This document shows, in pieces, positions 1 through 44,390 of a stretch of DNA of 44,390 bases. The notes beneath the pieces were generated by a model. It made no database searches. It had not been told where the DNA came from and worked only from the letters and a program-made list of their open reading frames with translations. The position numbers were made by a program, and so were the translations under genes. Position 1 is the stretch's first letter, and every line of letters begins with the position of its first letter. The DNA lies in the IMG/VR virus record IMGVR_UViG_3300034102_001960, positions 1 to 44,390 of that record; one strand, 5' to 3'. This DNA is from a virus.

Positions 1-16
1 AGTGGGGTAGAAAGTA

Positions 17-205
17 ATGCCAGTATATGAATATAAATGTGGAACTGATGATGCACACGAGACACTTGCAGTAACAAGATCTATCTCAGAAGATGATCCA
101 GGATACACGTGTAAAGAATGTGATTCAAGTATGGTAAGATACTTTACGCCTTTCGGCATAAAGTTTAAGGGTAATGGATTTTACAAAACAGATAATCCTA
201 AGTAA
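17..205 (+). CDS. FmdB-type zinc ribbon protein
   Basis: 62 residues. It begins MPVYEYKC and ends in a GNGFYKTD motif, the two hallmarks of the FmdB putative regulatory zinc-ribbon family (usual length about 60-110). Only one CxxC is intact (CKEC near residue 33). The first knuckle is reduced to a lone Cys at residue 8, so zinc binding may be incomplete. A GGGGTAGAAAG ribosome binding site precedes the ATG. Copies are common in actinophage genomes; the molecular role is unknown. Confidence 0.8.
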   Translation: MPVYEYKCGTDDAHETLAVTRSISEDDPGYTCKECDSSMVRYFTPFGIKFKGNGFYKTDNPK

Positions 206-223
206 TTTAAAGTAAAACTCTGC

Positions 224-229
224 TATAAT
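224..229 (+). promoter_or_regulatory. -10 element upstream of the large secreted protein
   Basis: TATAAT at 224-229 lies in the gap after the FmdB gene. The start codon is 40 bases further on, so this transcript has an ordinary leader. No convincing -35 is visible. Confidence 0.5.
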
Positions 230-271
230 TACTAAGTAAGCAAAAGTATTGCATTACTTAGGGGATCCTAA

Positions 272-2959
272 TTGACCAGAAAGTTAAAGTATTTTTTAGC
301 TAGCCTTTTTGTTACAGGTTGGCTATTTTTTATTGGCCCAAGTTATGCGTGGGCTACAGATAATGGCGGACAAGAACAAGTTGTTGTAAGTCCTGCACAA
401 CAGGCAGTTAATGACGCCATTGCAACGGCTACTACAGAGGTACAGCAAGCCACTACAGCCACAAACAATGCAATAGTAGAGATAACACAAGCACAAACCG
501 AATATTCCGAAGCCCAAGGGGTCACGGCAGAAGTAGCCACAAAAATATCTCTGGCTAATACAGAAGTAAATAATGTTCAAACCGCTATTAATACTATTAG
601 TAGTGTTGATTTATCTGTTACCCCAATAGATCAAAGTTCTCAGGTAGTTCAAGATGCAAAGGCTACAGTAACTACTGCAACTACCGCCATAAATAATATA
701 ACAACACAAATAACAGAGGCTCAGACAGCAATATCTGAAGTAGTCACTGCAAAAACAGAAGCCTCTACAGCACAGGCAACTGCTCAAACCGAATTAACTC
801 AAGCAAACCTTGCTATTGATGCTGCCCAAACAGCAGTCAACAATTTACAAGCCACTATTGGAACTAGCACAAATGTTTTGGCTGGAGTAGATGATGCTGG
901 GGTTCAAATGAATCTTCCGTTCGGAATGCAAATGGGTGGAACTGTTTACAACAATGTTTATGTCGGGTCTAACGCAACTATTACATTTGGTGTCAACGAA
1001 GGTCCTAATTATTACTCTACTCCAAGTGCCCCATCCGTATCTATAGCGGGATGGGACTGGACAACTTGGAGTACAGGAACTGGAATTACATATGCAACTA
1101 CTGGAACAAGTTTAGATATTGCTTGGGATCTTAGACCTTATCCGCAACAAGATGCTTCTACACAAATGGTTCAAATTAGATTTAATGCTGATGTTAATCC
1201 AAATGACGGGGCATGGATGGCAAGTGTAACTGCTAATGGACCAATACCAGATCAAGCAAGATTTAATTATAGAGAGACTACAAACGGAACTATTACTAAC
1301 ATTACAGATACCAATGCTGGAGCAGGTTTTGCTGGACAAATAAGTCAAGGTGCAGCATTTACTCCATATGTAGATCCAAACACAGAAACAGTTCAGGCAG
1401 CAGTTGACGAAGCAAATGCAACTATTGCACAATTAAACTCAAGCCTTACTCCAGTAGTTGCTCAAAATACTACAAACACATCTAATATAAATGCTATTAA
1501 TACTACATCTTTAACCAATACGGTAAACTCAGCGGTATCAACAAAGACATCTCTTGAGTCATCATTAAACACTAAATCAAGTCAACTAGTTACTGCAATT
1601 AATAACAACATTCCAACCCCTGCCCCAATAATTTCAACTCCAATTGTTGCAGGAACTACCGCAACTATTACACCATCTCTACCTGAAGGATATACAGCAA
1701 ACACTTGGTTCTATCAAGTAATAACAGATGATCCAGATGCAGAAAATCCATACGAAGGTGGAACATATAATACAGATGGTGCTCCTGCATCTATTCAGTT
1801 AAGTGGTTTGACAGAAGGCGCTACTTATACAGTTAGAGTTGCTAACTGGTCTGGACCTGTAAGTCAATATACTGATACTGTTATTTCTGTACCAGCACCA
1901 CAAGGTGCAAATTTAAATGGTGGTGGTCCTGTAGATACAACTCCAGTTAATACAACCCCTGTAGATACAACTCCAGTTGATACAACTCCCATAGACACAA
2001 CTCCAGTTGACACAACTCCTGTAGACACAGAACCTGTAGATACAGAGCCAATAGACACAGAGCCTGTGGACACAGAACCAGTTGATACAGAACCTGTAGA
2101 TACAGAACCAATAGACACAGAGCCTGTGGACACAGAACCAGTTGATACAGAACCTGTAGATACAGAACCAATAGACACAGAGCCTGTTGATACTCCTGCA
2201 GAAGAAGCAGAGGTTGTATTTGAAGAAAGTGAAGTTTCTATTGAAGAAATATCAGAAAGTGGTGCAAACCTTTCTGTAGAAGATATTCAAGAAGTTGTTA
2301 CTGATTTAATTAGCGATAGTAGTTTAGATGCATCTGAGGTTTCTGCAGTACTAGAAGCAATTGCTGAAGGTGGAGAGGTTTCTGCAGAGATTGCTGCTGA
2401 AGTGTCTGAATCTTTATCAGAAGGCGGACTTACAGAAGCAGAAGCAGAATTTATTACAGAAATGCTTTCTGCAGATGGAGAAATAACAACTGCAGAAGTT
2501 GTTAATTTATCTGAAGCCTTATCTGAAGACGGCAAATTTACTTTAGCAGAAAAAGATTTAGTTGCAGATGTATTGATAGAATCAGCAGAAGGAGCACCAG
2601 TAACTGCTGCAAACATAGAATCGGCGGGACTTGAATATCGTGATCTTCCTCCAACAATTCCAGTAGAAGTAAGAGAAGATGCTAACGGTAACCCAGTAGT
2701 TATTCAAGCAGAAGTGGCTTCTGCATTACTTGTATTAGAAGGCCCAGCGGCATTAGCGAATGCAATTGCTACTTGCTTTAATCCAGATGAAGCAATTGAA
2801 GGTTTAACAGAAGAACAAAAATGTGAATTAGGTAAAGCACTACTTAATATAGGCGCTGATATGTCTATACCAGAACGTGAAAAAGCAGAAGATATAGTAG
2901 TTGTAACAATAATAGCTGGCCAGATAGTTCTTGGCACAGCATACAGAAGGAAGGTATAA
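272..2959 (+). CDS. large secreted, membrane-anchored repeat protein (possible host-surface or adhesin protein)
   Basis: 895 residues from a TTG start; GGGGAT just upstream is a weak ribosome binding site. Visible parts in order: a signal peptide (hydrophobic segment about 8-27, cleavage near YAWA); an Ala/Thr/Gln-rich predicted coiled coil to about 200; a beta-rich Gly/Thr/Trp domain at about 205-365 with a vague resemblance to nidogen-like lectin domains; a second coiled coil; a fibronectin-III-like stretch (about 455-550); a Pro/Asp/Thr repeat (PVDTE or PIDTE units); a long acidic helical region; and a hydrophobic C-terminal helix followed by RRKV, consistent with a membrane anchor. Export signals are unusual for a virion tail protein, so display on the infected cell is an alternative to a fibre role. 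Function unproven. Confidence 0.6.
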   Translation: MTRKLKYFLASLFVTGWLFFIGPSYAWATDNGGQEQVVVSPAQQAVNDAIATATTEVQQATTATNNAIVEITQAQTEYSEAQGVTAEVATKISLANTEVNNVQTAINTISSVDLSVTPIDQSSQVVQDAKATVTTATTAINNITTQITEAQTAISEVVTAKTEASTAQATAQTELTQANLAIDAAQTAVNNLQATIGTSTNVLAGVDDAGVQMNLPFGMQMGGTVYNNVYVGSNATITFGVNEGPNYYSTPSAPSVSIAGWDWTTWSTGTGITYATTGTSLDIAWDLRPYPQQDASTQMVQIRFNADVNPNDGAWMASVTANGPIPDQARFNYRETTNGTITNITDTNAGAGFAGQISQGAAFTPYVDPNTETVQAAVDEANATIAQLNSSLTPVVAQNTTNTSNINAINTTSLTNTVNSAVSTKTSLESSLNTKSSQLVTAINNNIPTPAPIISTPIVAGTTATITPSLPEGYTANTWFYQVITDDPDAENPYEGGTYNTDGAPASIQLSGLTEGATYTVRVANWSGPVSQYTDTVISVPAPQGANLNGGGPVDTTPVNTTPVDTTPVDTTPIDTTPVDTTPVDTEPVDTEPIDTEPVDTEPVDTEPVDTEPIDTEPVDTEPVDTEPVDTEPIDTEPVDTPAEEAEVVFEESEVSIEEISESGANLSVEDIQEVVTDLISDSSLDASEVSAVLEAIAEGGEVSAEIAAEVSESLSEGGLTEAEAEFITEMLSADGEITTAEVVNLSEALSEDGKFTLAEKDLVADVLIESAEGAPVTAANIESAGLEYRDLPPTIPVEVREDANGNPVVIQAEVASALLVLEGPAALANAIATCFNPDEAIEGLTEEQKCELGKALLNIGADMSIPEREKAEDIVVVTIIAGQIVLGTAYRRKV
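2031..2187 (+). repeat. 60-bp in-frame tandem repeat
   Basis: 2041-2100 and 2101-2160 are identical except for one base, and the repeat continues to about 2187. Each unit encodes four pentapeptides of the PVDTE/PIDTE type. The near identity at DNA level points to recent expansion or active gene conversion. Confidence 0.9.
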
Positions 2960-2960
2960 T

Positions 2961-3149
2961 ATGAATATGAACTGGTTAAAAAAATGGGGCTTTGCGGCCC
3001 TAAATGAAAACTTTACATTCCTAGGATTTTTCGTAGCCTGGGTGGTACTTGAGGGCAGCGCAAAGACAGTAGTAGGATATGTAACTCTAGCCTCAGTAGC
3101 CCTATGGTTTTTGACCATCGGAATAAGAGAGCGATCCGAAAAAGAGTAA
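2961..3149 (+). CDS. small two-helix membrane protein (holin-like candidate)
   Basis: 62 residues. The ATG at 2961 has a strong AGAAGGAAGG ribosome binding site and overlaps nothing; upstream in-frame starts lack one. Two hydrophobic segments (about 17-33 and 39-56) sit between a basic N-terminus and a charged tail (RERSEKE). Its place at the head of the group that ends with the endolysin fits a holin or lysis-accessory role, but no family is recognised. Confidence 0.65.
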   Translation: MNMNWLKKWGFAALNENFTFLGFFVAWVVLEGSAKTVVGYVTLASVALWFLTIGIRERSEKE

Positions 3150-3156
3150 TAAATGC

Positions 3157-3162
3157 TATAAT
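3157..3162 (+). promoter_or_regulatory. leaderless promoter -10 (lipoprotein gene)
   Basis: TATAAT ends exactly six bases before the ATG at 3169, so transcription would start at or next to the start codon. No ribosome binding site is present. Confidence 0.6.
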
Positions 3163-3168
3163 AGGGTT

Positions 3169-3366
3169 ATGAAGAAACTAATCCCTATTGCTTTATCAGG
3201 CATACTAATGCTATCCTTAAGTGGATGCGGCTATGACGGTCATTATCGTTATCCATGCCAAGATCCAACAAATTGGGAATCAGCAGAGTGCAAACCACCA
3301 ATCTGTACAGCTAACGGGGCTTGTCCAGAAGACTTAGTAGAGATGAAGGAACCAGCAAATGGCTAG
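3169..3366 (+). CDS. small lipoprotein
   Basis: 65 residues. MKK start, hydrophobic core, then the lipobox LSGC with Cys20 as the expected lipidated residue. The mature part is short and Cys-rich (four further Cys). It lies between putative lysis membrane proteins; by position it could act at the cell surface during lysis or in superinfection exclusion. No homolog recognised. The mRNA appears leaderless. Confidence 0.7.
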   Translation: MKKLIPIALSGILMLSLSGCGYDGHYRYPCQDPTNWESAECKPPICTANGACPEDLVEMKEPANG

Positions 3367-3766
3367 AGAAAGACTATCACCACAAGATTTAGACGCAAGA
3401 CTTAAATTTATTTTAGGAATAACTCTAGGATCAATTCTATTTATAACTGCAACAGGAATTATGTATGCGTTGATATTTGTCACACAGCCAGTCACTGGTC
3501 AATCAGAAAACGATAAGATGTTTTTTAATGTTCTCGGAAGCGTTGCAACATTTATCACAGGAACACTTGCTGGTTTATTAATTGGATCATCTGGAGCTAA
3601 AGATGTAATGTCAGCACAATTAGCAAATAAAGAGATGGACGCTAAAAATACTGCAGCAGACAAGACACTTGAGGCAGAAATTGATGCAACAGCTGCACGT
3701 TTAGCAGCAAAGCCAGACGGAGCAATGCCAGCAGAGCAGCCAGTAGATACTGATTGGAATAAATAA
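3359..3766 (+). CDS. two-helix membrane protein with charged coiled-coil tail (holin-like candidate)
   Basis: 135 residues. It overlaps the lipoprotein stop by 8 bases, indicating coupling. Two transmembrane helices (about 16-40 and 57-78, the second Gly-rich) are followed by an Ala/Glu/Lys-rich helical tail that should lie in the cytoplasm. Next but one to the endolysin, it is the best holin candidate in the window, though no holin family signature is present. Confidence 0.6.
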   Translation: MARERLSPQDLDARLKFILGITLGSILFITATGIMYALIFVTQPVTGQSENDKMFFNVLGSVATFITGTLAGLLIGSSGAKDVMSAQLANKEMDAKNTAADKTLEAEIDATAARLAAKPDGAMPAEQPVDTDWNK

Positions 3767-3912
3767 TGGCCAATAGATCATCAGCTTCTTACTTTAAAGA
3801 TCATGGATTTAATTCAATGCAAATTAAAGATGGTAGAATTGTTCGTTTAAGAAAAGACGGTACCGTTAAAGCAGACCTAGGTCCACACAAGGCAAAAAAG
3901 GTTAGTAAATAA
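3766..3912 (+). CDS. small basic protein of unknown function
   Basis: 48 residues (MANRSSASYFKDHG...). The start overlaps the previous stop (TAATG) and its own stop overlaps the endolysin start (TAATG), so it is embedded in the lysis operon. Basic and hydrophilic, with no recognisable motif. Confidence 0.75.
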   Translation: MANRSSASYFKDHGFNSMQIKDGRIVRLRKDGTVKADLGPHKAKKVSK

Positions 3913-4490
3913 TGTCAGAGCAAAATACAGCAGCACGTTTAATTGAAGTTGCTAAGGCAGAAGTTGGTTATATTGAAGGTCCTAAAGATAATGAAACCAA
4001 GTATGGAAAATTTACTAAAGCAGACTTCCAACCTTGGTGCGGTTCATTTGTAAATTGGTGTGGCAATGAGGCGGGAGTTAAAATCCCAAATACTGTTTAC
4101 ACTCCAGCTGGTGCGGCTGCTTTTAAAAAAGCAGGCTCATGGGTTGACGGAGACATTGCAGATCCAGAACCAGGAGACATAGCTTATTTTGATTTCCCAT
4201 CAGACGGTGTTGATAGAATTTCTCACGTAGGAATTGTTATTGAAGACAATGGTGATGGAACTGTTTGGTGTATTGAAGGAAATACAACGGGAGACGGCAA
4301 AAAGGGTAGCCAAAGAAACGGCGGAGAAACCTGCAAGAAACTTCGTGCTTTTAAGAAAAACAAAAAGGGTGTAATGATTTCAATCGTAGGCTTTGGTCGT
4401 CCAAAGTTTAAGGCAGAAGGTGCAGCACCATCTGCGGCTAAAAATACCGCTAAGTCCAAAACAAAGGTTTGTCCAACCTGCGGTAAATAG
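3912..4490 (+). CDS. endolysin with CHAP-type amidase/endopeptidase domain
   Basis: 192 residues. The catalytic layout is that of a CHAP (NlpC/P60-like) peptidoglycan hydrolase: Cys43 in PWCGSFVNWC and His105 in ISHVGIV. The domain spans about 5-165 and there is no signal peptide, so release would need a holin. A Lys/Ala-rich linker leads to a C-terminal CPTCGK zinc-ribbon remnant. Translationally coupled to the preceding ORF. Confidence 0.88.
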   Translation: MSEQNTAARLIEVAKAEVGYIEGPKDNETKYGKFTKADFQPWCGSFVNWCGNEAGVKIPNTVYTPAGAAAFKKAGSWVDGDIADPEPGDIAYFDFPSDGVDRISHVGIVIEDNGDGTVWCIEGNTTGDGKKGSQRNGGETCKKLRAFKKNKKGVMISIVGFGRPKFKAEGAAPSAAKNTAKSKTKVCPTCGK

Positions 4491-4493
4491 TAA

Positions 4494-4637
4494 ATGAATA
4501 CATATAGAGTTAAAATAGAAATAGAGGCAGAAATTGAGGCCTTCGATGAAGGTGATGCTAGAGACTATGCCAGTGATATTTTTGGCGTAGATGATGAAAT
4601 TAAATCTGCTAAAATAATTGAAATAAAAAGTAAATAA
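4494..4637 (+). CDS. small acidic protein of unknown function
   Basis: 47 residues (MNTYRVKIEIEAEIEAFDEGDA...). It starts three bases after the endolysin stop and precedes the tRNA promoter. The sequence suggests a single beta-alpha-beta unit. No function can be assigned. Confidence 0.7.
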   Translation: MNTYRVKIEIEAEIEAFDEGDARDYASDIFGVDDEIKSAKIIEIKSK

Positions 4638-4641
4638 AGGG

Positions 4642-4670
4642 TTGACATTAGATTTTTGTGCAAGTATAAT
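4642..4670 (+). promoter_or_regulatory. tRNA-Leu promoter
   Basis: Consensus TTGACA (4642-4647) and TATAAT (4665-4670) are separated by 17 bases. The tRNA begins 15 bases after the -10. Confidence 0.85.
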
Positions 4671-4685
4671 AATAATAAGCACTAT

Positions 4686-4769
4686 GCCCATATAGCGGAA
4701 TTGGGAAACGCAGCAAACCCAAAGTTTGCCTCCAACCGTGGAGTGTCGGTTTTAATCCGACTATAGGTA
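4686..4769 (+). tRNA. tRNA-Leu (anticodon CAA), atypical anticodon loop
   Basis: 84-base class II tRNA. It has the leucine-type D arm GCGGAATTGG, a long variable arm (CTCCA/TGGAG) and a T arm GTCGG/CCGAC. The anticodon stem GCAAA/TTTGC closes the loop CCCAAAG, giving CAA. Oddities: position 33 is C instead of the near-universal U, the acceptor stem has one C-A mismatch, and CCA is not encoded. It has its own consensus promoter. Confidence 0.75.
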
Positions 4770-4785
4770 CTAGACAGGAAGCTCA

Positions 4786-5016
4786 TTGCTTAACTTAACC
4801 GAACTAGGCGTAGATGTTTTTATAAAAAGATCTAACTCTAAAAATGTTAAATCTTTCTGGGACAATTACTCTTTAATAATCTGGAAAAAAAATAGTTCTG
4901 GGTTTACAAATAAAAACGGTCTATTTAAAAATGAGTGGGGAATTGCAGAAAAAATTGCAATTAACAATGATGGGCTATGGAAGCTCCCAACACAATATGT
5001 CAAAAATTTTAAATAG
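4786..5016 (+). CDS. hypothetical protein
   Basis: 76 residues from a TTG start with CAGGAAG six bases upstream. Lys/Asn-rich, with several Trp residues (NYSLIIWKKNSSGF). No recognised family. Its end overlaps the start region of the WhiB gene. Confidence 0.55.
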   Translation: MLNLTELGVDVFIKRSNSKNVKSFWDNYSLIIWKKNSSGFTNKNGLFKNEWGIAEKIAINNDGLWKLPTQYVKNFK

Positions 5017-5305
5017 TTTAGGAATAGACAAAGACCTACTTCAATGGCAGGACCTAGCACTATGTCTTGGCATGGACACCAACCTATTTTTTGATTCATA
5101 CGAAACAGATGTTAACATAGCCAAAAGTATTGATCAGGCATGCATGTCTTGTCCTGTAATAGCCATGTGTTATAAGTATGGAGTTGAGTCAGATAACTAC
5201 GGAGTTTGGGGCGGAGTTTATTTAAGTTCTGGCACACCAGATAAATCAAAAAATGCACACAAAACAAAAGATATAAACAAAAAAATAAAGGGATTACATG
5301 GCTAA
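4997..5305 (+). CDS. WhiB-like Fe-S transcription regulator
   Basis: About 102 residues from ATG 4997; the frame stays open back to 4931. It has the WhiB pattern of four Cys (C, then CMSC, then MCYKYG) and the GVWGG turn that follows the cluster-binding part in Wbl proteins. Wbl proteins carry an O2/NO-sensitive [4Fe-4S] cluster, bind the primary sigma factor, and are restricted to actinobacteria and their phages. The basic tail (KSKNAHKTKD...KKIKG) fits DNA contact. It could reprogram host sigma-factor promoters here. Confidence 0.88.
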   Translation: MSKILNSLGIDKDLLQWQDLALCLGMDTNLFFDSYETDVNIAKSIDQACMSCPVIAMCYKYGVESDNYGVWGGVYLSSGTPDKSKNAHKTKDINKKIKGLHG

Positions 5306-5621
5306 CTTTATAGATAAAGATAAAAATCATTTCCAGTATGGCATTAACGAATGGACTGGAGAAGCAAACAAGCCAGTTTTTTATACAAAAGAAATGGCAA
5401 AAAAAGTGAGAGAGTTAAAAAGCCCTTCACACGACTTACAGATGGATATTGTAAAGTATCCTGAATTTTTAGCAATAAGATTATATGAAAACAATTTTTC
5501 ACAGTACGATGGCAGTATGAGAATGAGAGTTATAGATTATATCGAAATGGTTAAAAGGATCCTAGAATCATATGGGGTACGAGTCGAGTTGGAGGGGAAG
5601 CCAGGTGGAAGAACAGGGTGA
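5298..5621 (+). CDS. hypothetical protein
   Basis: 107 residues, starting inside the WhiB stop region with AAGGGAT as ribosome binding site. Mixed alpha/beta composition, one Trp-containing NEWTGEA motif near the N-terminus, no Cys. No family recognised. Confidence 0.7.
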   Translation: MANFIDKDKNHFQYGINEWTGEANKPVFYTKEMAKKVRELKSPSHDLQMDIVKYPEFLAIRLYENNFSQYDGSMRMRVIDYIEMVKRILESYGVRVELEGKPGGRTG

Positions 5622-5799
5622 TGTTGCATCTATTGTTTATATTATCCCTGAACAAAGATATGGGGTAATAGTATCACAGGGGGCATTTATGTCTTCTATA
5701 AGATACAACGATGGCTTTGAAGAGGTTGTTGAGCTTTTTGATACAAGCGATTTCATTATTTCAAATGAAATTGGAATTAATAATACGGAGGAAAATTAA
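5605..5799 (+). CDS. hypothetical protein
   Basis: 64 residues from GTG 5605, chosen because GGAGGGG sits at 5591-5597 with good spacing. An upstream in-frame ATG at 5572 lacks a site. Beta-rich start (VASIVYIIPEQRYGVIVSQG). Overlaps the preceding ORF by 17 bases and the next start by one. Confidence 0.7.
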   Translation: MEEQGDVASIVYIIPEQRYGVIVSQGAFMSSIRYNDGFEEVVELFDTSDFIISNEIGINNTEEN

Positions 5800-6035
5800 T
5801 GGAGAAAGTACTATGTTATTGCTGCAATAAAAGCAAAGCAAATTTAAACCTAAAGAGATCTAGCTTGCTTGCAATCAATTTACTAATGTGTGAAACATGC
5901 GTAAACAATAAATTTGAACCCAGATGGACAATAATTTTGTGTGGTAGACAACACGGACACGAAATTGTAAAAGACTATATATCCAAGAAAAGATATGTTG
6001 GAGAAGACATAAAAGCCGCAGAACTGCTGGTTTAA
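5799..6035 (+). CDS. zinc-binding microprotein
   Basis: 78 residues with a CYCC knuckle near residue 6 and CETC near residue 31, typical of a four-Cys zinc ribbon. Start overlaps the preceding stop (TAATG) and GGAGG lies just upstream. Function unknown. Confidence 0.72.
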   Translation: MEKVLCYCCNKSKANLNLKRSSLLAINLLMCETCVNNKFEPRWTIILCGRQHGHEIVKDYISKKRYVGEDIKAAELLV

Positions 6036-6048
6036 ACACTTTTTAGGG

Positions 6049-6054
6049 TATAAT
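6049..6054 (+). promoter_or_regulatory. leaderless promoter -10
   Basis: TATAAT ends eight bases before the ATG at 6063. No ribosome binding site is seen. Confidence 0.5.
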
Positions 6055-6062
6055 TAGATATA

Positions 6063-6389
6063 ATGTTTAATCTTACCCAATTAATAATAACCATATCTGC
6101 CGCACTTTGTAGTGGATTAATAGGCGTATTTTTTAATTATAGGCAAGCAAAGAAAAAAGAATTAGTTCGGTTGGCGGAAAAACAACACGATGGCCTTTTG
6201 ATTGAACTTAAAGATTTACAAATAAAATTATATAAACTAGAAAGAGATTTAGATGAATGGAAACAAAAATACTACGATGCCCTGCAAGAATTAATTCATG
6301 TAAAGTCTGACCTAGAGCAATCACTAAGTAAATTAGAGCATATTGGTATCCATTTTGACGCTGAAGATAGGCCCCAAATAGACAAATAA
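6063..6389 (+). CDS. membrane-anchored coiled-coil protein
   Basis: 108 residues: an N-terminal transmembrane helix (about 5-25), then a basic patch and a long heptad-like Leu/Lys/Glu coiled coil (about 40-95). The topology recalls an inner-membrane spanin, but actinobacterial hosts lack the usual outer membrane and no outer partner is visible. Role unknown. Confidence 0.7.
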   Translation: MFNLTQLIITISAALCSGLIGVFFNYRQAKKKELVRLAEKQHDGLLIELKDLQIKLYKLERDLDEWKQKYYDALQELIHVKSDLEQSLSKLEHIGIHFDAEDRPQIDK

Positions 6390-6401
6390 TTTTAAAAATA
6401 G

Positions 6402-6407
6402 TATACT
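6402..6407 (+). promoter_or_regulatory. leaderless promoter -10 (Ntn hydrolase gene)
   Basis: TATACT ends six bases before the ATG at 6414. Confidence 0.5.
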
Positions 6408-6413
6408 GAAAGC

Positions 6414-6977
6414 ATGACCTGTATAGTAGCTATTGCCCAAAATGGAACCGTGTATATGGCTTCCGACCATGCCGCATCAGATGATAAAAGCGGAATGATC
6501 CTTGCCAGAAAAGAACCGAAGTGTTTTAAGGTGGGGCAATATGGAATAGCATTTACTGATTCATTTAGAATGGGTCAAATTCTTCAATACTCATGGGCCC
6601 CACCAAAATATACCCCAACAAAAACTAATTCTGGATTAGATAAATTTATGAGAACCAAGTTTATTGATTCTATTAAAGATGCCTTTAAAGAAAATGGATA
6701 TGGAAGCTATGGTACATCTAGCGAAAATGATGGTGATAGCGGGGGAGTTTTTATGGTTGGCGTATGCGGTAGACTTTTTACAATTGATGAAGACTTTCAT
6801 GTGGGAGAAAATGTTGTAAACTACATGGCAGAAGGAAGTGGTGGGGCGATAGCACTTGGAGCCTTGCATGCAACAAAGAAACAGAGAAACCCTAGACTTA
6901 GACTCAAGGCTGCTTTAGAAGCGGCAACTGAGTTTAATATGTGCGTAGCAGGACCCTATACATACATTCAGGTTTAA
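6414..6977 (+). CDS. proteasome/HslV-like Ntn hydrolase
   Basis: 187 residues. It starts Met-Thr, so Met removal would expose an N-terminal Thr nucleophile. What follows matches the beta-subunit pattern: TCIVAIAQNGTVYMASD with the conserved Asp, a Lys in the ARKEPKCFKVG region (Lys33 equivalent), an internal GDSGG, a GSGG-x-ALGAL helix and a final GPYTYIQV strand. Length is close to HslV (about 175). Established families with this fold are self-compartmentalising proteases or amidases. No ATPase partner is encoded nearby, so it may act alone or with host components. Leaderless gene. Confidence 0.75.
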   Translation: MTCIVAIAQNGTVYMASDHAASDDKSGMILARKEPKCFKVGQYGIAFTDSFRMGQILQYSWAPPKYTPTKTNSGLDKFMRTKFIDSIKDAFKENGYGSYGTSSENDGDSGGVFMVGVCGRLFTIDEDFHVGENVVNYMAEGSGGAIALGALHATKKQRNPRLRLKAALEAATEFNMCVAGPYTYIQV

Positions 6978-6979
6978 GG

Positions 6980-6985
6980 TATAAT
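6980..6985 (+). promoter_or_regulatory. leaderless promoter -10
   Basis: TATAAT ends six bases before the ATG at 6992. It overlaps the stop region of the Ntn hydrolase gene and decides the start of the next ORF. Confidence 0.6.
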
Positions 6986-6991
6986 AATCAC

Positions 6992-7363
6992 ATGAAGATT
7001 GCTCTCATAATATCGGCTACAATATCGGTAATCTTATTGAGTTTTTTCCTAAGAATCTTTGCAAAAAGGTTTAAGGTTGGCATATACTACATAGATAAAT
7101 ATGAAGAAGCGGTGCAAGATGCTATAACCGAGATAGAAAAAAAAGATCCAAGATATATTCCACCAGTTGATTATGATAAGGCAATGGATTTAAGAGGCAC
7201 ACCCACACATGTTTGCCCATGTGGATCACAAGTATGGCTACTTAAGGTTTCATTTGTAGACTATGAAATATCCAATTACTTTTTAGACATGGAATGTCTA
7301 ATGTGCGGCAGCTTTGCCACCGCACCAACACCAATAGATAAGGCTAATCATGAGGAAATCTAA
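6992..7363 (+). CDS. membrane-anchored zinc-ribbon protein
   Basis: 123 residues from ATG 6992. The frame is open further upstream but the -10 placement favours this start. N-terminal transmembrane helix (about 4-22), basic patch, helical linker, then a zinc ribbon with CPCGS and CLMCGS. Function unknown. Confidence 0.7.
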   Translation: MKIALIISATISVILLSFFLRIFAKRFKVGIYYIDKYEEAVQDAITEIEKKDPRYIPPVDYDKAMDLRGTPTHVCPCGSQVWLLKVSFVDYEISNYFLDMECLMCGSFATAPTPIDKANHEEI

Positions 7364-7505
7364 AAAAATTAAAGATTTAGAGTTTAGAGTAGATGAGCTA
7401 AGCATAATGACCCAAACCTTAATATCATTAGTTAACGATATTATGGATAAAAACAATAAAAAGTCTGATTTAGACGCTGGAAAATGGTATAAAAACAAGT
7501 CTTGA
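7350..7505 (+). CDS. small basic coiled-coil protein
   Basis: 51 residues (MRKSKKIKDLEFRVDELSIM...). Overlaps the preceding stop by 14 bases. Short amphipathic helix, highly charged. Its stop codon overlaps the -35 hexamer of the subtilase promoter. Confidence 0.65.
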   Translation: MRKSKKIKDLEFRVDELSIMTQTLISLVNDIMDKNNKKSDLDAGKWYKNKS

Positions 7506-7529
7506 CAACCAGCTTTTATTTAGTATAAT
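7502..7529 (+). promoter_or_regulatory. subtilase gene promoter (leaderless)
   Basis: TTGACA at 7502-7507 and TATAAT at 7524-7529, spacer 16. The -10 ends six bases before the ATG at 7536. Confidence 0.8.
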
Positions 7530-7535
7530 TAAGAT

Positions 7536-8699
7536 ATGAAAAATAAACTAATAACGGCGGTACTTACTTTATCACTACTATCTCCTGTAGCAATTTCACA
7601 GGCATCTGGTGCAAACGCACCTGTTCTAGCAATTCTTGATACTGGAATCGATACATCTCTTCCACAATTTAAAGATAAAATTGTAGGAGAAGTTTGTATT
7701 CTTGAATGGTCCCTGTGTCCAAATGGAACAAATTTTCAAGAAGGTCCTGGTGCAGCTTCAATGTCACCAGAGTTTATTAGTAAAAATGGATTCGATCACG
7801 GCACAATGATGACCGACATTGCATTAAAAAATAACCCAAATGCAAAAGTTCTTTTTATTAAAATTATTGCAAATAGTGCAGTAGGAATGCGACAACCAAC
7901 TGGTGAGTCTACTATATCCGCAGCACTTCTTTGGATAAAAGATAATGCTTCTAAGTATAATATAAAGGCAGTGTCTATATCACAGGGATCATCTGGACTG
8001 TTGGGTCCAGTAGGAACTTCATATTGTCCAGTTTTTCCTAGAACCGAATCCGCTATTAAGGATTTGCTAAATGTTAACATTCCAGTATTTTCTGCAGTAG
8101 GAAATAGCAGATCTTATACAAGAATTGATTGGCCTTCATGCATCCCAGACGTAGTTTCCGTAGGCGCTGTAGATCAAGTTAATGAAATTACTACTTATAG
8201 TAACAACGATTCATCGTTGCTAGATTTCTTTGCTTTAGGAAACTTAACTGCTGCAGGGCCAAAGAACGTAATGAAAAACGTTGCTGGAACTTCTGCATCT
8301 ACACAAATTGCAGCAATGAAATACCTAGAAGCGACAGTAAAATTTAATTTATCTGGACAACCTCTTATTGATAAATTAAAAACATTTTCAAAAAAGACTG
8401 TTGGTAGACAAGGAACTCATATTAAGCTTTTAAGCTTAGATCCAGTAGTAAATACTAATACTCCAACAGTTATTGATAATAAAGCAGCAGCAGAGGCTAA
8501 AGCTAAAGCAGATGCAGATGCGCTAGCAGCAAAAGTAGCAGCGGACGCTAAAGCTAAAGCAGAACTTCGTGCAAAATTGCAGGCAGATGCTAATGCTGCA
8601 ATTGCAGCAGCACAAGCCGAATATGACGCATCAGTTAAAGCAGCAACAGATAAATTGGCTGCAACCAAAGCAATTTGGCTGGCAAAGCTTAATGGCTGA
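7536..8699 (+). CDS. secreted subtilisin-like serine protease
   Basis: 387 residues. A signal peptide (about 1-26) is followed directly by the S8 domain with no obvious propeptide. The full triad is visible: Asp35 (ILDTGID), His88 (DHGT) and Ser253 (GTSAS), with Asn190 (AVGN) as oxyanion residue. The C-terminal 75 residues form an Ala/Lys-rich helix that could be a coiled coil. All catalytic residues are intact, so activity is plausible. An exported protease could process host-surface or phage proteins; the substrate is unknown. Confidence 0.9.
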   Translation: MKNKLITAVLTLSLLSPVAISQASGANAPVLAILDTGIDTSLPQFKDKIVGEVCILEWSLCPNGTNFQEGPGAASMSPEFISKNGFDHGTMMTDIALKNNPNAKVLFIKIIANSAVGMRQPTGESTISAALLWIKDNASKYNIKAVSISQGSSGLLGPVGTSYCPVFPRTESAIKDLLNVNIPVFSAVGNSRSYTRIDWPSCIPDVVSVGAVDQVNEITTYSNNDSSLLDFFALGNLTAAGPKNVMKNVAGTSASTQIAAMKYLEATVKFNLSGQPLIDKLKTFSKKTVGRQGTHIKLLSLDPVVNTNTPTVIDNKAAAEAKAKADADALAAKVAADAKAKAELRAKLQADANAAIAAAQAEYDASVKAATDKLAATKAIWLAKLNG

Positions 8700-8898
8700 A
8701 TTAACAGTAATGGATGAGATTGTCGGAGAGGTTGCTGAAGGCCTATATAAAAAATGGGTCTCAGCAATGCCTGAAGATGAAAAAAATCAACATGCTTTTA
8801 CTGCAATGTCAAAGAATGCACACGAAACAACTCTATTTGTAATACAAGACTTTATGAATAGATTTAACGCAGCAGCAGAGGAACTTAAAGACAAATGA
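8692..8898 (+). CDS. small helical protein of unknown function
   Basis: 68 residues from ATG 8692, overlapping the subtilase stop by 8 bases; the upstream open frame is a shadow of the subtilase. Acidic helical protein (MAELTVMDEIVGEVAEGLYKKW). Overlaps the thioredoxin start by 4 bases. Confidence 0.7.
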   Translation: MAELTVMDEIVGEVAEGLYKKWVSAMPEDEKNQHAFTAMSKNAHETTLFVIQDFMNRFNAAAEELKDK

Positions 8899-9197
8899 TA
8901 GTAACAGACCAAAGTTTTGATAAGGTTCTTGAAGCTCACAACCTAGTTCTTATCGACTTTTGGGCTGAATGGTGTGGGCCATGTAAAAAGGTATCTCCAA
9001 TACTAGATGAGATATCAAATGAGTGCGGGCTCTGGGTTGGAAAGTTAAATGTTGATGAGAATCCATTAAAATCAGATGAATTTAACGTACAGACTATCCC
9101 AACCATGATACTATTTAGCTATGGTAAACCAGTCAAGACAATAACGGGGGCTAAGCCAAAGCACGTGTTACTTGAGGAGTTATCAGAATGGATTTAG
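8895..9197 (+). CDS. trxA: thioredoxin
   Basis: 100 residues with the full thioredoxin fold pattern. The active site is WCGPCKK (Cys27, Cys30), preceded by the LIDFWAEW strand, with the cis-proline region TIPTMILF and a Gly-rich last strand. Cytoplasmic dithiol reductant. Likely partners encoded here are the class II ribonucleotide reductase and the GPx-like peroxidase, both of which can use thioredoxin. ATGA overlap with the preceding gene. Confidence 0.93.
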   Translation: MIVTDQSFDKVLEAHNLVLIDFWAEWCGPCKKVSPILDEISNECGLWVGKLNVDENPLKSDEFNVQTIPTMILFSYGKPVKTITGAKPKHVLLEELSEWI

Positions 9198-9388
9198 AGT
9201 TTGATTCGGAAGATTCTAGCCATTTAGAGTTTCAAATATGGCTTAAGAATGGTTATGATCGAGGATGGGTATCAGAAATATTTTGCGATACACACGAAGG
9301 CCCACCACTATCAGATGCCGAAATGATCGATTGGGATGAAGGTGGAGATCCATGTTCATTCCACGTAAAATTACATGAATTACACTAG
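9188..9388 (+). CDS. small acidic protein of unknown function
   Basis: 66 residues, strongly acidic, with a conspicuous Asp/Trp-rich C-terminal half (DAEMIDWDEGGDPCSFHVKLHELH). Overlaps the thioredoxin stop by 10 bases. No family recognised. Confidence 0.65.
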   Translation: MDLEFDSEDSSHLEFQIWLKNGYDRGWVSEIFCDTHEGPPLSDAEMIDWDEGGDPCSFHVKLHELH

Positions 9389-9486
9389 ATAGCGACATTT
9401 GATAAAGAAAAACGTCTTATATAGTGTGAACATGTCACAAATTTCTGTATTTAAATAATGCAGAAGAAATAAGGAGAATAAAATAA

Positions 9487-10509
9487 ATGAACTCATTTAA
9501 GAAAATATCGCTAATCATCGCTGCAGCCCTGACTAGCACAATGCTTGTAACGCCAGCAGCTAACGCTAACGCTGGAACTGTCACATTAACAGTGGCGGGA
9601 TCTGCAGCAACGGGTGGAACAGTAGTAACAACTCCTGTATCACTACCAGTACCAGCAGATAACAGCGTAGATGCAGCAGATGCATTAAAGATTGCTGTGA
9701 CATCAGTAGACACTGGAACAGTAGTAACAGCAGTTGCAGTAAATGCAACTATTGTACCTGCTCTTGCAGCAACTGGTTCAGCAGTAACAGCATCATCTGG
9801 AACATCCACACTATCAATTGCAACAGGAACTGGAACAGCGGCAGACTTTTATGTATATACTAAAAGTACAGCAGTAGGTTCGGTATCTATTACTCGTGCA
9901 GGAACAACAACAGTTTATTATGTACAAGGTACCGCAGGTGCTTTGAACTCAATTACTTTGTCTGCTCCATCATCAGCAGCAGCAGGTACGTCACAAGTTC
10001 TTAAGGTATCTGGATACGATGTATTTGGAAATCTAAAGAGTGGAGCCACAATTAATACTTTGGTTTCAAGCTCTGGAACAGCGCTATCAACAGCACTAAC
10101 AACTGATTCAGCAACAGCAACACTTGGAACAAAAGAGCAGACAGTAACAATGCCTGCTACTGGTTCAGTAACAGTAGTTGCATATGCAACAGTAGCAACA
10201 GCCGTAACAGGCTTAGCAGCACCAATAGGTTCTGTAAGCGCTACAATTGTAGTACGTGATGTTGTATCAGAGCTTGCGGTAGTTAACGCAGCTTTGGCAG
10301 CAGAAAGAGCGGCTCGTGCAGCAGACAAGATTGCATCAGATAAGGCGCTTGCAGATGCAAAGGCTTCATCAGATTCAGCAACAGCAACTTTAAAGGCAGA
10401 GAACGAAGCCCTAAAAAAGACTATTGCAGATCTAAAGACAAAGTTCAATGCTTTGGCTAAAAAGTGGAACGCAAAGTTTCCTAAGCTAAAGGTTAATTGG
10501 ATTAAGTAA
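9487..10509 (+). CDS. secreted Ala/Thr/Ser-rich protein with C-terminal coiled coil (S-layer or surface-like)
   Basis: 340 residues. Signal peptide about 1-28 (cleavage after ANANA), then about 230 residues of low-complexity beta-rich Ala/Thr/Val/Ser sequence including an Ig-like segment, then a helical coiled coil (AALAAERAARAADK...LKAENEALKKTIADLKTKF) and a basic end. AAGGAG ribosome binding site. Codon use is richer in GCA/ACA than in its neighbours. The build resembles secreted surface proteins of AT-rich actinobacteria. It may coat or decorate the infected cell; not demonstrable from sequence. Confidence 0.65.
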   Translation: MNSFKKISLIIAAALTSTMLVTPAANANAGTVTLTVAGSAATGGTVVTTPVSLPVPADNSVDAADALKIAVTSVDTGTVVTAVAVNATIVPALAATGSAVTASSGTSTLSIATGTGTAADFYVYTKSTAVGSVSITRAGTTTVYYVQGTAGALNSITLSAPSSAAAGTSQVLKVSGYDVFGNLKSGATINTLVSSSGTALSTALTTDSATATLGTKEQTVTMPATGSVTVVAYATVATAVTGLAAPIGSVSATIVVRDVVSELAVVNAALAAERAARAADKIASDKALADAKASSDSATATLKAENEALKKTIADLKTKFNALAKKWNAKFPKLKVNWIK

Positions 10510-10520
10510 TTAATTTAATT

Positions 10521-10551
10521 AAAAGGGGCAGGGCGTAAGCCTTGCCCCTTT
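10521..10551 (+). terminator. rho-independent terminator
   Basis: A long stem, AAAGGGGCA with TGCCCCTTT, around a GC-rich loop, 12 bases after the stop of the secreted protein. Strong hairpin with a modest T run. Confidence 0.85.
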
Positions 10552-10564
10552 ATCATTTAAATGA

Positions 10565-10570
10565 TAGAAT
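10565..10570 (+). promoter_or_regulatory. leaderless promoter -10
   Basis: TAGAAT ends six bases before the ATG at 10577, directly after the terminator. It starts the next transcription unit. Confidence 0.5.
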
Positions 10571-10576
10571 TAAGAT

Positions 10577-11374
10577 ATGAGATTTCACTGGATGGAAAGA
10601 GGCGGAGATACTAGCATTGGACATCTTAATACAATTTCAAATATAGTAGACGAGTTTGGATATGAGTCTATGCTTCTTGTATACCACTCAAAAATTGATG
10701 ACAATTGGATTAAAGCTGCTAGAGTTTTAGACTTAAATCATAAATTTAAGTATATGCCTGCAATTAGAACATACGCCATTAGTCCAGAATATTGTGCAAT
10801 GATATGCAAAGCTTTTTATAATATATCGCCAAACAGGCTTATGCTCAATATTGTATCTGGAGATTTGCACGAAGAAGAAACTTCGGTAGAAGACATAATA
10901 TGGTTTGGTAAAGATCTAAATACTCCAGAAAAAAGATTAAAATATACAGATGAATGGATTTTAAAATTTAATACCCTAGCTGGTAATACGGTTTCAGAAA
11001 TAGTTATGGGCGGTCATTCAAATGAGACAAGACTCATGGCCGAAAAGTATGGCGCCACACACCTTGCTATGCTAAACATGCACAAGCAGTCATACGAAGA
11101 TCCTAATTTTATAAAAAATAAAAAACAAATGCTAGCAATTAGTATAATAATAAATGATTCAGAATTAGATATGAAGGACATGTTTTCTAAAAACAAAGGG
11201 TCTGAACAATGGACAATATATGGCAATAAGGATAGCGTAAAAAAACAACTAAACCAATTAAAAGATTTGGGGGCCACTGATTTATTAGTTAGTGCTCATC
11301 CAGAAGACAGTAATGCTTCATCAATACATTACTTAATTAAAGAAATTATAGGAGAACAAAATGGAATCAAATAA
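10577..11374 (+). CDS. luciferase-like flavin monooxygenase
   Basis: 265 residues. The sequence follows the bacterial luciferase/SsuD TIM-barrel pattern: MRFHWMERGGD start, GYESMLLVYHSK, a NRLMLNIVSGD strand (common in alkanesulfonate-monooxygenase-type members), EIVMGGHSNETRLMAEKYGATHLAML and GNKDSVKKQLNQLKDLGATDLLVS. Shorter than typical SsuD (about 380) through loss of insertion regions. Expected chemistry is FMNH2-dependent oxygenation; the substrate is unknown. First gene of the unit that contains the radical SAM and PLP enzymes. Confidence 0.8.
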   Translation: MRFHWMERGGDTSIGHLNTISNIVDEFGYESMLLVYHSKIDDNWIKAARVLDLNHKFKYMPAIRTYAISPEYCAMICKAFYNISPNRLMLNIVSGDLHEEETSVEDIIWFGKDLNTPEKRLKYTDEWILKFNTLAGNTVSEIVMGGHSNETRLMAEKYGATHLAMLNMHKQSYEDPNFIKNKKQMLAISIIINDSELDMKDMFSKNKGSEQWTIYGNKDSVKKQLNQLKDLGATDLLVSAHPEDSNASSIHYLIKEIIGEQNGIK

Positions 11375-11579
11375 AAGAAGTCTATACAAATCAATTACAT
11401 GGCCAGCCGTGCATATCGGATTTGTTGGCACGATGGTGTATTTTTTTGAAAAAATTATAACTGGAGAAGCCCACTGGGAGTATGCTGGAGCATTTGCAAT
11501 TGTGTACACTGCATGCGAAATGGTGGGATACTTCATTCATGAAAGAGCATGGGCCAAGTTTGGGAGTAAATTAAAATAA
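11361..11579 (+). CDS. DUF2061-type membrane protein
   Basis: 72 residues. KSITWPAVHIGFVG, a GEAHWEYAGAFAIVYTACEMVGYFIHERAWAKFG core and two transmembrane helices match the DUF2061 family (KSITWR...HERVW). Overlaps the monooxygenase stop by 14 bases. Function unknown. Confidence 0.75.
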   Translation: MESNKRSLYKSITWPAVHIGFVGTMVYFFEKIITGEAHWEYAGAFAIVYTACEMVGYFIHERAWAKFGSKLK

Positions 11580-11582
11580 TAT

Positions 11583-11705
11583 ATGCTTAATGGGTTATGT
11601 GAAATAAAAGATTGTAAGGGTAAGGCATCCAGAATAGGAAGTTTACCTGAGTCTGGCATAATAGATATGTGTGCAGATTGTTATCAAGAATTGTATAAGG
11701 TGTAA
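11583..11705 (+). CDS. four-cysteine zinc microprotein
   Basis: 40 residues: C..4..C near the start and CADC near the end (MLNGLCEIKDCKGKA...MCADCYQ). Its stop overlaps the radical SAM start (TAATG). Probably a small zinc ribbon. Confidence 0.65.
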   Translation: MLNGLCEIKDCKGKASRIGSLPESGIIDMCADCYQELYKV

Positions 11706-12706
11706 TGAATAAATATATGATAAAGGCAGTACAGCTCGATGTTAACGGTTTGTGTAATTCAGCATGCTGGTTTTGTCCAGTTGCGTATGCTGGTAATCCA
11801 AAATCTGCAATAAGAGACATGCCATTGTCAGAAATAGAAAATATATTTATTCAATTAACTGATGGAAAGGGCGATTTTGTAGATCCAGAATTAAAAATGG
11901 TATATTCAGCTAATTACAACGAAGTTCTTTTATATAAAGAATTTGATGCCATGATGGATCTATATTCAAAATATAATTTTAAAACAAATATACTTACTAA
12001 TGGAGTTAATTTAACTAAATCTAAAACTGAGATTTTAATAAAGCACAGGGATTCTATTGATGGAATATTATTAAACATACCGTCATCTGAAGCCGATACC
12101 TGGTCTAAATACGTTAAAATGAATGTCAAATTATTTCCAAAAGTTATAGAAAATGTAAAATATTTTATAGAAGAAAACAATAAACTAGATAAACCAATCT
12201 TTATCCATCTGATGATTAATGGCATTAACGATTTGTCTTTAACTAAAAATGGTGGATGGCTAGATCTTCTTGAAAATGCACCAAAATTAGATTTAGATGT
12301 TCAAACAGGAGATTTAAAAAAAGAGCATGACAGATTTAAAGAAATTTTTCCAACCTTGAGCATAAGTACAGCTCATCATTTATATGATAGAGCAGCGCAC
12401 CTAGAAACATATAAAATAATGACTCAGGGTCCAGCTATAGAAAAATATTTAATGCCTAAAGGTAGTCGTGTTATAGGATGTTCTGGCGGGATAGAGGTAA
12501 GAAGTAGAACTAATGAGTGGATACACATAAACCCCAATGGGGATCTATTTATATGCTGCGCCGATTACGATTTTGAAACAGTATATGGAAATGCATTTAA
12601 TACTTCAATAAAAGAAATATGGCATAGCAAAAATAGGTCTGACATGGTTGAAAATAGCTACTCTAATATGTGTAGAAGCTGCTCTGCGGCCATTTGGGGC
12701 GACTAA
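11705..12706 (+). CDS. radical SAM protein with SPASM/twitch-like C-terminus
   Basis: 333 residues. The radical SAM [4Fe-4S] motif is CNSACWFC (Cys17, Cys21, Cys24). The C-terminal part has the SPASM/twitch layout: GCSGG, WIHINPNGDLFICCADYDFETVYGNAFNTSIKEIW, then MCRSC, with enough Cys for one or two auxiliary clusters. Such proteins generate a 5'-deoxyadenosyl radical and often modify peptides or sugars. It is coupled by TAATG overlaps to the microproteins on both sides, which makes peptide modification a natural hypothesis, but no known maturase subfamily is recognised. Confidence 0.85.
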   Translation: MNKYMIKAVQLDVNGLCNSACWFCPVAYAGNPKSAIRDMPLSEIENIFIQLTDGKGDFVDPELKMVYSANYNEVLLYKEFDAMMDLYSKYNFKTNILTNGVNLTKSKTEILIKHRDSIDGILLNIPSSEADTWSKYVKMNVKLFPKVIENVKYFIEENNKLDKPIFIHLMINGINDLSLTKNGGWLDLLENAPKLDLDVQTGDLKKEHDRFKEIFPTLSISTAHHLYDRAAHLETYKIMTQGPAIEKYLMPKGSRVIGCSGGIEVRSRTNEWIHINPNGDLFICCADYDFETVYGNAFNTSIKEIWHSKNRSDMVENSYSNMCRSCSAAIWGD

Positions 12707-12804
12707 TGTGTTGGTTATGTGGATGTGCAGATCATATAGGACTAGGTAATAAAAGGGATGAGGATTCAGATTCTAATCAACCAGATGGTATAATAGACCA
12801 ATGA
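12706..12804 (+). CDS. MCxxCGC microprotein 1
   Basis: 32 residues beginning MCWLCGC, then an acidic polar tail. The start overlaps the radical SAM stop (TAATG). The opening matches the CxxCGC nickel-binding N-terminus known from HypB. Metal binding is inferred. Confidence 0.6.
   Translation: MCWLCGCADHIGLGNKRDEDSDSNQPDGIIDQ
12789..12794 (+). promoter_or_regulatory. -10 element ahead of a nine-codon ORF
   Basis: TATAAT ends six bases before ATG 12801, the spacing used by the leaderless genes of this window. It would launch transcription of the downstream microprotein group. Confidence 0.45.
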
Positions 12805-12830
12805 GTAGATTTCTAGAACTACTTAAATAA
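12801..12830 (+). CDS. nine-residue leaderless mini-ORF
   Basis: MSRFLELLK followed by a stop, positioned so that the predicted transcript begins at its ATG. It could be a translated leader or a chance ORF in the 5' leader of the gene at 12851. Confidence 0.3.
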   Translation: MSRFLELLK

Positions 12831-12850
12831 ATAACCTATAGGAGTACAAA

Positions 12851-13009
12851 ATGTCAGACGGAATTAACTTAACAGGATTTAACGAAGTAAAGCCAGGAGC
12901 AACAAACAGCCTTGATCTAAATCCAACAGGCACAGCACCTGCAGCAGCTTTCCCAGCAGCAGACAAGTCAACACAAGACAGTTCAGGCGTAGGCCAGGGC
13001 GGAAAGTAA
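12851..13009 (+). CDS. small Ala/Gly/Ser-rich protein
   Basis: 52 residues (MSDGINLTGFNEVKPGATNS...). AGGAG ribosome binding site nine bases upstream. Low complexity, probably disordered, no Cys. The second half is Ala/Pro-rich and ends in GVGQGGK. Confidence 0.6.
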   Translation: MSDGINLTGFNEVKPGATNSLDLNPTGTAPAAAFPAADKSTQDSSGVGQGGK

Positions 13010-13010
13010 A

Positions 13011-13154
13011 TTGTCAATATTTGATAAAGAAGAAGTAGTGGCACCTACAGTTGCAGCGGCTGTTGCATCAGTAGTTAGATCTGCTACAGCATGTACAAGA
13101 GACACAAGAGGACAATCCCCTTGTGCAGTTAAAGATTGCGAGAACTGTAAATAA
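13011..13154 (+). CDS. small Cys-containing protein
   Basis: 47 residues from TTG 13011, one base after the previous stop, with GGGCGGAAAG as ribosome binding site. Ala/Val-rich helix, then four Cys in the C-terminal half ending CAVKDCENCK. Stop overlaps the next start (TAATG). Confidence 0.55.
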   Translation: MSIFDKEEVVAPTVAAAVASVVRSATACTRDTRGQSPCAVKDCENCK

Positions 13155-13258
13155 TGTGCGTTGAATGCGGATGTGAATCAGTAGGAAGTACAACTGGTAT
13201 TGTTCCAGTTACAATTACAGACACTTCAAGAGATGGTGACTCAGGCTTAACACAATGA
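13154..13258 (+). CDS. MCxxCGC microprotein 2
   Basis: 34 residues beginning MCVECGCESVGS, then a Thr/Val-rich tail. Overlaps the upstream stop (TAATG) and the downstream start (ATGA). Confidence 0.6.
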   Translation: MCVECGCESVGSTTGIVPVTITDTSRDGDSGLTQ

Positions 13259-13455
13259 GTGACTTTAAAAAAGAAGATGGCACTGGCACGACTCCACCAC
13301 CTAATGGTGCAGCTGCAGGGGCCGTTACGAGTAGTTCAGCTACACGCAAGCAGCCACGTCAAGGTCTCAAGACAGACATAAATAGACATGGCATACGTCG
13401 TGAGCTAAATACAAATCCAAGGCCTCCAAAGAGGACTGGTAGAAAAAAGATATAA
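13255..13455 (+). CDS. small basic disordered protein
   Basis: 66 residues. Gly/Ala/Thr-rich start, strongly basic tail (RELNTNPRPPKRTGRKKI). Coupled on both sides by 4-base and 1-base overlaps. Could bind nucleic acid; unproven. Confidence 0.6.
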   Translation: MSDFKKEDGTGTTPPPNGAAAGAVTSSSATRKQPRQGLKTDINRHGIRRELNTNPRPPKRTGRKKI

Positions 13456-13544
13456 TGTGTAAAAGTTGTGGGGCATGCTCTAAAGAACATGCCCCCACAA
13501 TTGATGATTCCGTAGATAAAATTATAGATCTACCTTTTATTTAA
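13455..13544 (+). CDS. MCxxCGxC microprotein 3
   Basis: 29 residues beginning MCKSCGACSKEHAP with a further acidic tail. TAATG overlap with the preceding stop. Fits the same N-terminal Cys pattern with one extra residue before the third Cys. Confidence 0.6.
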   Translation: MCKSCGACSKEHAPTIDDSVDKIIDLPFI

Positions 13545-13559
13545 ACATTAGGATGTAAT

Positions 13560-14609
13560 ATGACAAGCCCGTACACGATTTCAGTTTTAAGTGGTAGACC
13601 AAAGCCAGGCAGCGATGGCCCAATCAATACTCCAATATCATTAAACTCTACCTACCATGCTGGCGGTGATATAGGGTATGCAAGGTACGGCAACGATACA
13701 GCATCTTCATTAGAAGAAGTAATAGGAAAACTAGAGGGCGGCAAAACTTTAGTATTTAATTCTGGAATGTCTGCCATAAAAGCAGTCTTTGATAATATCC
13801 CGCTGGGATCAAAAATAATTGCATCTAACCAGGGATACGCTGGGGTAAATGCAACCTTAAATCAAATGCAAGATCAAGGAAAATTAATTGCAAAGTTTGT
13901 AGATATATCGAATACGGCTGAAGTTTTATCGGAATTAGATGGAGCGTACATGCTTTGGATAGAAAGTCCTACAAATCCCAGACTAGACGTGGCTGACATA
14001 AGTACTCTAATAAGGGCCTGCAAGGCTCAGGACACTATCGTAGGCGTAGACAATACCTTCGCTACACCACTACTTCAAAACCCCCTTAAAATGGGTGCAG
14101 ATATTTCCATGAATTCTGTGACTAAATATTTGGCTGGACACAGCGACGTTTTATGTGGATCAATATCAAGCAATAACACTGATTTGTTTGACAAAATAGA
14201 ATTTTCAAGAAAAATAAGTGGAACTATAATTCAATCATTTGATGCTTATTTAGCTTTAAGAGGAATAAGAACATTCCCAGTAAGGTTTGAAAAAGCCCAA
14301 GATAATGCAAAGAAATTAATAAAAAGAATTTCAGATCATCCGATGGTTTCTAAAATTTATTATCCTGGATTTGGCGCTATGATATCATTTGAGGTAAATA
14401 CTGATTCAGAGGGTGCAGACAGAATATGCTCATCTTCCAGAATTATATCTAATGCAACAAGTCTTGGAAGCGTAGAATCCCTATGGGAAAGAAGAAGAAG
14501 GTGGCCCCTCGAAAGTAAACTGATTCCAGAAAATTTAATTAGATTTTCAGTTGGTTGCGAAGACCCAGAAGACCTATGGAATGACATTAAATATGCATTG
14601 GAATCATAA
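13560..14609 (+). CDS. Cys/Met-metabolism PLP-dependent enzyme (cystathionine gamma-synthase/lyase family)
   Basis: 349 residues. Family signature: YARYGNDTASSLEEVIGKLEG, the PLP-contact Asp164 (GVDNTFATP), Schiff-base Lys189 (SVTKYLAGHSD) and the RFSVGCEDPEDL tail. It is shorter than usual (about 380-400). The conserved HPxHxLAKRQ stretch between YYPGF and GAMISFE is missing, and an ERRRRW motif replaces the usual MTH segment near the end. Reaction could be lyase or sulfhydrylase; not decidable by eye. Confidence 0.82.
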   Translation: MTSPYTISVLSGRPKPGSDGPINTPISLNSTYHAGGDIGYARYGNDTASSLEEVIGKLEGGKTLVFNSGMSAIKAVFDNIPLGSKIIASNQGYAGVNATLNQMQDQGKLIAKFVDISNTAEVLSELDGAYMLWIESPTNPRLDVADISTLIRACKAQDTIVGVDNTFATPLLQNPLKMGADISMNSVTKYLAGHSDVLCGSISSNNTDLFDKIEFSRKISGTIIQSFDAYLALRGIRTFPVRFEKAQDNAKKLIKRISDHPMVSKIYYPGFGAMISFEVNTDSEGADRICSSSRIISNATSLGSVESLWERRRRWPLESKLIPENLIRFSVGCEDPEDLWNDIKYALES

Positions 14610-14832
14610 AAAAGTTAGAAAGCTTTTAGATAACGCATATACATTTCTGCCTAGAATGTATCAGGGTGTTGAGGTCCCTGAATACGATGAAGCAACAGAT
14701 TTAACTATTCATACTAAGGCTCCTGGTAAATGGTTACTAATTGACTTAGAAACTGGACAAGAGTACATAGGCAGCAAAGAGCCAAATGCATATGGCAAAT
14801 GGGTAAGACTAAAAAACAGACACACCCCTTGA
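14593..14832 (+). CDS. hypothetical protein
   Basis: 79 residues from ATG 14593, overlapping the PLP enzyme stop by 17 bases. Contains GKWLLIDLETGQEYIGSKEPNAYGKW, a small beta-sheet-like core. Function unknown. Confidence 0.65.
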   Translation: MHWNHKKVRKLLDNAYTFLPRMYQGVEVPEYDEATDLTIHTKAPGKWLLIDLETGQEYIGSKEPNAYGKWVRLKNRHTP

Positions 14833-14857
14833 CTTTATTGCAAAAAAATACTATACT
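14829..14857 (+). promoter_or_regulatory. tRNA-Asn promoter
   Basis: TTGACT (14829-14834) and TATACT (14852-14857) with a 17-base spacer; the tRNA begins 12 bases after the -10. Confidence 0.8.
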
Positions 14858-14868
14858 ATTAATAGATT

Positions 14869-14941
14869 TGCCTTATAGCTCAGCTGGTAGAGCACCGCAC
14901 TGTTAATGCGGGTGTCCCTGGATCGAGGCCAGGTGAGGCAG
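14869..14941 (+). tRNA. tRNA-Asn (anticodon GTT)
   Basis: 73 bases, full cloverleaf: acceptor TGCCTTA/TGAGGCA with one G-U pair, D stem GCTC/GAGC, anticodon stem CCGCA/TGCGG with loop CTGTTAA, T stem CCTGG/CCAGG, discriminator G. CCA is not encoded. The T loop is atypical (ATCGAGG). It lies directly ahead of katG and may be processed from a joint transcript. Confidence 0.92.
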
Positions 14942-14975
14942 CAGAAAAGTTTTACCCTAGACAAAGGAATATAAA

Positions 14976-17039
14976 ATGAGTGAAGAAAAATGTCCCGTAA
15001 CTGGACATTCATCAAAGCCAGAAGCAACAACAAATGAATACTGGTGGCCCAATAGATTAAATTTATCAGGATTAAGAAAACATTCAGAAAAGTCTAACCC
15101 AATGTCGACAGATTTTGATTATGCTAAAGAATTTGAAAGCCTAGATCTTGATGAAGTTAAGGATGACATTAATAATCTTTTAACTACATCGCAAGATTGG
15201 TGGCCAGCAGACTATGGCAATTACGGACCATTTTTTATTCGCATGGCTTGGCACTCAGCAGGAACCTACAGAACATCAGATGGACGTGGTGGTTCTGGAG
15301 AAGGCTTGCATAGATTTGCACCACAAAATTCGTGGCCAGATAATGGTAACTTAGATAAAGCTCGCCGTTTACTATGGCCTATCAAGCAAAAGTATGGCAA
15401 AAAGATTTCTTGGGCAGACTTAATGATACTTGCAGGTAACGTTTCTCTTGAAAACATGGGCTTCAATACATTTGGTTTCGCTGGCGGACGTGAAGATGTT
15501 TGGGAATCAGATGATACATACTGGGGTAATGAAAAAGAATGGTTAGCAGACAATAGATATAGCGGTGATCGTGAACTAGAAAACCCATTGGCTGCTGTTC
15601 AAATGGGATTAATTTATGTTAACCCCGAAGGCCCTAACGGTAATCCAGACCCAATTCTTTCTGCAAGAGACATTCGTGAAACGTTTGCTCGTATGGCAAT
15701 GAATGACGAAGAGACTGTTGCGCTAATTGCAGGTGGACATGCATTTGGTAAAGCACACGGAGCTGGTAATCCAGCTAATGTTGGCCCAAACCCAGAGCAG
15801 GCACCGATAGAAGAAATGGGACTTGGATGGAAGAACTCATTCGGTAAAGGCAACGCAGAAGATACAATCACGAGTGGTATAGAGGGCGCATGGAGCCCAA
15901 CACCAACTCGATGGGATAACTCATATCTTGAGTTATTGTTTACATATGATTGGAAACAAACAAAAAGTCCTGCTGGTGCAACACAATGGATTCCTACAAA
16001 TGAATCTGCTGCTAATTTAGTTCCAGACGCACATCTAGATGGTAAATTTCATGCACCTATGATGACTACAGCAGACCTAGCATTAAAATTTGATCCAGAG
16101 TATAACAAGATATCTATTAGATTTCTTAAAGACTTTGAATACTTCTCGGATGTATTTGCTCGTGCATGGTTTAAATTAACTCATAGAGATATGGGTCCAG
16201 TTTCAAGATATCTTGGCAAAGAAGTTCCTTCAGAAATATTAATATGGCAAGACCCAGTTCCATTAGTAAAAAGAAAAACAATTTCTGATAAAAATATTAA
16301 AAAGATAAAGAAACAAATATTAGATTCAGGATTATCTATTTCAGATCTAGTAAATACTGCATGGGCCTCTGCTTCTACGTTTAGAAAAACAGATAAAAGA
16401 GGCGGAGCAAATGGTGCGAGAATTCGATTACAACCACAGATATCTTGGGATGTAAATGATACTGCCACAATTAGTAAAGTACTTGCAGTATTGGAATCTA
16501 TTAAAACAGAAATGTCTATGGCAGACTTAATTGTGCTTGGAGGATGTGCTGCTATTGAAAAATCAGCAGAGCAAGCGGGGATTAAGTTATCTGTTCCATT
16601 TACACAGGGTAGAACAGATGCATCTCAAGATCAGACAGACGTTGATTCATTTTCAGTACTTGAGCCACAATTTGATGGCTTCCGTAACTACATTAATTGG
16701 AGAGTTACTGCCCCAGAAGAAGTATTATTAGTAGAAAAAGCCAACCTATTAAACCTAAATCCAGTAGAGCTTGTATTACTACTATCTGGAATTAGAATGC
16801 TAAATAAAAATAACTTAGACAACACCTATTTAGCTAAGTTGCTTTCTTACACTAATGCTAGTGAGGCAACTAACGTCCCCCGCATTGATCTTATTATTGC
16901 GTCTAACTCAGAGCTACGTGCAATTGCAGAAGTATATGCGTCAAATGATGCAAGAGATAAGTTCTTCTTAGACTTTGCTAATGCATGGTCAAAGGTTATG
17001 GATCTTGATAGATTTGATATAAAGAAAGGGAAAAAGTGA
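14976..17039 (+). CDS. katG: catalase-peroxidase KatG
   Basis: 687 residues, full two-domain layout. Distal site Arg89, Trp92, His93 ([12 protein letters not shown]); covalent-adduct partners Trp92, Tyr214 ([10 protein letters not shown]) and Met240 (ARMAMND); proximal heme ligand His255 ([11 protein letters not shown]). All residues needed for both catalase and peroxidase activity are present. It ends in the normal [12 protein letters not shown]. It is about 40 residues short because a loop before [14 protein letters not shown] is missing. A complete katG is rare in phages. Position behind tRNA-Asn suggests acquisition at a tRNA. Likely role: removing H2O2 during infection. Confidence 0.97.
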
Positions 17040-17152
17040 GAACATCCTTCTTTTATTTATTGCATTCCTCAGCAATTGCTCTATTAATGCTAGGGTCATA
17101 TGGCCTAGGATTTAAGCAGGCTAATAGTAAGTTAAAATCAAAGATTAAATAA
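17036..17152 (+). CDS. single-helix membrane microprotein
   Basis: 38 residues from GTG 17036, overlapping the katG stop by 4 bases, with AAAGGG upstream. One hydrophobic helix ([20 protein letters not shown]) and a Lys-rich tail. Function unknown. Confidence 0.55.
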
Positions 17153-17204
17153 CTTTGTAGCTGCAATAGGTCCTAGGCATGACTATAAACTGCCCCCACA
17201 CTTA

Positions 17205-17233
17205 TTGACTAAACCTGTCAGAAATGAGATAAT
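17205..17233 (+). promoter_or_regulatory. promoter of the HAD gene (leaderless)
   Basis: TTGACT at 17205-17210 and GATAAT at 17228-17233, spacer 17. The -10 ends seven bases before ATG 17241. The spacer contains ACCTGTCA, a half-site of the palindromic operators at 22665 and 24421. Confidence 0.7.
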
Positions 17234-17240
17234 GTATTAT

Positions 17241-17708
17241 ATGATAAAAAGACCAGCCTGGATATTTGATGTTGATGGAACGCTTGTAAACGTAGACCCA
17301 ATATTAAGTATAATATTAAATCAGGATAGATCAACTGATTCTTTTAAAAGAAATTACGATGAATTTCATAAAGAGTCTATTAATTGTGAGCCACATAAAG
17401 ATGTTGTTAATATGTTATTGGAAGCCCGTAAAGATTTTGATATAATTATAGTAACCGCCAGAAAAGAAAAGTATAGAAACTTGACTTCTAGGTGGCTAAA
17501 AAATAACAATTTGACACACGATGCTTTATTTATGAGGCAAAACGAGGACTACAGAGAAGATTACGCAGTAAAAAAAGATATTTTAGAGTATGTAAATGTA
17601 TATTGGGATGTAAAGCATGCAGTAGACGATAACCCAAGTATAATTGAATTATGGAAAGAAAATGGAATAGAAACAACTAAAATAGGAACATGGGACGGAA
17701 TTAAATAA
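17241..17708 (+). CDS. HAD-family phosphatase (polynucleotide kinase 3'-phosphatase-like)
   Basis: 155 residues from ATG 17241, set by the promoter. Motif I FDVDGT (Asp10, Asp12), motif II IVTAR, motif III Lys near AVKKDIL, motif IV VDDNPSI. The short cap-less form resembles the C-terminal phosphatase domain of T4 Pnk. It could dephosphorylate nucleotides or 3' ends. Stop overlaps the next start (TAATG). Confidence 0.82.
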   Translation: MIKRPAWIFDVDGTLVNVDPILSIILNQDRSTDSFKRNYDEFHKESINCEPHKDVVNMLLEARKDFDIIIVTARKEKYRNLTSRWLKNNNLTHDALFMRQNEDYREDYAVKKDILEYVNVYWDVKHAVDDNPSIIELWKENGIETTKIGTWDGIK

Positions 17709-18265
17709 TGATATCTAATCGTTCTGATAGAATAATGGTGTGGGGAAATGTTTCTAAAGATTTGCCTAAATTAAAAGAAGATATACTTGGCGAATATAAT
17801 AAGAGAAAAGATTTGTTAATTGAGCATCACACTGGCTACAGGATGGTAATGGACAAAACTATGCCATCTAACAATAAATTAGATGAAGACTTTGCGCCGT
17901 GCCTAGAAGAATATGTTAAAGAGTATGGATTAGACCCTGAAGAAAAATATGGGTTCTCAGATTGGATTCTAATTGGCTGGACTGTTCCAGAAAGAGGAAT
18001 GCCACTACACAATGATCATATAGCAGATGTATCATTAACTGGTATAGAATTTGAGCAACCATTTTTAACAGCTATATTTTATTTGTCTCATGAATGTGAA
18101 GGCGGAAATTTAGAATTTCCAGATTCTAACTTTCTTTTAGAGCCAAAAAGCGGAGACCTAATTATTTTTCCGTCTGAGTCAAATCACGAGGTTTTAAATT
18201 ATATTAGTGGAGAAAGAATAGTTATTCAAAAGTTTGTTTTTAAAGAAAAGGGCAGTAGCAAATGA
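17708..18265 (+). CDS. Fe(II)/2-oxoglutarate oxygenase 1
   Basis: 185 residues, double-stranded beta-helix pattern. Iron ligands His101 and Asp103 (LHNDH) and His160 (SNHEV); Arg170 (SGERIVIQKF) for 2-oxoglutarate; the GGNLEFPD and KSGDLIIFPS strands are typical. Lies between a HAD phosphatase and a dNMP kinase, all with overlapping ends, which hints at nucleotide chemistry. Substrate unknown. Confidence 0.82.
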   Translation: MISNRSDRIMVWGNVSKDLPKLKEDILGEYNKRKDLLIEHHTGYRMVMDKTMPSNNKLDEDFAPCLEEYVKEYGLDPEEKYGFSDWILIGWTVPERGMPLHNDHIADVSLTGIEFEQPFLTAIFYLSHECEGGNLEFPDSNFLLEPKSGDLIIFPSESNHEVLNYISGERIVIQKFVFKEKGSSK

Positions 18266-18807
18266 TAATTGGTTTATCTGGTTATGCTAGGTCTGGCAAA
18301 GATACTGCTGCTGACCGTTTAGTTAACAATCACGGATTTGTTCGCTATTCTTTTGCTGCACCTATGAAAGAAGCAATGTATATATTGAATCCAATTGTTG
18401 GTTTAGACGGCATAGGCCCTTTCAAATACAAAAATTTAGTAGACACATACGGATTAGACAAAGCAAAAGAGTCTTATCCTGAAATACGTAGATTGCTTCA
18501 AGTGTTTGGAACAGAAGTCGGAAGAGATATGTTTGGAGCAAATTTTTGGGTAGATCTTGCATTAAATAAAATTGATGTAGATAAGGCCGTTATTAGTGAT
18601 GTACGTTTTAAAAATGAAGCAGACGCTATTAAAAAATCTGGCGGACAGGTGTGGAGAATTAATAGACATGGAATTGGTCCAGTCACAAATCATTCATCAG
18701 AAATTGACTTAGATGATTATGGCTTTGATCACATAATTGATAACGACTATAGCGTATCAGATTTAAATAATATGGTGGATATGCTTTTAGGCAAAAATAA
18801 TGATTAA
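18262..18807 (+). CDS. deoxynucleoside monophosphate kinase
   Basis: 181 residues. P-loop GYARSGKDT (residues 7-15), then RYSFAAPMKEAM, LLQVFGTEVGRDMFGANFWV and the VISDVRFKNEADAI strand-helix, the signature of phage-type dNMP kinases (T4 gp1-like). Phosphorylates dNMPs to dNDPs for phage DNA synthesis. ATGA overlap with the oxygenase gene. Confidence 0.88.
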   Translation: MIIGLSGYARSGKDTAADRLVNNHGFVRYSFAAPMKEAMYILNPIVGLDGIGPFKYKNLVDTYGLDKAKESYPEIRRLLQVFGTEVGRDMFGANFWVDLALNKIDVDKAVISDVRFKNEADAIKKSGGQVWRINRHGIGPVTNHSSEIDLDDYGFDHIIDNDYSVSDLNNMVDMLLGKNND

Positions 18808-18925
18808 AAAAATAATTTGTTTAATTAAAGGTCATATTTTAATTAAAGCTGGCGCATGCCCATTTACTGGTAAATCCTATGACACATGTAATAGGTGCGC
18901 TAAGCTAATTGAAGTAACCCTTTAA
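18800..18925 (+). CDS. DUF1660-like zinc microprotein
   Basis: 41 residues (MIKKIICLIKGHILIK...PFTGKSYDTCNRCAK). The C-x4-H, PFTGKxYxxCxRC arrangement resembles DUF1660 prophage proteins. Overlaps the kinase stop by 8 bases. Confidence 0.65.
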   Translation: MIKKIICLIKGHILIKAGACPFTGKSYDTCNRCAKLIEVTL

Positions 18926-18936
18926 TCTGGTATAAT
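18909..18936 (+). promoter_or_regulatory. leaderless promoter
   Basis: TTGAAG (18909-18914) and TATAAT (18931-18936), spacer 16; the -10 ends six bases before ATG 18943. Confidence 0.65.
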
Positions 18937-18942
18937 ATATAT

Positions 18943-19068
18943 ATGAACAACAACATACCTCCATGCTTTTATTGTCCACAAGACAGTAAATATTCAGAAC
19001 CAGAACCAAAAACTGGTAAGCCTATAGACGTGTGTGATAAGCATTTCCATTTAAAGTACATGGGATAA
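18943..19068 (+). CDS. zinc-binding microprotein
   Basis: 41 residues: CFYC near the start and CDKHFH near the end give a CCCH/H-type zinc site. Leaderless. Confidence 0.65.
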   Translation: MNNNIPPCFYCPQDSKYSEPEPKTGKPIDVCDKHFHLKYMG

Positions 19069-19069
19069 A

Positions 19070-19306
19070 ATGGCTTACAGCAGGTTCTTTGACAGCGATA
19101 TATACATATATTCGCATGTAGAGGGTTATGTTTATTGTGCAGCCTGCTTGTTGTCTGAGGATTCTGAGATAATAAAAGACGACGAGCATTTATTTATACA
19201 CATAGAGGATCATTTAAAGGCGGGACATAGTATACCAGACATGCTTTATTATGAAATTATAATGGATTCAGATAGATACACCCTTGACAAATACCTTACA
19301 AAATAG
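19070..19306 (+). CDS. zinc-finger-like small protein
   Basis: 78 residues. CAAC followed by HIEDHLKAGH resembles a C2H2 or HNH-like zinc finger. Begins two bases after the preceding stop. The promoter of the GPx gene overlaps its end. Function unknown. Confidence 0.68.
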   Translation: MAYSRFFDSDIYIYSHVEGYVYCAACLLSEDSEIIKDDEHLFIHIEDHLKAGHSIPDMLYYEIIMDSDRYTLDKYLTK

Positions 19307-19312
19307 TATTAT
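19284..19312 (+). promoter_or_regulatory. promoter of the glutathione-peroxidase-like gene
   Basis: TTGACA (19284-19289) and TATTAT (19307-19312), spacer 17, followed by a leader of about 35 bases with an AAAGGA ribosome binding site before ATG 19354. Confidence 0.7.
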
Positions 19313-19353
19313 TAATACATAAAGCGATTCTGCTTTTACCTGAAAGGATTAAC

Positions 19354-19812
19354 ATGTCAGCATTTGATTATAGCTTTACAGATAACAATGGTAATGAAAT
19401 AGATTTAGGACAGTTTAAGGGAAAGTTATTGCTTCTTGTTAATGTTGCTAGCCGATGTGGAATGACACCTCAATACGAGGGGCTTCAAGCACTGCACAAG
19501 AAATATGCAGACAAGGGTTTGGTTTTAATCGGATTCCCATGTAATCAGTTTGGCGGACAAGAACCAGGATCAGACGAAGACATTAAAGAATTTTGTAGCA
19601 CAACATACGGGGTAGATTTTTTGATGTCTACAAAAATTGATGTTAATGGCCCAGATGCACACCCGCTATTTAAATATTTAGTCTCGCAGGCAGATTTTGA
19701 TGAAGTGCCATGGAACTTTACTAAGTTTCTTATTGATGATCAATTTAGATCTATGGGGCCACAAACAACTCCAGAACAAATTGATGGATTTATAGAAAAT
19801 ATTTTATCTTAA
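19354..19812 (+). CDS. glutathione peroxidase family (probably thioredoxin-dependent)
   Basis: 152 residues, normal length. Peroxidatic Cys35 in VNVASRCGMT, a second Cys63 with Gln65 in GFPCNQFGGQEPG, and the WNFTKF motif that completes the catalytic tetrad. It is the Cys version, as in bacterial BsaA/BtuE-type enzymes, which usually take electrons from thioredoxin. With KatG and the phage thioredoxin it forms a peroxide-removal set. Confidence 0.92.
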   Translation: MSAFDYSFTDNNGNEIDLGQFKGKLLLLVNVASRCGMTPQYEGLQALHKKYADKGLVLIGFPCNQFGGQEPGSDEDIKEFCSTTYGVDFLMSTKIDVNGPDAHPLFKYLVSQADFDEVPWNFTKFLIDDQFRSMGPQTTPEQIDGFIENILS

Positions 19813-19815
19813 ATA

Positions 19816-20064
19816 ATGATTAAAACTTTAGTAGAAAAATACCTTATGCGTCCTAGGCGCCTTAGAGAAGCAATTTCGGAAATAGTCAAGGAAAATGAAG
19901 AGCCAACTAATTTAACTTGGTCTGAGGGCGACACTTGGTATGGATGGACGTACAATCCAGAAAAGAAACGCTACTATTTTGACGATATTGGCAACAAATC
20001 TCTCATGGGTTTATGGGAAGATCAATGGTTGAGGGAATCTGATAATTTAGAAAATAAGCTTTAA
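19816..20064 (+). CDS. hypothetical protein with WW-like motif
   Basis: 82 residues. DTWYGWTYNPEKKRYYFDDIGNKSLMGLWEDQW has the W/Y-YY-spacing of a WW-type beta sheet. Begins three bases after the GPx stop. Function unknown. Confidence 0.65.
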   Translation: MIKTLVEKYLMRPRRLREAISEIVKENEEPTNLTWSEGDTWYGWTYNPEKKRYYFDDIGNKSLMGLWEDQWLRESDNLENKL

Positions 20065-20077
20065 ATTAACAAAATGA

Positions 20078-20083
20078 TATAAT
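20078..20083 (+). promoter_or_regulatory. leaderless promoter -10
   Basis: TATAAT ends six bases before ATG 20090. No good -35 is seen. Confidence 0.5.
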
Positions 20084-20089
20084 ATAGGT

Positions 20090-20830
20090 ATGAATAAATA
20101 TAATTCTGTAAATAAGCTAAACGAAAGCATATGGGCTTATGAGGGCATAGATGTAGATGATTTATTAAAGCAATTAATAAATGCTAATGGAGAGTGGATT
20201 TCTTATACGGAAGGTCATAATGTAAAAGGAGATACACTATACATATTTCCAGAGCCAAGTAACTTAAATGTATATAATAAAGTTTTAGATATATATAATA
20301 ACTGTCTTAGCGACTATCTTATAAAAAATAACCTAAGCATTCCTTTAGAAAACCTAGATATTTCTCTTGTAGAACCAAAAATTGATGGCGAATACATGTC
20401 CTATGACAAAAAAGCAAATATCTTGTTTAGAAAATATAAACCTGGTACAACAATGCCATATCATGAAGATTCTGTTCACAGGGCATATGGCGGAGGATTT
20501 ACTGTTATTTTATATTTAAATGATAATTACATTGGTGGAGAATTATTTTTTAAAGATCAAGATATTAAATTTACTCCCACCAAAGGATCTCTTCTAATAT
20601 TTCCTGGAAACGAACATCACGAAATACTTTTGCTTGAAGATGGCGAAAGATATATGATATCTGGTTATTTTTTTAAAAATAAAAGGCCAGATGCTTTGTC
20701 TGTTGCAAAGAACGGGTATGGGTCTGATGGCTCAAAGTTTTGGTTAAACCCAGCTTACCTTCCAGGCAATTTAGGTAACATAAAGCATGGAGTAGAAAAT
20801 AATTACAAGAACCCATTAGATGTGGCCTAA
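20090..20830 (+). CDS. Fe(II)/2-oxoglutarate oxygenase 2 (prolyl-hydroxylase-like)
   Basis: 246 residues. His125 and Asp127 (MPYHEDSVH), a GGELFF strand, a distal His at 176 or 177 (GNEHHEI) and Arg187 (DGERYMISGYFF). The spacing fits the P4Hc/PKHD type. The N-terminal 90 residues are a helical region of unknown role. Substrate unknown. Confidence 0.82.
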   Translation: MNKYNSVNKLNESIWAYEGIDVDDLLKQLINANGEWISYTEGHNVKGDTLYIFPEPSNLNVYNKVLDIYNNCLSDYLIKNNLSIPLENLDISLVEPKIDGEYMSYDKKANILFRKYKPGTTMPYHEDSVHRAYGGGFTVILYLNDNYIGGELFFKDQDIKFTPTKGSLLIFPGNEHHEILLLEDGERYMISGYFFKNKRPDALSVAKNGYGSDGSKFWLNPAYLPGNLGNIKHGVENNYKNPLDVA

Positions 20831-20996
20831 AAATGTAAGCGCATATTGTATTATATGCAAAAAGAATGTGGTCGGAAAGATAAATGAAATAGTAGTCCTA
20901 GAATTAGGCAAATGGCTTCATATAGGAGAATGCCCTGACTGTTGCTATCAGATAAAAAGAATCATAAGAACAGAAAATAAAGGAATGGTATACTAA
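20820..20996 (+). CDS. zinc-ribbon microprotein
   Basis: 58 residues, overlapping the oxygenase stop by 11 bases. CIIC near residue 10 and CPDCC near residue 38 form a four-Cys ribbon. Function unknown. Confidence 0.68.
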   Translation: MWPKNVSAYCIICKKNVVGKINEIVVLELGKWLHIGECPDCCYQIKRIIRTENKGMVY

Positions 20997-21000
20997 GACT

Positions 21001-21291
21001 ATGGAACTAAATAAAATTGTAGAAGACATCAAGGATATGCTACAAGATAGCTTGTTAAAATCAATAGACCCTAAATCAGAAGATCTTACAGATGAAGAAA
21101 TATCAAAGTCTTACGAATCAGATAACGAAGAAGAAGACAACTGGGATAACATAGAGAAAGCTTGCTGGAGAGGCTACAAGCAGGTGGGAATGAAGGATAA
21201 GAACGGCAAGAGGGTTCCTAATTGCGTACCAGTAAAAAAGTCTCTATTCGGCACAGAAGGCCCTCAAACACTAATCCCTAGGAACTCTTAA
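21001..21291 (+). CDS. small acidic phage protein with GYKQVGMK...VPNCVP motif
   Basis: 96 residues. An acidic first half is followed by CWRGYKQVGMKDKNGKRVPNCVPV, a motif I recognise from many large tailed phages, often at the end of structural or prohead proteins. Function unknown. Confidence 0.68.
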   Translation: MELNKIVEDIKDMLQDSLLKSIDPKSEDLTDEEISKSYESDNEEEDNWDNIEKACWRGYKQVGMKDKNGKRVPNCVPVKKSLFGTEGPQTLIPRNS

Positions 21292-21383
21292 TGGGAATAC
21301 TAGATAACCTTGAAGCCTACATAGACTTAGATCTATTAGGCAATCTTGATATGAAAGAAGATATAGATAAGGAAGACTTATAA
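21291..21383 (+). CDS. acidic microprotein
   Basis: 30 residues, mostly Asp/Leu/Glu. TAATG overlap with the previous stop and with the next small ORF. Confidence 0.45.
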   Translation: MGILDNLEAYIDLDLLGNLDMKEDIDKEDL

Positions 21384-21421
21384 TGATAAAAATAAAAGAT
21401 TTATTATGGAGACATATATGA
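21383..21421 (+). CDS. 12-residue coupling ORF
   Basis: MIKIKDLLWRHI. Overlaps the preceding stop (TAATG) and the sulfotransferase start (ATGA). It may only carry ribosomes to the next gene. Confidence 0.3.
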   Translation: MIKIKDLLWRHI

Positions 21422-21996
21422 AAATACTTTGTGTAGGTTTAGGTAGAAATGGAACACAATCTTTTAATCAATTTATGCAGGGACTTGGGTTTAGCACAAC
21501 ACATTTTTATGATTTTAAAAAAGTAAAACCTGGTTCATTTGAAGAAAATTCTTATGGGATAGAAGAACATTTTAATTCCTTGCCAGAAACAGACGTGTAT
21601 TCAGATATACCAACTTGTTTAATATTTGATAAATTGTATGAAAGATTTCCCGAAGCAAAATATATTAATATAACTAGGCCTGCTAAAGAATGGATTTTAT
21701 CAATGCAAAAAATAAGTGGCAAGTGGGCTCATTCACACGATCCTTATATTTTTGAGGAAGCATATTGCAATTTTTATTTAAATACTGGAAAAACAAAAAT
21801 TCAAGATTTAACAGAAAATGAGCTTTTAACAATAAGAGAAATACATTTAAATAAAGTAAATGCTTTTTTTAAAGACAAAAAAAACTATTTAGAGGTCGAG
21901 CTTACTGATCCAGAAATCAGCAGCAAAATATGTAAATTTATTAATATTAGTTCTGATATAGAGTTTCCATCTGAAGATATATATAGATTACAATAA
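21418..21996 (+). CDS. sulfotransferase-family protein
   Basis: 192 residues from ATG 21418, with GGAGA at 21408-21412; an alternative ATG at 21406 overlaps the ribosome binding site. The PAPS-type P-loop GLGRNGTQSF is at residues 7-16 and the FPEAKYINITRPAKEWILSM segment matches the 3'-phosphate-binding strand of the Sulfotransfer_4 type. Acceptor unknown. Coupled by TAATG to the next oxygenase. Confidence 0.75.
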   Translation: MKILCVGLGRNGTQSFNQFMQGLGFSTTHFYDFKKVKPGSFEENSYGIEEHFNSLPETDVYSDIPTCLIFDKLYERFPEAKYINITRPAKEWILSMQKISGKWAHSHDPYIFEEAYCNFYLNTGKTKIQDLTENELLTIREIHLNKVNAFFKDKKNYLEVELTDPEISSKICKFINISSDIEFPSEDIYRLQ

Positions 21997-22619
21997 TGCA
22001 TATAATTAATGAAATAAAAGATTATGGTCTTTATCTGGGTAATTGTATATCTCAAGAAGACATCGACTATATACTAGATCTTTCTAAGTCAGAGGAATTA
22101 AAACAGGGCTCCAGCAGGCTTGGCTCTCACGTTGTAATATCATATGAAGCAGATCCACACTACAAAGCTTTAGAGATATCTAATCAAATATTTGCAAAAA
22201 TTCACCCAGTCATGATCAAGGCAATGGAAGTATATTGTAAGCATTTTGGAATAGATATGGATAAATATGCCATGATGGACAAACCGACATATTGGATTAA
22301 AACATACGATCTTGGTGCAAATATTGGAAACCATTCTGATTCTTGGGAATCGGAAGATGGGAAAACTATGGTGCCAGAAATAAGTATTGTTCTTTATCTG
22401 TCTACAGACTTTGAAGGCGGAGAGCTAGTTTTTATTGATAAAGATTCATTTTTTGAAATTTCTGAAGACACAGGATTCATCAACAGTGAAAATGAAAAGG
22501 ACATTACAATAAAGCCTTCATCTGGTAATATAGCCATATTTGATTCACATGTAATTCATAGAGTCAATGAGGTTTTGGCTGGAACCAGAATATCTACAGA
22601 CATTACATACATGAAGTAA
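21996..22619 (+). CDS. Fe(II)/2-oxoglutarate oxygenase 3
   Basis: 207 residues. His113 and Asp115 (GNHSDSW), FEGGELVFID strand, distal His185 or His188 (DSHVIHRV), Arg198 (GTRISTDITYM). Complete ligand set. Coupled to the sulfotransferase, so the two may act on one substrate. Confidence 0.82.
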   Translation: MHIINEIKDYGLYLGNCISQEDIDYILDLSKSEELKQGSSRLGSHVVISYEADPHYKALEISNQIFAKIHPVMIKAMEVYCKHFGIDMDKYAMMDKPTYWIKTYDLGANIGNHSDSWESEDGKTMVPEISIVLYLSTDFEGGELVFIDKDSFFEISEDTGFINSENEKDITIKPSSGNIAIFDSHVIHRVNEVLAGTRISTDITYMK

Positions 22620-22663
22620 TATAAACTAAATTTAGTGCAAAAAAGTGCGGCGGTAGATAGGTC

Positions 22664-22692
22664 TTGACAGTACCTGTCATATATACTATAAT
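22664..22692 (+). promoter_or_regulatory. promoter with palindromic operator
   Basis: TTGACA (22664-22669) and TATAAT (22687-22692), spacer 17, -10 six bases before ATG 22699. The perfect inverted repeat TGACAG-TAC-CTGTCA (22665-22679) covers the -35, an ideal repressor site. Confidence 0.8.
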
Positions 22693-22698
22693 GTAAGT

Positions 22699-22884
22699 AT
22701 GAATGATCATTTATTCCAATTAGACCTGGATGGGCAAGTAACTTGCTCTAATTGTCATTGCATGAACAATGAACAAGATATTTCAGGTTCCTATAATGGT
22801 AGTAGAGCGGTTTCCGAAACCGATAATAAAGGTCCGATTCCTTTACCTGAAGCCCTATTCGAGAACCAGAGAGATTTTGAATAA
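22699..22884 (+). CDS. Cys-rich microprotein
   Basis: 61 residues; CSNCHC near residue 16, polar tail. Leaderless and under the palindromic operator. Function unknown. Confidence 0.62.
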   Translation: MNDHLFQLDLDGQVTCSNCHCMNNEQDISGSYNGSRAVSETDNKGPIPLPEALFENQRDFE

Positions 22885-23126
22885 TGAGTAAAGATAGAAA
22901 GTTTCCAACCTCACACCAACTTAACAAGTGGGAAAGAGAAATGAAGGCAGCTGGCTTATGGCCAGAAAAGATTCAAACCGTTAACTTTAAAAATCCTAAG
23001 ATAAAGCCTAGGAAAATGGGGGCAGTTGCAAATTCCGCCTCAGTTAAACCCATTACAAAAAGCCAGGGTCGGCAGGTTAAAGATATCGTAGCAGGAAAAA
23101 AAAGATTTTGGACTAATGCAGAATAA
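22884..23126 (+). CDS. small basic protein
   Basis: 80 residues, very basic (KNPKIKPRKMGAVANSAS...KKRFWTNAE). TAATG coupling on both sides. Possible nucleic-acid binder; no family recognised. Confidence 0.65.
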   Translation: MSKDRKFPTSHQLNKWEREMKAAGLWPEKIQTVNFKNPKIKPRKMGAVANSASVKPITKSQGRQVKDIVAGKKRFWTNAE

Positions 23127-23275
23127 TGATGTGTTCAAATAAAGATAATATAACTAATACCCTACCTGATTTAAATCAATCTGGCTATGGTTATGATGAA
23201 CTAAAAGATTTTGATATGGGCTACAGGGGTGGCTCAAGAAGTAGAATAATTCCATTTAGGGGACCAATTAGATGA
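23126..23275 (+). CDS. hypothetical microprotein
   Basis: 49 residues: MMCSNKDNIT..., Asp/Tyr/Gly-rich middle, basic end (GGSRSRIIPFRGPIR). Overlaps the SpeD start by 4 bases. Confidence 0.6.
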   Translation: MMCSNKDNITNTLPDLNQSGYGYDELKDFDMGYRGGSRSRIIPFRGPIR

Positions 23276-23676
23276 TATACCATAAACACCTATTAGTAAA
23301 TGCTAAAGTACACAACTCAGTAATGTCTGAGTCCCAAGGCATTGAATTCCTACGCAATTTGGTAGACAAGATCGACATGAAGATTATCAAAGGGCCATTT
23401 GCTTCATATGTAAACGTAGAGGGTAACAGAGGGCTAACAGGAGTAGTTATGATAGAGACTAGCCATATAGCTTTTCACATATGGGATGAAGTCAGACCAG
23501 GTTTGGTACAATTTGATCTTTACACCTGCGGCCAATTGGAATTAGATAAGGTAATATCTTTATTTAAAGATACCTTTGAAGTAGATTCTTTAGAGTATGT
23601 TTTATTTGATAGAGAAAACGGATTTAAAGTTGAGGCTGAAGGAAGCCTAAGTTTTAAAGAAGAAGGAAATAAGTAA
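23272..23676 (+). CDS. speD: S-adenosylmethionine decarboxylase-like protein
   Basis: 134 residues, class 1B proenzyme length. The core MIETSHIAFHIWDE...VQFDLYTCG aligns with the self-processing site of SpeD, Ser64 being the predicted pyruvoyl precursor, followed by the conserved His. The residue before the Ser is Thr where the family almost always has Glu. The enzyme makes decarboxylated SAM for spermidine synthesis. Phage copies are known in cyanophages. No aminopropyltransferase is present in the window. Confidence 0.82.
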   Translation: MIYHKHLLVNAKVHNSVMSESQGIEFLRNLVDKIDMKIIKGPFASYVNVEGNRGLTGVVMIETSHIAFHIWDEVRPGLVQFDLYTCGQLELDKVISLFKDTFEVDSLEYVLFDRENGFKVEAEGSLSFKEEGNK

Positions 23677-23680
23677 ACAG

Positions 23681-24328
23681 ATGCCAGAATTAAATGCAAA
23701 TATACCACCGATTGAATGCTATGTACGTGGCAATTTTTTGCGTAACCAAGAAGACAGCCATGATAAGTATTTCCCCTGCGTAATATTTGGAGTAAGTAGC
23801 GTACAGAATAGAAGCCCACTATTTCATTTTATGATGGAAGATGGTGGCTTGTGGTGGCGTATGCCTCTCAATGCCTTCTGTACAAAGCCAGGTGTGCCAG
23901 AAGAAAGTCTATACAACTTAGTATTGTGGAACTCTTTAAGTCCATATATAACTGCTACCAAGTTTAGTAACCTAGCTAATTTAAGTCTTCATTATGTGGA
24001 CAGAAATAAGACCAAGGTAAATGGTAAGTATTTATTTACCCTTGACTGGCATAACCCAGACTATAACAGGTTAGATGATGGGTACTCAGAGAGCCCTAAT
24101 CAACACAAGTGCGGTCACGTTATAGAGCGAGATGATGGCAACTTTGCCATCCAACCTAACAATAGAATGTTTGTTCTTGAACCATCATTTACAACTAAAT
24201 ACGGAAATCCAGTAATCCAAAGAATAATCAATGATCGTAAGTGGGATGTTGAAAACAACAAGAAATGGGTAACGGAAGATTCAAACGCCTATCATTACGA
24301 TATAAGAGAAGCAGAAGAAAACCTATAG
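23681..24328 (+). CDS. conserved hypothetical protein
   Basis: 215 residues, Trp/Asn/His-rich soluble protein (FPCVIFGVSSVQNRSPLFHFMMEDGGLWWRMPL). Starts five bases after the SpeD stop. No motif recognised; proximity suggests a link with speD but not a function. Confidence 0.68.
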   Translation: MPELNANIPPIECYVRGNFLRNQEDSHDKYFPCVIFGVSSVQNRSPLFHFMMEDGGLWWRMPLNAFCTKPGVPEESLYNLVLWNSLSPYITATKFSNLANLSLHYVDRNKTKVNGKYLFTLDWHNPDYNRLDDGYSESPNQHKCGHVIERDDGNFAIQPNNRMFVLEPSFTTKYGNPVIQRIINDRKWDVENNKKWVTEDSNAYHYDIREAEENL

Positions 24329-24389
24329 ATTGTTAATCTAGTTAGATAGAATATATATACTACCATATTGATCGCAATTAGTGAAGCGG

Positions 24390-24409
24390 AAAAGTGCGTC
24401 GCCGAGAAG
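24390..24409 (+). repeat. dispersed 20-bp element AAAAGTGCGTCGCCGAGAAG
   Basis: The same 20 bases with one change occur in the opposite orientation at 39338-39357. A shorter form lies at about 22640, also just ahead of an operator-containing promoter. Confidence 0.75.
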
Positions 24410-24419
24410 TAGAACCCCA

Positions 24420-24448
24420 TTGTCAGTACCTGACAGATATAGTATAAT
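24420..24448 (+). promoter_or_regulatory. promoter with palindromic operator
   Basis: TTGTCA (24420-24425) and TATAAT (24443-24448), spacer 17; -10 six bases before ATG 24455. Inverted repeat TGTCAG-TAC-CTGACA at 24421-24435, related to the site at 22665 with matching changes in both arms. Confidence 0.8.
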
Positions 24449-24454
24449 TACTAT

Positions 24455-24586
24455 ATGAACTCATTGCTTTGGTTTTTCTTTGGATTAGGTTTGGGATTGG
24501 CATTAGATTTTGTTCTGGTAGTACACATGCTTAAGCCTATTAAAAAGCGTATTGAGGAACTTGAGGCGGGAACCGATGACCTGTGA
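24455..24586 (+). CDS. single-helix membrane microprotein
   Basis: 43 residues: an N-terminal Gly/Leu/Phe-rich helix (LLWFFFGLGLGLALDFVLVV) and a charged tail. Leaderless. Confidence 0.62.
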   Translation: MNSLLWFFFGLGLGLALDFVLVVHMLKPIKKRIEELEAGTDDL

Positions 24587-24749
24587 TGTATGCTATATAG
24601 AGAAAGAGCTCTTCCTGTATATCAAAGGTGATCTCGTATATTCACTATGTCAGATGTGCCTATATACCCAGAATCAGATAGATATATTCCATGCATGGGG
24701 AAGAGAGCAATTACGTAGATCCAAGGATAATGGAGATACTCCATTCTAG
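24576..24749 (+). CDS. zinc-ribbon microprotein
   Basis: 57 residues from ATG 24576, preceded by GAGGCGGG. CDVC and CQMC give a four-Cys ribbon. Overlaps the preceding gene by 11 bases. Confidence 0.62.
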   Translation: MTCDVCYIEKELFLYIKGDLVYSLCQMCLYTQNQIDIFHAWGREQLRRSKDNGDTPF

Positions 24750-24764
24750 TATCATATATTTTAG

Positions 24765-24794
24765 TTGACTAGAATAATATGCATATGTTATAAT
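24765..24794 (+). promoter_or_regulatory. leaderless promoter with TAGTTGACTA element
   Basis: TTGACT (24765-24770) within TAGTTGACTA, and TATAAT (24789-24794), spacer 18; -10 seven bases before ATG 24802. The TAGTTGACTA sequence recurs elsewhere in the window. Confidence 0.65.
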
Positions 24795-24801
24795 ATATTA
24801 T

Positions 24802-24915
24802 ATGACTGAAGTAAAGGTCCCAGGATATAAGCAAAATCCACCAGACTGGTGCGATGATTGTAATGCTGCTCCAGGGGGAGAGTGTTCAGATTGTGGATGC
24901 ACTCATAATTGTTGA
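24802..24915 (+). CDS. Cys-rich microprotein with CxxCGC
   Basis: 37 residues: WCDDC, then CSDCGCTHNC at the end. Seven Cys in 37 residues. The CxxCGC block repeats the pattern of the microproteins near 13 kb. Confidence 0.6.
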   Translation: MTEVKVPGYKQNPPDWCDDCNAAPGGECSDCGCTHNC

Positions 24916-24927
24916 AAGGCGGGAATA

Positions 24928-25119
24928 ATGATAGAACTACTACTAATAGCCATTACATGGTATTTAACCAAGTTATTCTACACAAGAGATATACGGATAA
25001 ATTGGACTGATTTGGGAGATCCTGATACAGTTATGGCTACATGCTCTAGGTGTTCTAGAGAAGGGTATATAGCTCAACATAATATACGTGCTCCACACTA
25101 TTGCATGTCCTGTAAATAG
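24928..25119 (+). CDS. membrane-anchored zinc-ribbon protein
   Basis: 63 residues: N-terminal transmembrane helix, then CSRC and CMSC. AAAGGCGGG ribosome binding site. Last gene of the left plus-strand block. Confidence 0.65.
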   Translation: MIELLLIAITWYLTKLFYTRDIRINWTDLGDPDTVMATCSRCSREGYIAQHNIRAPHYCMSCK

Positions 25120-25582
25120 AGCAAAATAGGAGCTAACTCCTATATCCCCCTCCCGTTTTTCTTGTCTTATATAGCCCTTAGAAGGCTTATATAGTGGAGT
25201 ATTGTGGAGTAAAGTGGAGAATATATACTATAGATTCTATATCATATACTATAGTTATATCTAATTAAACATTACATGTAATTGAGCGTTACCAGACTTA
25301 AGGCCGTAATGTCAATAGGGGCATATTCTCTATATGAGACATGTAGCATATTTCAGGGATATTGTCAATAGCCTCGTAAATAGCATATTTGGCCCACATT
25401 GTCGACATATTTATATAACAAAATGTTATAATATTTTGACAGATTCTGGGTATATTATGCTAGATTTAATATATGTTTTAATAGATAATATATCTAATCT
25501 AATAGATTCTTATGGAAATTCCAGGGATTTTTATAGCTTGGTCGTAAACGGATAATTTGGCCCACATGCCCACACATAAAAA
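25120..25582. other. convergent intergenic region
   Basis: No credible gene. It contains AGGAG/CTCCT and AGCC/GGCT hairpins after the plus-strand block, three GTGGAG direct repeats at 10-bp spacing (25195-25219), repeated ATACTATAG tracts (25225-25255) and one AATTCCAGGG repeat (25517-25526). An AT-rich ORF at 25334-25555 lacks a ribosome binding site. Confidence 0.6.
25195..25219 (+). repeat. three GTGGAG repeats in 10-bp phase
   Basis: GTGGAG occurs at about 25194, 25204 and 25214, one helical turn apart, next to AT-rich DNA. Iteron-like layout. Confidence 0.6.
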
Positions 25583-25618
25583 GATATCCACAAGACCTGT
25601 GGAAGATCCTGTGGATAT
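25583..25618 (-). terminator. terminator of the rightmost minus-strand unit
   Basis: On the minus strand, ATATCCACA and TGTGGATAT form a 9-bp stem followed by CTTTTTAT. It lies 27 bases past the stop at 25645. Confidence 0.75.
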
Positions 25619-25644
25619 ATTGGGCTATATTAGATTAGTTTGAT

Positions 25645-25920
25645 CTATGAATGTATTGGTTCAAAGTTATCTATATAGTCTGATAGTCTTTGTGCCATGA
25701 ATAATGCATCAGATGTAAATCCTTCCTCCCAAGCATTATCAAATTGTCCCGCCGTCTGTTTAATAATTTCTACACATAGTTCCATTACCTTAGATTGAGT
25801 ATAATATCCACAACCATTAACTAATTCTCTAGCCATGATAGTTGGATTGAACCAATGGTTATCCATTGCTTCTAATACCTTCTCTGCTGCTTTAGTTTCT
25901 ATTGAACTTACTTTAGCCAT
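25645..25920 (-). CDS. hypothetical helical protein
   Basis: 91 residues, helical (ETKAAEKVLEAMDNHWFNPTIMARELVNGCGYY). AAAGGCGG ribosome binding site. It has its own promoter with a -35 inside the upstream terminator. No family recognised. Confidence 0.72.
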   Translation of the reverse strand: MAKVSSIETKAAEKVLEAMDNHWFNPTIMARELVNGCGYYTQSKVMELCVEIIKQTAGQFDNAWEEGFTSDALFMAQRLSDYIDNFEPIHS

Positions 25921-25946
25921 TTCCGCCTTTCATACTATAACTTTAG

Positions 25947-25975
25947 ATTATACCAAAATTAAGAGAAGGGGTCAA
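25947..25975 (-). promoter_or_regulatory. minus-strand promoter overlapping a terminator
   Basis: Reading the minus strand: TTGACC (25970-25975), 17-base spacer, TATAAT (25947-25952). The -35 is part of the terminator arm at 25968-25974. Confidence 0.75.
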
Positions 25976-25997
25976 GGACCAACGAAGCCCTGACCCC
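25968..25997 (-). terminator. terminator after the Lsr2-like gene
   Basis: GGGGTCA and TGACCCC arms, 11 bases past the stop at 26008, followed on the minus strand by TTCTCTTAATTTT. Confidence 0.7.
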
Positions 25998-26007
25998 ATC
26001 CCTGGAT

Positions 26008-26157
26008 CTACTTAGCTTTCTTTACAGGTTTCTCTGCAGTGAATGTAATGCCCTTTGTTGTAGCCTCAGCTAAAGCTACCTTAGCAGCTCCTGAGAAGCG
26101 TCCACGGACGCCAACTGTGATTCCTTGTGATTTTAGATATTCACGTTTTGTTGCCAT
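26008..26157 (-). CDS. Lsr2 C-terminal-like DNA-binding microprotein
   Basis: 49 residues (MATKREYLKSQGITVGVRGRFSGAAKVALAEA...). The helix - GI(T/E)V - RGR - helix arrangement matches the DNA-binding half of the actinobacterial nucleoid protein Lsr2, whose RGR loop enters the minor groove of AT-rich DNA. The oligomerisation half is absent, so it may compete with host Lsr2 silencing. CGAAAGGGG ribosome binding site. Confidence 0.6.
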   Translation of the reverse strand: MATKREYLKSQGITVGVRGRFSGAAKVALAEATTKGITFTAEKPVKKAK

Positions 26158-26188
26158 TTAAGAATCCCCTTTCGAGAGGTGTTTTGTT

Positions 26189-26218
26189 TATTATAGCAAC
26201 TTTCCACGGATTTGTAAA
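26189..26218 (-). promoter_or_regulatory. promoter of the Lsr2-like gene
   Basis: On the minus strand, TTTACA, a 17-base spacer and TATAAT upstream of the gene starting at 26157. Lacks the TGTCRG box of its neighbours. Confidence 0.55.
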
Positions 26219-26245
26219 TAGTTGCCGTAAGCGATATTTCCTGCC

Positions 26246-26392
26246 CTATGTTAGATCTGTTTGTTCCATTCTATCTAATATTAGATTAGATATAATATTA
26301 TGAGCTTCATCTACTTCATGTAAGGATCCAGACCATAGCAAAGCTTGGGCCTTACTTAATTGATCATCGACATATCTGTCACTCGTCTTCAT
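26246..26392 (-). CDS. hypothetical helical microprotein
   Basis: 48 residues (MKTSDRYVDDQLSKAQALLWSG...). GAGGAGGAAG ribosome binding site formed by the acidic codons of the overlapping upstream gene (14-base overlap). Last gene of the eight-gene unit that begins at 28400. Confidence 0.6.
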   Translation of the reverse strand: MKTSDRYVDDQLSKAQALLWSGSLHEVDEAHNIISNLILDRMEQTDLT

Positions 26393-26696
26393 CTTCCTCC
26401 TCTTCATCATCCTCAAACATTGTGTCTACAATGTAGTCCCTGCTTAACATCCAGTCTTGTACTTCTTCTTGGTGCTGTTCCGCCCCGTACTCCAGAGAGA
26501 AGCCCTGGCCAGCCTCCACAGCCTCGCAGAGGTGGTCCCACATCTGATCTTGTGTAACCTTAACCTTGTATGTCTCGTCTTCCATTATGTTATTAATAGT
26601 CGACCATGTCCATAGCCATACCATGGATAACCCAAGGTCGGTTGTATCAAGAATCTTTAAACATTCGTTTAGTTTATCTTTATCATCAGGCTTCAT
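26379..26696 (-). CDS. hypothetical protein with acidic tail
   Basis: 105 residues from ATG 26696, preceded by GGAG at good distance. Trp-rich core (LSMVWLWTWSTINNI), then an all-Asp/Glu tail. The acidic tail could mimic DNA. No family recognised. Confidence 0.65.
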   Translation of the reverse strand: MKPDDKDKLNECLKILDTTDLGLSMVWLWTWSTINNIMEDETYKVKVTQDQMWDHLCEAVEAGQGFSLEYGAEQHQEEVQDWMLSRDYIVDTMFEDDEEEEDEDE

Positions 26697-26964
26697 TACG
26701 TGCTCCAATCGCAAACGATAAATCATATGTTAGTTTATACAGTTCAACTAGAGTATCTAGTCGTCCCTCTGCCTTTGTACGTTCCATTGAATCCATTGCT
26801 TCTTCGGTCTCATTTTCAATTGATTGAGCCCAAGCCAATTTCTCTTCGGCAATCAGCATTAGATTTTTTAGTTCGCCGTGCATTATATCTAATCCATTAA
26901 CACCTGCGTCAACTAAACGCTGGAGGTGCGAAGGAAGTTCATCATCCTTATATAGAGTTTTCAT
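26686..26964 (-). CDS. hypothetical helical protein
   Basis: 92 residues, Leu/Glu-rich coiled-coil-like. Overlaps neighbours on both sides by 4-11 bases. Function unknown. Confidence 0.68.
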   Translation of the reverse strand: MKTLYKDDELPSHLQRLVDAGVNGLDIMHGELKNLMLIAEEKLAWAQSIENETEEAMDSMERTKAEGRLDTLVELYKLTYDLSFAIGARNEA

Positions 26965-27146
26965 CCATAGACCCTTTCGTTAGAATTATTCATTATATCA
27001 GTTGCCACTGACAACAAATGTTCTGTAGCCATAATTTGTCCTTGAATATTAATCTTAGATTGAACATTATAATCACCCTCTAAGTCCTGGTTAAGACTAA
27101 TTAGATATATCTTCATATACTCTAAGAAATAAGATGACTTACTCAT
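26961..27146 (-). CDS. hypothetical small protein
   Basis: 61 residues from ATG 27146, with AAAGGAG upstream; a longer open frame to 27242 lacks a site. Helical (SYFLEYMKIYLISLNQDLEG). Confidence 0.65.
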   Translation of the reverse strand: MSKSSYFLEYMKIYLISLNQDLEGDYNVQSKINIQGQIMATEHLLSVATDIMNNSNERVYG

Positions 27147-27264
27147 ATTGATACTCCTTTGTTTCTCTATTGTAATATCTAACCATAGAGCATTTGCAGG
27201 TAAAAATTCCTGGGGTATCTGAACACTCCCAGTAATGGTCACATTTGGCCCCTATATTAGTCAA
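27139..27264 (-). CDS. zinc-finger-like microprotein
   Basis: 41 residues from TTG 27264 with GGAGGG five bases upstream. Cys/His pattern C-H-C-CxC (AKCDHYWECSDTPGIFTCKCS). Overlaps both neighbours by 8 bases. Confidence 0.55.
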   Translation of the reverse strand: MTNIGAKCDHYWECSDTPGIFTCKCSMVRYYNRETKEYQYE

Positions 27265-27430
27265 AGTATCCCTCCGCCCATAGGCCTTGCATAAAACTAA
27301 CAGCGTCTTCTAGGTCTTTCCTCAAAGGCTCCTTGTCCATTAGATCGGACGGGGTCCTAAGATAAAAAAGCTTTGCGTCATGTACAGCATTAGTCATTCT
27401 ATTTAAATCATCTAATGTATAACCTAGCAT
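27257..27430 (-). CDS. hypothetical helical microprotein
   Basis: 57 residues (MLGYTLDDLNRMTNAVHDAKLFYLR...). Overlaps the stop of the preceding gene by 7 bases. Function unknown. Confidence 0.62.
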   Translation of the reverse strand: MLGYTLDDLNRMTNAVHDAKLFYLRTPSDLMDKEPLRKDLEDAVSFMQGLWAEGYFD

Positions 27431-27642
27431 AAGTAGTAATCATCTCCTTCGGTATATCCATAGAAATCATTATATTGTTTCTTTAAATCAGGGGAAGCAT
27501 ATGACATGAATTCATATTCAGCATAATCTTCACCTTCATCTAAACATGCATTAGACCAATTTTCAAATAGGTCTTCGCTAATTTCTTGTATCATTGCACC
27601 TGTAATGTGCTCTGCTACCGTATCTATAAATTGTCCAGCCAT
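27424..27642 (-). CDS. hypothetical acidic protein
   Basis: 72 residues from ATG 27642, chosen for AAAGGCGGAGG just upstream. Acidic, Tyr-rich C-terminus (YGYTEGDDYYLC). Function unknown. Confidence 0.66.
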   Translation of the reverse strand: MAGQFIDTVAEHITGAMIQEISEDLFENWSNACLDEGEDYAEYEFMSYASPDLKKQYNDFYGYTEGDDYYLC

Positions 27643-28400
27643 TATACCTCCGCCTTTTCTGTAGTGTCCAATAGTACCATGTGGGTCTGACATTCTGCCA
27701 TAGCCTCTTCATCTTTCCAAGAGCCATGATTACAAGATGAGCAGAACTCCCCACATTCATCTTCGCAATAACTTAATGTGTCGTAAGAATCACAGGCGTA
27801 GCAACGGTTCTCATATTCTAATAGTTCTTTTACTTCACCACGGACAATCTCATATTCCCCACCCCAACCTGTTTCTTCCTCAAATTCTAATGTAAGTAAA
27901 GAGTTAGGAACAAGTAATGATAGTTTAGTTAAGATAGTTACAGCAGGAGACCATGCAGTATTATATTTATATACTAGCCAGTTATCATCACCTTTTGATT
28001 CATATTCAAGCAACTCAGTATCAGGATACTTATCACCGTCTGATACGGCTACATCCCATTTGGTTCCCCAATTAGATGTATTCCATGAATACCAATCTTT
28101 CTGAGTTTTAGCAAAAGCAACAGACTTAGCAAACCAATCAGGGTCATTTGTATCAACACCTGAACGGTCAGGTTGCTGAACATATTCTTCCATTGTGATA
28201 CCGTCTTCTAATGGAGAGTGGATATTCCAAAAAGAAAAAACAGGAGCGGAATAAACAGATTCAGTTACTTCCATAGCACCAGTCTTCATATTCCAACTAT
28301 CATGTAATACCTTATATGGCTGATTCAACTTATCTTTAATTGAATCTATCTCATTCTTTGGACCTTGTATGGTCAATGTGTTATATACCCAATTTGGCAT
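27642..28400 (-). CDS. Api92/DUF1281-like protein with C-terminal Cys cluster
   Basis: 252 residues. MPNWVYNTLTIQGP is the characteristic start of the ferredoxin-like Api92/DUF1281 phage and plasmid family. Central Trp-rich region (WYSWNTSNWGTKWDV). The C-terminal 60 residues carry a CYAC, CEDEC, CSSC zinc-binding cluster. First gene of an eight-gene unit under a TGTCRG-type promoter. Confidence 0.72.
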   Translation of the reverse strand: MPNWVYNTLTIQGPKNEIDSIKDKLNQPYKVLHDSWNMKTGAMEVTESVYSAPVFSFWNIHSPLEDGITMEEYVQQPDRSGVDTNDPDWFAKSVAFAKTQKDWYSWNTSNWGTKWDVAVSDGDKYPDTELLEYESKGDDNWLVYKYNTAWSPAVTILTKLSLLVPNSLLTLEFEEETGWGGEYEIVRGEVKELLEYENRCYACDSYDTLSYCEDECGEFCSSCNHGSWKDEEAMAECQTHMVLLDTTEKAEV

Positions 28401-28427
28401 ATTATATCCTTTCGTTGATATGGATTA

Positions 28428-28449
28428 ATTGTAACATCACCCACTGACA
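28428..28449 (-). promoter_or_regulatory. TGTCRG-type promoter (gene at 28400)
   Basis: Minus strand TGTCAG (28444-28449), exactly 10 bases, TACAAT (28428-28433). Leader contains AACGAAAGG. Confidence 0.75.
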
Positions 28450-28693
28450 TTGTATATAGGATATAGGTGTGTTTCACACCACATTTTCCAAGCTATGTGG
28501 TTAACATCACAAAATTCCAGGGCTTTTAATATTGTTTCCGTAAACAAAATATGATACCCTAACTCTTGCGGGCCGATCACGATTTGTCAAGTAGCTTCTA
28601 CGGGCTGCTAGAGGTTCACCAACGAAAGTAAAAGAACTCTGCTTTATTTAACCCCTGGCCTCAAGAGACTATAGGGGCACCCTAATAGATTAA
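28450..28693. other. intergenic region with dispersed repeat
   Basis: No gene seen. Holds AATTCCAGGG (28513-28522), a CTTGCGGGC piece and TTTGTCAAG, all members of the dispersed family. A weak CCCCT/AGGGG hairpin near 28650 may end the unit to its right. Confidence 0.6.
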
Positions 28694-29095
28694 TTATACC
28701 GTGGCCCTTGCATATTTATTAACAAATGAATCTAATGTCATTGTAAACATTGGTTCATCCTGCATTCCACGGACCTTACACTCTGTCGATTCGGACCATG
28801 GAGCCTCTTCGTGTAAAGAGAATGTTCCAGTAGACCAATCAATCAGAGGAATTTTGTGCTCATTGTCTAGGATACTATTAACGGTTAATCCCCAGCCTGT
28901 TGTCTCATGCCATTGGTCCCCAACTAAATGTGAGACCACAATACGTGTGGCATATGATTCATCTTTCCAGCGAGATCTTGCTGCTTCTACAGCGCTTGCT
29001 AGATTACCAAGCATGTCATGGCCTGCCCAGTGTCCATACAGCATAATTGTTTCTCCGCTGGATTGTCTAAATCCGAAGTTTGCTCTGTCGCCCAT
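28694..29095 (-). CDS. conserved phage protein (MGDRANFGFRQ type)
   Basis: 133 residues. Begins MGDRANFGFRQSSGETIMLYGHWAGHDM, a start I recognise from phage hypothetical proteins with a conserved GHWAG core. AAAGGCGG ribosome binding site inside the end of the upstream gene. Function unknown. Confidence 0.72.
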   Translation of the reverse strand: MGDRANFGFRQSSGETIMLYGHWAGHDMLGNLASAVEAARSRWKDESYATRIVVSHLVGDQWHETTGWGLTVNSILDNEHKIPLIDWSTGTFSLHEEAPWSESTECKVRGMQDEPMFTMTLDSFVNKYARATV

Positions 29096-29096
29096 T

Positions 29097-29285
29097 TTAT
29101 TCCGCCTTTACTAGTTGTTGTTTTTGCTCGTAGTTGAGTAATTGTACCATTTCTTGGGCCCAGTCCACAAGTGACTCTCCCTGTGAATTTTTGTGGTGTC
29201 CGCAAAAATAAAGAGATAGTTCATCTTTCTTTGCTTCCCACATTGCTTGAGCTGCACATTGATCACACTTAAGCCATTCAGCCAT
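29097..29285 (-). CDS. DUF7455-like zinc protein
   Basis: 62 residues. KCDQCAAQAMWEAK...LYFCGHH has the CDxCxAxA...FCGHH layout of small actinobacterial zinc proteins. Coupled to both neighbours. Confidence 0.68.
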   Translation of the reverse strand: MAEWLKCDQCAAQAMWEAKKDELSLYFCGHHKNSQGESLVDWAQEMVQLLNYEQKQQLVKAE

Positions 29286-29431
29286 CACAGTTTGCCACCT
29301 TCCATCATTTCTGAAAGACGGTCAAGAATCCAAGAGTCTATGTCTGTGATATCAATCTCTGATAACTTTTCAATAATTTCTTCACGAGCAAATTTATACC
29401 CGTCATTAAAACCATCTTTGTAATCTGACAT
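29285..29431 (-). CDS. hypothetical acidic microprotein
   Basis: 48 residues from ATG 29431, preceded by CAGGGAGA. Helical and acidic (DGFNDGYKFAREEIIEKL). Confidence 0.62.
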   Translation of the reverse strand: MSDYKDGFNDGYKFAREEIIEKLSEIDITDIDSWILDRLSEMMEGGKL

Positions 29432-29432
29432 A

Positions 29433-29645
29433 TTATCTCCCTGTGTATCCTGTTGGCTCGTATTCTGATGTATAACTTTCAATTAAGTTATGTTTATCTC
29501 GAATGCGACTTACCTTCTCAATACTACCAGTTCCGACATTGAAAGTCAACGCAGACAATACTTGTGGGTCTAATCCCAATATTTGTGCATCCCAATAAGC
29601 CATCTCGAAAGATAACTTATCAGGAGCAGTCAACTCAAAATACAT
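29433..29645 (-). CDS. hypothetical protein
   Basis: 70 residues from ATG 29645 (TAATG overlap with the upstream stop, GGAG five bases away). Mixed alpha/beta; ends in a Tyr-rich ESYTSEYEPTGYTGR. Function unknown. Confidence 0.62.
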   Translation of the reverse strand: MYFELTAPDKLSFEMAYWDAQILGLDPQVLSALTFNVGTGSIEKVSRIRDKHNLIESYTSEYEPTGYTGR

Positions 29646-30274
29646 TAGCACTCCCTAACATATGAAACTTCAGTGTCACCAATTTCAATGTTGCCACTTT
29701 GTGAATCAACATAAAGATTTTCCATAATTTCTGTTTCAAGGTCATAGTCTTCTGTGAGACTTAGGTCAATTGTTCCACTGACCTCAATAGTTGCAGTCCA
29801 CTCAATTGATTTAGTTAATTCAATATCAAGCGCTTCTGCAATTAATGCAAGAGTTTCTTGGTCACCCGAATCAGTATATGCTTCAAGTATAATATCTTTT
29901 ACTGTATCAATCTTAGATTGAAGAGTATTTACAGTTTTCTGTGATTGACGTCCATTGTGTAGGTCCCATTCAATTGATGTAACCTTATCAGTTGCATATT
30001 CTGCATCTGAATATCCACGGATAACTTTATAGGTTACCAATAGATTAGGGTTATATGATTCAGGAACTGCAGGTGTTACTGTAGCGCCGTAGTTTGTATC
30101 TTCCATTTTATCCTCTTTCGTTTGGTTGGGTTGTATTGTAGCATCTTGCACTGACAATAAGGTGGACCGTATAAAACAGTGTGAAATATTTGTAGCTTCT
30201 CCTTTTCGTGTTACCTCAATCAAGGCATCACAATTGGTGCAAAGGTACGTATCCTTAAACCATTTGTCAGTCAT
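29645..30274 (-). CDS. hypothetical protein with possible long and short forms
   Basis: Frame open for 209 residues from a leaderless ATG at 30274, and 153 residues from an internal ATG at 30106. The N-terminal extension has CTNCDALIE, a zinc-ribbon half. The internal ATG has its own TGTCRG promoter (30135-30156) and an AACGAAAGAGGA ribosome binding site. The shared part is acidic and beta-rich (DLSLTEDYDLETEIMENLYVDSQSGNIEIGD). Function unknown. Confidence 0.62.
   Translation of the reverse strand: MTDKWFKDTYLCTNCDALIEVTRKGEATNISHCFIRSTLLSVQDATIQPNQTKEDKMEDTNYGATVTPAVPESYNPNLLVTYKVIRGYSDAEYATDKVTSIEWDLHNGRQSQKTVNTLQSKIDTVKDIILEAYTDSGDQETLALIAEALDIELTKSIEWTATIEVSGTIDLSLTEDYDLETEIMENLYVDSQSGNIEIGDTEVSYVREC
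30135..30156 (-). promoter_or_regulatory. internal TGTCRG-type promoter
   Basis: Minus strand TGTCAG (30151-30156), 10 bases, TACAAT (30135-30140), inside the open frame that begins at 30274. Confidence 0.7.
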
Positions 30275-30280
30275 GTGAGT

Positions 30281-30302
30281 ATTATAGCGAACCCAACTGA
30301 CA
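30281..30302 (-). promoter_or_regulatory. TGTCRG-type leaderless promoter (gene at 30274)
   Basis: Minus strand TGTCAG (30297-30302), 10 bases, TATAAT (30281-30286), which ends six bases before the ATG. Confidence 0.72.
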
Positions 30303-30391
30303 TTTACAATAGATTCCAGGGGATTTTTTATGTGACCCTTAACACACTTTTCCGTCCCTTAACACTGCGGGCATCTCATATTTTGAGATTG

Positions 30392-30464
30392 CGATTCGTA
30401 TGGGATTTGAACCCACGATCTCTACCGTGACAGGGTAGCGCTTTAACCGCTAAGCTAACGAACC
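30392..30464 (-). tRNA. tRNA-Asp (anticodon GTC)
   Basis: 73 bases, canonical: acceptor GGTTCGT/ACGAATC, D stem GCTT/AAGC, anticodon stem CTACC/GGTAG with loop CTGTCAC, T arm GTGGG-TTCAAAT-CCCAT, discriminator G, no CCA. It lies directly downstream of the DUF932 terminator on the same strand; no separate promoter is clear. Confidence 0.95.
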
Positions 30465-30497
30465 AAATAAAAACGGGGGAGATTTTATTCTCCCCCG
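30465..30497 (-). terminator. terminator of the DUF932 gene
   Basis: Minus strand CGGGGGAG and CTCCCCCG stem, short AT loop, then GTTTTTATTT. Textbook rho-independent terminator, ending at the tRNA 5' end. Confidence 0.92.
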
Positions 30498-30512
30498 CTA
30501 GTTAGCATTTAT

Positions 30513-31520
30513 TTAAAATGCTTTTACTAACTTGAGAATTTTATTTTTCTCAGCAGTAAGAATTGGGTCAAAGCCTGAAGCACCAGCCATTAGTGTTTCA
30601 GAATTGCCACGACCTGAACGGAAATAATCAAGACGCTCAGTTAGTGCATTAAACGCACCCCACTTTGTTCCCTTGATTGTAGCGTTAGTTGGTGAGTTAT
30701 GATAAAGGTCATCAAGCAGAACAACCTTATTCTCCCATTTAGTTAGCGCAACTTTTGCTGCATCTTTGTCTGGCTTAGGATAAATTGTTTGAATCAATTT
30801 AGAAAATTCAGCATCAGTAATTGCCTGAGCAAATAAAGCCTTAGCCTCAATTTCAAATTCATCAAAGTAACCTAGAGCAAGCCCAAGAGTTTCACGAGCA
30901 ACCTGAATGCGACCTTCAACAGATTGTGTGTGACGAATCTTGAATGATTGCTTAGCATTCTTCATCGCAAGATTAAGAGTGTTTTGGCATACAACACGAA
31001 CAGGAGTAACGGCTGCTTGAACGGCAACAGAACCATCGTGTGAAGTCCATACAATTAAGTATAGTTTTGTTTGGTCATTAGCGCCTTGTGGGTCTAATAC
31101 CATTGTGCGTGGAATATCTACAGTTCCAAATACTACTTTACCCTTTTTTAGTGAGCCAGCAGATTCCCAACGGCAATCGGCGTTAGCATCGTGAATTGCA
31201 TCTGCAAATTGAAATAACTCTTCATTTTGCACAGGCTTGTAACGCTTGCCAACAGTTGCGAGAACATCAGTTCCACCATTGAATGGATTTGTGCGTAACA
31301 CTAAAGAAGCATCAGATACATCTTTAAATGATTCTGGGATATATTCAGTAATTGGAGATAAGCGAACATTCCAATTTGCTAACTTTGCCTCTTCAAGCAT
31401 TGTAGCGGTTGTAACTTCTTCATCTTTTGTGAAGATGCGGTTTGCAAGGTTGTGCCAAGCAGGAGCGCCACGAAGAGCGAAAGCAACTTCGCCATTTTCG
31501 ATTTCGAGATTATGAGCCAT
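30513..31520 (-). CDS. DUF932 phage/plasmid-like protein
   Basis: 335 residues, full length. MAHNLEIENG...FALRGAPAWHNL, GKRYKPVQNEELFQFADAI, AAVTPVRVVCQNTLNLA and the C-terminal NATIKGTKWGAFNALTERLDYFRSGRG match the DUF932 family (TIGR03299 type), found on phages and plasmids, role unknown. Monocistronic, between a TGTCRG promoter and a strong terminator. Codon use suggests high expression. Confidence 0.9.
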   Translation of the reverse strand: MAHNLEIENGEVAFALRGAPAWHNLANRIFTKDEEVTTATMLEEAKLANWNVRLSPITEYIPESFKDVSDASLVLRTNPFNGGTDVLATVGKRYKPVQNEELFQFADAIHDANADCRWESAGSLKKGKVVFGTVDIPRTMVLDPQGANDQTKLYLIVWTSHDGSVAVQAAVTPVRVVCQNTLNLAMKNAKQSFKIRHTQSVEGRIQVARETLGLALGYFDEFEIEAKALFAQAITDAEFSKLIQTIYPKPDKDAAKVALTKWENKVVLLDDLYHNSPTNATIKGTKWGAFNALTERLDYFRSGRGNSETLMAGASGFDPILTAEKNKILKLVKAF

Positions 31521-31548
31521 TTTTTACCTTTCGTTTGTTGTTAGATTT

Positions 31549-31570
31549 ATTATAACAGGTGGCACTGACA
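31549..31570 (-). promoter_or_regulatory. TGTCRG-type promoter (DUF932 gene)
   Basis: Minus strand TGTCAG (31565-31570), 10 bases, TATAAT (31549-31554). A TAGACA lies 17 bases upstream of the -10. Leader contains AACGAAAGG. Confidence 0.78.
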
Positions 31571-31625
31571 TTGTCTAGGATTAGTTATAATATGTCCGAA
31601 TTGTGCGGTGTGAGTAATCTCACAG

Positions 31626-31684
31626 AATTCCAGGGATATCCACAGCCTCACTTAAAACTGTGGATAACCCCGCAGCTCTGCGGG
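31626..31684. repeat. dispersed intergenic module B
   Basis: AATTCCAGGG (31626-31635), TGTGGATAA (31659-31667) and the hairpin CCCCGCAGCTCTGCGGG (31668-31684). Same parts in the same order as the module at 33679. Confidence 0.75.
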
Positions 31685-31731
31685 CAAATTAAGGGAAATA
31701 GGGCGGGGAAATAGATAAGCCCGCCCTAAGA

Positions 31732-31965
31732 TTATTTACAGAGAGACTTTACGTAATTAACTGTTTCCATAGGAAAGAATGCTGCAGAAGTTTTCTTTTT
31801 GTTTTGTTGATCAAATACAAAAGCTTTAACATTTCCATCAAATCGTTTTAGATTTGAGAACACGAGTTCTTTTAGACTTTCGTTATCGTATCCTTCGTCT
31901 GAATAAATCGTTAAATCATTTGCCTTTACTTCATCATACATTTCTATCTTAAATCTGTTTAGCAT
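31732..31965 (-). CDS. hypothetical protein
   Basis: 77 residues. Alpha/beta (MLNRFKIEMYDEVKANDLTIYSDEGYDNESLKELVFSNL); basic QQNKKKTS stretch. Own promoter. Function unknown. Confidence 0.7.
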   Translation of the reverse strand: MLNRFKIEMYDEVKANDLTIYSDEGYDNESLKELVFSNLKRFDGNVKAFVFDQQNKKKTSAAFFPMETVNYVKSLCK

Positions 31966-31994
31966 TTGTATTACCTTTGTTAGTAGGGATAAAA

Positions 31995-32023
31995 ATTATA
32001 CCATAAGGGGTGGGTGTTGTCTA
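31995..32023 (-). promoter_or_regulatory. minus-strand promoter inside a terminator hairpin
   Basis: TAGACA (32018-32023), 17-base spacer, TATAAT (31995-32000) on the minus strand. The -35 lies in the loop of the hairpin at 32003-32045. Confidence 0.72.
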
Positions 32024-32045
32024 TCGCCCACGCACCCACCCTTAT
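32003..32045 (-). terminator. terminator of the coiled-coil gene
   Basis: Arms ATAAGGGGTGGGTG and CACCCACCCTTAT (13 bp with one bulged G), 11 bases past the stop at 32056. Confidence 0.75.
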
Positions 32046-32055
32046 GATTATCTAA

Positions 32056-32478
32056 TTAGAGATAACGAGCAATAGCGTTGTAAGTGCTTGTGCTTACTGT
32101 GTCCTCATCGGTCATTTTGAGAATACGGATAGCATTTTCCATTTCCTCTTTCATTTCACGATAAGTATGAGCATGTAGTTGCTCAAAATCTCTTTGAGGC
32201 TCAGCAGGGAACTCACCATCTTTTACTGTTAGGTCAAAATCTACATTGAGATTTTTTGTCCACTCACGATAATTGGTGCGTAGGTTTTCTGCCTTTGAGA
32301 TGTTGGCGATAGCATAAGAGAAAAGTTCCTTTTTCCATTTCTCAATAGATTTTTGGAACTTTGCTTCGTTTTCATCTTGCTTTTTATAGTCAGCCTCTAA
32401 TTTGGCTAATCTTGTTTCTAAGGCTTTGATAACCTTAGTAGTAGCGATTTTTACCTGTATTGCTTTGCCTCTTGCCAT
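32056..32478 (-). CDS. coiled-coil protein of unknown function
   Basis: 140 residues. A basic N-terminus is followed by a long charged coiled coil (about 18-75), then an acidic FPAEPQRDFEQLHAH region and a terminal helix. CGAAAGGAAA ribosome binding site. No family recognised. Confidence 0.72.
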   Translation of the reverse strand: MARGKAIQVKIATTKVIKALETRLAKLEADYKKQDENEAKFQKSIEKWKKELFSYAIANISKAENLRTNYREWTKNLNVDFDLTVKDGEFPAEPQRDFEQLHAHTYREMKEEMENAIRILKMTDEDTVSTSTYNAIARYL

Positions 32479-32515
32479 TTGTGTTTCCTTTCGTTGGTTG
32501 GTTGTTGTTATGAGT

Positions 32516-32537
32516 ATTATAGCAGGAGGGTCTGACG
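32516..32537 (-). promoter_or_regulatory. TGTCRG-type promoter with its box in a hairpin loop
   Basis: Minus strand CGTCAG (32532-32537), 10 bases, TATAAT (32516-32521). The box is the loop of the perfect 11-bp hairpin at 32522-32547. Confidence 0.72.
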
Positions 32538-32547
32538 ACCCTCCTGC
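32522..32547 (-). terminator. hairpin terminator overlapping a promoter
   Basis: Perfect 11-bp arms GCAGGAGGGTC and GACCCTCCTGC with a 4-base loop, 10 bases past the stop at 32557. The -10 of the next gene follows immediately. Confidence 0.75.
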
Positions 32548-32556
32548 CCTAAATTA

Positions 32557-32736
32557 CTAGCCCAGTAGCGTTTTAGCGGATACTGAAGTCCAACGAGTTT
32601 CTTTCGTTGGCATTTCTAGTAGCACACGCACCGAGCCAGATGCCTGTGGGTGTATCTCTTTGATAACACCTGTTCTTTTTGACTTTAGGGTGGTGAATAA
32701 ATCGCCAACCTGATAGAGTTTTCCTTCTATTGTCAT
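32557..32736 (-). CDS. small beta-barrel-like protein
   Basis: 59 residues from ATG 32736 with AAAGAGG upstream. YQVGDLFTTLKSKRTGVIKEIH...VRVLLEM suggests an SH3-like barrel. Function unknown. Confidence 0.65.
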   Translation of the reverse strand: MTIEGKLYQVGDLFTTLKSKRTGVIKEIHPQASGSVRVLLEMPTKETRWTSVSAKTLLG

Positions 32737-32762
32737 TTTGCCTCTTTTCTTTGTTAGGTTGT

Positions 32763-32784
32763 ATTGTAGCATTGGGGTCTGACA
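32763..32784 (-). promoter_or_regulatory. TGTCRG-type promoter (gene at 32736)
   Basis: Minus strand TGTCAG (32779-32784), 10 bases, TACAAT (32763-32768). Confidence 0.75.
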
Positions 32785-32829
32785 TTAGTCTAGCCTTATC
32801 TCAGTATTTGAGAATATTAGTGTGTGATG

Positions 32830-33099
32830 CTAATCACTTTCAGGTAGCCAAAACTCTAAGTGGTGTTGGTCTATGATAGCGTGAGCGGGGGCTGTATCTA
32901 ATCCTTTATAAGATACGCCTTCAGGCATCTTTATCTGTCGATCAAAATCCTCATCATAGTATGCGTCAATAGCATCTATGCAAGGTTGCACCATAGATAT
33001 TGGAACGGGCGGGTAATGATTACCTTGTAAGTGATAGGCTAATTGTGTTTCTAAATCTAACACACTATCTTGTATTCCTAATGCAGTTATGCTTCCCAT
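32830..33099 (-). CDS. hypothetical protein
   Basis: 89 residues; follows the 33100-33375 gene with no gap. Asp/His-rich (DQHHLEFWLPESD at the end). Function unknown. Confidence 0.68.
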   Translation of the reverse strand: MGSITALGIQDSVLDLETQLAYHLQGNHYPPVPISMVQPCIDAIDAYYDEDFDRQIKMPEGVSYKGLDTAPAHAIIDQHHLEFWLPESD

Positions 33100-33375
33100 T
33101 TATTTATCCTCTTCTAGTATAGTTTCTGATAGGTTGTCCATTTCGTCTATTGTAGCGCATAGCACCGACATTTCCTCTTTGCTTAGGCAGACCTTAGTTA
33201 CTAGGTCGGCTACTTTGCTAGATAGGGCTGTGGAATACATAAATAAATACTTAGCAAAAGTTTCATCTGATAGTTCATTTCTGCGTTCATGGAGTTCGCC
33301 TGCTAATCCCATAATTTCATCGTCAAAAATACTATCTTTGGTTGCGTCAAGTATCCCGATAGCAGTTGCTAACAT
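33100..33375 (-). CDS. hypothetical helical protein
   Basis: 91 residues, acidic and helical. Overlaps the upstream stop (TAATG at 33375). Function unknown. Confidence 0.7.
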   Translation of the reverse strand: MLATAIGILDATKDSIFDDEIMGLAGELHERRNELSDETFAKYLFMYSTALSSKVADLVTKVCLSKEEMSVLCATIDEMDNLSETILEEDK

Positions 33376-33581
33376 TATTTCACAACCTTTAGTGTTGCAT
33401 AAGAGTTGCCTGCGTTTAGATTATCTATAAGTGGCATAATATCGGGAACGAGTAAAGTGTGTAGCATGCCTTCCAATAATTGTGCCTGCATATCTTTATC
33501 TAATTCTAGTAATCGTTGTGCGGTTGGGTTGGTCTCATCTAACTCTGTAATAAATCTAAGAGAGTGTTCTACTGTTTTCAT
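33375..33581 (-). CDS. hypothetical helical protein
   Basis: 68 residues (MKTVEHSLRFITELDETNPTAQRLLEL...). First gene of a three-gene unit; ACGAAAGG ribosome binding site. Confidence 0.7.
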   Translation of the reverse strand: MKTVEHSLRFITELDETNPTAQRLLELDKDMQAQLLEGMLHTLLVPDIMPLIDNLNAGNSYATLKVVK

Positions 33582-33608
33582 TTTAGCCTTTCGTTGTTGG
33601 ATAAGAGT

Positions 33609-33630
33609 ATTTTACCATTAGCCACCGACA
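33609..33630 (-). promoter_or_regulatory. TGTCRG-type promoter (gene at 33581)
   Basis: Minus strand TGTCGG (33625-33630), 10 bases, TAAAAT (33609-33614). Confidence 0.7.
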
Positions 33631-33678
33631 TCACCTAATCCATTATGGGCGTGTCTCAGCTTTTGTGATAATACTCAC

Positions 33679-33770
33679 AATTCCAGGGGTTGTGGATAAC
33701 CCTCATAACCCTGTGGATAACCCCGCAGATATGTGCGGGAGCTTGCTAATTTGTCAAGCCGACACGCCGT
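33679..33770. repeat. dispersed intergenic module C
   Basis: AATTCCAGGG (33679-33688), two TGTGGATAA boxes (33691-33699, 33712-33720), hairpin CCCCGCAGATATGTGCGGG (33721-33739), then TTGTCAAGCCGACACGCCGT ending at 33770. The last 20 bases recur exactly at 36200-36219. Confidence 0.78.
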
Positions 33771-33865
33771 TACAGCTTGGTTATTACATATGCGGCTAAT
33801 AAAATTGGCAGAATAGATATAAGAATCATCATTGATCCGCCAATAACACCAATCACCTCATACAT
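33770..33865 (-). CDS. single-helix membrane microprotein
   Basis: 31 residues, nearly all hydrophobic (MYEVIGVIGGSMMILISILPILLAAYVITKL). TAATG overlap with the gp88-like stop. Function unknown. Confidence 0.6.
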   Translation of the reverse strand: MYEVIGVIGGSMMILISILPILLAAYVITKL

Positions 33866-34617
33866 TATTTTTTACTCGCAGAAAATCTTATATCTGCTTT
33901 ACCATAAACACACAGGCCACATGATACACACGCACTGCCTGCGCTTGAGATAAGCGGAATACTTTTCATATTTTCAGGGCACTTAGCGCCAGGCTTACCC
34001 GTTAATTCTTTCATTGTATCTTCGGTAGCAGAAAATGTTTTTCCTAGATAGGCAAGCCGAATTTTAGAATTAGTTTTCAAATCGAATGCAATTTCTTTAT
34101 TCTCATCATCCGTTGAATAGTACAGTGATAGATTAGATATATCTTTTAGAATAAGCGCTGCGTCCTTGACACGTGTATACACCCAAAATTGAATATCTGA
34201 ATGCTTTTCAATAACAGTCTTCCACGCATATGTATAGGTATCGTTAAAAAAATCTCCGTCCCAGTGGATACGGAATAACTTAGGCGCATTTTTTTTATCA
34301 CAATCAGCAATAAAATCTATGATCATATCATCCAATAGGGCCACCATTGTGTCATTGTCCGCATTGCGTAACAATTCCCAATTGTGTAATAAGTTAGCCT
34401 TTACTGCTTTGTATAGTTTTTCAAGTTTCCCAGCGTAGCAAACAGTCTCACAGATAGACGTAGCACCAGGACATGAAAAATCTTTTCCTGCGGGTAATCC
34501 GAACGTGTTCGCAATTGCGGCTTGCTTTCCATTTTTTGTGACAAGGTTAGCCACCTTTCTATCATTAGATCTTTTTAATTTTACCATAGGGGCAATTATA
34601 TCGGTTAGGTCTGACAT
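33865..34617 (-). CDS. gp88-like protein
   Basis: 250 residues from ATG 34617 with GGGGGAT upstream. Family marks of mycobacteriophage gp88-type proteins: FSCPGATSICETVCYAGKL near residue 48, LFRIHWDGDFFNDTYTYAWKTVIEKH, FWVYTR, and a C-terminal CVSCGLCVYG cluster. The Cys arrangement suggests an Fe-S protein of TIM-barrel type; no reaction is known. Confidence 0.82.
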   Translation of the reverse strand: MSDLTDIIAPMVKLKRSNDRKVANLVTKNGKQAAIANTFGLPAGKDFSCPGATSICETVCYAGKLEKLYKAVKANLLHNWELLRNADNDTMVALLDDMIIDFIADCDKKNAPKLFRIHWDGDFFNDTYTYAWKTVIEKHSDIQFWVYTRVKDAALILKDISNLSLYYSTDDENKEIAFDLKTNSKIRLAYLGKTFSATEDTMKELTGKPGAKCPENMKSIPLISSAGSACVSCGLCVYGKADIRFSASKK

Positions 34618-34760
34618 TATAAATCCCCCATTTCTGCATCGGCCATGCGTGACATCATGCGCCACATATCTTGCTTAATAGCTTCATCGGATCCATAAAG
34701 AGATCCATCGCAATCATTCATTTCGTGCCCGCAGCATGGGAAGTCTTCGCATATATTCAT
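34617..34760 (-). CDS. zinc microprotein
   Basis: 47 residues from ATG 34760, with AACGAAAGG upstream. C-x5-CCGHEMNDC pattern, then a Met/Arg-rich helix. TAATG overlap with the gp88-like gene. Confidence 0.62.
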   Translation of the reverse strand: MNICEDFPCCGHEMNDCDGSLYGSDEAIKQDMWRMMSRMADAEMGDL

Positions 34761-34788
34761 AAGTTGACCTTTCGTTGGTTGAATTGAT

Positions 34789-34810
34789 AGTATATCAGGT
34801 CTGACTGACA
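34789..34810 (-). promoter_or_regulatory. TGTCRG-type promoter (gene at 34760)
   Basis: Minus strand TGTCAG (34805-34810), 10 bases, TATACT (34789-34794). Confidence 0.72.
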
Positions 34811-35036
34811 TTTATTACAAAACACCCCAGTTTTCAGGGTGTTTTTAATCACACTCTTAACGACACGCCCGACCCCGCACCTATGCGGGCGACACGCCCG
34901 ACTGCGTTGCAAGCTGCGACACGCCCGATATTATATTAGATCAGATTTTTTATGTTTTATTTTGCGTGTGTATTTTTTTTTATTGCGAACAGGTTGCGCC
35001 GCATTACTACGGCGCAATTCCTGAATTCGTTTTACT
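34811..35036. repeat. dispersed intergenic module D
   Basis: No gene. Three CGACACGCCCGA copies (about 34861, 34891, 34917), a CCCCGCACCTATGCGGG hairpin (about 34873-34889) and a separate 8-bp hairpin TTGCGCCG/CGGCGCAA (34994-35017). GC-rich islands in AT-rich DNA. Confidence 0.7.
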
Positions 35037-35228
35037 TTATTTTGAAGAGAAGTTAGGAACACGATACCCACTCGCTTTGTGAAATCTTGTTACATCAAAT
35101 CGCTCATTATCTTTCGCAAACATTTCTGCGAAATCATTTACGACTTTAGAAAAAACAGCAGGGTGAATTTTATTACTAGCATAATTTAGAATTTCAGCAG
35201 TAGCAATATAATCTTTACGGGTCATCAT
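35037..35228 (-). CDS. hypothetical protein
   Basis: 63 residues (62 if the second Met is used). MTRKDYIATAEILNYASNKIHPAVFSKVVNDFAEMFAKDN: small helical protein of a type seen in other phages. Overlaps the upstream stop. Confidence 0.7.
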   Translation of the reverse strand: MMTRKDYIATAEILNYASNKIHPAVFSKVVNDFAEMFAKDNERFDVTRFHKASGYRVPNFSSK

Positions 35229-35425
35229 TTCTGCGACACCAATCCAATCCGATTAAAGTTTTTAGTATACATTTTGCCCGTTGGCAAAGATAAATTATAT
35301 GTTGCGAATTCGTTAGCAAATCCGACATCATAACATTTTGCGAAAGCCTCAAACGCTTGTAAAGCGTCAGCGAATTTGTGTGTGTATTCTAATTGTCCGT
35401 CATAGTAAGTATCTAGTCTATACAT
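35225..35425 (-). CDS. hypothetical protein
   Basis: 66 residues from ATG 35425 (TAATG overlap with the upstream stop). MYRLDTYYDGQLEYTHKFADALQAFEAF. Function unknown. Confidence 0.66.
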   Translation of the reverse strand: MYRLDTYYDGQLEYTHKFADALQAFEAFAKCYDVGFANEFATYNLSLPTGKMYTKNFNRIGLVSQK

Positions 35426-35556
35426 TAGAAACCCCATGTTTCTTTAACGCAATCGCAACTTTCAACATCATAATTCTTTTCATCACCAAAGAATACGAAG
35501 CCAGCACCGCCACACTCATCACAAGCGACCCCGATTATTTCTGCTAGATTTCCCAT
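35425..35556 (-). CDS. zinc microprotein
   Basis: 43 residues: CDECGGAGFV and CDC (DnaJ-like Cys-Gly spacing). First gene of a three-gene unit. Confidence 0.62.
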   Translation of the reverse strand: MGNLAEIIGVACDECGGAGFVFFGDEKNYDVESCDCVKETWGF

Positions 35557-35591
35557 TTATAGTTTTCCTTTCGTAGTTTGTTATTGGTTAA

Positions 35592-35613
35592 ATTATAGCC
35601 TAAGCCACCGACA
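35592..35613 (-). promoter_or_regulatory. TGTCRG-type promoter (gene at 35556)
   Basis: Minus strand TGTCGG (35608-35613), 10 bases, TATAAT (35592-35597); leader has ACGAAAGGAAAA. Confidence 0.78.
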
Positions 35614-35632
35614 ATTTCGGGAAAGACACGCC

Positions 35633-35755
35633 CTAGAGCGCACCTTCCTGAAATAATCCGATTTCTAAATCTAACATTTCTGCGGGTGTTGCTTCGGATA
35701 AATCTACCCAGCCAGCACCCTCATCATTTATTCTAAAGATTTCTACATATCCCAT
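35633..35755 (-). CDS. hypothetical acidic microprotein
   Basis: 40 residues (MGYVEIFRINDEGAGWVDLSEATPAEM...). Starts directly after the upstream stop. Function unknown. Confidence 0.6.
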   Translation of the reverse strand: MGYVEIFRINDEGAGWVDLSEATPAEMLDLEIGLFQEGAL

Positions 35756-35953
35756 TTATTCACCTACCTTAACCGCAATTATGCGATAGTGGTCTTTATA
35801 AGAATGCGGTGTGCGAATTAAAACACGATACGCTTCTTTATCATTACCAAACCAATGGTCGGTTTTTTCACCGCTAATAATTTCTCCATTAAGAGAATTA
35901 GAGCGATATTGCTTACCTTGTAAAAGGTTTTCTATTGTGTATAAGTTAGCCAT
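35756..35953 (-). CDS. small beta-rich protein
   Basis: 65 residues from ATG 35953 with CGAAAGGAAG upstream. GKQYRSNSLNGEIISGEKTDHWFGNDKEAYRVLIRT. Function unknown. Confidence 0.66.
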   Translation of the reverse strand: MANLYTIENLLQGKQYRSNSLNGEIISGEKTDHWFGNDKEAYRVLIRTPHSYKDHYRIIAVKVGE

Positions 35954-35982
35954 TGTTAGCCACTTCCTTTCGTTATACCGCA

Positions 35983-36004
35983 ATTATAGCGGAAGCCACC
36001 GACA
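35983..36004 (-). promoter_or_regulatory. TGTCRG-type promoter (gene at 35953)
   Basis: Minus strand TGTCGG (35999-36004), 10 bases, TATAAT (35983-35988). Confidence 0.78.
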
Positions 36005-36079
36005 ATTCTCTACTTACTAGCCAGTAATTCCACATTTTGAGACGCTCAAGTCATGTGTTCTTAATCACATTAGGGCTGT

Positions 36080-36219
36080 GGACGACACGCCCGACACGCC
36101 ACGACACGCCCGAAAGTTATCCACAAAATCCAGGGTGATTTATATCACCCCCTTAACGACACGCCCGACCCCGTAGCTATGTGGGGGATCGGCTCGATTT
36201 TGTCAAGCCGACACGCCGT
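36080..36219. repeat. dispersed intergenic module E
   Basis: Three GACACGCC-type copies, perfect DnaA box TTATCCACA (36117-36125), AATCCAGGG (about 36127), CTTAACGACACGCCCGACCC (about 36151), a CCCCGTAGCTATGTGGGGG hairpin and TTGTCAAGCCGACACGCCGT (36200-36219). Confidence 0.78.
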
Positions 36220-36318
36220 CTATTCTTTGTGAGTTTGCTCACATACGCATTTAGTATATGCGCCCGCATTTAACCTGCCACAATTAGGGCAGGTATAAAA
36301 TCCGCTAGGGTTAGCCAT
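36220..36318 (-). CDS. zinc-ribbon microprotein
   Basis: 32 residues: YTCPNCGRLNAGAYTKCVCEQ, a minimal four-Cys ribbon. Function unknown. Confidence 0.62.
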   Translation of the reverse strand: MANPSGFYTCPNCGRLNAGAYTKCVCEQTHKE

Positions 36319-36471
36319 TTATTTATCTCTCCTAAGTAATGCGATAGAATAAATAAAACCAATAGAGCCAACTAGTAGCCATGTCGGGATATCTATACCG
36401 ACACCATTAGGCCATAGCCCGTTAATGTATAGAGAAAAGTATTCGCTATCTAATAACAATTCTAAGTTCAT
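36319..36471 (-). CDS. small membrane protein
   Basis: 50 residues: acidic N-terminus outside, one helix (WLLVGSIGFIYSIALL), RRDK end. TAATG overlap with the upstream stop. Confidence 0.6.
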   Translation of the reverse strand: MNLELLLDSEYFSLYINGLWPNGVGIDIPTWLLVGSIGFIYSIALLRRDK

Positions 36472-36644
36472 TATTCGTATGCCTCCCAATCTAATGTTAA
36501 TTCTTTCTCGATTATTTCATCAAGGCTAACGATATCGCTATCGCTAATCGCCTCAGCGTTAATCTTATCTAACGCCTCTTCTTCATCTAGATAGACATAA
36601 GCGTCTGCTATATCCGCTTGGATAGTATCCCATTTAGTCATCAT
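36471..36644 (-). CDS. acidic hypothetical protein
   Basis: 57 residues, highly acidic and helical (VYLDEEEALDKINAEAISDSDIVSLDEIIEKE). TAATG-coupled on both sides. Confidence 0.62.
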   Translation of the reverse strand: MMTKWDTIQADIADAYVYLDEEEALDKINAEAISDSDIVSLDEIIEKELTLDWEAYE

Positions 36645-36805
36645 TAGTTATTCACCTGCTCTATCTTGTGTATTAGGTATTCGAATTTTAACGGAGGGTT
36701 TGCCTCGTTTAATTCATTAACTAGAGCGATAATTTCTTTAATGCTCTTAGCGGTTAGTGTGCCCTTCTGTAAAGAGCCTTGCCAAATTGAGTAGGTTAGT
36801 TTCAT
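36644..36805 (-). CDS. hypothetical protein
   Basis: 53 residues (MKLTYSIWQGSLQKGTLTAKSIKEIIALVNELNEANPP...). Overlaps neighbours at both ends. Function unknown. Confidence 0.62.
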   Translation of the reverse strand: MKLTYSIWQGSLQKGTLTAKSIKEIIALVNELNEANPPLKFEYLIHKIEQVNN

Positions 36806-36918
36806 TAGTTATTACCTCCATTAACAATAGCACCGACAATAGCAATTATAGTTATCGTGCCTAACACGATAGGCAAAACAATGTGAGGATAATCCTCTAC
36901 CCAATCAAAAAATAACAT
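36805..36918 (-). CDS. single-helix membrane microprotein
   Basis: 37 residues; hydrophobic core HIVLPIVLGTITIIAIVGAIV. Coupled on both sides. Confidence 0.6.
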   Translation of the reverse strand: MLFFDWVEDYPHIVLPIVLGTITIIAIVGAIVNGGNN

Positions 36919-37010
36919 TAGTTAGCCTCGCTCTCGTCTATGTCGAACATTTCAGCAAACACTTTGTTTGCTTGTTGTAAGGCCTCTAGTGCCTCGTTTA
37001 GTTTATCCAT
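36918..37010 (-). CDS. acidic microprotein
   Basis: 30 residues (MDKLNEALEALQQANKVFAEMFDI...), one amphipathic helix. First gene of a six-gene unit. AGAAGGA ribosome binding site. Confidence 0.58.
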   Translation of the reverse strand: MDKLNEALEALQQANKVFAEMFDIDESEAN

Positions 37011-37047
37011 TTTCTGTCCTTCTTTCGTTAGTTTGTTTATTAAGGTA

Positions 37048-37075
37048 AGACTATCATTAGCAACCGACATTATCA
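37048..37075 (-). promoter_or_regulatory. TGTCRG-type promoter (gene at 37010)
   Basis: Minus strand TTGATA, then TGTCGG (37064-37069) within a 17-base spacer, then TAGTCT (37048-37053). Box-to-(-10) distance is again 10. A GCGACA/TGTCGC hairpin lies just upstream. Confidence 0.6.
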
Positions 37076-37091
37076 AGCGACACGCTGTCGC

Positions 37092-37241
37092 CTATTCTGT
37101 GACCTTAGTCACAGTAGGGAGAGAGATTAAGTAGCGTAGCAATACCTTACGCTCATAGGTAGTTAATTCGGGGTGATTAGAAACCACGCCACCATTTTGG
37201 TATTCCCAAACAATTTTATTAAAAGTTTTTTCGGATAACAT
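37092..37241 (-). CDS. hypothetical protein
   Basis: 49 residues from ATG 37241 (TAATG overlap). MLSEKTFNKIVWEYQNGGVVSNHPELTTYERKVLLRYL; possibly a small helix-turn-helix-like protein. Function unknown. Confidence 0.62.
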   Translation of the reverse strand: MLSEKTFNKIVWEYQNGGVVSNHPELTTYERKVLLRYLISLPTVTKVTE

Positions 37242-37423
37242 TACATCACCCAACTTTCCTGAGTGTAAGATAACCACTCACCAAGGGTCATTAAGCCCTT
37301 GTATTCTTTACATTTACCGCAAAACATTTCGCTTGCGTAGTCTGAGCAGAAAGCGCAGACAATTAGATTAGCCTCATCGGCTCGGACATTAGAGAGAGTA
37401 ATCTCTCGGATTAGTGTAGTCAT
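37241..37423 (-). CDS. zinc-ribbon protein
   Basis: 60 residues: CAFC and CGKC (VCAFCSDYASEMFCGKCKEYKGLMTLGEW). Function unknown. Confidence 0.68.
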   Translation of the reverse strand: MTTLIREITLSNVRADEANLIVCAFCSDYASEMFCGKCKEYKGLMTLGEWLSYTQESWVM

Positions 37424-37480
37424 TTTAACTACCTTTCTTAGTAAGACTTTCTTACTTTCTTTATACTATAATCCTAGCAG

Positions 37481-37502
37481 GGGGGTCTGACATTTAGGGG
37501 GG
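37481..37502 (-). promoter_or_regulatory. TGTCRG-type promoter (gene at 37423)
   Basis: Minus strand TGTCAG (37497-37502), 10 bases, TAGGAT (37481-37486). A TATAGT follows seven bases further on. Confidence 0.6.
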
Positions 37503-37694
37503 TTACTCGCTAGTATTCACAAACTATTTTTGTGAGTTACACCACACTCACGCTCAAGGTCATTTATATATGTGCGGACTATATAGACAAAACGGACATC
37601 TGAAATACGTGTATCATACAAATTAAAAATTTATTAACATTTTGATAAATCTTAAATAGTAGTCAACTAAAATCTATACTGGTATAATTAATAA
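37503..37694. promoter_or_regulatory. divergent intergenic region with plus-strand promoter
   Basis: Contains a CACAAA/TTTGTG hairpin (about 37520-37540), the TAGTCAACTA element (37660-37669) and TATAAT (37683-37688) six bases before ATG 37695. The TAGTCA end of the element sits at the -35 position (17 bases). Confidence 0.6.
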
Positions 37695-38246
37695 ATGAAA
37701 ATAAGCTCTGAAGAAGCACGTGCAATCCTTGACACAAATAACTACGTGGTCTTTAGAAATTATGCTACTCCACCAGCAAGATCTTTATTTGATAAAGCAT
37801 ATAAACAAAAAGAGAATGTAACAAATAGTGATGATGGAAAGCCTTTGGGCTCAATGAAAGTAGTACCTGAATATTTTTTTGAAGACGCAAACGTAGATAA
37901 TTTTTATAATGAATGTTCAAGTCTTTACGGCGTAAAAACTACACTTTTACTCATAGAAGGAGTGGGTGGGGGAAGTCCAACAACTAAACATTCAGATGAA
38001 AATGACGTAATACATTGGCAATGCATGGGTAAATCAGAATGGACTTTTTATGATAATCCAACAGATTCAATACAGTTTGAAACAAAAATTATATTAAACG
38101 CTGGAGATGTTGTATGGTTTAAAAAAGGCAAAAATCATTCTGTTCAAAATTTAGAAGACAAATTTTCTATTATTTTTAATGAAAAAAACATACTTAAAGA
38201 TTTTCTTGTAAAACAATATGCTGCGGCAGGAAGAGAGTTTATATAA
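37695..38246 (+). CDS. JmjC/cupin-like Fe(II)/2-oxoglutarate oxygenase 4
   Basis: 183 residues. His99 and Asp101 (TTKHSDENDVIHWQCMGKSEWTFYD) and distal His148 (FKKGKNHSVQNL) in a cupin fold; GDVVWFKKG is the typical turn. Closest in layout to small cupin-8/JmjC hydroxylases that act on proteins. Leaderless. Substrate unknown. Confidence 0.7.
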   Translation: MKISSEEARAILDTNNYVVFRNYATPPARSLFDKAYKQKENVTNSDDGKPLGSMKVVPEYFFEDANVDNFYNECSSLYGVKTTLLLIEGVGGGSPTTKHSDENDVIHWQCMGKSEWTFYDNPTDSIQFETKIILNAGDVVWFKKGKNHSVQNLEDKFSIIFNEKNILKDFLVKQYAAAGREFI

Positions 38247-38247
38247 T

Positions 38248-38913
38248 ATGAAAAATGTATACATGATTAGCGATTGTCATCTATCTAGGGCAATAGAGCA
38301 CTACTATCCAGAAAAACACGAGGTTAAATTCATACCTTGGCCCAAAGCTGCTAAAAAAATGCATGGATTTAGTGTTGAGCAAATGCGGGAAGAAGATGAG
38401 ATGTCTTCTGGAGTTGAAATTGCTAGAACCGTTAATCATATGCCACAACCATTCTCAATCATTAAGGATGATGGCATATTGGCCTTATGGATGGGATATG
38501 TTGATACTAGAACATTTTTACCTAAATATAAAAATGCGGACAATACGGTAAAAATGTTCATTCAGAACATAAAGGACAATTTCCCTAATTCTAAAGTAGT
38601 TGTAATAGAGCCATTGCCTCAGTTTACTGAGATGCTTTTAAAACATGAAGGAATTAGTCCTTACTACACAATTATAGAAAGAATAGATCAGAATAGAGAG
38701 TTCTTGGCTGCATTGCACAAGTATTCAAGTGAAGCTGGATTCGATATAATTATTACTCAACAAGATATATTAGATTCATTAGGAGTTCCTGAGCTAACTC
38801 CATCTATGACACATACAGATGCTCCTCATCCAGTAGATGGATTAAAACCTGAGTATATGGAAAAGATCTGGAAATTGTTTTCAGATAAGCTTAGTATTAT
38901 TGCAGTTGACTAG
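38248..38913 (+). CDS. SGNH-hydrolase-like protein
   Basis: 221 residues from ATG 38248. Block I position reads MISDCHLSR, i.e. Asp-Cys where SGNH enzymes have Asp-Ser; a GYVDTR block III; the final DAPHPVDGL matches the Asp-x-x-His block V. If homologous, the nucleophile would be Cys or missing. Could be an esterase or acyltransferase relative. Confidence 0.45.
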   Translation: MKNVYMISDCHLSRAIEHYYPEKHEVKFIPWPKAAKKMHGFSVEQMREEDEMSSGVEIARTVNHMPQPFSIIKDDGILALWMGYVDTRTFLPKYKNADNTVKMFIQNIKDNFPNSKVVVIEPLPQFTEMLLKHEGISPYYTIIERIDQNREFLAALHKYSSEAGFDIIITQQDILDSLGVPELTPSMTHTDAPHPVDGLKPEYMEKIWKLFSDKLSIIAVD

Positions 38914-38933
38914 AATATTATGTATAGTATAAT
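38906..38933 (+). promoter_or_regulatory. leaderless promoter with CAGTTGACTA element
   Basis: TTGACT (38906-38911) and TATAAT (38928-38933), spacer 16; -10 six bases before ATG 38940. The -35 lies inside the preceding stop region. Confidence 0.7.
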
Positions 38934-38939
38934 TGATTT

Positions 38940-39077
38940 ATGATTAATAAATACTGTAAAAAATGGATGATACCTACACTGCTATTCTTTTCTGCAAGCA
39001 TATTCTTAGCTGATCAAATTAGAAAAATGGGCGGGATAAAAGATATCTTTGACATAGAGGACGAAGATGACCTATAA
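38940..39077 (+). CDS. small membrane protein
   Basis: 45 residues: helix WMIPTLLFFSASIFLA, then an acidic tail (DIFDIEDEDDL). Leaderless. Overlaps the next ORF by 11 bases. Confidence 0.6.
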   Translation: MINKYCKKWMIPTLLFFSASIFLADQIRKMGGIKDIFDIEDEDDL

Positions 39078-39165
39078 GAAGTGGAAAGTATATCTATTCC
39101 TATTTAGAGCATCTATGTTTCTATTTAGTCTATTTCTCGTCTTACTTGCTTCTGGGAAACTCTAG
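39067..39165 (+). CDS. small membrane protein
   Basis: 32 residues, one hydrophobic helix after a basic start (MTYKKWKVYLFLFRASMFLF). Function unknown. Confidence 0.52.
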   Translation: MTYKKWKVYLFLFRASMFLFSLFLVLLASGKL

Positions 39166-39293
39166 AATATTCACGTAAAGGGTTATTTTGGCCCTCCCCG
39201 CCCTTGGGTAGGCAAATAGCCTAGTAAAGGCTTAGAGAGCCTCTAGAGGCTTTATATGGGGTATGTCAGGAAGTTGCTGCAGTTCAGATAATA

Positions 39294-39309
39294 TGTTTCA
39301 CATGAAACA
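39294..39309. promoter_or_regulatory. parS-like site
   Basis: TGTTTCACATGAAACA differs at one base from the bacterial ParB-binding consensus TGTTTCACGTGAAACA. No ParA or ParB gene is in the window. Confidence 0.6.
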
Positions 39310-39310
39310 A

Positions 39311-39330
39311 TATATTACAGTTGACTAAAA
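39311..39330. repeat. 20-bp repeat TATATTACAGTTGACTAAAA
   Basis: Recurs at 42339-42358 with one change (TTGACT to TTAACT). Contains the TAGTTGACTA-type core also present at 24762, 37660 and 38903. Confidence 0.72.
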
Positions 39331-39337
39331 TGTGTTC

Positions 39338-39357
39338 TTCTCGCCGACGCACTTTTT
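39338..39357 (-). repeat. inverse copy of the 20-bp GTGCGTCG element
   Basis: Minus strand AAAAGTGCGTCGGCGAGAAG, 19 of 20 identical to 24390-24409. Confidence 0.75.
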
Positions 39358-39374
39358 TTCGCACTATATGGCGT

Positions 39375-40223
39375 TTAATGTTCTTTAAATTCACCCATAT
39401 ATGCATCAGATAGCTCTGGACCCTCTAGGCCAGAAGCCTGGTACTTCTTAATTTTTTCTTTTGTAAATTGAGGATTTTCTTTTAATGGTTTCATCCATAT
39501 AGCAGTAAATTCTTCTAGTGTAAGAGTATCTTTATCTTTAATTTGCTCGTAATACTCTGGGGTCTTGTAGTTATAAAAAGATCCAGGATTATCTTCTGCC
39601 TTTAACACAAAGTTTGAGAAGGCATATCTTCTACCAGATGTGACTGGATTAACTCCGTGAGCGTGTGGAGAAAATGCCCCGTGAATTACTAGATCTCCTC
39701 TTTCTGGCTTTATTTTTAAATTATTTTCTGCGGGAACTCCTTCAGATCTGTTTCCGTCTTTGTCTATGTTTACGTAAAATATTTCTCCGCCTTCAAACTC
39801 TCCAAAATATGCAACTAAGCCAAAATCTAATTCACAACAAGTTTTCCAAACGTCTACTTGGGAAAGTCTGTGACATTCTCCTTTTCCAGGAGAATCAGAG
39901 TGTGTAAACATTCCCTCGTTCATTTCTGGAGTAATAATTAATACGTTGCCTTGAGGATGCATAACATACTCTGGATACAAAAGTTCGCTTGCCTTTTCCC
40001 AAAGTGGATGTATGGAAGCAAGTGGGGGGCTAATTTTATTAGAATACCAGCTGATTAAAGTATCTCTATATTTTTCTTTCATATCGTAATCTTTTAACTC
40101 GTTTTCCACGGTCTTGCACTCTTCGTCTGTATAAAATCCTTTAAATATAAACACTCCGCTTTGTGTGCCGTAATCATCTGGGAAAAATGAAGCTTTTATA
40201 CAATCTTCTCTGTCGTAAAACAT
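39375..40223 (-). CDS. Fe(II)/2-oxoglutarate oxygenase 5
   Basis: 282 residues. His108 and Asp110 (FTHSDSPGKGE), FEGGEIFYVNID strand, distal His187/His189 (FSPHAHGV) and Arg198 (SGRRYAFSNF). The C-terminal 60 residues form an extra helical region. TAATG-coupled to the small gene upstream. Confidence 0.8.
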   Translation of the reverse strand: MFYDREDCIKASFFPDDYGTQSGVFIFKGFYTDEECKTVENELKDYDMKEKYRDTLISWYSNKISPPLASIHPLWEKASELLYPEYVMHPQGNVLIITPEMNEGMFTHSDSPGKGECHRLSQVDVWKTCCELDFGLVAYFGEFEGGEIFYVNIDKDGNRSEGVPAENNLKIKPERGDLVIHGAFSPHAHGVNPVTSGRRYAFSNFVLKAEDNPGSFYNYKTPEYYEQIKDKDTLTLEEFTAIWMKPLKENPQFTKEKIKKYQASGLEGPELSDAYMGEFKEH

Positions 40224-40366
40224 TATTTACCCATCATTCTTTTTAAAATTTTTTCAAATTTTGATTGATGATTTTTATTTTCGTGTTCAACCTTACAGTC
40301 ATCCTTACATTTTTGCGGATGAGTGAATTGTGGACTTCTCATAAAGTTAGCGAAATGATGTGCCAT
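40223..40366 (-). CDS. small basic His-rich protein
   Basis: 47 residues from ATG 40366, placed by a TATAAT ten bases upstream on the minus strand. Cys/His-rich middle (HPQKCKDDCKVEHENKNHQ), basic end. The longer open frame runs through the terminator hairpin and is rejected. Confidence 0.58.
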   Translation of the reverse strand: MAHHFANFMRSPQFTHPQKCKDDCKVEHENKNHQSKFEKILKRMMGK

Positions 40367-40387
40367 AGTAATATATATTATATCATG

Positions 40388-40423
40388 CAAACCCCCTACA
40401 GAGGCGGATCCGTAGGGGGTTTG
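40388..40423. terminator. bidirectional-type terminator
   Basis: Perfect 12-bp stem CAAACCCCCTAC / GTAGGGGGTTTG with a 12-base loop. It would stop minus-strand transcription from 41-42 kb before the oxygenase unit. Confidence 0.8.
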
Positions 40424-40497
40424 TGCATTTTCATGCAATCAGGGAAATCTTACAATCTCAACCTGAATATTAATTATAATATATTATCAGAATTAAG

Positions 40498-41127
40498 TCA
40501 ACGCTTAATTACAAAAGCTTGCTGTGTACTAAATTCAATTATATTTTCTCTTCCAAAAAAATCCACCATTGCTTTTTTTGCGCCAACCGTGTTGATTGAG
40601 CCAAAATCGTCACAAATTAAAACCCCGTCAGGCAGCAATCTATCCCAAAAATACTCTATAGATTGTTTTGTGGGGGCGTACAGGTCAACGTCAATGTGTA
40701 CCAAAGAATATTGTAGTTCTGGGAGTAAACTAAAAACATCTGGAACCCAACCCTTAAGCAAATTAACATTATTAAATTTATTTAAATAATTTTTTGCATG
40801 TGAGATATCACAGGATAGGGAACCCTTAACAAAATAATTAGTATCTATTCCTGGGGTTGGCTCCGAAACACCTTCAAATGAATCTATTCCTAGAAATATT
40901 TTTTTGCAATAATCTGCCATGAAATACATAGACATTCCAGCATAAACACCTATTTCAACAAAATTAGAATCTAGCCTCTGTTGTCTTTTTGCAAATTGCT
41001 GTAAAACATAAAGTCTTTCATTAATCGGGTCTTCTATAGAATTGTCAAAATTTCCTATAGCCATAAATTCTTTAAAACATTTTTTAAAGTCTTCGTCATT
41101 AGCCCAGACATTAGTTCTTGATATCAT
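40498..41127 (-). CDS. TylF/MycF-like O-methyltransferase
   Basis: 209 residues. SAM-binding NFVEIGVYAGMSMYF, GIDSFEGVSEPTPG, and the metal-binding VHIDVDLYAPTKQSIEYFWDRLLPDGVLICDDFGS are hallmarks of the macrocin O-methyltransferase family, which methylate sugars. The TylF-type DxD...DD residues are present. Substrate may be a glycan or nucleotide sugar. Confidence 0.85.
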   Translation of the reverse strand: MISRTNVWANDEDFKKCFKEFMAIGNFDNSIEDPINERLYVLQQFAKRQQRLDSNFVEIGVYAGMSMYFMADYCKKIFLGIDSFEGVSEPTPGIDTNYFVKGSLSCDISHAKNYLNKFNNVNLLKGWVPDVFSLLPELQYSLVHIDVDLYAPTKQSIEYFWDRLLPDGVLICDDFGSINTVGAKKAMVDFFGRENIIEFSTQQAFVIKR

Positions 41128-41335
41128 CTATGTCTTCTGCTGGTGAAAATGATGGAACTGGGCCGAGTAAATATCCTGCTTCATGATAAGATACCATTTT
41201 TTGCGTATCTTCAGATCCCACTATTTTATTTGAAATAAGGCTTAGTAAATCATAAATTCTGTGTAGCATTATGTAGTTAACCATAGGCAGGTTATCTTCT
41301 AAATTATTTGTTTCCGTCTTCTGGTCTTCCTGCAT
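41111..41335 (-). CDS. hypothetical protein
   Basis: 74 residues, acidic, helical middle (YIMLHRIYDLLSLISNKI). Overlaps the methyltransferase start by 17 bases and the gene upstream by 32. Function unknown. Confidence 0.62.
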   Translation of the reverse strand: MQEDQKTETNNLEDNLPMVNYIMLHRIYDLLSLISNKIVGSEDTQKMVSYHEAGYLLGPVPSFSPAEDIDDIKN

Positions 41336-41414
41336 CTAACCACCAAATTTCTCTACCCATAGCATCCGTTTCGGAAACTGTGTCGTACTCAAAATTAAAT
41401 TCTTTTTTGTTCAT
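41304..41414 (-). CDS. hypothetical microprotein
   Basis: 36 residues (MNKKEFNFEYDTVSETDAMGREIWWLDAG...). Overlaps both neighbours, consistent with a coupled operon. Function unknown. Confidence 0.55.
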   Translation of the reverse strand: MNKKEFNFEYDTVSETDAMGREIWWLDAGRPEDGNK

Positions 41415-41610
41415 CTACTAATTCTACTATATTTTCATACTTAGATATACCCATAGTATTTTTATAATCGCATTCAAGGCAATATAGATATATAAGAGAC
41501 TCCCCGTCTCCATTACATAAAAGAGAGCCCTGATCCTGTGGGCATAAAAGCTTAGGAACAAGGCCCTCTTCCGAAAGTTTAATGTAAGTAGACACGTACT
41601 GTATCCTCAT
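41395..41610 (-). CDS. zinc-ribbon protein
   Basis: 71 residues: C (LLCPQDQ), C (LLCNGD) and CLEC, a four-Cys ribbon. Starts 13 bases after the lysozyme-like gene stop. Confidence 0.66.
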   Translation of the reverse strand: MRIQYVSTYIKLSEEGLVPKLLCPQDQGSLLCNGDGESLIYLYCLECDYKNTMGISKYENIVELVDEQKRI

Positions 41611-41622
41611 TACACTTCCTTT

Positions 41623-42171
41623 CTAACTGTTTGGGAACTTTAAATAAAATTCCTGTGCTCTTGGGGTTAAACCCTTCCAAGCTGACCAATTGTTTCCGCC
41701 ATCAGTCATATAATACGCTATCTCTGCATTTCTAGTTGGGTCAAACAATGACTCATTTGACTTTAAGCTAAATTTTTCTTTACGATCTACGCCGAGTTGA
41801 CCCAACATATTGATCTGAAAAATTCCGTAAGAACTGTCTCCAGTATTCCTGTTACCATTATACGCTAGTGGTCGTCCATTAGACTCACTCTTAGCAATGG
41901 CCCAAGCCGTTTTAAGGGCTTTTCCTTCAAAGCCTACTGCAACCAGTAGTTCTTTCAATTCAATGTCTGAAAGCATTTGTGAAGGCTTATAAACAGTATT
42001 GCTGTACTTCTCTAAGGTTTCTTTCTTAAGTTGTACTTCTGTCTTTGGTTGTACTATTAAAGCTTGTGCATTTGTTGCATGAACTGTGTTGGAAAACAAA
42101 AACATTACTGTTAATGTAATCGCAGCATATTGATGAACAATATCGCTTAAGCTTTTCTTTATATTCTCCAT
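41623..42171 (-). CDS. secreted lysozyme/transglycosylase-like protein
   Basis: 182 residues from ATG 42171, eight bases after GGAGG. Signal peptide (about 14-34, cleavage near VHATNAQA). Domain about 75-180: AWAIAKSESNGRPLAYNGNRNTGDSSYGIFQINM with Glu in the lysozyme-like position, the SYGIFQIN core and FDPTRNAEIAYYMTDGGNNWSAWKG. Unlike the CHAP endolysin it is exported by itself, so it may remodel the wall during infection. Confidence 0.85.
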   Translation of the reverse strand: MENIKKSLSDIVHQYAAITLTVMFLFSNTVHATNAQALIVQPKTEVQLKKETLEKYSNTVYKPSQMLSDIELKELLVAVGFEGKALKTAWAIAKSESNGRPLAYNGNRNTGDSSYGIFQINMLGQLGVDRKEKFSLKSNESLFDPTRNAEIAYYMTDGGNNWSAWKGLTPRAQEFYLKFPNS

Positions 42172-42204
42172 TGGCATTTCCTCCTTTAGAGATAGCGAAG
42201 TATA

Positions 42205-42234
42205 ATCATACCATTCTAAGCAAGAATATGTCAA
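42205..42234 (-). promoter_or_regulatory. promoter of the lysozyme-like operon
   Basis: Minus strand TTGACA (42229-42234), 18-base spacer, TATGAT (42205-42210). Back to back with the RNR-side promoter. Confidence 0.8.
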
Positions 42235-42246
42235 ATAATTTTTTTC

Positions 42247-42274
42247 TTGACAAAGAATATCTATTTAGTATAAT
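42247..42274 (+). promoter_or_regulatory. promoter upstream of ribonucleotide reductase
   Basis: TTGACA (42247-42252), 16-base spacer, TATAAT (42269-42274). Confidence 0.75.
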
Positions 42275-42462
42275 TCCATAGGGGGGTCGGGGGGTCAGCA
42301 AATCAAACAAATCAATATATATTATATATATAGTATTATATATTACAGTTAACTAAAAAACAACAATAAAAATATTTTTTCTTTTCTTTTAGAAAAAAGT
42401 TTGATACACTTATACCTCACTCAAAATAATTAATCCGTAAATCGGAAGAAAAAAGGCGAAAC
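42275..42462 (+). promoter_or_regulatory. long leader of the ribonucleotide reductase gene
   Basis: About 185 untranslated bases: two G6 runs (GGGGGGTCGGGGGG), an AT tract, the 20-bp TATATTACAGTTAACTAAAA repeat (42339-42358), a CCGTAAATCGG hairpin and an AAAAGGCG ribosome binding site. No cobalamin riboswitch is recognised. Confidence 0.55.
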
Positions 42463-44390
42463 ATGAAAAATACTATTGATAATCCTTATGAAAATTTTAT
42501 TGCACTATCTAGATATGCTAAATGGGTAGAGTCAGAATCACGCAGAGAAACATGGGGAGAAACAGTAGATAGATATTTTTCTTTTATGACAAATCATTTA
42601 AAACAAAATTGTAATTATATTCCAAATGAAAAGCTAGTTGCGGAATTAAAAGAGTTTGTGTTTGAAAGAAATGTAATGCCATCAATGAGAGCAGTAATGA
42701 CATCTGGCGCCGCACTAGAAAGAGATAATGTAGCAGGATATAACTGCGCTTTTTTGCCAGTAGATTCTCCAAGATCTTTTGACGAAACAATGTATGTTTT
42801 GATGTGTGGTACTGGGGTTGGATTCTCCGTTGAGTATAAGTATATTAATAAGCTTCCTGCCGTTCCAGAATCTTTGGAAAAATCTACTACTGTAATAACT
42901 GTAGAAGATTCAAAACAAGGATGGGCAAAGGCATATCGTGAATTACTTGCATTACTTTGGTCTGGACAAATTCCAGCCATAGATGTTTCTAAAGTTAGAC
43001 CAGCAGGAGCAAGACTCAAGACAATGGGTGGAAGATCATCTGGACCTCAACCCTTGGTAAATCTTTTTGATTTCACTATTGCAAAATTTAAGAATGCAAC
43101 TGGTAGAAACCTTAAGCCAATTGAGTGCCACGACATTATGTGTAAAATTGGAGAAGTTGTAGTTGTGGGTGGCGTTAGACGCTCTGCAATGATTTCTCTT
43201 TCTAATATTAATGATATAGAAATGGCACAAGCCAAATCTGGTAATTGGTGGGAGCAGAGTCCACAACGTGCTTTGTCTAATAACTCAGTTGCATATTCTC
43301 GTAAACCAGAAATGGAACAGTTTATTGCAGAATGGAAATCTCTATACGATTCTAAATCTGGAGAACGTGGTATATATAATGTAGCTGCAGCACAAGCACA
43401 GGCTGCAAAGTTTGGTCGAAGAGATCCAGACATTCATTATGGAACTAACCCATGTTCTGAAATTATTTTGCGCCCATATCAATTCTGTAATCTTTCAGAA
43501 GTCGTATTGCGTGAAAACGATACTAAAAAAGACATTCAGCGTAAGGTAGAGCTAGCAACTATTCTTGGGACATGGCAGTCTACATTAACAGACTTTAAGT
43601 ACCTTCGTAAAATTTGGAAAGACAACACAGAAGAAGAAAGACTATTGGGTGTTTCTTTAACTGGACAATTTGGTCATAAGTTTATGTCTGGTAAAGAAGA
43701 CTTAATTGCACTTGAAGCATTCTTGATGACATTGCGTGAAAAAGCAAGAGAAGTAAACAAAGAAGAGTCTGGAAAAATTGGAATTCCTGAATCTGCGGCA
43801 ATTACATGTGTAAAACCTTCTGGAACAGTATCTCAATTAGTTGGAGTATCTTCAGGCATGCATCCTTGGCATTCACCATATTATGTTCGTACAGTTCGTG
43901 GTTCAAAAGGAGATCCAATCTCAACATTTTTAAAAGAAGTTGGTATTCCAGTAGAAGATGATTTTATGAAGCCGAATGAAACTTATGTATTTTCATTTCC
44001 AGTAAAAGCACCAGAGGGTGCAATCGTAAGAAATGATTTAACAGCAATTGATCACCTAAACATTTGGCTTGTATATCAACGTGCTTGGTGTGAACACAAG
44101 CCTTCTATTACAGTTTCTGTAAAAGAAGATGAGTGGATGGAAGTAGGAGCATGGGTATATAAAAACTTTGATGAAGTTTCTGGTATTTCATTTCTGCCTC
44201 ACTCAGAGCATACATACAAGCAGGCCCCATATCAAGAAATTTCAAAAGAAGAATACGAAACCTTAGTAGCAAAAATGCCTATTAATATTCGCTGGGAAGA
44301 TCTATCATTTTATGAGACAGAAGACGGAACTTCAACAAATGCAACCCTGGCTTGCAGCTCAGACGGAAATTGCGAACTTGTAGATATTTC
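42463..44390 (+). CDS. nrdJ: class II (B12-dependent) ribonucleoside-triphosphate reductase, 3' end outside the window
   Basis: 642 complete codons, open at the window end. Monomeric RTPR type: redox Cys95 (GYNCAF), thiyl-radical Cys331 with Glu333 (TNPCSEI), partner Cys342 (FCNLSEV), and PSGTVSQLVGVSSGMHPWHSPYYVRT. The C-terminal shuttle pair CSSDGNC is already visible, so only a few codons are missing. Reduces NTPs to dNTPs with adenosylcobalamin, probably recharged by thioredoxin. Gene length and form match those of actinophages. Confidence 0.95.
   Translation, partial: MKNTIDNPYENFIALSRYAKWVESESRRETWGETVDRYFSFMTNHLKQNCNYIPNEKLVAELKEFVFERNVMPSMRAVMTSGAALERDNVAGYNCAFLPVDSPRSFDETMYVLMCGTGVGFSVEYKYINKLPAVPESLEKSTTVITVEDSKQGWAKAYRELLALLWSGQIPAIDVSKVRPAGARLKTMGGRSSGPQPLVNLFDFTIAKFKNATGRNLKPIECHDIMCKIGEVVVVGGVRRSAMISLSNINDIEMAQAKSGNWWEQSPQRALSNNSVAYSRKPEMEQFIAEWKSLYDSKSGERGIYNVAAAQAQAAKFGRRDPDIHYGTNPCSEIILRPYQFCNLSEVVLRENDTKKDIQRKVELATILGTWQSTLTDFKYLRKIWKDNTEEERLLGVSLTGQFGHKFMSGKEDLIALEAFLMTLREKAREVNKEESGKIGIPESAAITCVKPSGTVSQLVGVSSGMHPWHSPYYVRTVRGSKGDPISTFLKEVGIPVEDDFMKPNETYVFSFPVKAPEGAIVRNDLTAIDHLNIWLVYQRAWCEHKPSITVSVKEDEWMEVGAWVYKNFDEVSGISFLPHSEHTYKQAPYQEISKEEYETLVAKMPINIRWEDLSFYETEDGTSTNATLACSSDGNCELVDI

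Follow-up and report, generated by a model that had tools for sequence, protein, structure and literature searches.

In the radical SAM/SPASM RiPP pairs described so far (SuiB/SuiA, SkfB, EpeE/YydG, PqqE/PqqA and MftC/MftA), an enzyme with a radical SAM core and a SPASM or Twitch C-terminus adjoins a short peptide gene. Cofactor-type RiPP systems keep the core invariant while the remainder varies, and a recognition domain (RRE) is not present in every RiPP radical SAM enzyme. For BtrN and DesII, radical SAM enzymes acting on small molecules, we know of no dedicated Cys-rich peptide partner. A further point of comparison is the high-affinity nickel site of E. coli HypB, a CXXCGC motif in which Cys2, Cys5 and Cys7 bind the metal together with the N-terminal amine (PMC7055735).

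The locus described here bears a likeness to each of these systems. It lies in IMG/VR virus record IMGVR_UViG_3300034102_001960, positions 1-44,390 (the window, 44,390 nucleotides, to which coordinates refer unless another record is named). A sequence-only reading had proposed a SPASM-type radical SAM gene followed by a single train of small genes, mostly joined by TAATG or ATGA overlaps, in which three microproteins start with MCWLCGC, MCVECGC and MCKSCGAC. The ORF positions and translations confirm the three microproteins, with these starts and with the proposed lengths and places, and the overlaps are real, including a TAATG shared by the stop of the radical SAM gene (rSAM) and the start of the first microprotein gene (MCW). 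The sole break, at 12805-12850, is where a promoter and leader lie, and here the supposed single train splits. The locus is thus best described as two units, the rSAM and MCW pair and a promoter-driven set with two further MCxxCG(x)C microproteins:

11583..11705, plus strand: 40-aa Cys4 small protein, directly upstream of rSAM
11705..12706, plus strand: radical SAM enzyme (rSAM), characterised by Pfam matches, alignments, predicted structure and fold comparison
12706..12804, plus strand: MCW microprotein (MCWLCGCADHIGLGNKRDEDSDSNQPDGIIDQ), 32 aa, MCWLCGC start, the dedicated partner of rSAM
12786-12795, plus strand: extended -10 box TGnTATAATA, enclosing the TATAAT below
12789..12794, plus strand: TATAAT (-10) within the MCW gene at its 3' end; probably the promoter from which the next unit is transcribed
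12802..12825, plus strand: leader hairpin with a 7-bp stem and a CTAG-containing loop, TGAGTAG-ATTTCTAGAA-CTACTTA, stem covariation
12851..13009, plus strand: 52-aa low-complexity protein (MSDG family), opening the promoter-driven unit
13011..13154, plus strand: 47-aa protein with a TTG start and a Cys-rich C-terminus (CTRDTRG..CAVKDCENCK)
13154..13258, plus strand: MCxECGC microprotein, 34 aa, MCVECGC start, no link to rSAM
13255..13455, plus strand: 66-aa basic low-complexity protein
13455..13544, plus strand: MC[KR]xCGxCSKEH microprotein, 29 aa, MCKSCGAC start, no link to rSAM
13560..14609, plus strand: Cys/Met-metabolism PLP enzyme (PF01053, cystathionine gamma-lyase/synthase-like)

The proposed nature of the upstream gene is borne out by Pfam, with matches above cut-off to both PF04055 (1.6e-7) and the SPASM family PF13186 (6.1e-11). 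In an alignment of 20 sequences, down to 47% identity, the three cysteines of the CxxxCxxC motif at residues 17-24 (Cys17, Cys21 and Cys24) are invariant, and so are the C-terminal auxiliary cysteines C259, C284, C323 and C326 together with C285. The enzyme thus combines the CxxxCxxC core with the C-terminal auxiliary cluster motif of the radical SAM/SPASM-Twitch superfamily, and the spacing of its cysteines suggests the Twitch subclass. In a Foldseek/VIA comparison, which speaks only to the families in its list, the AlphaFold model (pLDDT 75, pTM 0.81) lies closest to ChlB (Z 15.8), DesII (15.6), anSME (15.1), SuiB (15.0) and BtrN (14.9), at 3.4-4.1 Å. Since the peptide maturases ChlB, anSME and SuiB tie with the small-molecule enzymes DesII and BtrN, the fold cannot tell the type of substrate. 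The top PDB profile match is BtrN (1.4e-10). No known maturase family claims the protein, as 14/14 NCBIfam matches fall below their equivalog cut-offs; an 8-mer pattern scan of 84,980 species, which distant relatives could escape, found no cellular relatives, and isolated phages gave no match. The protein begins at its radical SAM core, leaving no space for an N-terminal RRE, and next to the rSAM-MCW pair we saw neither an RRE-like recognition domain nor a protease or exporter.

This enzyme is strictly associated with one of the three microproteins. Two scans with rSAM as bait yielded 48 loci (46-100% identical), and among the 47 informative ones MCW, recognised as MCW[LMI]CGC-A-[DS]-H, is present in 45, either 0-7 nt past the rSAM stop or, in six loci, behind the Cys/Met PLP gene. 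The exceptions are L168, in which rSAM is intact and the MCW gene has lost its head, its 3' tail being kept, and L171, which has the most distant rSAM (46% identity) and is without MCW. In the reverse direction, an IMG/VR search for the pattern MCW[x]CGCA found rSAM in 46/46 contigs (45 were seen directly; the remaining one is that of L017). A short peptide gene is thus strictly linked to rSAM, as in RiPP pairs, although the counts of 45/47 and 46/46 do not represent independent events, since IMG/VR records are fragments and mutually related. The conserved pairing of a radical SAM gene with MCxxCGC peptides that had been anticipated for related phages therefore exists for MCW; it does not extend to MCVECGC and MCKSCGAC, which are found without rSAM in a separate promoter-driven unit.

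Three gene neighbourhoods harbour the pair. In the window it follows a DUF2061 gene; a second neighbourhood, with the order rSAM-PLP-MCW, is represented by L014-L017, L147 and L150; and in the third (L018, L148 and L149) a methyltransferase gene precedes the pair, which in L148 is of the TylF type. Since the gene order varies across these neighbourhoods (rSAM-MCW, rSAM-PLP-MCW or rSAM-MCW-PLP), the linkage is not mere inherited adjacency. The pair can also be absent as a unit. A close relative, L112, aligns with the window on both sides of it (at 86% before it and at 81% after it, followed by 95.6% over 3.9 kb) and is without 11581-12764, which holds the 40-aa gene, rSAM and the MCW head; separately, it is without 13518-14608, the PLP gene. 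rSAM and MCW are an exchangeable pair that relatives can lack as a block. L112 has a different, diverged 40-aa gene at the site of the missing pair, and since the 40-aa Cys4 gene is also present in many relatives that have no rSAM, it stands outside the pair.

The conserved part of MCW is small. Its consensus is MCWxCGCADHxGxGN in a protein of 23-41 residues, the invariants being M, C, W, C, G, C, A, H and G, and conservation at the protein level covers only the head of about 16 residues (1-16), which is under strong purifying selection (dN/dS = 0.05, compared with about 1.2 for the tail). The other two microproteins are likewise under purifying selection, with dN/dS values of 0.25 for MCKxCGxC and 0.33 for MCxECGC, so that the selection check comes out in favour of all three being genuine genes. 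AlphaFold predicts no confident fold for MCW alone (pLDDT 58). Unlike in the RiPP pairs above, what is invariant lies at the very N-terminus with no leader before it, and the system is encoded by phages.

The PLP gene is present in 26/48 rSAM loci and in 0/26 loci without rSAM, and it was not found elsewhere in the rSAM-less records searched. We rejected the idea that the PLP enzyme is a third and obligatory partner, as many phages with rSAM and MCW have no PLP gene. Further along, the window encodes a phage catalase-peroxidase, KatG (14976-17039); the corresponding region of another locus (L007:10302-11350) has genes for AhpC and an AhpD-like protein in its place, and this peroxide-defence slot therefore seems to be exchangeable. 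The window also encodes a glutathione peroxidase (19354-19812), a thioredoxin (8895-9197) and a protein beginning MTCIVAIA (6414-6977), conserved in relatives, whose sub-threshold match to a proteasome subunit (0.063) makes it a possible N-terminal-nucleophile hydrolase. Near rSAM-MCW in L014 lies a ferritin/Dps-like gene (4589-5059; PF00210 just below cut-off), and genes resembling it lie near the pair in L018, L148 and L150, that is, in the second and third neighbourhoods.

The second unit begins, in a sense, inside the first. TATAAT is kept in 28/32 distinct MCW genes, and in the four without it the PLP gene comes next, not the MSDG gene. The MCW tail (..NQxNDIID) had itself appeared as a conserved peptide element; for most MCW genes we reject this, since the tail encodes TATAAT, its DNA is kept without rSAM and its dN/dS is about 1.2. 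Its apparent conservation arises because the DNA there is the extended -10 box. Relatives without rSAM also have TATAAT, the 7-bp CTAG-loop hairpin and aacctataggag ahead of the MSDG gene, and across 44 distinct leaders in related loci the hairpin stem covaries (GAGCGG/CCGCTT, GATGG/CCATC, GACGG/CCGTC, GAGTAG/CTACTT and AACGG/CCGTT). The whole of 12786-12825, with its -10 box, covarying hairpin and fixed aacctataggag before the MSDG gene, is in its own right a conserved structured phage leader RNA. The window has 10 copies of the box TGnTATAATA where 1.36 would be expected (sites include 3154, 12786, 18928, 20075 and 26189-), an excess which suggests that the box probably serves this phage as a general promoter. 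Judged from these sequence features, the -10/hairpin element would drive a separate transcript, and read-through from rSAM into the downstream unit may also occur. Since the promoter-like box and leader are retained without rSAM, a unit of their own is the most likely arrangement for the MCVECGC and MCKSCGAC genes. This agrees with 24 related records of up to 113 kb, none among the MCW contigs, from which rSAM and MCW are both missing and which carry other MCxxCGC peptides; conversely, L148 and L149 have rSAM with MCW as the only peptide of this type. On the strength of the 24 records, we rejected a single system of rSAM and all MCxxCGC peptides.

As to the host, the window encodes a WhiB protein (PF02467, 4931-5305), found in 16/28 records tested and across all three classes; WhiB marks actinophages (PMC10202952). 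KatG of the window is 63% identical to that of the actinobacterium IMCC25003 and 62-63% to others, a weak resemblance. From WhiB and this resemblance, the hosts are presumed to be freshwater actinobacteria, presumably of the order of IMCC25003.

The MCxxCGC start reaches well beyond the locus. In the window, ATG-Cys-x-x-Cys-Gly-(0/1)-Cys has 2 exact matches where 0.02 are expected; in IMG/VR, MCxxCGC codons behind TAATG are found in at least 119 stretches, compared with 6 for the reordered control MCGCxxC; and in the loci obtained with rSAM as bait, 94 occurrences of C..CGC come right after an ATG and a single one does not. We found no description of the motif in phages in the open-access literature searched, and isolated phages gave no match to two representative peptides. 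The start is thus a widespread and apparently undescribed feature of actinophage microproteins. Further classes occur in other phages (L022-L140, for example L038, L111, L054 and L117), including Lys-rich MCxxCGC microproteins in tandem pairs, which lie close to genes resembling those of the tail sheath or tube, and MCAxCGCGYATYDD peptides, which have capsid-like genes nearby, these neighbours being recognised by eye from ORF sequences.

The suggested resemblance to the HypB nickel site holds at the level of the motif. As in HypB (PMC7055735), the MCxxCGC at the extreme N-terminus makes Cys2, Cys5 and Cys7 and the terminal amine available (the third peptide has CxxCGxC instead), and the NCBIfam model HypB_prefix (NF053667 HypB_prefix_1) touches the first peptide below cut-off. 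It does not extend to the rest of the protein: unlike HypB, these are stand-alone peptides, mostly of 23-85 aa, with no CobW/HypB GTPase domain, and those of 29-34 aa have no Pfam match. The identical start, as MCS[YH]CGC, heads iron-binding hemerythrin-like proteins in the order of IMCC25003 (L298, L317, L318 and L319, with hemerythrin confirmed by Pfam for L298 and L317); these differ in being cellular proteins of 143-152 aa with a folded domain. Hemerythrins apart, pattern matches in this order were mostly unconvincing as genes. Two phage proteins of 238 aa, both Fe(II)/2OG oxygenases (L020:1848-2564 and L151:4515-5231), start with MCTTCGC and MCNSCGC; in them the head of the microproteins is joined to an iron enzyme. 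With the motif forming the HypB nickel site and heading both hemerythrins and a phage oxygenase, metal binding is likely, and the most economical, basic property of the class.

We put at a little below an even chance the reading that rSAM has the dedicated microprotein MCW as its substrate, beside a separate promoter-driven small-protein unit. The two would form an enzyme-peptide pair, a RiPP-like maturase and precursor (or an enzyme with a dedicated metallopeptide), in which rSAM would most likely modify the invariant Cys/Trp/His head of MCW. MCW would be a precursor of the cofactor style, its core invariant and its C-terminal tail free, and the product would probably be a modified thiol- or metal-binding peptide; the Cys/Met PLP enzyme would often accompany the pair. 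The second unit would be transcribed from the promoter inside the 3' end of MCW, led by the hairpin, and its two MCxxCG(x)C microproteins, encoded among other small proteins, would belong to a broad actinophage class that probably binds a transition metal as HypB does, independently of rSAM. Against MCW as substrate stand L168 and L171, the failure to see an RRE-like domain, protease or exporter beside the pair, and a fold that fits either type of substrate; and since the MCxxCGC head is also carried by peptides that never meet rSAM, the head alone is no maturase signature.

It is possible, if not probable, that MCW is left unmodified and acts as a metal or Fe-S carrier which loads, protects or reduces rSAM (or its auxiliary cluster) during infection, the true substrate lying elsewhere. 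This would fit a head shared with a broad class without rSAM, the HypB-type site, the same start on iron proteins and the abundance of oxidative-stress genes nearby (KatG, glutathione peroxidase and thioredoxin, and AhpC and the AhpD-like protein in L007). By itself, however, it leaves W3, A8, H10 and G12 unexplained, which are invariants specific to the rSAM-linked member, and we know of no precedent for a 30-aa cluster donor dedicated to a radical SAM enzyme. One could also speculate that rSAM and the PLP enzyme act on a small molecule, nucleotide or glycan, in the manner of BtrN or DesII, with MCW a co-inherited neighbour of independent role. The tied folds, the BtrN profile match and the TylF methyltransferase and sulfotransferase genes in other contexts speak for this, but MCW pairing is exclusive through three neighbourhoods and PLP is missing from many phages with the pair, and we regard the idea as quite unlikely. 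The RiPP-like interpretation originally offered, with all three window peptides as substrates of one rSAM, draws on their common MCxxCG(x)C head and proximity and is very improbable indeed, given the 24 records in which MCxECGC- or MCxxCGxC-type peptides persist without rSAM, the separate promoter, and L148 and L149.

Returning to MCW as the substrate of rSAM, a broader and unlikely extension would be a peptide-based metal/redox system of actinophages, in which the MCxxCGC class would supply the proteins of the infecting phage with transition metals and rSAM would convert MCW to a peptide-derived cofactor or metallophore; to our knowledge, this would be the first of its kind in phages. At the level of the observations, a testable enzyme-peptide pair is defined in uncultivated phages that probably infect some of the most abundant bacteria of fresh water, and a widespread class of phage microproteins with the start of the HypB nickel site is exposed. 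If MCW is modified or loaded with metal, these phages would make their own peptide cofactor or manage metals during infection, a side of phage biology that has been little explored.

Follow-up and report, generated by a model that had tools for sequence, protein, structure and literature searches.

Predicted use of host PafBC- and CRP/GlxR-type promoter elements in the accessory gene block of a freshwater phage group

The stretch of DNA analysed here (the window; 44,390 nt of the IMG/VR viral record IMGVR_UViG_3300034102_001960) carries an accessory block of small genes of approximately 11 kb, encoded on the opposite strand from the bulk of the ~110 kb phage genome. Genes with a family assignment are a GP88 family gene (PF17338; 33865–34665, minus strand), which belongs to an L5 gene family, and a DUF932 gene (30513–31520), and a Pfam search with ten small genes located behind the promoters described below returned no match. 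A gene for a WhiB protein lies far from the block on the plus strand (4931–5305). The original prediction had placed ahead of genes of the block twelve minus-strand promoters, each with a TGTCRG box (one copy CGTCAG) exactly 10 nt from a -10 element, and all twelve were found.

Altogether, 15 minus-strand sites with TGTCRG exactly 10 nt from TANNNT were located between 27013 and 37492, and the variant copy at 32537 (CGTCAG-N10-TATAAT; 32516–32537, ahead of gene 32478) is the 16th minus-strand site of the window. The plus strand of the region has two such sites, 500 dinucleotide shuffles of the region yielded a mean of 0.08 and a maximum of 1, and no other box spacing between 0 and 30 nt occurred more than twice. 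In the order of transcription, the minus-strand sites are found ahead of gene 37423 (TGTCAG-N10-TAGGAT; 37471–37492) and gene 37010 (TGTCGG-N10-TAGTCT; 37048–37069), both with poor -10 elements, followed by genes 35953 and 35556 (both TGTCGG-N10-TATAAT; 35983–36004 and 35592–35613), gene 34760 (TGTCAG-N10-TATACT; 34789–34810), gene 33581 (TGTCGG-N10-TAAAAT; 33609–33630), gene 32736 (TGTCAG-N10-TACAAT; 32763–32784), the DUF932 gene (TGTCAG-N10-TATAAT; 31549–31570), a leaderless start at 30274 (TGTCAG-N10-TATAAT; 30281–30302), and genes 30106 and 28400 (both TGTCAG-N10-TACAAT; 30135–30156 and 28428–28449). Four sites were added to the original twelve: a near-leaderless promoter of the GP88 gene (TGTCAG-N10-TATAAT; 34595–34616), present also in relatives, a possible promoter within gene 33100–33375 (TGTCGG-N10-TACAAT; 33149–33170), a possible promoter ahead of an ATG near 27641 (TGTCAG-N10-TACTAT; 27671–27692), and one ahead of gene 26686–26964 (TGTCAG-N10-TATAAT; 26992–27013), whose homologue TGTCAGTGGCNACTGATATAAT was found in many relatives.

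The fixed spacing extends to relatives of the phage and withstood the comparison with other distances by which it could have been refuted, as 80 related viral loci contained 454 distinct TGTCRG-Nd-TANAAT sequences at d = 10 and 23 over all other values of d from 4 to 24. The same was seen in a selection-free test, which started from TAYAAT and AACGAAAG instead of the box: among 292 distinct TAYAAT sequences with AACGAAAG at most 40 nt downstream, 270 had TGTCRG and two had CGTCAG exactly 10 nt upstream. The sequence logo reads AAWTGTCRGTSS-N4-YTGC-TATAAT, i.e., an extended -10 (T in 63% and G in 81% of sites at -15/-14), with at most 0.26 bits of information per column at -36 to -30. The GC described earlier in front of the -10 is thus real, albeit as part of the extended element (TGC-TATAAT), and the -35, described as mostly absent, is absent on the whole. 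Motif and spacing are exclusive to the accessory block, and the view of a dedicated control system is supported. When 2.9 million viral contigs were scanned for TTGTCRGTG-N8-TATAAT, at least 120 loci matched; among the matches listed, 100 of 120 belonged to this phage group and the rest were nearly all single matches.

An asymmetric 6-bp core, repeated many times in one orientation, could also be the operator of a phage repressor, placed inside strong extended -10 promoters in the manner of the asymmetric L5-type stoperators (consensus GGTGGMTGTCAAG), which are scattered also outside promoters. An operator would not need to be locked to a single distance from the -10, there is no -35 to account for basal activity, and of the 23 minus-strand copies of TGTCRG in the block, 15 sit within promoters, making this explanation extremely improbable. 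Kinship with the L5 stoperators themselves was rejected, as the flanks in the logo (AAWTGTCRGTSS, locked to the -10) do not match the stoperator consensus.

The phage sequence TGTCRG-N10-TANNNT coincides with the published RecA-NDp/P1 consensus of the actinobacterial LexA-independent DNA-damage promoters, tTGTCRgtg-8 nt-TannnT (PMC5656591), at which PafBC, together with single-stranded DNA (ssDNA), acts by sigma adaptation at the -26 motif (PMC11804915). The PafBC-activated promoters of mycobacteria and other actinobacteria have the same box and spacing, lack a -35 (as PafBC-dependent promoters do), and place the factor in the spacer region, and a promoter of this type also precedes recA in candidate host genomes. 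A departure from the consensus is seen at -21, where its G is present in only about half of the phage sites and C in most of the others. We consider it very likely that TGTCRG serves as the -26 element in promoters of the PafBC-dependent kind. The phage promoters differ from their RecA-NDp/P1 counterparts in being present in 15–17 copies within one block of ~11 kb, in driving small phage genes and not DNA repair, in having a strong extended -10, in having G or C as the second base after the box, in their frequent pairing with a phased CRP/GlxR site, and in lacking SOS boxes. The SOS box CGAAC-N4-GTTCG was absent from 1.69 Mb of phage sequence, and control of the block by LexA was rejected.

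A second conserved element, which had gone unnoticed in the original prediction, is a TGTGA-N6-TCACA palindrome of CRP/GlxR type upstream of the promoters, present at 108 of 181 non-redundant promoters as compared with 4% of shuffled upstream sequence. Its centres cluster near -54.5, -64.5, -74.5 or -84.5 and are helically phased (Rayleigh Z of 57 at a period of 10.3). Within the window, all on the minus strand, such sites are centred at -74.5 ahead of gene 37423 (TGTGGTGTAACTCACA; 37531–37546), gene 32736 (AGTGATTAGCATCACA; 32823–32838) and the DUF932 gene (TGTGAGATTACTCACA; 31609–31624), at -64.5 ahead of genes 37010 (TGTGACTAAGGTCACA; 37098–37113) and 30274 (TGTGTTAAGGGTCACA; 30331–30346), at -85.5 ahead of gene 35953 (TGTGATTAAGAACACA; 36054–36069) and at -82.5 ahead of gene 28400 (TGTGATGTTAACCACA; 28496–28511). 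A CRP/GlxR-like site matching at 8 of 10 positions is centred at -63.5 ahead of gene 34760 (TGTGATTAAAAACACC; 34838–34853), the site of gene 33581 (TGTGAGTATTATCACA; 33664–33679; centre -69.5) falls outside the main phase, and the promoter of gene 35556 is without a CRP-type site. Being palindromic and located in intergenic gaps, these elements might be taken for hairpins or terminators belonging to the genes upstream, which we regard as unlikely given that their centres keep a ~10 bp phase with the -10 that follows, that their half-sites are nearly invariant around a degenerate middle, and that 449 of the 497 distinct sites in relatives (90%) lie at most 110 bp from a PafBC-type promoter. TGTGA-N6-TCACA at helical steps upstream is also the arrangement of class I CRP promoters and of the GlxR regulon, from which the phage sites differ by their pairing with a PafBC-type core promoter in place of a weak -35. 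Class I CRP sites of E. coli are centred at -61.5, -71.5 and -82.5; the phage centres (-64.5, -74.5, -84.5) are about 3 bp off these positions, so the contact may differ, while the phasing of ~10.3 bp is clear.

The host is probably a freshwater actinomycetotal bacterium of the 'Ca. Nanopelagicales', and candidate hosts were taken from a class-wide sample on the basis of size and G+C content. Of 37 small Actinomycetes genomes, 33 had tandem WYL genes, and the only solved relatives of the WYL pair of one tested genome were PafB and PafC (including 7p5x and 6sj9), so both proteins would be available in the cell if the host assignment holds. In all six candidate host genomes checked, recA has a TTGTCAGTGGCGCCTGCTACCTT-type promoter beside an SOS box. 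Each candidate host has one strong Crp (16/16), and in the one that was read through the recognition helix is VGASRETVNKALADF, as in the CRP of M. tuberculosis (3d0s), matching what CRP/GlxR class I activation would require. A genome search with the phage WhiB recovered only relatives of 33–40% identity, from other, distant Actinomycetes, and a fragment related to GP88 was seen in only one of 296 genomes of the candidate order.

The phages themselves contained no WYL protein, no sigma-70 region 2 and no Crp HTH (0/11 each), and accordingly neither a phage-encoded sigma factor nor a phage-encoded PafBC or Crp was found. The closest viral parallel is offered by the middle promoters of T4, a gene class in which an activator box (MotA) replaces the -35 and sigma domain 4 is diverted (AsiA); T4 encodes both factors, whereas here they appear to be the host's, and the box differs in sequence, position and spacing. 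Since most phage genes are without assignment and T4 proves that such an architecture exists in phages, an unrecognised sigma-appropriating pair of this kind could have come to use the PafBC site by convergence or capture. As the box agrees exactly with the host motif, no new phage factor is needed, and together with the domain searches this renders such a pair very unlikely.

The original prediction had proposed that an activator or sigma-modifying factor, such as the phage WhiB, could touch polymerase at the box within the spacer. The class of mechanism, a spacer-bound factor altering promoter recognition by sigma, appears correct, but a phage-encoded factor is improbable. WhiB was found in all ten related records of at least 97 kb, and WhiB proteins bind sigmaA domain 4, from where this one could read TGTCRG and activate the block. 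The Streptomyces phages of the Stanwilliamsviridae (LukeCage, Muntaha, Naboo), which share homologous GP88, DUF932, WhiB and small-gene block, nevertheless keep WhiB (46–51% identity over 95% of its length) while their block has ordinary promoters of TTGACA-N17-TANNNT type (TTGACN-N16-18-TANNNT) with neither a TGTCRG-N10 array nor phased CRP sites. The box is hence missing where WhiB is retained, and a reader for it is already known and occurs in the candidate hosts, so that a role for the phage WhiB as its reader is highly unlikely.

As judged from sequence, the block is best explained, with high probability, as a regulon of the phage under the control of PafBC and CRP/GlxR from the host. The phage would have copied a host promoter design some 15–17 times to drive its ~11 kb of small genes. 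Infection would generate ssDNA, through replication or the attack on host DNA, which host PafBC would bind through its WYL domains; with the PafB HTH holding TGTCRG and the PafC HTH taking sigmaA domain 4, host RNAP-sigmaA could then initiate from extended -10 promoters despite the missing -35. For about 60% of the promoters, host CRP/GlxR on TGTGA-N6-TCACA, helical steps further up, would aid recruitment, the likeliest route being a class I type contact with the RNAP alpha-CTD. Binding by PafBC and CRP, promoter activation in infected cells, the trigger by ssDNA and the timing are all predictions of this model. An ssDNA trigger would give a simple logic, with the genes switched on once ssDNA is produced by the phage or the host suffers damage. 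That two host sensors (ssDNA/DNA damage via PafBC sigma adaptation, and cAMP state via CRP/GlxR) are read by 15 or more promoters acting as gates, without any phage-encoded activator for them, seems to us somewhat better than an even proposition.

Virulent phages usually rely on strong ordinary early promoters or on an activator of their own, and no published precedent for a phage regulon on host PafBC and CRP/GlxR was found in the literature. With control sites for host DNA damage and CRP/GlxR in its promoters, the virus appears to read host alarm signals, and actinophages of a widespread freshwater group appear to entrust a whole accessory regulon to the SOS-independent DNA-damage pathway of the host, with CRP/GlxR as co-input. 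If true, two-sensor gating would give the first known case of a viral regulon founded on sigma adaptation through a WYL factor of the host, and it suggests PafBC and CRP as host factors in the infection of some bacteria that rank among the most abundant in freshwater. The phage group also supplies hundreds of predicted natural variants of PafBC promoters for dissecting sigma adaptation.

Reading the minus strand of the window, we recovered all twelve promoters of the original prediction at their places, and a mechanical count returned 15 matches to TGTCRG-N10-TANNNT, every one within 27013-37492, against a mean of 0.08 and a maximum of 1 in 500 dinucleotide shuffles of the region. Including the CGTCAG variant, the window holds 16 sites, two of them with weak -10s (TAGTCT, TAGGAT); those beyond the twelve lie at 27013, 27692, 33170 and 34616 (all minus strand), the last serving the GP88 gene. 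Spacings of 0–30 nt other than the predicted 10 each yield at most two matches in the region.

A GP88-based search yielded 80 related viral loci, in which 454 distinct TGTCRG-N10-TANAAT sites were counted, nearly all on the strand of the GP88 gene, vs. 23 at all other spacings of 4-24 taken together. The same answer was obtained without selecting on the box: among 292 distinct TAYAAT hexamers with the ribosome-binding string AACGAAAG ≤ 40 nt downstream, 270 have TGTCRG exactly 10 nt upstream and two have CGTCAG there. The logo of 154 non-redundant sites reads AAWTGTCRGTSS-N4-YTGC-TATAAT followed by an A-rich leader; it contains no -35, an element first described as mostly absent, and the GC noticed before the -10 becomes part of an extended -10. 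Full-length relatives (110–116 kb) carry the sites in a single block, with 1–3 per genome elsewhere, so the window is probably a fragment of a genome of ~110 kb. Two of these outlying sites fall within or adjoin the whiB gene and look like coding coincidences.

The consensus of mycobacterial LexA-independent DNA-damage promoters is tTGTCRgtg - 8 nt - TannnT (PMC5656591), and, judged by sequence, the fixed 10 nt of the phage promoters are its TG plus 8 nt. These promoters are activated by PafBC, which when bound to ssDNA allows RNAP-sigmaA to use promoters without a -35, the -26 motif being held by the HTH of PafB and sigmaA domain 4 taken by that of PafC (PMC11804915). The motif also occurs in bacterial chromosomes (pattern survey, 395 Actinomycetes genomes), in some of which it precedes families of long related genes, which we take to be 13E12-type repeats, and short WYL-like genes. 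In the chromosomal stretches L132-L145, several PafBC-type promoters per chromosome each stand ahead of near-identical long genes (13E12-like repeats), their -10 followed by a nearly invariant leaderless CGAACACATG. In Actinomycetes chromosomal stretches L146, L147 and L148, PafBC promoters of one style (TGTCRGTGNTCGAACRTATAAT and similar) run directly, with no leader, into the coding sequence of a short WYL-like-domain protein, which suggests that PafBC controls a small relay.

The phage WhiB had been proposed to act on polymerase through the box, and WhiB is present in all ten related records of 97–116 kb that we examined with the window; WYL proteins, sigma-70 region 2 and Crp HTH domains were found in none of these 11. 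Related Streptomyces phages encode homologues of GP88, DUF932 and WhiB (46–51% identity), but their corresponding block uses TTGACA-N17-TANNNT promoters and lacks the box array. Retention of WhiB where the box is missing argues against WhiB as its reader.

On the host side, 33 of 37 small Actinomycetes genomes (1.2–1.5 Mb) have an adjacent WYL gene pair; in one genome, the solved structures matched by the two proteins were all PafB/PafC chains (7p5x, 9fnd, 6sj9). Upstream of recA, six candidate hosts carry TTGTCAGTG-N8-TACCTT, its -10 preceded by TGC or TGA, beside an SOS box. Genome size and G+C (0.42–0.48 for most stretches read) suggest that these are 'Ca. Nanopelagicales', to which we link the phage by inference. 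Phages of this order that were the first to be cultured belong to a different family of ~39 kb (PMC10202952). In two candidate hosts (L163, L173), pafB-pafC lie directly 3' of a putative tRNA (adenine-58) methyltransferase gene, with no proteasome or pafA genes separating them, an arrangement that would result from loss of the Pup-proteasome genes and retention of pafBC.

Of 181 non-redundant promoters, 108 are preceded by a palindrome, TGTGA-N6-TCACA, by sequence the CRP/GlxR consensus (4% in shuffled upstream sequence, 9% at random positions of the same loci). With the -10 set at -12 to -7, its centres fall at -54.5, -64.5, -74.5 and -84.5, and their Rayleigh score peaks near a 10.3 bp period (Z 57), the helical phasing expected of an activator obliged to face RNA polymerase. 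Relative to the class I CRP positions of E. coli, these centres are shifted by about 3 bp, and we speculate that the shift may arise because PafBC alters the upstream DNA path. Among the relatives, 449 of 497 distinct palindrome sites (9/10 or better) lie ≤ 110 bp from a TGTCRG promoter, and a degenerate box accompanies several of the others. In five complete genomes 8–15 sites adjoin these promoters and 0–3 lie outside the block. Each of 16 candidate hosts examined (16/16) has one strong Crp protein, which in one of them matches M. tuberculosis CRP (3d0s) at E 4e-77 with an identical recognition helix. On a phage-like 4.7 kb contig from one candidate host (G586:C161), a CRP-type site is present together with an extended -10, but the box is absent.

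What the sequences show is the architecture, its conservation and the presence or absence of candidate factors; binding, activation, timing and host identity are the proposed part of the mechanism. ssDNA arising during infection would activate host PafBC, which would adapt sigmaA to the TGTCRG promoters, and at about 60% of these promoters host CRP/GlxR would further aid recruitment. In this way, an accessory block that includes the GP88 and DUF932 genes, as well as numerous small proteins with no assigned function, would be handed by the phage to two host sensors. Searches of the open literature (PafBC with phage, RecA-NDp, the consensus string) returned no description of PafBC-type promoters in a phage, and GlxR with phage returned nothing on phage promoters. 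The kind of promoter is already known, and a phage regulon of it with phased CRP sites appears to be new.

Further elements accompany the block on the minus strand. CCCTGGAATT often stands directly upstream of the CRP-type palindrome (28520-33700, e.g., 33690, 31640, and 28530). Some box promoters are preceded by clustered perfect DnaA-box-like strings, TTATCCACA (33691-33720, 31659-31667, 36117-36125); most full-length relatives have four of their 8–10 copies per genome within the block, a possible origin or DnaA control. Repeated GGCGTGTCG / GGGCGTGTCG strings occupy intergenic gaps of the block (36091-36230, 34870-34930, 33755-33765), partly alternating with short inverted repeats. The block also includes a tRNA-Asp gene (30391-30464), and three further tRNA genes are scattered across the structural region.
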